A stretch of DNA of 33,285 nt. It comes from an uncultured Saprospiraceae bacterium. GTDB lineage: Bacteria > Bacteroidota > Bacteroidia > Chitinophagales > Saprospiraceae. Position 1 is the first letter of the stretch. Every line of letters begins with the position of its first letter. Below, piece by piece: positions 1-33,285 of this stretch. A program made the translations under genes and the position numbers. Location: assembly GCA_937961455.1 (NCBI GenBank), contig CALGNN010000179.1, positions 1 through 33,285 of the forward strand, in the 5' to 3' direction. The notes under the pieces are model-generated. The model did no database searches. It saw only the letters and a list, made by a program, of their open reading frames with translations, and was not told the DNA's origin.

Positions 1-2328
1 CAAATTAAAACTACCAGAACTCGGATTTGGAAACACATCAATTAAATGATCAAGATTCAATGCATCAACTTTAGTTAGTGATCCTTCAAGCATTATATGA
101 TGGTAATCATCGTTGGGATTGTCATCAGAAGTCTGAATATTTGCTACGACATTATAGGCTACATTTTCTATAAAATCAAAATTGGTTTTAAAATCATAAT
201 GGAGGGTCTGTCCCGGAGTAATAGAAGATTCTGCTAATTCTTCTGACACCAATATTCCATTGACAAAATAACGTACTTTGGGATTTTCAATAATTTCACT
301 CCCCTCATTTAACAAACGAAGGCTAACAGGACCAAAGCTCAGAGGAGACGAAGTACTGTCAATGCTAAGTACAATTTCTGATAGATTTAAGTTTTGATAA
401 GTTTCATACCTCGTAGGACTGTTTTCAATAATGTATGAAGCAATACGATAATGGGGTTCTGTATGTGAAGTGCCATTGTAGCCTGTATTGAGCAAGTTTA
501 CATAGTTCTGTAATTTGTAATCTAAGAAACCCGTAGCACCTGGATTAAAATGACTAGTAAGGTTATAGATGTATGGATCAACTGCTTCGCCCGGACACCA
601 TCCTGCTCGGTTAAACTCCCAATTTCCTGCTTGATTAGAACAGCTATTTTGCGCGCAATCATTCTTCCATAAATAATGTTCATTTACAGTAAAATTATTG
701 GCAACGATTTCATGCGTTTTTGGAGAAAACTCTGCGGCGTTATCTGTATTCGCTTGACCATGACCAGAGATGGTCATTCTCAAATGACTTGATTCCGTAT
801 TCAAATCTATATCGTGCGCTAGTACTGGAAGATTATGACTGATTCCAGGGTCTCCATAGGTGAGGTATTGATTTTCCCACAACTTCCCTACTCTATTATA
901 AGACACATTAGCTACTCCTTCAATTAATTCAAGATCCAAATTTAGCAGCCAACCATTGGCGCCCCATACTTGTATGTAAGACTTAAAAACAGATGCGCCA
1001 CCTAATAAAGATTTAAAGTCTGTAACATCAACCGTCCAATTACCACAGGCGATACCGTAAGGTGTAATGTATCTTCCCAATTCATATTCTTCTCCATCTT
1101 TCACTAAGAAAATATTAGCGGGTTGATCCCATGGATCACATCCACCTGCCGGACATTCCAAACTAATGTGCATGAGAATTTGCTCATAAATTTGAAGATC
1201 TTCTGGAAGGTTTACAGCTTTAAACTGTGTCTGACCTGCGTTTCCAAAATTATGCTGCCTCCTATCAAAAATGGAAACAAGATTTGAATTCGCTTGTTTT
1301 TCAAATTGTAATGTTGCCGAATTATTTGCTGTGTTAGCATCATCTGGATGCTCAGAGATTACTGATATACTTTGTTCATCTAAGTGAGTAAAATCAATAG
1401 CTTTTTTAAAAAGATAATAATCAGTGGTTCCTGCTTCTATAGATTCTGCAATAGTTTCTTGATGTATCTCATTCCCATCGAGCATAAGCCTGAGTTTTAC
1501 ATCTTTTATATCCTCGGTACCAAAATTTTTTAAATTCACTCCTACTCTTACAGGCCTATTGTATATGCTTACTACATCAGGATTGACTATATCAGTTACT
1601 CCCACATCTATGGCCGAAATAGCTACACCTCCGATCCAACTTTCTTCTGTCATATTTGTAAGACTTCCTGTAGGAGCACTTCCTACTTTGTTACCTAAAC
1701 TTACTCCTGTCCCCTCGTTAAATTCATAATAACTAATTAGACCAGTTTCATCACCAATAAGTGTTTCAGATTTAAACTCATTAAGTTCTTGTTCTGTACG
1801 AGCGACATTCCAAAGTCGAACTTCATCGATCGCACCATGAAAAATTCTACCTGGAAATTCAGCAGAAGCACCGATCTTCAAATTTGCAAACTGTGTCATA
1901 CTAGGCGTTCCATTATATCCAACAGAGGCTTCTTCCGAACCATTGACATAAAGTCTGATTTCTCCGTCATCAATTACTGCCGCCACATGATTCCATATGC
2001 CTTCATCCATAATCGGACCAGTCGCGGCTTCAGTCCAATTGCCATTTACACTCATAACAAAACTCAATGTGCCTTCCTTGCCACATCTAAATGCATATCC
2101 TTGATCTCCATTGTTAGGCGTATCCTTTCCAAGGATCGATCCTTGCCATTGTTCTTGCCTCCATTCAGTAGCATTAATCCATGCTTCCAAAGTGTAACTG
2201 GTTCCAATATCAAATAGGGTACTATTACCTAAAATGACTTCATCATCTTGTCCATCAAAGTGTAAAGCGAAGTTTTGGGCATTCACTTCAAAACAAAACA
2301 TAATCAACAAAATCCAAATATTTCTCAA
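1..2328 (-). CDS. Secreted LamG / PNGase F-like protein with T9SS sorting tail (3' end outside window)
   Basis: I translated this frame by hand; 776 codons are open and it runs off the window start. Proposed start is TTG at 2328, giving the signal peptide MRNIWILLIMFCFEVNAQ, cleaved after NAQ. The first ATG (2301) would remove most of the hydrophobic core. Order of domains: LamG/concanavalin-like (about 19-195), a CARDB/Ig-like segment (about 205-310), a peptide-N-glycosidase F-like module (about 340-640, with ECPAGGCDPWDQ, GRYITPY, DVTDFKSLL and RAGWCPGEAV), a second Ig-like segment, and the start of a Por/T9SS C-terminal sorting domain (VFPNPSSGSFNL). Known PNGase F catalytic residues D60 and E206 align with D401 and E533; E118 aligns with Q453. 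PNGase F removes N-glycans from proteins, so the role may be glycoprotein deglycosylation, but the E-to-Q change leaves activity uncertain. Roughly 60 residues are missing at the end. Confidence 0.85.
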   Translation of the reverse strand, partial: MRNIWILLIMFCFEVNAQNFALHFDGQDDEVILGNSTLFDIGTSYTLEAWINATEWRQEQWQGSILGKDTPNNGDQGYAFRCGKEGTLSFVMSVNGNWTEAATGPIMDEGIWNHVAAVIDDGEIRLYVNGSEEASVGYNGTPSMTQFANLKIGASAEFPGRIFHGAIDEVRLWNVARTEQELNEFKSETLIGDETGLISYYEFNEGTGVSLGNKVGSAPTGSLTNMTEESWIGGVAISAIDVGVTDIVNPDVVSIYNRPVRVGVNLKNFGTEDIKDVKLRLMLDGNEIHQETIAESIEAGTTDYYLFKKAIDFTHLDEQSISVISEHPDDANTANNSATLQFEKQANSNLVSIFDRRQHNFGNAGQTQFKAVNLPEDLQIYEQILMHISLECPAGGCDPWDQPANIFLVKDGEEYELGRYITPYGIACGNWTVDVTDFKSLLGGASVFKSYIQVWGANGWLLNLDLELIEGVANVSYNRVGKLWENQYLTYGDPGISHNLPVLAHDIDLNTESSHLRMTISGHGQANTDNAAEFSPKTHEIVANNFTVNEHYLWKNDCAQNSCSNQAGNWEFNRAGWCPGEAVDPYIYNLTSHFNPGATGFLDYKLQNYVNLLNTGYNGTSHTEPHYRIASYIIENSPTRYETYQNLNLSEIVLSIDSTSSPLSFGPVSLRLLNEGSEIIENPKVRYFVNGILVSEELAESSITPGQTLHYDFKTNFDFIENVAYNVVANIQTSDDNPNDDYHHIMLEGSLTKVDALNLDHLIDVFPNPSSGSFNL

Positions 2329-2392
2329 TGGTGTAAGTTTTTAAATTTCTCTAAGCTAGAAAATATCTTTTACAAGAATTGTCATCTACAAA

Positions 2393-2428
2393 TTAAAAAG
2401 CAGGTAAATCAAAAGATTTACCTGCTCA
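2393..2428 (-). terminator. Rho-independent terminator after susD
   Basis: A perfect 12-bp stem, AGCAGGTAAATC with GATTTACCTGCT (2399-2410 and 2415-2426), has a 4-nt loop. On the minus strand it is followed by a T run (complement of 2395-2398). It lies about 30 nt beyond the stop of the SusD gene, so it should end the susC-susD transcript and leave the PNGase F-like gene with its own promoter or with read-through only. Confidence 0.85.
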
Positions 2429-2456
2429 TTGTTAATTGATTTAGAGGGAGTAAAAT

Positions 2457-3962
2457 TTATTTATCCCACCAAACAGCTACAGACATCATGCTAGGAAAAT
2501 CATCAGACAGTCCTTGCGCAGTCTTGGCTGCTTCAAATGGTTCTCTCCCTGCTTCACTAGCTGGGTAAGCTAGTCTAAGAGGAATTTGTCCATTTGAAAT
2601 ATTTCCTGGATAATTAACTGGAGTTAATGCAGGTGTACCTGTTCTTCTCCAATTTGCATATGCTTCATATTCATTTAAGAATGTAGCTAACCAATATTGC
2701 CATCCAATTTGTTCCATTGCATTAGCAGCATCAAATGGATTACCTGCGAGGAAAGCATCAATAGCAGTTGGTTCAACTGCGAGGGAAGCATCATAATGCG
2801 CCCATTGGTTCATTCCATTTCTAACGCCATTTGCATAGTGCGTGGCAGCGTCTCCTGAGCCCCAACCCCTTACTGCAGCTTCTGCTGCTAGAAGTTGCGC
2901 TTCAGCAGATGTCATAAACATCATTGGTGTTGACACAGAAACAATTAAAGGATTGATTCTATCGAATTCGTCAACCGTTGTACCTGTTGGATTATCCAAA
3001 ATAGTTGTTTCATCAAGTCCATTTGGCAAGCCATTATGTGCACCTGTTGTACCTACGACACCCCACAAATCTAACCTAGGGTCACCAGTCGACGTAAGAC
3101 CATTTACCATAGTTGCACTTAGTCTCGGACAGTCATCTCCAAAGCCATTAGATTTATCTAAAACTTCTCCAATACCATTTCTATTGATTCCTTCGGGACC
3201 ATTAGTATGCTCTATAAAAGCGTCATCTGAATTATCAACCATGATTCCTCCTGCCAAAGCTTTGCCAGTCCAAGCCTGTGCTCCAGAAGGATCAACCTCA
3301 GACATTCTCATGGCTAATCGTAGCATCATAGAATATCCAAATTTTCTCCACTTATCTACATCACCACCATATAGAAAGTCCGCAGCTCCAAACCCACCAG
3401 TACCCAATTGACCTATGGCAGATTCTAATTCAGCAAGCATATCATTGTAAATAAATTCTTGCGTATCATACTTTGGAAAATCTATACCTTCCAATGCACC
3501 TTTCCCTGCTTCGCTATATGGAATATCTCCATAGACATCAGTTAATCTTTGAAAAATAACGACCCGCCAAATACGCGCCATGCCGAGCATGGTAGCGTCT
3601 CCTACAACTCCAGCTTCAAGTGTATTGATTACATCTTGAATATCTTTCACCTGCTCTTGGTATGCTCTATCAAATAAAGAAGAAGCATAACCGCCATTGA
3701 AAGTGTACTTATCTCCAACCCAATATCCGCAAGTCGCGGCTAAGTGTTGCATCATCATGGAAGAGTAGATAAGACTGGCTCTCCAGTTTTCATACCTTCC
3801 TCCAGATGTCCTTAATTGTGTCCAAGAAAATTGATAAGAAGGATCAATTTCCAAGGCTTTTGTTGGATCAGAATTTAACTCTACAAATCCTTGATCACAA
3901 GAACTATTGCAAAAGACAATGAACCCAAACAACAAAAGAAATTTATATAATGAATTTTTCAT
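2457..3962 (-). CDS. SusD/RagB-family outer-membrane lipoprotein (SusD-like 2 type)
   Basis: This is a surface glycan- or nutrient-binding lipoprotein that works as the lid of a SusC-type TonB-dependent transporter. The 501-residue product has a lipoprotein signal peptide with lipobox NSSC and lipidated Cys22. It carries family-typical segments: DPSYQFSWTQL near the N-terminus, RLTDVYGDIPYSEA, the helical region with KWRKFGYSMMLRLAMRMS, and AEAQLLAAEAAVRGW. The late NEYEAYANWRRTG stretch is also typical of the SusD_2 group. The gene starts 18 nt after the SusC stop, so the pair is almost certainly one operon, and a strong terminator follows. The ligand cannot be read from the sequence; the neighbouring sulfatase and PNGase F-like genes suggest a glycan. 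Confidence 0.93.
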   Translation of the reverse strand: MKNSLYKFLLLFGFIVFCNSSCDQGFVELNSDPTKALEIDPSYQFSWTQLRTSGGRYENWRASLIYSSMMMQHLAATCGYWVGDKYTFNGGYASSLFDRAYQEQVKDIQDVINTLEAGVVGDATMLGMARIWRVVIFQRLTDVYGDIPYSEAGKGALEGIDFPKYDTQEFIYNDMLAELESAIGQLGTGGFGAADFLYGGDVDKWRKFGYSMMLRLAMRMSEVDPSGAQAWTGKALAGGIMVDNSDDAFIEHTNGPEGINRNGIGEVLDKSNGFGDDCPRLSATMVNGLTSTGDPRLDLWGVVGTTGAHNGLPNGLDETTILDNPTGTTVDEFDRINPLIVSVSTPMMFMTSAEAQLLAAEAAVRGWGSGDAATHYANGVRNGMNQWAHYDASLAVEPTAIDAFLAGNPFDAANAMEQIGWQYWLATFLNEYEAYANWRRTGTPALTPVNYPGNISNGQIPLRLAYPASEAGREPFEAAKTAQGLSDDFPSMMSVAVWWDK

Positions 3963-3980
3963 GTTAATTCGATTTTAATA

Positions 3981-6900
3981 TTAAAATGTAAGTGATAAGT
4001 TAATACCATAACTTCTCGTAACAGGCACTCCAAACATTTCTAAACCTTGACCATTACCTGTTGTGTAAGTTGATTCAGGATCAATATTGTCTGTGCTTTT
4101 CCATAGGACACCTAAATTTCTAGCTGCAAATGAAACTGTTCCTCCTTTGAATGGAAGGATAGGAAGGATATTCGCTGGAAGTTTGTATCCAATAATTACC
4201 TCTCTCAACTTTCCGAATGAAGCATCATCAATGAATTCCTCTGATATACCAAAAGCAATTCGTTGATAATAATTCTGAACTTCTTCTGCTGGTACTGCGC
4301 CTATTCCTGATTCTCTTCCTTCCAATGTATTTTCATGTAAACCACGGAAATAACCATATGCATTCGTAGCATTATAAATCATACCTCCTGATCTCACATC
4401 AATTAAAAAACCAACTGTTAGATCACCGAAAGTGAATGAATTTTGAATACCAACTTGTGTAGGATGAACACCTGTTCCGAATGGCAATAGTTCACCTGCT
4501 AAAGGAAGACCGTTATCATCTAACATAATATTACCTGCATCGTCTCTCGCGTAAGCAAATCCCATTACTTGAGAATAAGGCAAGCCTTCTACTAAATGAA
4601 TGTAAGCGTTTCGCGTCCTACTTTCCTCTAATCTAATCTGCTCATCATCCTGCTCAGGAGTCAATAAACTTACTACTTCGTTTACATTGTGTGCAAAATT
4701 AATTCCTAAATCCCAGTTGATCTTGTCATTACTTACTGGTGTAACATTCAATAAAACTTCTACCCCTTTATTAGATATCTCTCCAACATTTACTTTTTTA
4801 GATCCGTATCCCGAAGTAGGTGAAATTGAAGCATTTAAAATTCCATTAGTTGTATTCCTATTATAATAAGCAACATCCAATCTTACTTTATTTTTAAATA
4901 ATCTAGAATCAAAGCCTATTTCAAATTCTTTATTTGTTGAAGGCACTAAACCTGCTGGAGGAATGGTACCAGAGGTAATCGCACCAAGAGGTTGTCCCAA
5001 GTGACCCTGTCCTTGCACACCATAATTCAAGCTAAGTTGATATGGATCGGTTGCTCCACCAACTGATGCCCATGATGCTCTAACTTTCATAAAGTCAAAC
5101 ATTGAAGGAAGATCCAAACCATTGGCTAGATCATAAGAGACTCCAACAGAAGGATAGAATACAGAGTTTTCAGAAGCTGAACCATCAGGATTCGTTAAGG
5201 TTGAAAACCAGTCTTGCCTTCCTGTAACTGTCAAATAAAGTGAGCTTGCAATTGAAAATTCAGCAGAACCAAAAAGAGAATTAATTTGGAATTGTGAAAA
5301 TCCATAATTAAAAGTTTGATTCGCTCCATTTTTTGCTGTGTGTAAAAAAGGAACAATTAAATTTCCTCCTCTAATGCCAATGCTCTCGGCGTAATTTTTC
5401 TGTTGATTTCCACCAGCATAAAGATTCATTCCGAAATTGTCACTAAAGTCATGTTGGTAATTCAGTAATAATTCCAGATTAATTTCTTGAACATCTCGAT
5501 CCGACTCACTTACTGCTCCTAAAGTGGTAAAAGCAGTTCCATAAGGTTCAACAGATCTTCTCTGCTCTGAAAATCGATCCATACCAACCTTACCTATAGC
5601 TGTTAATCCGTTTGCTATTTCATAAGCTAAACTGACATTACCAAAGACACGGTTTTTTGTATTATTTGATTCAAACTGATGGGCTGCCCACCAAGGATTC
5701 GTCACAAAGACGTTATCATTAAATTGCAATTCTGTACCATCTTCATTGGCTCCAAGCTTATCTGGATCTCCTTTTAAATCATCAATATTAATAGATGAAG
5801 GAAGTGACCATGCAGTATAGTTAGCATTACCAGGAGAATCTGACAATCTAGGTCTGTTCTGTGTAGCATCATTAATATATGATCCTGATACAGATGCAGT
5901 CAATTTTCCATAAGTCGCAGAAGTGTTTGTCGAGATGGTTCTTCTAGTAAGTCCAGAATTTGGCATGATCCCTTTATTATCCAAGTTGGTCATTCCAATT
6001 CTAAAATTAAAATTCTCACCGCCACTAGTTAGGGCTAATGAGTTGGTCCAAGTATTTCCAGGATTATAAAATCGATCTAAGTTATTCCCAACAGAAGAAT
6101 AAGGTCTTTCTACACCATCAAACTGCATTACTGAGCTGCCATCGAGTGGCGCTCCCCATGCATATAAGCCTTGAGCAAAAGCCTCTTCTTGGGTAGTTGG
6201 TTTTGAGCCCATATTTCCATGACCATATTGATCTTGGAAATTGTAGTTATCAATAATAGTTTCTGTTTGAAAATTAGAATTAAACTCTACTCCAATACCT
6301 CCTGTTTTCTTTCCTTTTTTGGTGGTAATTAAAATCACACCATTTCCAGCTCTGTATCCATAGAGTGCACCAGCTGTATTACCTTTCAAGACGGTTACAC
6401 TTTCAATGTCATCAGCATTTACACTGCTAAGACCATCACCCCAATCTTGACCTCCCCACATTCCAGCAGAACCTAAGTTGTCATTATTGATAGGCACACC
6501 ATCAACTACGATTAAAGGTTGATTGTTGCCACTGATATTACCGTTACCACGAATTACAATCCTAGAAGATCCACCTGGACCTGTTGCCGGATTTGATACA
6601 CTAACACCTGCAATCTTTCCTGCAAGCGCATTTCCAACATGTACCTCTTTGGCAGTCGTCAAGGACTCACCTTCAATCTCGGTAACAGAATAAGCCAATG
6701 CTCGTTCACTTCTTTCAATTCCTAAGGCAGTCACAACTACCTCATCCAATAGTTCTCCTTCTGATAATGAGATATCAAAGTAACTTTGAGAACCTACCGT
6801 AAATTCTTGCGTTTGATATCCAGTATAGGATAATTCAAGAGTGGCACCTTCACTTACATTAAGTGAAAAATTGCCATCAAAATCAGTCACGGTACCATTA

Positions 6901-7040
6901 GCAGTACCTTTCTCCAAGACATTAACCCCAATAAGCGGATCACCATCTGAAGTTTTCACCACACCATTTACCGTCTTTTGAGCAAAGCTCAAAGACACAA
7001 AAAACAGCATAGCTAAGCTAGTTAAGAGTATTTTTTTCAT
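3981..7040 (-). CDS. SusC/RagA-family TonB-linked outer-membrane transporter
   Basis: This is a TonB-dependent outer-membrane channel that imports oligomers captured by its SusD partner. The 1019-residue product has a signal peptide ending SLSFAQ (about residue 21), a carboxypeptidase-D-regulatory-like domain (about 22-92, with VKTSDGDPLIGVNVLEKGT), a TonB box (DEVVVTALG, about 97-105), and a plug with LAGKIAGVSV, PLIVVDGVPI and SVTVLKGNTAGALYG. A 22-strand-type barrel follows and ends in RSYGINLSLTF, a usual C-terminal aromatic strand. Length fits the family. It is first in the operon with SusD (18-nt gap) and is divergent from a LacI-type regulator across a 98-nt spacer that holds a palindromic operator candidate, so control by that regulator is likely. 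Confidence 0.95.
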   Translation of the reverse strand: MKKILLTSLAMLFFVSLSFAQKTVNGVVKTSDGDPLIGVNVLEKGTANGTVTDFDGNFSLNVSEGATLELSYTGYQTQEFTVGSQSYFDISLSEGELLDEVVVTALGIERSERALAYSVTEIEGESLTTAKEVHVGNALAGKIAGVSVSNPATGPGGSSRIVIRGNGNISGNNQPLIVVDGVPINNDNLGSAGMWGGQDWGDGLSSVNADDIESVTVLKGNTAGALYGYRAGNGVILITTKKGKKTGGIGVEFNSNFQTETIIDNYNFQDQYGHGNMGSKPTTQEEAFAQGLYAWGAPLDGSSVMQFDGVERPYSSVGNNLDRFYNPGNTWTNSLALTSGGENFNFRIGMTNLDNKGIMPNSGLTRRTISTNTSATYGKLTASVSGSYINDATQNRPRLSDSPGNANYTAWSLPSSINIDDLKGDPDKLGANEDGTELQFNDNVFVTNPWWAAHQFESNNTKNRVFGNVSLAYEIANGLTAIGKVGMDRFSEQRRSVEPYGTAFTTLGAVSESDRDVQEINLELLLNYQHDFSDNFGMNLYAGGNQQKNYAESIGIRGGNLIVPFLHTAKNGANQTFNYGFSQFQINSLFGSAEFSIASSLYLTVTGRQDWFSTLTNPDGSASENSVFYPSVGVSYDLANGLDLPSMFDFMKVRASWASVGGATDPYQLSLNYGVQGQGHLGQPLGAITSGTIPPAGLVPSTNKEFEIGFDSRLFKNKVRLDVAYYNRNTTNGILNASISPTSGYGSKKVNVGEISNKGVEVLLNVTPVSNDKINWDLGINFAHNVNEVVSLLTPEQDDEQIRLEESRTRNAYIHLVEGLPYSQVMGFAYARDDAGNIMLDDNGLPLAGELLPFGTGVHPTQVGIQNSFTFGDLTVGFLIDVRSGGMIYNATNAYGYFRGLHENTLEGRESGIGAVPAEEVQNYYQRIAFGISEEFIDDASFGKLREVIIGYKLPANILPILPFKGGTVSFAARNLGVLWKSTDNIDPESTYTTGNGQGLEMFGVPVTRSYGINLSLTF

Positions 7041-7102
7041 ATGCGAATTAGATTAAGTATTTAATTATCCCTATCAAATTAGCAATTTAACTTAACTTTA
7101 TC

Positions 7103-7114
7103 GTGTGCGCACAC
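7103..7114. promoter_or_regulatory. Palindromic LacI-family operator candidate
   Basis: A perfect 12-bp palindrome, GTGTGCGCACAC, with the central CG typical of LacI-family operators, sits in the divergent spacer. It is 24 nt before the regulator start and 62 nt before the susC start. It is GC-rich in an otherwise very AT-rich spacer. The position suits autoregulation and joint control of both divergent transcripts. Binding is inferred, not shown. Confidence 0.7.
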
Positions 7115-7138
7115 ACAATTTTTTTATAATTTAATGAA

Positions 7139-8230
7139 ATGGCTGGCATAACGATAAAAGACATCGCTAGTATGGCAAAAGTATCTACTGGAACTGTGGA
7201 TCGGGTTCTGCATAATAGAGGTGGTGTCTCTATTCAATCAAAAACTAAAGTTGAGAAAGCACTTAAAAAACTCAACTACACACCAAACTTAGTAGCTCGT
7301 GGTTTAGCTTTGAAAGATTCTTATAAGATTGCCATAATACTTCCAAAATTTGATCAAGACGAATATTGGAAACAGCAAATCATTGGTATTAAAAGAGCCT
7401 ATAAAGAAATTCAAAATTTTGGCTTTACGATAAAAATGTATAACTACGACTTCCTACACCAAGGAAGTTTAGATGCCATCATTAAGAGATTAAAGCGACA
7501 TAAAGTACATGCAGCCATAGTAGCTGTAGAATCAGATCAAGAATCCAAAAAGCTTTTCTGTTTCTTAGAAGACAACCATGTATTTTACATTCAAATAAAT
7601 GCACACATAGAAAGAGCAAATCCCAATTTTCTTTCTTTTGTTGGACAAGATTCTTTTCAAAGCGGACGCTTAGCAGCTATGCTCTTGAATTACGCATGTC
7701 ACATCAACAAGGACTTTGCAATTTTACATATGGAGGAATACCTTGCTACAAGTCCTCATTTAAATAAAAAACAAAGTGGATTCTTAACTTACCTTGAAGA
7801 TCAAAAGTTAAAATCTAAAGTAGTTATTAAGCATATTCAGACAGTCACCCAGCGTGATGAGCTTAGAAAAGTTTTGAAAGGCATATTATCAAAAAATAAA
7901 AAACTTGGAGGTTTATTTATAAGCACCAGTCGTGTGCATGCTGTTGGAGAAATATTAATTGAACTAAAAAGAACTGACATCGTCTTAGTTGGTTTTGATT
8001 TACTAACGGAGAATATTGAAATCTTGAAAAAATATCCTAAGATGTTTATCATTAATCAAAATGCATCTTTACAAGGTTTTTATGCCATGCAATTTTTATT
8101 TAAACACTTGATGCAAAATCAAAATCTCGAAAAAATAAAATATCTTCCATTAGATATTGTTACCAAAGAAAATTTAATAAACCACTTGCATATGCAGCAA
8201 AGGGATAAATTAATTTCAGCAAAAATCTAA
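7139..8230 (+). CDS. LacI/GalR-family transcriptional regulator
   Basis: This is a DNA-binding regulator that responds to a small, probably sugar-derived ligand. The 363-residue product has an N-terminal LacI helix-turn-helix (about 4-58: TIKDIASMAKVSTGTVDRVL and NYTPNLVARGLA) and a type-1 periplasmic-binding-like sensor domain (about 60-345, with FLSFVGQDSFQSGRLAAMLL and IVLVGFD). The gene is divergent from susC and its stop shares one base with the start of the FG-GAP/UnbV gene (TAATG), so the two are translationally coupled. The 12-bp palindrome just upstream is its probable operator. An overlapping ATG at 7134 opens only a five-codon frame, so the 7139 start is preferred. Confidence 0.93.
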   Translation: MAGITIKDIASMAKVSTGTVDRVLHNRGGVSIQSKTKVEKALKKLNYTPNLVARGLALKDSYKIAIILPKFDQDEYWKQQIIGIKRAYKEIQNFGFTIKMYNYDFLHQGSLDAIIKRLKRHKVHAAIVAVESDQESKKLFCFLEDNHVFYIQINAHIERANPNFLSFVGQDSFQSGRLAAMLLNYACHINKDFAILHMEEYLATSPHLNKKQSGFLTYLEDQKLKSKVVIKHIQTVTQRDELRKVLKGILSKNKKLGGLFISTSRVHAVGEILIELKRTDIVLVGFDLLTENIEILKKYPKMFIINQNASLQGFYAMQFLFKHLMQNQNLEKIKYLPLDIVTKENLINHLHMQQRDKLISAKI

Positions 8231-11200
8231 TGAAACATAGCCTACTGTTCTTTCTATTCTTCGTTCTCCTATGCCAACTAGAAGGGCAAGAATTATTTAA
8301 GCAAGTGCCTTCTTCTGTATCTGGAATAAATTTTAGCAACGACTTATTTGAAGATAAGAATCAAAGTATTCTTTTGTACAGCAACTATTATGGTGGAGCA
8401 GGAATTGCTATTGCAGACTTTGACAATGATGGCCTACAAGATCTTTATTTTCCTGGCAATGTAGTTGATGATAAGATTTACAAAAACTTAGGTAACTTAA
8501 AATTTGAAGACCGATCTGAAAAAGCAGGTCTTATACATAATGGCTCTTGGTCTTCTTCTGTTTCTGTGGCTGATATTAACAATGATGGACTTCTAGATAT
8601 TTATGTCAGTTGTGAATTATATGATGATCAACCCCTTCTAAGACAAAACAAATTATACATTAACAAAGGGAATTTTCAATTTGAAGAAAGCGCCGTCAAA
8701 TTTAATCTTGCCAATAATGAAAGAACAAGAGCAAGTACTTTTATTGACTATAACAATGATGGATATGTGGATATCTATTTATTAAATCAACCACCCAATC
8801 CAGGAAATTATTCAAAATTTTCTGGACAAAACTATTTGCGAGAGGAATGGGCACCTAGGTTGTATAAAAATATCAAAGGAGAAAAATTTGTCGACGTCTC
8901 GAAAGAAGCAGGTGTTTTGACACCCTCCTATCCTAATGCTGCCATTGCTACAGATATCAATAATGATGGCTGGCAAGATTTATACGTATCCAATGATTAT
9001 GATGCCCCTGATTTTTTATACTTGAATCAAGGAAACGGCAGCTTTGTAAATGTTCTTGAATCATCCATGCCTCACATCTCTTATTTTTCTATGGGCGTCG
9101 ATGCCGCTGATATAAACAATGATGGATTAGTAGATATTATGACCTTGGATATGGTTGCTGAAGATAACTATCGTCAAAAAGCCAACATGGGAGGTATGTA
9201 CCCCGAAGCTTTTTGGAAACTTGTTAAAAATGGTGGACACTATCAATATATGTTTAACACCTTGCAACTGAACCACAATGGAAGTCAGTTTGGTAACATT
9301 GCACAAATGGCCGGCGTATCAAATACCGATTGGTCATGGTCAAATCTTATGGCTGATTTTGACAATGATGGATATAAAGATATCTATGTTACCAATGGTC
9401 TTTTGAGAGATATCAGAAACAGCGATATGGCGAAAGAGTTTCCAAACTACATTAGATCTGTAGCTCAAGAATACATGGATAAAAATCCAGAAGCCCATGA
9501 AATTCCCATCCTAGATATTATTGATGTAGAGAAGGCTTTAGATATGCACCCTTCTGTACCGCTATCTAACTATGCTTTCAGAAACAGAGGCGATTTAAGT
9601 TTTGAAAAGTCTACCAATCAGTGGGGTTTGGACCTTCCTTCTTTTTCCAATGGCTCAGCTTACGGGGATTTAGATAATGATGGAGATTTAGATTTAGTAG
9701 TAAATAATATTAACGAAGAAGCCTTTCTTTTCGAAAACACATCTTCAAACAACTACTTAAGAGTAAGTCTAGAAGATGATATAAACCAAAGCAGCATCTT
9801 GGGAGCTAAGCTTAAAATAAGCTATGGAGATCAAACGCAATATGTTGAACTCAGTTCTTCACGCGGTATGTATTCTTGCTCAGAAACCCTTGCACATTTT
9901 GGTTTGAATCAGATTAACACTATTGATGAATTGGAGATCACTTGGCCAGATGGTAGTTTTTATAAACTCAAAGATGTAAAAGCCAATCAAACCTTATTCA
10001 TCAAGAAATCCATGCAGGCAGCTTCTGCTAAAATGCAACTGGTAAAATCAAAAATGTTCTCTCCGATCGAAGCAAAGAAATTAGGCATAAATTATAAACA
10101 TCAGGAGAATGTATTTAATGATTTTGACAAGCAAGTGCTCCTCCCACATAAGCTTTCGACTTTAGGTCCTGCTTTGGCAGTTGCTGATGTAAATGGAGAT
10201 GGCAAAGAAGACTTTTACATAGGAGGAGCTTCTGGTCAGTTAGCTAAAATATATCTACAAACTTCAAGTGGCACATTCGAAGAAGGAAATCAATTTCCAG
10301 AAAGTGAAGCCTTATACGAAGATATTGATGCTTTGTTTTTTGATCTCGAAAATGATGGTGATTTAGATCTTTATGTAGTCTCTGGGGGCAATGCATTTCC
10401 TCAAAGAAACAAGCATTATTTAGATCGAATTTATCTAAATGATGGAATGGGAAATTTCACAAAAGATGAAGCAAGCATTCCCCGAATTCTTGAAAGTGGC
10501 AGTTGTGTAAGATCATGTGATTATGATAATGATGGTGATCAAGATTTGTTTATTGGCGGCAGACATAGTCCTTGGGATTATCCAAGTCCTACTATAAGTC
10601 GCTTGTTGGAAAATCAAGACGGCAAGCTCGTGGATCAAACAAGAAAGAAAGCCAAAGACTTTATTTTCAATGGCATGGTTACTGATGCCATTTGGTCGGA
10701 CTATGATCAAGATGGATTAATTGATTTAATTGCCGTCGGAGAATGGATGGAAATCCATTTTTATAAAAACACCGGAACAACATTTGAAAGAGCACAAGTC
10801 AAGTTCAAACAAAATGATGAACTTGTCAATACACTTGGATGGTGGCAACACATCAGTTCCATTGATATTGATAAAGATGGTGATCTCGATTTACTTTGTG
10901 GCAACTTAGGTATGAATTACAAATACAAAGCCTCACAATCAGAACCATTTGAAGTTCACTATGACGATTTTGATGATAATGGTCAAAAGGATATTGTCTT
11001 AAGTTATTACAACTTTGGAGAGCAATTTCCTCTTAGAGGCAAGGCTTGTTCCTCAGAACAAATTCCAGGTCTAAAAGAAAAATTTCCTAAGTATGACATT
11101 TTTGCTTCTTCAAACTTAACAGAAGTTTACGGTGAGAAAGCATTAAACAATGCCTTACATTATGAGGTTCGAATGTTTGAGTCGGTGCTACTCATAAATA

Positions 11201-11529
11201 ATGGAGATAGCTATGAAGTAATACCCCTTCCTAATGAAGCCCAGATTTCTACCATTAATGATATTGAATATTTTGATGAGCGTAATTCGATATTAGTTTC
11301 TGGAAATGCCTATCAAGCAGAAATTGAAACTCCACGAAATGATGCAAGCATCGGTTGCTTATTAACATATAAGGGTGGCAGTTTTAGTGCAGTGCCGAAT
11401 GCCCAATCAGGATTGCAATTATCATTTGACATTAGGAAAACTGCAAGTATTAAAATCGACAATCAATCACATATTATAATAGTATCAAACGATGACATAT
11501 TGAGGTTCGTAAAAACATCTTTGAAATAA
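8230..11529 (+). CDS. Secreted FG-GAP/VCBS-repeat protein with ASPIC/UnbV domain
   Basis: The 1099-residue product has a signal peptide (MKHSLLFFLFFVLLCQLEGQ). I count thirteen calcium-binding-like FG-GAP/VCBS motifs, such as ADFDNDGLQDLYF, ADINNDGLLDIYV, GDLDNDGDLDLVV, ADVNGDGKEDFYI and CDYDNDGDQDLFI. They fall in two groups, seven before and six after an ASPIC/UnbV domain (about 520-590, GAKLKISYGDQT to ITWPDGSFYKL). Such motifs form integrin-like beta-propellers that bind ligands or calcium at the cell surface. No catalytic motif and no T9SS tail were seen. It overlaps the LacI gene by one base and is followed after 22 nt by the PhyH gene, so it belongs to the same operon. The ligand is unknown; a substrate-binding or scaffold role is inference. 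Confidence 0.9.
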   Translation: MKHSLLFFLFFVLLCQLEGQELFKQVPSSVSGINFSNDLFEDKNQSILLYSNYYGGAGIAIADFDNDGLQDLYFPGNVVDDKIYKNLGNLKFEDRSEKAGLIHNGSWSSSVSVADINNDGLLDIYVSCELYDDQPLLRQNKLYINKGNFQFEESAVKFNLANNERTRASTFIDYNNDGYVDIYLLNQPPNPGNYSKFSGQNYLREEWAPRLYKNIKGEKFVDVSKEAGVLTPSYPNAAIATDINNDGWQDLYVSNDYDAPDFLYLNQGNGSFVNVLESSMPHISYFSMGVDAADINNDGLVDIMTLDMVAEDNYRQKANMGGMYPEAFWKLVKNGGHYQYMFNTLQLNHNGSQFGNIAQMAGVSNTDWSWSNLMADFDNDGYKDIYVTNGLLRDIRNSDMAKEFPNYIRSVAQEYMDKNPEAHEIPILDIIDVEKALDMHPSVPLSNYAFRNRGDLSFEKSTNQWGLDLPSFSNGSAYGDLDNDGDLDLVVNNINEEAFLFENTSSNNYLRVSLEDDINQSSILGAKLKISYGDQTQYVELSSSRGMYSCSETLAHFGLNQINTIDELEITWPDGSFYKLKDVKANQTLFIKKSMQAASAKMQLVKSKMFSPIEAKKLGINYKHQENVFNDFDKQVLLPHKLSTLGPALAVADVNGDGKEDFYIGGASGQLAKIYLQTSSGTFEEGNQFPESEALYEDIDALFFDLENDGDLDLYVVSGGNAFPQRNKHYLDRIYLNDGMGNFTKDEASIPRILESGSCVRSCDYDNDGDQDLFIGGRHSPWDYPSPTISRLLENQDGKLVDQTRKKAKDFIFNGMVTDAIWSDYDQDGLIDLIAVGEWMEIHFYKNTGTTFERAQVKFKQNDELVNTLGWWQHISSIDIDKDGDLDLLCGNLGMNYKYKASQSEPFEVHYDDFDDNGQKDIVLSYYNFGEQFPLRGKACSSEQIPGLKEKFPKYDIFASSNLTEVYGEKALNNALHYEVRMFESVLLINNGDSYEVIPLPNEAQISTINDIEYFDERNSILVSGNAYQAEIETPRNDASIGCLLTYKGGSFSAVPNAQSGLQLSFDIRKTASIKIDNQSHIIIVSNDDILRFVKTSLK

Positions 11530-11551
11530 ATCTTTCAAAACCAAACGCATA

Positions 11552-12358
11552 ATGACTTTTCCATTACTTGATGAAAGCTATCCAATCCAACGAGAAGATA
11601 TTGCATTCTACAAAAAAAATAATTACATCAAGCTCAAAAATGTACTAGATAAAGATTGCGTAAAACACTTTAACCAAATAATATCAACACAGGTATCAGA
11701 ATTACTTGCTGAACAAAAACCGCTCAATGAAAGAGACACCTATGGCAAAGCATTCATTCAGAAAATGAACTTATGGGTGCAGAATGAAGAAATAAAAAAA
11801 CTCATTTTCAGTAAGCGCATCGCTAAGATTGCTTCCGATCTTATGCAAACAGAAGGCGTTAGACTGTATCATGATCAAGCGCTTTTCAAAGAAGCTGGTG
11901 GAGGAATTACTCCTTGGCATGCTGATCAATTTTATTGGCCTTTGTCAACGGACCGATGCATTACAGCTTGGATACCTTTACAAGCAACTCCTTTAGAAAT
12001 GGGTCCTCTAGAATTTAGTGCTGGAAGCCAACAAATTACAGAAGGCAGAGAATTATCCATTAGTGATGAAAGCGAAAATAGGATTTCAGATAATTTAAGA
12101 GTAACTGATTTTGATCACGTAATCGAAACATTTGAGATCGGTGAAATAAGTTTTCATTCTGGATGGGTATTTCATCGAGCAGGTGCTAATAATACTAAGC
12201 AAACTAGAAAGGTTATAACGATCATATACATGGATAAAAATATGAAATTGAAGGAACCCGAAAATGAAAATCAATTAAATGATTGGAACACTTGGTGTCC
12301 AAATGCAAAAATCGGCGAAATCATAAATAGTCCTATTAACCCCATTCTATTTCCATAA
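11552..12358 (+). CDS. Phytanoyl-CoA dioxygenase (PhyH)-family Fe(II)/2-oxoglutarate oxygenase
   Basis: This is a probable cytoplasmic, non-haem iron, 2-oxoglutarate-dependent oxygenase that hydroxylates a small organic molecule. The 268-residue product has the facial triad H123-x-D125 (in PWHADQFYW) and H208 (VFHRAG), and the 2-oxoglutarate-anchoring R219. The 11-residue spacing from H208 to R219 equals that from H264 to R275 in human PhyH as I remember it. There is no signal peptide. It lies 22 nt after the FG-GAP gene and 7 nt before the sulfatase, clearly in one operon. The family includes many natural-product and small-molecule hydroxylases, so the substrate cannot be named. The context suggests oxidation of a product released from the substrate handled by the SusCD system. 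Confidence 0.9.
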   Translation: MTFPLLDESYPIQREDIAFYKKNNYIKLKNVLDKDCVKHFNQIISTQVSELLAEQKPLNERDTYGKAFIQKMNLWVQNEEIKKLIFSKRIAKIASDLMQTEGVRLYHDQALFKEAGGGITPWHADQFYWPLSTDRCITAWIPLQATPLEMGPLEFSAGSQQITEGRELSISDESENRISDNLRVTDFDHVIETFEIGEISFHSGWVFHRAGANNTKQTRKVITIIYMDKNMKLKEPENENQLNDWNTWCPNAKIGEIINSPINPILFP

Positions 12359-12365
12359 ATCAGCT

Positions 12366-13802
12366 ATGAAAAAAATCCAACTATTATTCTCCATATTCTT
12401 CCTTTTGCTAATTTTTAATTCTTGCACTACCAAGGATCAAGAAGAACGTTTACCAAACATTGTCATCATCTTCACAGATGATCAAGGATACCAAGATTTA
12501 TCTTGCTATGGCTCCCCCAATATCAGGACTCCTAACATTGACAAAATTGCCACTGATGGAATAAAGTTTACCAACTTCTATGTTGCGCAGCCTGTTTGTT
12601 CAGCATCTAGAGCAGCACTGCTCACTGGCTGCTATCCAAATCGCTTAGGCATCCATGGTGCTTACAGCCCTTATGTGGGCAAAGGCTTAAACCCCAATGA
12701 AGAAACCATAGCCGAAGTTTTAAAACCCTTAGGATATGCTACTGCCATTTATGGAAAATGGCATTTAGGATCTGAACCAGAATTACTTCCTACCCGCCAA
12801 GGATTCGACGAATATTTTGGCATCCCTTACTCAAATGATATGTGGCCATACCATACATGGCAAGGGTCTGTATTCAATTTTCCTGATTTGCCCCTTCTTG
12901 AAAATGAAACAGTCATCGACACACTTTATGAGCAGAGTCAAATAACAAAATGGTATACTGAAAAAGCGGTACAATTCATCGAAAAAAATAAGGACCGACC
13001 TTTCTTTTTATATGTTCCTCACAGCATGCCACATGTTCCATTGTATGCCTCAGATGATTTTAAAGGAAAATCAAAAGCAGGAATATATGGAGATGTTATT
13101 GAAGAGATCGATTGGTCAACTGGAGAAATCGCTAAGACTTTAGGTCAACATAATCTTAGCGAAAACACCTTAATTATTTTCACTTCAGATAATGGCCCTT
13201 GGCTATCTTACGGCACACATTCAGGAGTGGCCTTACCCCTTAGAGAAGGTAAAGGCACAGCCTTAGAAGGCGGAGTAAGAGTGCCTTGTGTAATGTCTTG
13301 GCCCAATAAAATCGAAAAAGGACAGGTCATAAAAAAACCTGCCATGAGTATTGACCTCTTGCCTACCATTGCAAAACTAACGCAAGCAACACTACCTCAA
13401 AATATCATTGATGGAAAAGACATGAGTGCTTTACTTTTTGATGAAGCCAATGCATTACCTCATCACGATGCTTATTACTTTTATTACCACCAAAATGAAC
13501 TTCATGGAATCTTAAGTGGGGATGGCAAATGGAAAATGTATTTACCGCATCGCTATCGAACGCTTGTTGGTCGTCAAGGCACAAGTGATGGACTACCCAT
13601 CGACTATGTTTATAAAGAAATGGGCACAGAATTGTATGATCTAGAAAATGATATCAGCGAAACTACCAATGTTGCTAAGGACCATCCTGATATCATTAAT
13701 CAATTGATGGTACAAGCCGAAAATGCAAGAATGGAATTGGGTGATAAGTTAACCGATCGCACTGGAACTGGCACTCGTTTGGTTGGATTAGTGAACCAAT
13801 AA
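12366..13802 (+). CDS. Type I (formylglycine) sulfatase, lipoprotein
   Basis: This enzyme hydrolyses sulfate esters. The 478-residue product begins with a lipoprotein signal (lipobox FNSC, Cys20), placing it in the periplasm or on the outer membrane. The arylsulfatase core shows the N-terminal metal site FTDDQGYQD (D38, D39), the formylglycine signature C78-S-A-S-R82 followed by AALLTG, the GKWHLG motif, YVPHSMPH, and the second metal motif SDNG (D275, N276). The signature has Ala where CxPxR is most common, a known variant. Cys78 needs conversion by a sulfatase-maturating enzyme that is not in this window. It is the last gene of the LacI operon, 7 nt after PhyH. The substrate is likely a sulfated sugar or small sulfate ester. 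Confidence 0.93.
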   Translation: MKKIQLLFSIFFLLLIFNSCTTKDQEERLPNIVIIFTDDQGYQDLSCYGSPNIRTPNIDKIATDGIKFTNFYVAQPVCSASRAALLTGCYPNRLGIHGAYSPYVGKGLNPNEETIAEVLKPLGYATAIYGKWHLGSEPELLPTRQGFDEYFGIPYSNDMWPYHTWQGSVFNFPDLPLLENETVIDTLYEQSQITKWYTEKAVQFIEKNKDRPFFLYVPHSMPHVPLYASDDFKGKSKAGIYGDVIEEIDWSTGEIAKTLGQHNLSENTLIIFTSDNGPWLSYGTHSGVALPLREGKGTALEGGVRVPCVMSWPNKIEKGQVIKKPAMSIDLLPTIAKLTQATLPQNIIDGKDMSALLFDEANALPHHDAYYFYYHQNELHGILSGDGKWKMYLPHRYRTLVGRQGTSDGLPIDYVYKEMGTELYDLENDISETTNVAKDHPDIINQLMVQAENARMELGDKLTDRTGTGTRLVGLVNQ

Positions 13803-13836
13803 TTAGATCCTGAAATCCCAAATTTAATATGACATC

Positions 13837-13861
13837 ATTTTATGTACTGAATACATAAAAT
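13837..13861. promoter_or_regulatory. 10-bp-arm inverted repeat, operator candidate
   Basis: The arms ATTTTATGTA (13837-13846) and TACATAAAAT (13852-13861) are perfect complements separated by CTGAA. No T run follows, which argues against a terminator. The repeat overlaps the place expected for the -33 element of the promoter just downstream, so it may bind a regulator of the DUF5916 gene. Confidence 0.5.
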
Positions 13862-13874
13862 AGCAATATCTTTG
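13847..13874 (+). promoter_or_regulatory. Bacteroidota-type promoter of the DUF5916 gene
   Basis: TATCTTTG (13867-13874) matches the Bacteroidota -7 consensus TAnnTTTG exactly. A CTG (13847-13849) 17 nt upstream may stand in for the -33 TTG. Transcription would then start at or within a base or two of the ATG at 13880, implying a leaderless or nearly leaderless mRNA. Confidence 0.55.
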
Positions 13875-13879
13875 CATCA

Positions 13880-16114
13880 ATGGCGACAAGAGTTTTACTT
13901 TTATTGGGTTTACAATTGATTTCATTAGGGCTGATTGCTCAAGAAGTTAATAATCAAGAGACCCATCAATATAAGATCATCAAAGTAGATCAAGCGATCA
14001 ATATCGATGGCAAATTAGATGAACCCATTTGGGATGAATTGGAATCAATGGGTGATATGATCTACAGCTTTCCTGTCGATGATAAAATGGTAGAAGAAGC
14101 CTATCAAACGGTTGTGAAATTATGTTATGACGATAAAAACATTTACGTTTCTGCTATTTGTAAAGGACCTGGCCCCTATGTCATTCCCTCCTTGAAAAGA
14201 GACAACAATCAATTTTGGGATGGAGATGTTTTTTCCATTTCGTTTGATCCGGTGAATGAAAGAAATTTAGGAATTGGCTTTGGAACCAATCCATCAGGTG
14301 TTCAATTTGATGTCCTTTTTTCAGCAAACACAGGAACAAGAACCGGAGGAGGCGGAGGTGGATTTAATGTGGCTTGGGACACCAAGTGGGAGTCCAATTC
14401 AACTTATTACAATGACCATTGGGTAGCCGAAATGGCCATCCCTTTCAAAGCCTTAAAATATAGTGATAGGAAAATCTGGGGCGTCAATATCATCAGAGGC
14501 GTACCAGAAACCAATAGCTGGCACACTTGGGCTCCAGTACCAAGACAATTAACAGGTGTTGACCTCGGTTTTACAGGAGCACTTCATTGGGACGAAGCCC
14601 CTCCAAAAGCAACAGGAAATATTTCATTGATACCCTATGCCTTAGGTTCTTCTTTTAAAGACTTCGAGGATAACACACCAACAGAGTACAAATATAATCT
14701 TGGAGCAGATGCAAAGATTGCGATCAATTCAAATCTCAATTTGGATTTAACTTTTAATCCAGACTTTTCACAAGTTGATGTAGATGTACAGCAAACGAAT
14801 TTAACAACTACCAATATTAGATTTCCTGAAAGACGTCTATTCTTCTTAGAAAACGCCGACATTTTTTCTGAATTTGGAGTCCCTCCCATGCGTCCATTTT
14901 TTAGTAGAAAAATTGGGCTTGATGAAGACGGGAGTGTTATACCTATTTTATATGGAGCAAGACTAACCGGCAACTTAACAAAGGATTTAAGAATTGGTAT
15001 CATGAATCTCCAAACTCGGGCCAATGATGTTTTCAATTCACAAAATTATTCCAACATTAGTTTTAATCAGAGAATTTTTGGAAGAACCATCGTTAGAGGA
15101 TTTTTTCAAAATAGACAAGCATATGTGAACAATGAATTTTCGGGAGTTGATTATAATCGTTCTTTGGGTTTAGAATTGGAATATCGTTCACTCAATGGTG
15201 CGTTTAGATCTGTGCTAGGATCAGGTTTAAATCTGACCGAAGGAGTTGAAAATAAAAACCATACCTATCATGGTATCATATCATACAATAATCCAAACCT
15301 ATCTTTTTATACGAATCTCATGGAGATCGGTGATAATTATATTCCTGACATGGGATTCATGACATGGCTGTTTCACTATGATGCCGTGACAGAAGAAACC
15401 CACCGTCTCGGATACATCCATGACTTTACCAGATTCAGTTATACTTTTTATCCTGAAAATTCTGAAAAAATTGTTAGCCATGGAATAGGCTTTCGAAATG
15501 TATTTGATATTACAACAGAGAGTAATGAACTATTCATTTATAGATTTACTCCTTTGTATAATATAGGCTTCGCCAATACGAGTCAGTTTGAGATTACCTT
15601 CAATGAGCAATATACAAAGCTGTTATATCCATTTGCTTTTACTAGCGAAGAACCTTTACCAGCAGGAAAATACAGATACCGATTTGTGGGAGCATCTTAT
15701 GATTCTGATTTTAGGAAAACACTCTCTTACAGTTTGGGCTTCGAGTATGGAACTTTCTTTAATGGCGATCGAATTCAATTCAGTGGAGAGTTAAGATATC
15801 GAAGACAACCTTGGGGAAATTTCAGTCTTGCTTTTGAACAAAATGAATTGAACTTCCCTGATCCTCATGGATCTACATCTTTAACCTTATTAGGCCCTAA
15901 AATTGAATTTAATTTCAGTAGGGATTTTTTCTGGACCACTTTTATTCAATACAATACTCAGGCAGACAATTTTAATATTAATAGCAGATTACAGTGGCAA
16001 TTCAAACCACTTTCAAATATCTTTTTAGTCTATTCAGATAATTATTTTATTGAAAATTGGGGACCTAAAAATCGTGCCTTAGTTCTGAAAATGAACTATT
16101 GGTTAACCCTGTAA
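13880..16114 (+). CDS. DUF5916 outer-membrane protein with N-terminal CBM9-like domain
   Basis: The 744-residue product has a signal peptide ending GLIAQ (about residue 21). A carbohydrate-binding-family-9-like (DOMON-type) domain covers about 33-240 and begins INIDGKLDEPIWDEL, the usual opening of this family. The rest (about 245-744) matches DUF5916, with NPDFSQVDVDVQQTN and FPERRLFFLENADIF as hallmarks, followed by many alternating aromatic strands consistent with a beta-barrel that ends in KMNYWLTL. The family is widespread in Bacteroidota and has no settled function. The fold suggests a surface barrel with a carbohydrate- or haem-type binding domain. It starts 77 nt after the sulfatase, with its own promoter, so it may be separately regulated. 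Only 3 nt separate its stop from the stop of the convergent kinase gene. Confidence 0.88.
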   Translation: MATRVLLLLGLQLISLGLIAQEVNNQETHQYKIIKVDQAINIDGKLDEPIWDELESMGDMIYSFPVDDKMVEEAYQTVVKLCYDDKNIYVSAICKGPGPYVIPSLKRDNNQFWDGDVFSISFDPVNERNLGIGFGTNPSGVQFDVLFSANTGTRTGGGGGGFNVAWDTKWESNSTYYNDHWVAEMAIPFKALKYSDRKIWGVNIIRGVPETNSWHTWAPVPRQLTGVDLGFTGALHWDEAPPKATGNISLIPYALGSSFKDFEDNTPTEYKYNLGADAKIAINSNLNLDLTFNPDFSQVDVDVQQTNLTTTNIRFPERRLFFLENADIFSEFGVPPMRPFFSRKIGLDEDGSVIPILYGARLTGNLTKDLRIGIMNLQTRANDVFNSQNYSNISFNQRIFGRTIVRGFFQNRQAYVNNEFSGVDYNRSLGLELEYRSLNGAFRSVLGSGLNLTEGVENKNHTYHGIISYNNPNLSFYTNLMEIGDNYIPDMGFMTWLFHYDAVTEETHRLGYIHDFTRFSYTFYPENSEKIVSHGIGFRNVFDITTESNELFIYRFTPLYNIGFANTSQFEITFNEQYTKLLYPFAFTSEEPLPAGKYRYRFVGASYDSDFRKTLSYSLGFEYGTFFNGDRIQFSGELRYRRQPWGNFSLAFEQNELNFPDPHGSTSLTLLGPKIEFNFSRDFFWTTFIQYNTQADNFNINSRLQWQFKPLSNIFLVYSDNYFIENWGPKNRALVLKMNYWLTL

Positions 16115-16117
16115 TTA

Positions 16118-18499
16118 TTAAGAAGGCAAATTAAACAATTGCAATTTATCTTTGAGTTGCTCAGGAGTAAAAGGCTTAGTAAGAAACTCATTCATTCCAG
16201 ATTCTCGTGCTAACTCTTTAAATTCTAGAAGCGCTGAGGCAGTAAGTGCTATAATTGGTGTATCCTTATTTGGATTTTCCAATTTGCGAATAATTTTTGT
16301 GGCCTCATAGCCATCCATCTCTGGCATCTGAATGTCCATTAATATCACACTATACATATGATGTAACGCTTTTTCAACAGCCTCCTTGCCATTATTAGCC
16401 ACTTCATATTTCCAGCCCAATTTATCCATCAGTCTAGAAATGTATAATTGATTTACTAAATTATCTTCCGCAACTAAAACCTTAAATTGTTCTTCACGCT
16501 CACTATTTTTTGATGCTACTATTTGTGATGGTAGCTCATGTGAGTTCCTTCCACCTGATTCTTTAGTAGCATGCTGAAATGGCAATGTAACTTTGAATGT
16601 TGAACCTTGACCCTTAATACTTTCCGCATAAATATTACCTCCTAATAATTCTACAATCTGTTTGGTAATTGCAAGTCCCAGTCCAGTTCCTTGTTTCTTT
16701 AGATTATTATTCTGCTTAGCCTGCTTAAATTTTAAAAATATTTGTGCAAGATCGGTTTTAGTCATACCCACTCCTGAGTCTTCAACCTCAAAACACAGCT
16801 CACTCATATCAGTTCCTTTCCGTTGCGTATAAACTTTTAAATGAACAGCTCCATTGAAGGTAAACTTTTCTGCATTACTCATTAAATTATTCAAAACTTG
16901 TTGAAGCAATAATTCATCACCTACTAAGAATTGAGGTATGCTCTTTTCGATATCAAGGGTTACAGCAATTTGCTTGTCCGTAGCTTTCAACAAAAATGTC
17001 TGATGTATCGATTTTAAAGTTTTATGAATATAAAAATGCTCTTTTTTAATTTCAATCTTACCAGCTTCTATTTTGACGATATCTAAAATATCAGAAATTA
17101 AGCGCAGCAGAAATCTAGATGATTGTTCTAGAGTATCTATGTAATCAACCTGTTCATTTGAGGTTTCAGTCATTCGTAGAAGACTGGTCATACCTATGAT
17201 AGCATTTAATGGTGTTCGGATTTCGTGACTCATATTGGCTAAGAATGATTTTTCAGCTTCTTGAGCTTTCTCTGCTTCCTGCTTAGCTTTTATAAGTTCT
17301 TCTTGAAAAATTACACGTTCACTAATATCAGACTCAATAGCCATGAATCCTTTCAATTCGTTATTTTCATCCCTCATGGGATTACAATCGATTTGAATCC
17401 AATAAGGTGATCCATCTTTTTTGTAATTGATAAGTTCAACCTTAAAAGAGCGCTCTTCAGCGATCGCCTTTTTCATGATGTCAATTTGCTCTGCACTTGA
17501 AGCTGGACCTTGCAAAAATGAACCTGGCTTTCTTCCTCTTACTTCTTCAAATTCATATCCAGTCAATCTTGTAAAGCCATCATTGATCCACTCAATCTTG
17601 CCTTCGATATTGGTAATCACGACACCATTAGTCGTCTGACTAGCTACAAGAGAAAGTCTCTTTATTTGCTCAGCTGCTGCTTTACTTTGGGTAATGTTTC
17701 TGCTGATACCAAGAATGGATGTAATTTTTCCGCTTGCATCTTTAATGGGCACTTTTGAGCTCAGTAGCCAGCCTGTTTCACCTTTCTTATTTAATAAAAG
17801 CTCTTCACGATCTATTACTTCTTCACCGGATGCGATGATCGCTTTTTCTATTTCTTCAGAATCCTTCCCGATTACTTCGCCAAATAATTCATGGTCTGTT
17901 TTAAATAAAACCTGATCTTCACTCTCAGCACCAATATTCTTTAAGTCAGCCTTGTTTGTTAATATTTTTTGAAGCTGGAGGTTCTTTAAATAAACGGCAT
18001 CAGGAAGATGGTCAATAACCGCTCGAAGCAAGGCTCGTTCTTCATCAAGTTGACTTTCTACGGTCTTCCTGTAATTTCTTTCTACCGCATTTTCTAATGC
18101 CTTGGCAAAAAACTGCGTAACAGGAAATATTTCTCTGCAATAGGCTCTCTTAAGTTGAATGGTTCTACTAAAAAGAAAAAATAAATCCTCTTGGAGTGGG
18201 AATATATAATGAAAGACTCCATCTTCTTTAACTTCTTTGAAAAAGTCAATTTTATCATGAAGCAACACTGATTGAACTTTCTCACTGCTTGGATTATTTG
18301 CTAAATAGCTAGGAATGATAAATTGCTTTTCAATCTTATTCTCAACAATTTTTAATATGGCACCCTTTGTACAACTCATGCGTCTTAGCCAAAGTGCTAA
18401 GGTAGTTTTCATGATTGCATCATATTCTTTTTCATTAGAAATCGTAAGCGTAATTTCTAATAAAATTTCACTGAGAATATTTTTATTTATTTTATTCAT
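16118..18499 (-). CDS. Hybrid sensor histidine kinase (PAS-PAS-HisKA-HATPase-REC)
   Basis: The 793-residue product has an unrecognised, possibly GAF-like N-terminus (1-150), PAS domains at about 155-275 and 280-400, and a coiled linker. A HisKA domain carries phospho-acceptor His425 (FLANMSHEIRTPLN). The HATPase domain has the N box (N538/N542), G1 DSGVGM (574-579) and G2 GTGLGLA (604-610). A C-terminal receiver domain has Asp722 (LMDIQMPEMDG), Thr753 and Lys775. No transmembrane segment is evident, so it should sense a cytoplasmic signal. The second PAS has GRKPGSFLQ, without the cysteine of LOV photoreceptors. Its start overlaps the end of the upstream FIST gene by 8 nt, so the two are coupled and probably form one sensory module. 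The output partner is not obvious; no DNA-binding domain is attached. Confidence 0.95.
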   Translation of the reverse strand: MNKINKNILSEILLEITLTISNEKEYDAIMKTTLALWLRRMSCTKGAILKIVENKIEKQFIIPSYLANNPSSEKVQSVLLHDKIDFFKEVKEDGVFHYIFPLQEDLFFLFSRTIQLKRAYCREIFPVTQFFAKALENAVERNYRKTVESQLDEERALLRAVIDHLPDAVYLKNLQLQKILTNKADLKNIGAESEDQVLFKTDHELFGEVIGKDSEEIEKAIIASGEEVIDREELLLNKKGETGWLLSSKVPIKDASGKITSILGISRNITQSKAAAEQIKRLSLVASQTTNGVVITNIEGKIEWINDGFTRLTGYEFEEVRGRKPGSFLQGPASSAEQIDIMKKAIAEERSFKVELINYKKDGSPYWIQIDCNPMRDENNELKGFMAIESDISERVIFQEELIKAKQEAEKAQEAEKSFLANMSHEIRTPLNAIIGMTSLLRMTETSNEQVDYIDTLEQSSRFLLRLISDILDIVKIEAGKIEIKKEHFYIHKTLKSIHQTFLLKATDKQIAVTLDIEKSIPQFLVGDELLLQQVLNNLMSNAEKFTFNGAVHLKVYTQRKGTDMSELCFEVEDSGVGMTKTDLAQIFLKFKQAKQNNNLKKQGTGLGLAITKQIVELLGGNIYAESIKGQGSTFKVTLPFQHATKESGGRNSHELPSQIVASKNSEREEQFKVLVAEDNLVNQLYISRLMDKLGWKYEVANNGKEAVEKALHHMYSVILMDIQMPEMDGYEATKIIRKLENPNKDTPIIALTASALLEFKELARESGMNEFLTKPFTPEQLKDKLQLFNLPS

Positions 18500-19601
18500 A
18501 CATCGCGAATACTACCGCGGTTTTATTAAAAACTTCTAAATAGGAGTCACCATTATTTGCAATTTCTCCTAAGGTCAAAGCTCCAAAAGAATTTTTATTT
18601 GGATCCAAGTTTTCCATCTCTTTATCAAACTCTTCATTCATAAACAATACTCTGGAAATGCAATCAATTAAAAGTACTTCACTAGAAGGCTGCTTATTTT
18701 TTTCTTTAAAAGCCATTTTATAGGCTTTTTCTGCTCCCTCAATCAAGCTTTCTATATTTCCATATAAAATAGCTACATGACTGCCTTGTTCAATATTGTC
18801 AAGTGTGTAAATAATACCATCTTCTTCTTGATAAGGATCTCGAACGACCATTTCATTATCCAACTTTGAAATACCAAAAGGATAACATTTAGCCGTAGCT
18901 AAGAAATCATCAAAATTAAGTTCTTTACCTGCGTGCTTTTCTAAAACCTCTCGATAAACTTCCATAGCGGGCCTCCAATTAATCGATATGATTTTATTGC
19001 CTGAGGCTTCTGTGACTTTAAGTGGCTCGGTTATGGCCTCCCAACCATGGGCAACTCCAATAGAAGCTTCTAATTCCATCACTGCTACCATCGCCACATT
19101 TTCAAGAATACCTTTATTACTAAAAATGGTAGGAAATGATTTAAAATCCAATGATCCCGTACCTCCACCGATATACTTTGGTATGGTACCAAAATTATTG
19201 TATAAACCATCAAACAAGGTGGACTTTTCATTAATCAAACAATCGATAAAAATAAAGAATGACTTTCCAAATGGATCAATTCCTTCGAAGTCTTGAGATA
19301 GTCTCTTATTTACTTGTTCTTCATCTAATTTTTCAATAATTGAGTAATGTATTTTGGCTTTAAACCCAATCATCAAAAGCCCCTCACGCCTTCTCTTTCC
19401 TTCGTATAATATCTCAGGAAAAACACCACCCATAATATCTACACTTGCATTCTGAAGTATGGGATTATAAAAAGAGGTATCAAATTTTATATCACTAGAT
19501 AAAATTAAAACTGTTTGTATATCTGGATCATTCTCAAACTTTTTTAAGGACTCCGAAAATGTTTGAACATCATGATCTGCATCTAAAAATATTTTATTCA
19601 T
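18492..19601 (-). CDS. FIST-domain sensory protein
   Basis: The 369-residue soluble protein resembles the FIST family (FIST_N about 30-200, FIST_C about 215-355). It has the glycine-rich GGGTGSLDF segment, the GVAHGWEAITEPLKVTEASG stretch and the closing FGALTLGEIANNGDSYLEVFNKTAVVF. FIST domains are cytoplasmic ligand-binding sensors, thought to bind small molecules such as amino acids, and are often found beside histidine kinases and cyclic-nucleotide signalling genes. It precedes and overlaps the hybrid kinase gene by 8 nt, so the two are translationally coupled. It is divergent from the DoxX-like gene across 130 nt. The ligand is unknown. Confidence 0.85.
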   Translation of the reverse strand: MNKIFLDADHDVQTFSESLKKFENDPDIQTVLILSSDIKFDTSFYNPILQNASVDIMGGVFPEILYEGKRRREGLLMIGFKAKIHYSIIEKLDEEQVNKRLSQDFEGIDPFGKSFFIFIDCLINEKSTLFDGLYNNFGTIPKYIGGGTGSLDFKSFPTIFSNKGILENVAMVAVMELEASIGVAHGWEAITEPLKVTEASGNKIISINWRPAMEVYREVLEKHAGKELNFDDFLATAKCYPFGISKLDNEMVVRDPYQEEDGIIYTLDNIEQGSHVAILYGNIESLIEGAEKAYKMAFKEKNKQPSSEVLLIDCISRVLFMNEEFDKEMENLDPNKNSFGALTLGEIANNGDSYLEVFNKTAVVFAMYE

Positions 19602-19731
19602 TTAGTATTATTTAATTCACTAAGTCTTATTATTGGGAATTCGAGCACTATAGTTATTTAATACCATTCCCATGATTTGTGTTCTAATCTTAAAAATAAT
19701 TAACTTTCTGATCTAACAATAAATTCAATGG

Positions 19732-20118
19732 ATGAGCCTTCACGAAAACAATATTGGAAAGACTAGAAAAATCCTAGCTTACACACTAAGCATTTTACCA
19801 TCATTGTTAATTGTATTTAGTGGGGTAAATAAAGTAATTGGTAGCCAAATGATGGTAGAAAGTATGTCAACAATTCATCTACTTAATATTATGCCTTTTA
19901 TCGGCATTCTTGAAATCGCTTGTGTGGTCTTATACTGGATTCCCAAAACATCCAACATTGGTTTCTTTTTGCTTTGTTCTTATGTAGGAGGAATCATTGC
20001 TGCTGAAACTATAATGACTGAAGGAACTGTCTTACCAATTTTAGGAATCATCGTTGCAGTGCTTTTATATGTCGGCACCATGTTAAGAAAACCTTCCCTT
20101 TCAGGACTAGGAATTTAA
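19732..20118 (+). CDS. DoxX-like small membrane protein
   Basis: The 128-residue product has four predicted transmembrane segments (about 14-32, 46-66, 74-92 and 98-116). The first is followed by SGVNKVIGS, the usual pattern of the DoxX/DoxX-like group. Members are inner-membrane proteins of unclear function, sometimes linked to redox or thiol stress. An overlapping ATG at 19728 is out of frame. It is divergent from the FIST gene and lies 153 nt ahead of the second SusC gene, so it is probably a separate transcript. A weak promoter-like TTG (19677 area) and TAACTTTC pair lies upstream; I treat it only as suggestive. Confidence 0.7.
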   Translation: MSLHENNIGKTRKILAYTLSILPSLLIVFSGVNKVIGSQMMVESMSTIHLLNIMPFIGILEIACVVLYWIPKTSNIGFFLLCSYVGGIIAAETIMTEGTVLPILGIIVAVLLYVGTMLRKPSLSGLGI

Positions 20119-20128
20119 ACACTCCAAG

Positions 20129-20151
20129 AATAATTTGACTTAAAAATTATT
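20129..20151 (+). terminator. Weak AT-only hairpin after the DoxX-like gene
   Basis: The arms AATAATTT (20129-20136) and AAATTATT (20144-20151) are perfect complements with a 7-nt loop, and a short T-rich stretch follows. The stem has no G-C pairs, so termination would be weak; chance is possible in such AT-rich DNA. Confidence 0.3.
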
Positions 20152-20271
20152 TTACTTCTCATCTTTTCAAAGTCCTTAAATAATAAAGAAACAATTGGAG
20201 GAAAAGTAAAGGATATAAAAAGACTTTGCTTACTTTAATAACATCTTTTAATTAAAATAAATTCGTTACGC

Positions 20272-23256
20272 ATGAAAAAAACGCTCACTAGCATGCTGTA
20301 TGTATTTTCATTTTTTATGATTTGCATTACAAGCGGCTTTTCGCAAAGAACGATATCAGGTACTGTACTTGATAATAATAATGAACCCGTCATAGGTGCA
20401 TCCATTTATGTAAAAGGAACTACTATTGGAACTGCCACCGATTTAGACGGGAAATACACTGTAACTGTGCCTGCCGGTGCTTCAGAAATAGAAGTTTCAT
20501 ATATAGGTTTTGGGACTATGCTGATTCCACTTACAGGCAATGAGTTTGAAACCATTGTCATGAGTGAAAACGTCAATCAATTAGATGAAGTCGTAATCAC
20601 CGGATTTGCAACAACCGTCAAAAGATCAAATCTTGCAAATGCCGTTGCTTCAATATCCAGTGCAGAATTAACTGGAGTCACACCTCAAAACACAGTTGAT
20701 GGTGCCTTGTATGGAAAATTTAAAGGAGCCGACATTCGTGCGAATTCAGGAGCACCAGGAGGTGGTTTTTCCATTAGACTTAGAGGAGTAACTTCCGTAT
20801 TCCTAAACCAGCAACCCCAATACATCATTGATGGTGTATATGTAGACAATTCATCCATATCTCTTGGAACAGATATCGTCACCGCTGCAGCAGGTGGAGG
20901 TAATACAGCAACCAATCAAGATGATGCATCAAATAGAATTGCTGACTTAATTCCAGAAGATATCGAGTCGATTGAAATTCTAAAAGGTGCTTCCGCAGCT
21001 GCCATTTATGGAGTTGGAGGAGCAGGAGGTGTTGTGGTTATTAAAACAAAAAGTGGAAAATATAATCAAGGAAATAAAATCAATTTTAGTCAAACGCTTG
21101 GTGTTAGCTCACCTACCAGGCTTCTAGGAGATAGAGGTTGGGATCGTGCAAAAGTAGAGTCTGTATTTGGAGCTGATGAAGCTGCTAGATTTGATCAAAA
21201 TGGCATAACGGACTACGAAAGTATTTTATATGATAATCGTCCACTTCAATCTACCTCTGCACTTTCATTCAGCGGTGGAACTGAAAAAACAAAATTCTTC
21301 ATGAGTGGTACTTACAGAGAGCAAGGAGGACTGGTAGAAAATACTGGCTATCAAAAAGCATCTTTGAGAGCAAATATTGGACATAAAGTTACAGACAAAT
21401 TGGAGCTTAACTTATCTACACAATATGTATACGCTGATGCAGACAGAGGTCTCTTCAACAATTCAAATGCAAATACTACAGTTGGATATGCTATGGCATT
21501 TACAAGACCTTGGGATGATTTAGCCGCAGATGAAAATGGTAATTTTCCAGCTAATGGAAGAGTTGGTTCTAATGTATTAGAAACCATAGCACTTACAACT
21601 AATGAAGAAAGAATTAATAGATTTTTTGGATCAGCTACTGCAACTTATAGCTTAATACAACAAGACAATCAATCTTTAAAAGCTGGAGTTGAGTTTGGTT
21701 TGGATCAATACAATCTAAGAGTAACAGGACTGTTTCCACAATCCCTATCTTTTTATAGAGATCCTTCTTCTTTACGAGGAGTTTCTATCGCAGGAAACGG
21801 ATTTAATAATAGGACCAACATGACTGCTTATTTGGTACACAACTATTACACTAATAGTAATATCAATTTTAGAACTCAAGGTGGAGTCATTCAATTAGAT
21901 AGAAACCAAAATGTGATCACAGCGATTGCTTCTGGTTTGAATGGATCACAAACAAATGTTGATCAAGCCGAAAACAACTCTATCGGACAGACCAAGCTTA
22001 AAGAACAGATAAAAGGAATCTTCATTCAAGAAGAGATTAACTGGGATGACAAAGTCATTGCGACAGTTGGTTTGAGAGGAGACAAATCTTCTAACAATGG
22101 TGACCCAAATCAAATATTTTGGAATCCAAAAGCCAACCTTGCAGTGAATGTTCACAAATTGGTTGATTTTGGAACCAATACCGTTTCTCAAGTCAAGCCA
22201 AGAATTGCTTATGGAAGATCCGTAAGATTCGCAGGATTTGCGGATAGATTCAATGCCTTAGATCCTACAGCGATAAATGGCAATGCAGGATTATTCACTT
22301 CAGCACTTCGAGGTAATCCAGATGTCAGTCCAGAGACTCAAACTGAATTAGAGTATGGTGTTGATTTAGGATTCTTAGACAACAGAATATTGTTTACAGC
22401 AACAGCTTATACGAAGACCATTGACGATTTATTATTACGTGCACAAGTGCCCGCTTCAACAGGCTTTTCTAATCAAGTAGTGAATGCTGGTGAATTACAA
22501 AATAAAGGTGTAGAGCTAGGTCTTGAGACGGAAGTAGTAAGAACCAACGATTTATCATGGGCGCTAGGTTTGAATTGGTGGAGAAACCGTTCGGAAGTAA
22601 CGAGACTTGATATTCCTGGTTTTAATACAGGTGGATTTGCTGCCTTTTTAGGACAAGGTAGAATTGAGCAGGGTTCTAGTGCAACCCAATTAATCGGTAC
22701 CATAGATCCTTCATTATGCAATGGAGATGATTGTTCAAATGTAGATCCGGAAGGAGACGGATTCATGAGCTTTGGAGATATGGAAGCAGACTTTAATATG
22801 TCATGGACAAATAGTCTTCTTTGGAAAGGCTTAGAATTAAATTGGCTATTACACTGGAAGCAAGGTGGAGATGGCATCAACTTAAGTACCTTATTATATG
22901 ACCTTGGAAATGTAACTTGGGATTTTGATGATACTACTTTAGATCCTACTGGCACACTTTCAAATGGAGATTATAGATTAGCTGCTCTAGGGGTTCATCC
23001 AGGTGTTTATATTGAAGATGCAGGATATGTAAGACTAAGAGAGATTGGATTGTATTATACCATTCCTTCTAGTTCATTTGAAGCCGGTGATTTAAGAGTG
23101 GGTTTTTCAGCTAAGAATTTATTCAACAGCTTTGACTATAACAGTTATGATCCTGAAGTTTCCAATTTCGGAAACAATGTATTAATTAATTCTGTGGAAG
23201 TGACACCTTACCCAGCTAGTAAGACCATAAATTTCCACATTAGTTTAACATTATAA
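20272..23256 (+). CDS. SusC/RagA-family TonB-linked outer-membrane transporter (second copy)
   Basis: The 994-residue product is a second SusC-type transporter. It has a signal peptide (to about residue 25, SGFSQ), a carboxypeptidase-D-regulatory-like domain (about 26-95, NNEPVIGASIYVKGTTIGTA), a TonB box (LDEVVITGFA, about 104-113) and a plug with VDGALYGKFKGADI, QYIIDGVYVDN and SIEILKGASAAAIYGVGGAG. The barrel ends in KTINFHISLTL. It differs clearly from the first copy, so the two should import different substrates. The SusD partner begins 10 nt downstream. No regulator, sigma/anti-sigma pair or degradative enzyme lies next to it, so the substrate cannot be guessed. Confidence 0.95.
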   Translation: MKKTLTSMLYVFSFFMICITSGFSQRTISGTVLDNNNEPVIGASIYVKGTTIGTATDLDGKYTVTVPAGASEIEVSYIGFGTMLIPLTGNEFETIVMSENVNQLDEVVITGFATTVKRSNLANAVASISSAELTGVTPQNTVDGALYGKFKGADIRANSGAPGGGFSIRLRGVTSVFLNQQPQYIIDGVYVDNSSISLGTDIVTAAAGGGNTATNQDDASNRIADLIPEDIESIEILKGASAAAIYGVGGAGGVVVIKTKSGKYNQGNKINFSQTLGVSSPTRLLGDRGWDRAKVESVFGADEAARFDQNGITDYESILYDNRPLQSTSALSFSGGTEKTKFFMSGTYREQGGLVENTGYQKASLRANIGHKVTDKLELNLSTQYVYADADRGLFNNSNANTTVGYAMAFTRPWDDLAADENGNFPANGRVGSNVLETIALTTNEERINRFFGSATATYSLIQQDNQSLKAGVEFGLDQYNLRVTGLFPQSLSFYRDPSSLRGVSIAGNGFNNRTNMTAYLVHNYYTNSNINFRTQGGVIQLDRNQNVITAIASGLNGSQTNVDQAENNSIGQTKLKEQIKGIFIQEEINWDDKVIATVGLRGDKSSNNGDPNQIFWNPKANLAVNVHKLVDFGTNTVSQVKPRIAYGRSVRFAGFADRFNALDPTAINGNAGLFTSALRGNPDVSPETQTELEYGVDLGFLDNRILFTATAYTKTIDDLLLRAQVPASTGFSNQVVNAGELQNKGVELGLETEVVRTNDLSWALGLNWWRNRSEVTRLDIPGFNTGGFAAFLGQGRIEQGSSATQLIGTIDPSLCNGDDCSNVDPEGDGFMSFGDMEADFNMSWTNSLLWKGLELNWLLHWKQGGDGINLSTLLYDLGNVTWDFDDTTLDPTGTLSNGDYRLAALGVHPGVYIEDAGYVRLREIGLYYTIPSSSFEAGDLRVGFSAKNLFNSFDYNSYDPEVSNFGNNVLINSVEVTPYPASKTINFHISLTL

Positions 23257-23266
23257 ATTGTATACA

Positions 23267-24574
23267 ATGAAAAACATATTATATATCATATTTATTCCTA
23301 TTCTTATTGGCTTGAGCTCTTGTGAAGTTGATGAGATATTAAATCCAAATGCACCTACTGTTGAAAGCTTTCAAAACGGAGCAACACTAGCGGATTTAAA
23401 ATTACTTTGTCACGGTTTACAAGCGTTGATTAGAGAAGACATGCAATTTCACTATTGGACTACTAGTATCATAGGAAGAGAATACTTCGACCTTAGAGGA
23501 ACTGATCCAAGGTATACCAGTGAGCTACTCGGTCAAAATGGTGGTGACTTAGACAACAATGGATTCCTAACTACCCGTACTTATTTTGGCAGGTATAGGA
23601 GCGTAAGAAATGCCATTCTTTTGAAAACAGCTGTTCAAAATACCGCTGCGTCACTTAGCACCTCAGAGTCAAATGGTTTGATTGGTTTTGCTAATACCAT
23701 CATTGCTTATGAGATGCTGCTTGAAGCAACTAGACAGTTTGATAATGGAATCAGATTAGATGTAGTTGATGTAAACAACTTAGGTCCTTTTACGAGTAGC
23801 TTTCAAGAATCTCTTTCAGGAATTAAAAGTATGTTAGATGAAGCTCATGGTCAATTGAGTGGACCTGATGAAAATTTAATTTTTGACTTACAAGGTTTAG
23901 GAAGTATTTCTGATTTCAGCAAAACAGCCATGGCTCAATTTAATAGAGCTTTAGCAGCAAGAGTAGCTTTGTATCAAAGGGACAAAACTGCTGCCTTAGC
24001 TGCATTAGATGGATCATTTTTAGATTTAAGTGGTAATTTTAATAAAGGCGCATATTATGCATTTGGTGGTGCAACTGGAAATGATCTTCCGAACCCATTG
24101 TTTTATGTACCAGGTGTAGATAACTATATGGCACATGAATCATTTGTGGATGATGCAGAAGCTGGCGATGCAAGATTATCTAAAGTAACACAGGTTGCAG
24201 AACCTATCATATTAGATGGATTAGGTGGCGATGATTTGGTGTCTATTTATAGTGCAAACACTTCAGAAGCAAGTATCATTAGAAATGAAGAGTTGATATT
24301 GATCTATGCTGAAGCAAAGATTGGAACTGACAATGCTGCTGCTATATCGGCGATCAATACAATAAGAGTCATGAGTGGCTTAAGTGAGTATAGTGGAGCA
24401 ACCGATGACACTGCACTAACTGATGAATTATTAAAGCAACGTCGCTATTCTTTATTCGGAGAAGGACATCGCTGGATTGACTTAAGAAGATACAGTCGTT
24501 TGGGTGATCTCCCATTGGATCGTCCAGGGGATAAAGTACATGTGCAATTTCCTAGGCCAGCAAGTGAGGTATAA
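23267..24574 (+). CDS. SusD/RagB-family outer-membrane lipoprotein (second copy)
   Basis: This is the surface-binding partner of the second SusC. I choose ATG at 23267 over the in-frame TTG at 23258. The ATG gives a clean 435-residue lipoprotein beginning MKNILYIIFIPILIGLSSC with Cys19 lipidated, and starts 10 nt after the SusC stop. The protein has the late family pattern with RNEELILIYAEAKI, INTIRVMSGL and FGEGHRWIDLRRY, which marks the RagB/SusD C-terminal domain. It is somewhat shorter than usual and shows little similarity by eye to the first SusD copy. A strong bidirectional terminator follows. Confidence 0.92.
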   Translation: MKNILYIIFIPILIGLSSCEVDEILNPNAPTVESFQNGATLADLKLLCHGLQALIREDMQFHYWTTSIIGREYFDLRGTDPRYTSELLGQNGGDLDNNGFLTTRTYFGRYRSVRNAILLKTAVQNTAASLSTSESNGLIGFANTIIAYEMLLEATRQFDNGIRLDVVDVNNLGPFTSSFQESLSGIKSMLDEAHGQLSGPDENLIFDLQGLGSISDFSKTAMAQFNRALAARVALYQRDKTAALAALDGSFLDLSGNFNKGAYYAFGGATGNDLPNPLFYVPGVDNYMAHESFVDDAEAGDARLSKVTQVAEPIILDGLGGDDLVSIYSANTSEASIIRNEELILIYAEAKIGTDNAAAISAINTIRVMSGLSEYSGATDDTALTDELLKQRRYSLFGEGHRWIDLRRYSRLGDLPLDRPGDKVHVQFPRPASEV

Positions 24575-24608
24575 TTCATTTAGCTAATAAGCTTTAAAAT
24601 AATTTAGT

Positions 24609-24642
24609 AAAAAGGCTAACTGGTAAAACAGTTAGCCTTTTT
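24609..24642. terminator. Bidirectional Rho-independent terminator
   Basis: A perfect 13-bp stem (AAAAAGGCTAACT at 24609-24621, AGTTAGCCTTTTT at 24630-24642) has an 8-nt loop and an A/T run on each side, so it works in both orientations. It serves the second susCD operon on the plus strand and the acetyltransferase gene on the minus strand, and overlaps the stop codon of the latter by two bases. Confidence 0.9.
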
Positions 24643-25192
24643 ATATTTTCATAATAATGGTTCTCCAAGTTTGATCAAACTTATCTGTATGATCTATCAA
24701 AGGCACGAATCCGATTTTTTCATGTGCTCGTAGAGATCTCTTATTATCAACCGAAACTTCTGTTATGATAAAGTCAAAATCATCTTTCATTGATTGTTTT
24801 AGAAAATCGTATAAGCCTTGAAAAATCTTTTTTGATCTAAATGCCTTCTCAATGCAAACTTGCCCCATCACAAAATATTTCTCATTTTTCACCAACTTCC
24901 CCTCGAACGCTATGGCATTTATTTTTTTAAATAAATCATTCAATATGGGCACATCCGTAGCATTTTCTTTCAATAAAACTAAGGTGTAGCCAACAACTTT
25001 ATCTTCATATTTTGCAATCACATGAGGACGTGGAACATTCATCCTGGACAAATTTTCAAAGTCATGTTCTACATATACAAAGCCTTGAGATGCTATTTCT
25101 TCATCAGCCAAATGTTGCCTTAAATTCTTTTTTTGAAGCGCTAAAATTTCATGTAATTCCTTAGAAGTTTTAGCATGTCCGTAAGTAACCAT
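24641..25192 (-). CDS. GNAT-family N-acetyltransferase
   Basis: The product transfers an acyl group, usually acetyl from acetyl-CoA, to an unknown amine. It is 183 residues from the ATG at 25192; an in-frame TTG at 25210 would add six residues and is less likely. Family features are the beta-4/alpha-3 region (YFVMGQVCIEKAFRSKKIFQGLY), where the Q/R-x-x-G-x-G/A acetyl-CoA loop is degenerate, and the motif-B segment ITEVSVDNKRSLRAHEKIGF. The N-terminal half is poorly conserved, as is common. It stands alone between convergent susD and the response regulator, so there is no context for the substrate. Confidence 0.75.
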   Translation of the reverse strand: MVTYGHAKTSKELHEILALQKKNLRQHLADEEIASQGFVYVEHDFENLSRMNVPRPHVIAKYEDKVVGYTLVLLKENATDVPILNDLFKKINAIAFEGKLVKNEKYFVMGQVCIEKAFRSKKIFQGLYDFLKQSMKDDFDFIITEVSVDNKRSLRAHEKIGFVPLIDHTDKFDQTWRTIIMKI

Positions 25193-25310
25193 TAGCGTTT
25201 GGATTAACAATTAGTCATACAAAATAGAAAATAAAAAATGCTTTGTTTATGGAGAACAAAGGCATCTCTTTCTAGAACTGGAAGTTAAGCATGAAGCTGT
25301 AAAGTACAGA

Positions 25311-25952
25311 TTAAATCCTGCCGTCTTTATAAAGATTCAATACTTCAATTTTAGAATTCACTTGAAGCGTTTTGTAAATCTTTTTAATATGTGTTCTTAC
25401 CGTATCAATAGAAATGGTCAATTTTTGGGCAATCAATTTATAACTCAATCCTTGACTCAAGCCTTCCACAATTTGAAGTTGCCGATCTGTTAGCTTATTC
25501 GTAGTTTCTAAACTTTGGACAGGCTTAAAATGATTAGCAATTTTTCTTGCAATAGAAGGAGACATATAACTACCACCTCTATACACAGTGAATATGGAGT
25601 CCATAATAACTTTCAAGGAGGTCTTTTTTGAAATATAAGAACACGCACCTGCACATAAGGCAGAAAAAATCAATTCATTTTCCTCATAAGATGTAAGCAT
25701 AATAATGTTAGTCTCATCAAGCGTTTTCTTGATATGCGGGATCCCTTGAATGCCATTCATTCCAGGCAAACCAATGTCAAGGAGAATCACATCAGGGGTA
25801 ATAAAATCCGGAGCCTCTATTATTTTAAGCGCTTCTTCTACGCTGTAAGCATCAAAAGCAAGCTTAAAAGCTGGATACAATTCAACGCTTTTCATCAAGC
25901 TCTCATGTATCGTTTTATCATCTTCAATTATTCCAACGTTAATTATTTCCAT
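25311..25952 (-). CDS. NarL/LuxR-type response regulator
   Basis: The 213-residue two-component regulator has a receiver domain (about 3-120, with acidic pair EDD, phospho-acceptor Asp59 in ILLDIGLPGMNG, and Lys109) and a LuxR-type helix-turn-helix (about 150-205, KLTDRQLQIVEGLSQGLSYK and ISIDTVRTHIKKIYKTL). I prefer ATG at 25952 to the TTG at 25979, because the TTG lies inside the likely -7 promoter element. No histidine kinase is adjacent, so it is an orphan regulator; the hybrid kinase 5 kb away is a candidate partner only by proximity. It is divergent from the MoxR-like gene. A palindrome just upstream of its promoter may be its own binding site. Confidence 0.93.
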   Translation of the reverse strand: MEIINVGIIEDDKTIHESLMKSVELYPAFKLAFDAYSVEEALKIIEAPDFITPDVILLDIGLPGMNGIQGIPHIKKTLDETNIIMLTSYEENELIFSALCAGACSYISKKTSLKVIMDSIFTVYRGGSYMSPSIARKIANHFKPVQSLETTNKLTDRQLQIVEGLSQGLSYKLIAQKLTISIDTVRTHIKKIYKTLQVNSKIEVLNLYKDGRI

Positions 25953-25976
25953 TGAGGTATTCTTATAGTTATCGTA

Positions 25977-26021
25977 CAAAATAAGTTAAAGTAACTGTTT
26001 TTTCAACCACATGTTCATGTG
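25977..26021 (-). promoter_or_regulatory. Response-regulator promoter with adjacent palindrome
   Basis: Reading the minus strand, a perfect inverted repeat CACATG-AA-CATGTG (26008-26021) is followed one base later by TTG (26004-26006), then 19 nt, then TTATTTTG (25977-25984), close to the Bacteroidota -33/-7 pattern. An operator abutting -33 would suit activation or autoregulation by the response regulator. This is inference from position. Confidence 0.4.
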
Positions 26022-26143
26022 ATGGCATTTTTTAGGCAAAACAGATGTTTTTATTATTCTATTGTCATTGAAAAACTTAATATAAACTCGAAATGTTAAT
26101 CACTTGGAAATAGAATTAACTATATTTCATCAAATTTATTTAC

Positions 26144-27058
26144 ATGGCTAATAAGTCCTTTTGGGAAGGTTCAAAGCATTATCTCTGTGAGCGAGACTTA
26201 GCTCAAAGTTTTCATATGGCAAGGGTATTAGGGATGCCGCTTTTAATAGAAGGAGAACCTGGCACCGGAAAAACAGAATTACCCATTCAATATGCAAACG
26301 ATACGAATTCTGAGCTTTTTGTCTATCCTGTGGGTTCGAAAAGCAATATTGAACAATTCGTAGCTAGGTTTGATCACGTAAAATATCTAAGAGACTCGCA
26401 GATTGAAGTTTTAAATGCGCAAAGAGAAGAGAAAGGTTTAAAGACCTCATTGAGTACTGGAGGAAGAAATCCAAATAACTTAGCTGACTATGTTGCTAAA
26501 GGACCAGCCGCTAAGGCTTTTTCTAGTCCAAATAGTGTATTGCTAATCGATGAGATTGATAAAGCTCCAAGAGAGTTTCCAAATGATTTGCTCTATGCCT
26601 TGAGTCATAGAAAATTTGTAATGCCAGAGTCAGGAGAAATTCTTGAGATATCGGAAGAAGAAATGCCGGCAATTGTGATTACCTCTAATAGGGAACAAGA
26701 ATTACCAACGGCTTTTAAAGGAAGATGCATCTATCACTACATACAATTCCCCGATGCAGACACTATGCGATTGATCATCGAAAAACATTTTGAAAAATTA
26801 GATGATAAGGTAATTAATGTTGCGCTAGATATTTTCTATCATCTTAGAACCATTGGTTTGGAACGCGCACCAACTACAAGAGAGTTACTTAATTGGTTAA
26901 AATATAGCAAGCAATTCTCATCAAAAGAAGCCATTGAGAAAATGGAAAAACTAGATGGTCTGGGTGCACTTGTAAAAACCCAAACAGACTTAGAGCGGGT
27001 ACAAAGAATGATATTAACGTCTCCAGAAGATTTTAAAAAGAGATCTAATCCTAATTGA
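26144..27058 (+). CDS. MoxR-like AAA+ ATPase
   Basis: The 304-residue ATPase of the MoxR/AAA_5 type has Walker A GEPGTGKT (37-44), Walker B VLLIDEID (about 132-139) and a sensor/arginine-finger area around ELPTAFKGRCIYHYIQFP. These proteins act as chaperone-like remodelling enzymes together with a VWA-domain partner, often to insert metal cofactors or mature protein complexes. The partner here is the CoxE-like gene just downstream. The stop TGA overlaps the ATG of a 16-codon mini-ORF (TGATG); the end of this gene is the first copy of a 50-nt tandem repeat. The substrate of the pair is unknown. Confidence 0.9.
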   Translation: MANKSFWEGSKHYLCERDLAQSFHMARVLGMPLLIEGEPGTGKTELPIQYANDTNSELFVYPVGSKSNIEQFVARFDHVKYLRDSQIEVLNAQREEKGLKTSLSTGGRNPNNLADYVAKGPAAKAFSSPNSVLLIDEIDKAPREFPNDLLYALSHRKFVMPESGEILEISEEEMPAIVITSNREQELPTAFKGRCIYHYIQFPDADTMRLIIEKHFEKLDDKVINVALDIFYHLRTIGLERAPTTRELLNWLKYSKQFSSKEAIEKMEKLDGLGALVKTQTDLERVQRMILTSPEDFKKRSNPN

Positions 27059-27108
27059 TGTTTAAAAAACTTGCAAAAGATTTTAGAATGAAATCAAACC
27101 CTAACTAA
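27058..27108 (+). other. 16-codon mini-ORF created by the junction repeat (first)
   Basis: It encodes MFKKLAKDFRMKSNPN, a fusion of the first residues of the VWA protein and the last residues of the ATPase. It overlaps the ATPase stop by one base (TGATG) and the next mini-ORF by one base (TAATG). It may simply pass ribosomes on to the VWA gene; a peptide function is not supported. Confidence 0.5.
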
Positions 27109-27158
27109 TGTTTGAAAAATTACCAAAAGATTTTAGCATAAAATCTAATACTAACTAA
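27108..27158 (+). other. 16-codon mini-ORF created by the junction repeat (second)
   Basis: It encodes MFEKLPKDFSIKSNTN, again a VWA-start/ATPase-end hybrid. It overlaps the preceding mini-ORF and the VWA gene start by one base each (TAATG). Its first six residues are identical to the true VWA start (MFEKLP). Confidence 0.5.
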
Positions 27159-28486
27159 TGTTTGAAAAACTACCAGAAACATTTAGATCTCATGGCTTAC
27201 AAGCAGACGTAAGAACACTCCTATTATTCAGAAAAGCCATTGACTCCAATTTAGTAAAAACACTTGGGGACGCTTATCAAGTACTTAAAGCATTCGTCGT
27301 CAAGGATCCAAGCTCTTTAGGTCCTTACACAAAGGCTTATTATGAATACTTTCTCAATATTGATATTCATCCTGGTGAACGGCTTAATGATGCCATCATA
27401 AGATCGGAGAGTTTTAGAAATTGGAAAGAAGACTATCAAGCAAAAAATGACGATACTGAAAATTGGACAATGGATGATTGGGTTGACAAATTTTTATCAT
27501 TGGTACATCTTACTCAATATGATATTAAAAGAGTCATTGATGGTAAATCAATATTTGATAAAGATGACCCTCATTTAAAAGATGAAATTTCGGATGGCGT
27601 CGAAGAAGATGCTAAAGAACACCGTCTAGATACGATGGCTGATTATTCTGAACTCAGTCTAGAAGAACTCTTAGAACGAATGGAGCAAATAGCTGATGAG
27701 CAAAAGTCCCGGCATGATGGAGGAAGTCATTGGATTGGAACTGGAGGGATATCTCCATACGGTCATGGAGGCGCGGCAAAAGGAGGAATCAGAAAAGGAG
27801 GAACCGGAGGAGGTAAATTAGCAAGAAAAGTTTTAGCGGATCCTAATTTTTTTCCAGTAGACCGTGATGCTTTAATCAATGACAATAATGTAGATGCAGC
27901 ATTAGCTTCCCTTAAAGGGATTTTCGAAGAAAGCGCACAGGACTTTCTAGATGTAGACAAAACCATCAAAGAAGGCTTAAAAAGAGCAGGTTTATTTTTG
28001 CCTGAACTGACAAAAAAGTTTGATGAAAAACTTCAAGTCATATTACTCATTGACAATGGAGGCTGGTCAATGACACCCTATGTAAGAACCATCCAAGAGC
28101 TTTTCAAAAAAATGAAAACCCGTTTCGCTCAAGATTTAGAGACCTATTATTTTCATAATACGATATATGATAAGGTATACAAAGATCCTCGTCGAACAAA
28201 AGGAGTTTACCTTGAGCGATTGCTTAAAAAAGACCCCAACTATAAAGTCTTTATTATTGGAGATGCTGCGATGGCGCCTTATGAATTGAGTAGATTGAGT
28301 GTCGGAAGCCTCAAAGCCATTCAAGACAAATTCAAGAAAACAGTTTGGTTAAATCCTGAACCTGCACGATACTGGAATCACACATTAACCACTAATATCA
28401 TAAAGCAAATTTTCAAGATGTACCCATTGACCCCAAGGGGAATTGAAAAGGCTGTGCAACATATTAATAAAAAGACCAGCAAATAA
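27158..28486 (+). CDS. CoxE-like VWA-domain protein, partner of the MoxR-like ATPase
   Basis: The 442-residue product has a helical N-terminal half with acidic stretches, a glycine-rich linker (about 190-228: GTGGISPYGHGGAAKGG, then IRKGGTGGGK) typical of CoxE-like proteins, and a C-terminal von Willebrand A-type domain (about 285-425). The metal-site motif is D299-N-G-G-W-S304-M, a departure from the standard D-x-S-x-S. Together with the MoxR-like ATPase it should form a remodelling or metal-insertion machine in the cytoplasm. The start is fixed by the one-base overlap with the preceding mini-ORF, so its translation is probably coupled to that of the ATPase through two short relay frames. 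Confidence 0.82.
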   Translation: MFEKLPETFRSHGLQADVRTLLLFRKAIDSNLVKTLGDAYQVLKAFVVKDPSSLGPYTKAYYEYFLNIDIHPGERLNDAIIRSESFRNWKEDYQAKNDDTENWTMDDWVDKFLSLVHLTQYDIKRVIDGKSIFDKDDPHLKDEISDGVEEDAKEHRLDTMADYSELSLEELLERMEQIADEQKSRHDGGSHWIGTGGISPYGHGGAAKGGIRKGGTGGGKLARKVLADPNFFPVDRDALINDNNVDAALASLKGIFEESAQDFLDVDKTIKEGLKRAGLFLPELTKKFDEKLQVILLIDNGGWSMTPYVRTIQELFKKMKTRFAQDLETYYFHNTIYDKVYKDPRRTKGVYLERLLKKDPNYKVFIIGDAAMAPYELSRLSVGSLKAIQDKFKKTVWLNPEPARYWNHTLTTNIIKQIFKMYPLTPRGIEKAVQHINKKTSK

Positions 28487-28515
28487 TTACTTTGAAAGCA
28501 TTAAAAAGTGAATAT

Positions 28516-28543
28516 TTGATGTTTCATATTTTAGATACTTTTC
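28516..28543 (+). promoter_or_regulatory. Promoter of the amidinotransferase-superfamily gene
   Basis: TTG (28516-28518), 17 nt, then TACTTTTC (28536-28543) resembles the Bacteroidota -33/-7 pattern with one mismatch in TAnnTTTG. The ATG follows three bases later, so this would again give a leaderless or nearly leaderless mRNA. Confidence 0.4.
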
Positions 28544-28546
28544 GAC

Positions 28547-29533
28547 ATGAGTAAGGAATATTTTGAGGTTAAGATATTAGATGAAACGGCACCATTAGAA
28601 AGTGTAATTCTAGGAACTGCAAGGGACCTAGGCACTCCCTTTCTAAAGTATGTCGATCCTAAGGAATGGGAATCTGATTTTGCTCCACCTGAAGATTTTG
28701 TAACAGACCCAAAATCTAGGTATCACATCATGAATGGTACGCATCCGATGGAATCTGATTTAAGAGAAGAGAATAACCATTTTATCAGAACCTTGATAAA
28801 ATACAATGTTCAAGTGTTTCAGCCCATCACCATACCAGAGGCTAATCAGATATTCACCAGAGATATCGGATTTGTAATTGGAAATGTTTTTATAAAATCT
28901 AATATGGCAACCAGAGCTCGACAAATGGAGTTTTTTGCCATCAGAGATATTGTCAGTAAAATTGCCAATGAAGTTTGGTTTCCACCACAAAGCGTAAAGA
29001 TTGAAGGTGGCGATGTTTTCCCATATCATGACAAGGTGTTTGTTGGTCAAGCCGCTAAAGGCTCAGAAGGATTGAGATGTGATCGAACCAACAAGGAAGC
29101 TATTAGTTATTTGCAGACAAAATTTCCAGAGAAAGAGATCATCCCTATTTATCTCAATAAATCTGATAAAGATGCCATGAAGAATTGTTTGCATCTAGAT
29201 TGTGCGTTTCAACCTATAGGCAATAATGACCATTGTATTGTCTTTAAAGAAGGTTTTGGAGATCCTGAGCAAGCAGATATGTTGATCGAATTATTTGGAG
29301 GAGAAGCTAATGCCATTCATATTGACGCAAAACAAATGTTTCATATGAACTCTAATATTTTCTCTATCAATCCTAATGTAATTGTGACAGGAAATAATGT
29401 AGAGGAGTTTGGAAAAATAAATGAGCAATTAGAGGATAAAGGATTTACACTTGAAAAAATTCCCTATTCTGAATCGGCTAAGATGGAAGGGCTTTTAAGA
29501 TGCTCTACCCTACCCCTAAGAAGAACGTATTAA
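28547..29533 (+). CDS. Amidinotransferase/deiminase (guanidino-group modifying) superfamily enzyme
   Basis: The 328-residue cytoplasmic enzyme belongs to the pentein fold group that includes glycine amidinotransferase, dimethylarginine hydrolase and arginine deiminase. Visible active-site elements are FTRDIGF (103-109), IEGGD (E153, D156), the HLDCAFQPIG histidine (H216) and the nucleophilic C319 in LLRCSTLPLRR. It should act on an arginine-like guanidino compound through a thiouronium intermediate. Whether it transfers an amidino group or hydrolyses the substrate cannot be decided from the motifs. A second superfamily member (CtlX type) lies 2.8 kb downstream, suggesting local arginine or citrulline metabolism. 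Confidence 0.85.
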   Translation: MSKEYFEVKILDETAPLESVILGTARDLGTPFLKYVDPKEWESDFAPPEDFVTDPKSRYHIMNGTHPMESDLREENNHFIRTLIKYNVQVFQPITIPEANQIFTRDIGFVIGNVFIKSNMATRARQMEFFAIRDIVSKIANEVWFPPQSVKIEGGDVFPYHDKVFVGQAAKGSEGLRCDRTNKEAISYLQTKFPEKEIIPIYLNKSDKDAMKNCLHLDCAFQPIGNNDHCIVFKEGFGDPEQADMLIELFGGEANAIHIDAKQMFHMNSNIFSINPNVIVTGNNVEEFGKINEQLEDKGFTLEKIPYSESAKMEGLLRCSTLPLRRTY

Positions 29534-29555
29534 AATTTTAACTTTCGACTTTTCG

Positions 29556-29625
29556 TTTTTTGGCTCTTTGGCTTTTTGGCTTTTTGGCTTTTTGGCTTTT
29601 TAGCTCTTGGCTCTTTACTCTTTTT
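29556..29625 (+). repeat. 8-bp TTTTTGGC tandem array upstream of PEP carboxylase
   Basis: About eight imperfect copies of an 8-bp unit, TTTTTGGC, with variants TCTTTGGC and TTTTTAGC, fill most of the gap between the amidinotransferase-superfamily gene and the carboxylase gene. No reading frame or hairpin explains it. A related array lies after the carboxylase gene. Confidence 0.9.
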
Positions 29626-29651
29626 AATAGAATACTTTATTGTATAAAATT

Positions 29652-32174
29652 ATGTCTAAACAAATACTTAGCGATACCAAAAAGAAATACCAGATCTACA
29701 ACAGTATGTTCTTAAACCTGTCTTATCAGGAAAGCAACCATATTGGTCATCTGATTCCTTTACTAGCAGATTTTGCAAAAGACGCATTGGCTTTAGGTAA
29801 AAGTCCAATGGTCATATTAGATGAATTTTTACTAGCACAAAAAGAAATAATTGGCGAAGAATCAATTTCATTTATGTTTAAAGTGATTCAATATGTTGAA
29901 AGACAAGTAGTGCTTTTTGACAGTATTGAAGATGCTAGTTCTCCTTATGACTTAGAGGACCAAAACTCATATTTGGTTGCAGATTTTTTTAAAAATATTC
30001 CTAAATCGAATTCTAAAGAAGAACTGCTGGCTAAATTAAATGACTTTAGCGTTCGGGTAGTTTTGACAGCGCATCCAACCCAGTTTTATCGACCTCCTGT
30101 TTTAGACATCATTTCAAAATTGCGTAAAGCAATCGGTAAAAGCAATGTTGATAAAATTGATGATTTACTTCATCAGCTGGGACTTACTTCTTTGGTTAAT
30201 TCTAAGAGTCCAACTCCTTTGGACGAAGCCAGAAATATATTGCACATATGCAGATATGAATATTATGATGCCATTGGAAAATTGTATCAAAAATTACAAA
30301 GTGAAATAGAAGGATTTGATAATGCTAAAATTGTGTCTTTAGGATTTTGGCCATGTGGTGATAGGGATGGGAACCCTTACGTCACCCACGACACGACCAT
30401 GTCTGCAATAGATGAACTGAGGATGACACTCATGAAATGTTATTACAAAGATCTAAAGGCGATCTCTTCTAAATTAACCTTCCAAGCTGTTGAACCTTTA
30501 TTAGAAAAACTGACAAAGCAAGTATACAAGGCGATGTTTCAAAAAGATATAATCATTGATCCAGATCAGATGATTGTTGATTTAGAAAAAGCTAAACAAT
30601 TACTTATTGACAAATACGAAAGTCTTTACCTCTCTGATATTGAAGCCTTGCTAGCTAGACTCAAAATTTTCAAAAAGCACTTTGTGATACTTGATATAAG
30701 ACAAGATCATAGCATTCATATAAAAGTGATTAATTGGATCTTGAAAAAAAATGGAAGAATCGAAAACACTTATGAGGAATTAGATCAAGACGAGCTCATT
30801 GACTTATTATGCAATCAACAACTTACGATTCCTAATGAATCATCAGAGGACCCACTAGTCAATGACACCCTATTGAACATTGCCCAATTAAAAGATATAC
30901 AAAAGAAAAATGGAAAAGAAGCATGTGAACGTTACATCATTAGTAACTCTGAGGATATTTATGCTGTCCTATTTGTTCTAGGATTACTTCGATGGACCTA
31001 CCCAAATGAGACACTGGATTTTGATATTGTACCCTTATTCGAAACCATGAAAGGGATGGATGCCTCAGAAGCAATTATGGATCAATTATTTAATATTCCA
31101 AGCTATAAAAAGCATATGGAAGAAAGGAAAAAGCTCCAAACCATTATGCTGGGATTCTCAGATGGAACTAAGGATGGAGGTTATATGAAAGCCAATTGGT
31201 CCATTTATAAATCGAAAGAAAGTTTGACAGCTATCTGTAAAAAAAATCAAATTGAAGCCATCTTCTTTGATGGTCGAGGAGGACCACCTGCAAGAGGCGG
31301 TGGAAAAACTCATCAGTTTTACGCTTCTCAAGGACCTACCATAGCTAATGAAGAAATCCAGCTAACGATTCAAGGTCAAACCATAACAAGCACCTATGGT
31401 ACGCAAGAAAAATTTAATTACAATGCCGAACAAATGATCAGTTCTGGATTGTATAATTTTCTTCATCCCGACAACTCAAGCATATCAAACGAAGAAAGAG
31501 CTTTGATAGAAAAGTTGAGCGAATTGAGTTTTAAAAAATATCAAGCATTAAAGTCTCACAAAGACTTTCTTCCTTATATAGAAAATATGACTACCCTGAA
31601 ATATTATTCCATGGCTAATATCGGGAGTCGACCTGCAAAGAGAAATACGGGCAAAAAATTAAGTCTAAAAGATTTGAGAGCTATCTCTTATGTAGGATCA
31701 TGGAGTCAATTAAAGCAGAATATTCCTGGCTATTATGGGATCGGAACTGCCCTTGAAAAATTAGTGGAATTAGGTCATCTACATGAGTTGCAAGATTTGT
31801 ATAAAAATGTCCCTTTCTTTAAGACACTTATTAATAACTCTATGATGTCATTAAACAAATGCTACTTCGCATTGACCTCCTACATGAAAGAACATGAAGA
31901 CTATAAGGAGTTTTGGCAATTGCTCTTTGAAGAATATGAAAGATCCAAAAAAATGACTTTGATCTTAACAGGATTTGAAACCCTTATGCAAGACGAGCAA
32001 AAATCAAAAGAGTCCATTAAGATTAGAGAAGAAATTGTACTGCCTTTACTTATTATTCAAAATTATGCATTACAAAAACTTCAAAGTCTTAGTGGAGAAG
32101 AAAGAACCGTCTGGGAAAAATTAGTGGTGCGATCCCTATATGGCAATATTAACGCTAGTAGGAATTCGGCGTAG
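29652..32174 (+). CDS. ppc: Phosphoenolpyruvate carboxylase
   Basis: The enzyme carboxylates phosphoenolpyruvate with bicarbonate to oxaloacetate, refilling the citric acid cycle. I take ATG at 29652 (840 residues); an in-frame TTG at 29640 would add four. Active-site signatures are LTAHPTQ (H141), GDRDGNP (236-242), FFDGRGGPPARGGG (538-551), where the usual FHGRGG has Asp for His, and NIGSRPAKR. The C-terminus reads NINASRNSA where most family members end in RNTG. Length is slightly short but within the range I expect for this phylum. It is flanked on both sides by arrays of related 8-bp repeats and lies between two guanidino-enzyme genes. Confidence 0.95.
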   Translation: MSKQILSDTKKKYQIYNSMFLNLSYQESNHIGHLIPLLADFAKDALALGKSPMVILDEFLLAQKEIIGEESISFMFKVIQYVERQVVLFDSIEDASSPYDLEDQNSYLVADFFKNIPKSNSKEELLAKLNDFSVRVVLTAHPTQFYRPPVLDIISKLRKAIGKSNVDKIDDLLHQLGLTSLVNSKSPTPLDEARNILHICRYEYYDAIGKLYQKLQSEIEGFDNAKIVSLGFWPCGDRDGNPYVTHDTTMSAIDELRMTLMKCYYKDLKAISSKLTFQAVEPLLEKLTKQVYKAMFQKDIIIDPDQMIVDLEKAKQLLIDKYESLYLSDIEALLARLKIFKKHFVILDIRQDHSIHIKVINWILKKNGRIENTYEELDQDELIDLLCNQQLTIPNESSEDPLVNDTLLNIAQLKDIQKKNGKEACERYIISNSEDIYAVLFVLGLLRWTYPNETLDFDIVPLFETMKGMDASEAIMDQLFNIPSYKKHMEERKKLQTIMLGFSDGTKDGGYMKANWSIYKSKESLTAICKKNQIEAIFFDGRGGPPARGGGKTHQFYASQGPTIANEEIQLTIQGQTITSTYGTQEKFNYNAEQMISSGLYNFLHPDNSSISNEERALIEKLSELSFKKYQALKSHKDFLPYIENMTTLKYYSMANIGSRPAKRNTGKKLSLKDLRAISYVGSWSQLKQNIPGYYGIGTALEKLVELGHLHELQDLYKNVPFFKTLINNSMMSLNKCYFALTSYMKEHEDYKEFWQLLFEEYERSKKMTLILTGFETLMQDEQKSKESIKIREEIVLPLLIIQNYALQKLQSLSGEERTVWEKLVVRSLYGNINASRNSA

Positions 32175-32176
32175 TT

Positions 32177-32279
32177 GGTTTTTGGCTGTTTGGGTTTTTG
32201 GCTATTTGGCTTTTTAGCTTTTTGGCTATTTAGCTGTTTGGGTTTTTGGGTTTTTGGGTTTTTGGGTTTTTGGGTTTTG
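32177..32279 (+). repeat. 8-bp TTTTTGGC/TTTTTGGG tandem array downstream of PEP carboxylase
   Basis: The array has about a dozen imperfect 8-bp units. It begins three bases after the carboxylase stop, first as TTTTTGGC/TATTTGGC/TTTTTAGC and then as TTTTTGGG. Its last part has five GGG runs with an exact 8-nt period (32240-32242, 32248-32250, 32256-32258, 32264-32266, 32272-32274), each separated by five T. Confidence 0.9.
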
Positions 32280-32359
32280 CTATATTATTTCATAGAAATT
32301 AGATTTAACTTGCAGCTTGAAAATAGTGTTTTGTTGAATAAAATTTAAAGGTATTTTTT

Positions 32360-33285
32360 TTGAAAAATCTAATAACAAGTACAGTGCTAATGGTCGAACC
32401 TGCACAGTTTGGCTTTAATGAACAGGCGGCAGAAACCAATGCGTTTCAAAAACGTATAGCGCATTTAAATGAACAAGAAATTCAAGATAAAGCAAAAGAA
32501 GAATTTAATAATTTTGTTGATCTTTTGAGAAAAGAAGGGATTGAGGTCATGGTCATTAAAGACAACTTAGATCATTTTACGCCTGATGCCATTTTTCCCA
32601 ACAATTGGTTTAGCACTTGCCCTCATACGCAGAAAATATATACCTACCCTATGAAGGTTGAATTGCGATCCAAAGAACGAAGAGAAGACGTCTTAGATCA
32701 AATTAAGCAGTTTAATAATTTTACTGTCGACCAAGAATTAATTGATTTTGAAGAAAAAGATCTTGCACTTGAAGGAACAGGTAGTTTGGTTTTAGATCAT
32801 CAAAATAAAATTGCCTATGCGGTACTTAGTCCAAGAACCGATAAAAAACCTATAAAAGAATGGTGTAAAAAAACGGGCTTTAGCACAGTACTATTCCATG
32901 CTTATGGTCCTGCCCAAGAAGAAATCTACCACACCAATGTTGTGATGACTATGGCCGATGAATATTGTGTCATCGCCTTAGATACCATAACCAATCCGAT
33001 GGAGCGATTGGATCTCATTGATGCCATAGAAAACCAAAGTCATAAACAGATTATTGAAATTAGTATTGAACAAATGAATCAATTTGCAGGAAATATGATT
33101 CAGTTGCAAAATGATAAAAATGAGAAATGTTTAGTGATGTCTTCAAGTGCATTCGAATCATTAGACGAAGATCAAATTGATACGATAGAAAAAGAATTTG
33201 GCAATAAAATTATTGCAGCATCCATACCTACAATTGAAACCATTGGTGGTGGATCTGCAAGATGTATGATAGCTGAGATTTTTAA
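32360..33285 (+). CDS. ctlX: CtlX-type amidinotransferase/arginine deiminase-related protein (3' end outside window)
   Basis: I translated this frame by hand; 308 codons are open at the window edge. The proposed start is TTG at 32360, giving MKNLITSTVLMVEPAQFGFN, because family members begin with a short strand leading to a conserved M-x-x-P motif. The first ATG (32390) would cut that strand away. Conserved elements are IFPNNWFS, LEGTGSLVLD (Glu), H191 in YHTNVVM and nucleophilic C302 in GGGSARCMIAEIF. These proteins are annotated as citrulline-utilisation hydrolases of the pentein fold. The window probably lacks only the last few residues. The 185-nt upstream gap contains the T-rich repeat array and no clear promoter. 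Confidence 0.85.
   Translation, partial: MKNLITSTVLMVEPAQFGFNEQAAETNAFQKRIAHLNEQEIQDKAKEEFNNFVDLLRKEGIEVMVIKDNLDHFTPDAIFPNNWFSTCPHTQKIYTYPMKVELRSKERREDVLDQIKQFNNFTVDQELIDFEEKDLALEGTGSLVLDHQNKIAYAVLSPRTDKKPIKEWCKKTGFSTVLFHAYGPAQEEIYHTNVVMTMADEYCVIALDTITNPMERLDLIDAIENQSHKQIIEISIEQMNQFAGNMIQLQNDKNEKCLVMSSSAFESLDEDQIDTIEKEFGNKIIAASIPTIETIGGGSARCMIAEIF

Follow-up and report, generated by a model that had tools for sequence, protein, structure and literature searches.

A MoxR-family ATPase gene and a CoxE-like VWA gene of an uncultured Saprospiraceae bacterium are connected by three tandem copies of a 50-nt unit that holds their junction, and in each copy the stop codon of one reading frame overlaps the start codon of the next. 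The window, i.e., the whole stretch of DNA that we analyzed (33,285 nucleotides), is a complete 33-kb contig of a draft genome of 4.62 Mb in 250 contigs. That the array results from tandem duplication of the junction is near certain. We favor, with somewhat better than even confidence, the fuller reading that in-phase duplication of an overlapping junction gave rise to a serial relay leading to CoxE, in which the encoded peptides are idle and no selection is needed. The coordinates of the features are collected in Table 1.

Table 1. Features of the MoxR-CoxE junction array and of the nearby short-unit arrays, in positions of the window
Feature	Positions	Strand	Remarks
MoxR-family AAA+ ATPase gene	26144..27058	+	ORF, 304 aa, ends ...SPEDFKKRSNPN, stop codon TGA
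Repeat unit 1 (MoxR tail and mini-ORF 1 head)	27023..27072	+	
Repeat unit 2 (mini-ORF 1 tail and mini-ORF 2 head)	27073..27122	+	
Repeat unit 3 (mini-ORF 2 tail and CoxE gene head)	27123..27172	+	
TGATG, MoxR stop/mini-ORF 1 start, one-base overlap	27056..27060	+	sequence
Relay mini-ORF 1	27058..27108	+	MFKKLAKDFRMKSNPN, then stop
TAATG, mini-ORF 1 stop/mini-ORF 2 start	27106..27110	+	sequence
Relay mini-ORF 2	27108..27158	+	MFEKLPKDFSIKSNTN, then stop
TAATG, mini-ORF 2 stop/CoxE start	27156..27160	+	sequence
CoxE-like VWA gene	27158..28486	+	ORF, 442 aa, head MFEKLPETFR
Microhomology, MoxR side (CCAGAAGATTTTAAA)	27023..27037	+	codons P-E-D-F-K; 11/15 identical to 27173-27187
Microhomology, CoxE side (CCAGAAACATTTAGA)	27173..27187	+	codons P-E-T-F-R; partial fourth copy begins
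Arrays of 8-nt unit (TTTTTGGC; GGTTTTTG)	29557-29616 and 32177-32278		

Tandem Repeats Finder delimits the array to positions 27023 to 27184, with a period of 50, 3.2 copies, a score of 203, and 0% indels. The self-similarity score at a lag of 50 is 58, compared to at most 13.5 when these 400 bases are dinucleotide-shuffled 200 times, and the array gives a single match in its own draft genome. Pairwise comparison of the three copies gives 12, 11, and 7 differences per 50 positions (24, 22, and 14%); with copies this divergent, an assembly duplicate could be ruled out. Stop and start codons have one base in common at all three junctions (TGATG, TAATG, and TAATG). Between the MoxR and CoxE genes lie two mini-ORFs of 16 codons each, which are chimaeras with a CoxE-like head and a MoxR-like tail. 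The distance from the MoxR stop to the CoxE start is 99 nt and is bridged by the mini-ORFs only, and the two protein genes neither overlap nor lie within about 20 nt of each other, as would be expected of a coupled pair. The preliminary description of this DNA had reported the 50-nt MoxR/CoxE unit in three tandem copies, the one-base TGATG or TAATG overlap in each of them, the two relay mini-ORFs, and a divergence of 14 to 24%, and it proved correct in every detail that we checked. Three units bring the CoxE frame back to the MoxR frame (the two starts are 1,014 bases apart), whereas CoxE would be out of the MoxR frame with one or two units.

The upstream protein matches the Pfam model AAA_5 (E value, 5.4e-12) and the NCBIfam model MadB_ATPase (2.2e-29), the latter at 102.6 bits, which is below the family cutoff of 475. 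We take it to be a MoxR protein, following the preliminary description and general knowledge of the family. The downstream protein on its own matches VWA_CoxE at an E value of 0.02, below the Pfam cutoff; this model is matched by 9 of 12 aligned CoxE orthologues at an E value of ≤1, the best being 2.1e-8. A structure of the CoxE protein predicted with moderate confidence (pLDDT of 64.5) had no PDB match at an E value of ≤0.001. Its weak matches comprise chain G of two NorQ-NorD entries (E value, 0.007; TM-score of 0.37 to 0.39 by target length), other VWA domains, and several unrelated folds, and a search for solved relatives by sequence returned only a designed protein (E value, 0.52). Taken from profile matches and a predicted model, these results point to a MoxR-type AAA+ ATPase with an adjacent VWA-domain partner, and the gene names hold. 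The CoxE protein also contains a putative metal site, D-N-G-G-x-S-M, at positions 28034 to 28078 of the window (residues 293 to 307), whose residues D299, N300, G301, G302, S304, and M305 are invariant in all 12 orthologues. The metal motif of VWA domains is D-x-S-x-S, from which the CoxE protein differs here. A link to a defence system was considered and dropped; the sole PADLOC result was a match of MoxR to TRIP13, and a weak one (E value, 4e-4). In the known MoxR AAA+/VWA pairs NorQ-NorD, CbbQ-CbbO, and RavA-ViaA, as presented in the available part of PMC9976466, an AAA_5 gene is likewise directly followed by a VWA-like gene, although the CoxE-like similarity of the window protein itself is weak.

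How the array may have come about is indicated by undoubled junctions in other genomes. A bare TAATG stands between MoxR and CoxE in ten relatives, for example, in L005 (...CCCAATTAATGTTTGAAAAACTC). In many relatives, the MoxR tail carries a P-x-D-F/Y motif and the CoxE head a P-x-x-F motif. The P-to-P spacing is exactly 50 nt in six of the seven TAATG relatives in which the motifs were matched, L094 with 32 nt being the exception; the other three of the ten had no motif match and were dropped. In the window, this spacing is 150 nt, i.e., three units, and within the unit the MoxR-side and CoxE-side motifs occupy the same codon phase. Their DNA identity (11 of 15) is the highest among 29 junctions with a motif match. 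Across junctions, the motif identity averages 7.7, versus 3.3 at other in-frame positions, the former mean being inflated by the motif search, for which P/A and F/Y are a requirement.

We propose that an ancestral junction of MoxR and CoxE, with stop and start overlapping by one base, would have undergone one tandem duplication and then a second, through slippage or unequal recombination at two microhomologies that lie in phase and 50 nt from each other (P-E-D-F of MoxR and P-E-T-F of CoxE). Each exchange would add 50 nt, that is, a frame opening with the CoxE start and closing with the MoxR stop, with no further change. Since both motifs are in the same codon phase with respect to the junction, every further unit would automatically be an open frame of 16 codons, and slippage in phase would account jointly for the length and boundaries of the unit, for the chimaeric peptides, and for the preservation of the overlaps. 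We regard the slippage route as likely, the event itself being one that we infer. The position of the window, alone on a long branch, does not establish the TAATG relatives as its nearest, and its overlapping ancestor is therefore reconstructed from its own units. The earlier suggestion that the array exemplifies how short overlapping genes arise is supported, at least as a plausible route. More generally, very short overlapping ORFs could appear in a single step where the facing ends of two genes contain in-phase microhomology and slippage occurs, and slippage between such gene ends would yield a ready-made relay ORF.

In order to place the junction in its family context, we collected CoxE at an E value of ≤1e-100, which was present in 108 of the 398 genomes searched from the larger family (the genome of the window included). 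Three of these 108 genomes (G284, G281, and G158) were left out, as the match lay at a contig end or was without the N terminus. Two loci without a CoxE match and 16 with only a weak one were set aside before junctions with the same sequence were merged. For 16 distinct loci, no MoxR was found in the stretch retrieved, which in some cases stops at a contig end. L100 was too short for the CoxE tree, and L046, L048, L125, and L129 contributed distances only and stood outside the repeat scan; for L125, whose distance is −110, the MoxR end was probably misread. CoxE identity to even the nearest relatives is no higher than 69%; these all belong to other genera than the window, whose protein has a branch to itself in the CoxE tree, 0.44 changes per column long.

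With distance taken between the first bases of the MoxR stop codon and of the CoxE start codon, the measurable junctions of 91 relatives comprise 4 overlaps of more than one base, 10 TAATG junctions, 42 distances of 3 to 24 nt, 11 of 25 to 100 nt, and 24 above 100 nt, so that 35 of the 91 are wide (25 nt or more). On the CoxE tree, the junction states require at least 33 changes over 106 rows, compared to 52.8 with shuffled labels. This shows that the junction distance is labile, though clustered on the tree. Even in genus g33, which holds most of the closest relatives, distances range from 2 to 21 among ten genomes; with this spread and the lability of the distances, the family as a whole therefore does not keep the exact overlap. 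When 88 distinct junctions, the window's included, were subjected to a best-lag scan, no extra units and no stop/start array were seen in the 87 relatives with a readable junction. A relay chain of ATG starts was likewise absent from the 32 relatives whose wide gap could be read, making the window the only case among 33; when GTG and TTG starts are allowed, relay chains are also found in L109 and L136. Given the 35 wide junctions, 32 of them read and without an ATG relay, the gene pair does not need coupling. Repeats of other kinds do occur in MoxR-CoxE spacers: L060 and L123 contain short-unit arrays, and the spacer of L011 (about 282 nt) contains two copies of a noncoding 50-nt direct repeat, whose unit length is probably the same as that of the window by chance.

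How ribosomes reach CoxE depends on the distance that they can bridge after termination. In the available part of a reporter study in Haloferax and E. coli, reinitiation is nearly abolished by about 20 nt, and in E. coli it is down by 80 to 90% or abolished at 38 nt (PMC10666635); a review mentions a study in which a spacing of up to +25 nt was without effect (PMC12548453, likewise from the part available). The CoxE start lies 99 nt past the MoxR stop, which by these published limits is too far for direct hand-over from MoxR to CoxE; therefore, either the mini-ORFs or a start of its own is needed.

As a measure of an independent start, we counted adenines at −3, −6, −12, and −13, which are reported to promote initiation in Flavobacterium johnsoniae (PMC6847099, in the part of the paper available). 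The window's CoxE start has none of the four, mini-ORF 1 has none, and mini-ORF 2 has one, while other genes in the window have 0 to 4. Among the relatives, wide junctions average 2.29 of these signals, with zero in 3 of 35, versus an average of 0.60 and zero in 5 of 10 for TAATG junctions; the difference in zero counts gives a Fisher P value of 0.008, for rows that are related and not independent. The means are 1.77 at distances of 3 to 12 (n = 26), 1.88 at 13 to 24 (n = 16), 2.75 for longer overlaps (n = 4), and 1.67 where MoxR was not seen (n = 15, L053 being left out as a duplicate or for lack of upstream sequence). With zero adenines, as at TAATG starts, the window's CoxE start is thus more similar to these than to independent starts. 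Its weak context could be a relic of an overlapping ancestor with MoxR codons upstream. The average of 2.75 for longer overlaps means that not every coupled-looking start lacks the signals. The predicted unpaired fraction at the CoxE start is equivocal (0.15 from −3 to +5 and 0.57 from −15 to +14). Over the 106 relatives, adenines rise with the MoxR-CoxE distance (L004, L078, and L054 versus L005 and L055), except in longer overlaps, and MoxR/CoxE junctions form a natural series on which coupled and independent starts without Shine-Dalgarno signals could be compared.

Strong independent initiation at the VWA start, which had been named beforehand as an observation that would speak against hand-over, was not seen, the start looking weak by sequence (0 of 4 adenines). 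We infer that ribosomes finishing MoxR would reach CoxE by three successive termination-reinitiation steps rather than by one. As judged from the DNA sequence, we think that the relay probably works. In that case, it would offer a clean object for determining the efficiency of reinitiation per step where mRNAs, as in this phylum, are devoid of Shine-Dalgarno sequences.

The intact state of all frames had been taken as a sign of selection in the preliminary description, a claim that our simulations leave unsupported. With the majority of the three copies as the ancestor, there are 9 changes in the 99-nt intergene stretch and at least 15 over all three copies, gene ends included. In neutral simulations with random placement of changes (20,000 each; the ranges cover two mutation biases applied to two different starting sequences), both mini-ORFs remained intact in 25 to 40% of the runs with 8 to 10 changes (34 to 40% at 8 and 25 to 31% at 10), in 20 to 25% with 12, in 13 to 17% with 15, and in 6 to 9% with 20. 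Intact relays are therefore expected in 25 to 40% of neutral histories with 8 to 10 changes, and retention is no evidence of use. The probability of observing no indel alongside 9 substitutions is 0.26 to 0.76 for assumed indel-to-substitution ratios of 0.15 to 0.03, and the product of retention and no-indel probabilities is about 0.07 to 0.30 for 8 to 10 changes, a weak pull towards selection that is not zero. Synonymous changes amount to 4 of 9, against 22% expected, which is not significant (P = 0.11). Selection is not needed to explain the intact frames and is not demonstrable for the array, which provides weak evidence that selection acts on ribosome hand-over.

The peptides themselves show no sign of constraint. 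Arginine is present in 41 of 41 MoxR tails with a D/N-F/Y motif (among 88 tails, the window's included), and both mini-peptides have lysine instead. Proline 6 of CoxE is invariant in alignments of 12 and of 17 rows, which share some loci; mini-ORF 2 keeps it and mini-ORF 1 has alanine. The amino acid sequence of the mini-ORFs is not conserved, as it would be in functional genes for small proteins, and judging from these residues the peptides look functionless.

The same observations bear on the competing explanations. The array could be a neutral by-product, formed by the same duplication, with CoxE started de novo and the mini-ORFs left as idle remnants that have not decayed. Chance retention at the simulated rate for 8 to 10 changes fits this history, as do the replacement of the invariant tail arginine by lysine in both mini-peptides, the alanine in place of proline 6 in mini-ORF 1, the wide gaps tolerated by many relatives, which presumably start CoxE de novo, and the noncoding tandem repeats in the spacers of L060, L123, and L011. 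However, a CoxE start devoid of all four adenines, a state found in just 3 of the 35 wide-gap relatives, speaks against a de novo start, and the frames have stayed intact despite 14 to 24% divergence, with no indel. We consider this explanation possible, if on the unlikely side. A functional role for micropeptides, e.g., as mimics of the MoxR tail and CoxE head that compete at the interface of the two proteins, is in keeping with the chimaeric make-up of the mini-ORFs from both gene ends; it is, in our estimation, highly improbable, with residues that are invariant at the gene ends changed in the mini-ORFs and the mini-ORFs absent from every relative read.

Alternatively, the array might be a selected attenuator: if some ribosomes were lost at each hand-over, three in series would lower VWA relative to MoxR, which would fit six MoxR-type subunits per VWA subunit. 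The relay chain is intact, as this would demand, and the synonymous changes exceed expectation (4 of 9 versus 2), albeit not significantly. For NorQ and NorD, the available part of PMC9976466 gives proportions consistent with a hexamer and one NorD, a ratio that is NorQD's own. Yet selection has left no significant sign, and the array is absent from all 87 relatives with a readable junction. As no relative read shares the array, the attenuator is without comparative support, and we judge it improbable. Much the same doubt attaches to an evolvable version of it, in which the module would copy itself in phase, each step would lower the VWA:MoxR ratio, and selection would keep the array. Under the reading that we favor, an in-phase duplication that yields a serial relay, lower VWA output is possible as a side effect, each hand-over of less than 100% efficiency cutting VWA relative to MoxR.

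The individual junctions are of an ordinary kind. Termination-reinitiation overlaps of −1 (TAATG or TGATG) are described in the available parts of two studies, according to which the subunits of heteromeric complexes are enriched in such overlaps (Huber et al. 2019, PMC6728339; 2023, PMC10666635). All three junctions of the window have this arrangement, and the downstream gene likewise encodes a likely partner protein. Unlike an ordinary −1 overlap, the window has three in series with two mini-ORFs between them, made by tandem duplication. The closest precedent that we found for gene-bridging repeats that contain small coupled ORFs comes from mycobacteria, whose MIRU is a short repeat with a small ORF coupled to the neighboring gene, across which the ribosome can be delivered (PMC12548453, as far as the available text describes it). 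In both cases, the small ORF in the unit overlaps neighboring start and stop codons. MIRUs, in the same text, are apparently mobile and insert at start codons with a spacing of −4 nt, whereas the array of the window is a local copy of its host junction, at one genomic locus and with 1-nt overlaps. The regulatory minigene of axe-txe is another very short ORF that alters the translation of a downstream operon gene in cis, depending on distance and frame (PMC8708949); in contrast to the array, it has two codons and, in the part of the report available, neither an overlapping series nor a junction duplication, and its authors suggest protection of the mRNA. The array is thus a real variant of stop/start coupling in one genome, itself built from ordinary −1 overlaps. 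Among the titles and abstract openings listed from the open-license literature, none dealt with tandemly duplicated stop/start junctions, which is no proof of absence.

Repeats elsewhere in the genome and in the window were also inspected. Trios of TAATG spaced 30 to 60 nt apart have 80 matches in the genome of the window, compared to 24 for a reversed control. No repeat like that of the window was present at 30 of these 80 loci (L141 to L170), the best score being 12 versus 58; the trio pattern excludes TGATG and for that reason cannot find the window array itself. Farther downstream in the window, the phosphoenolpyruvate carboxylase gene (29640 to 32174) is flanked on both sides by arrays of a similar 8-nt unit.
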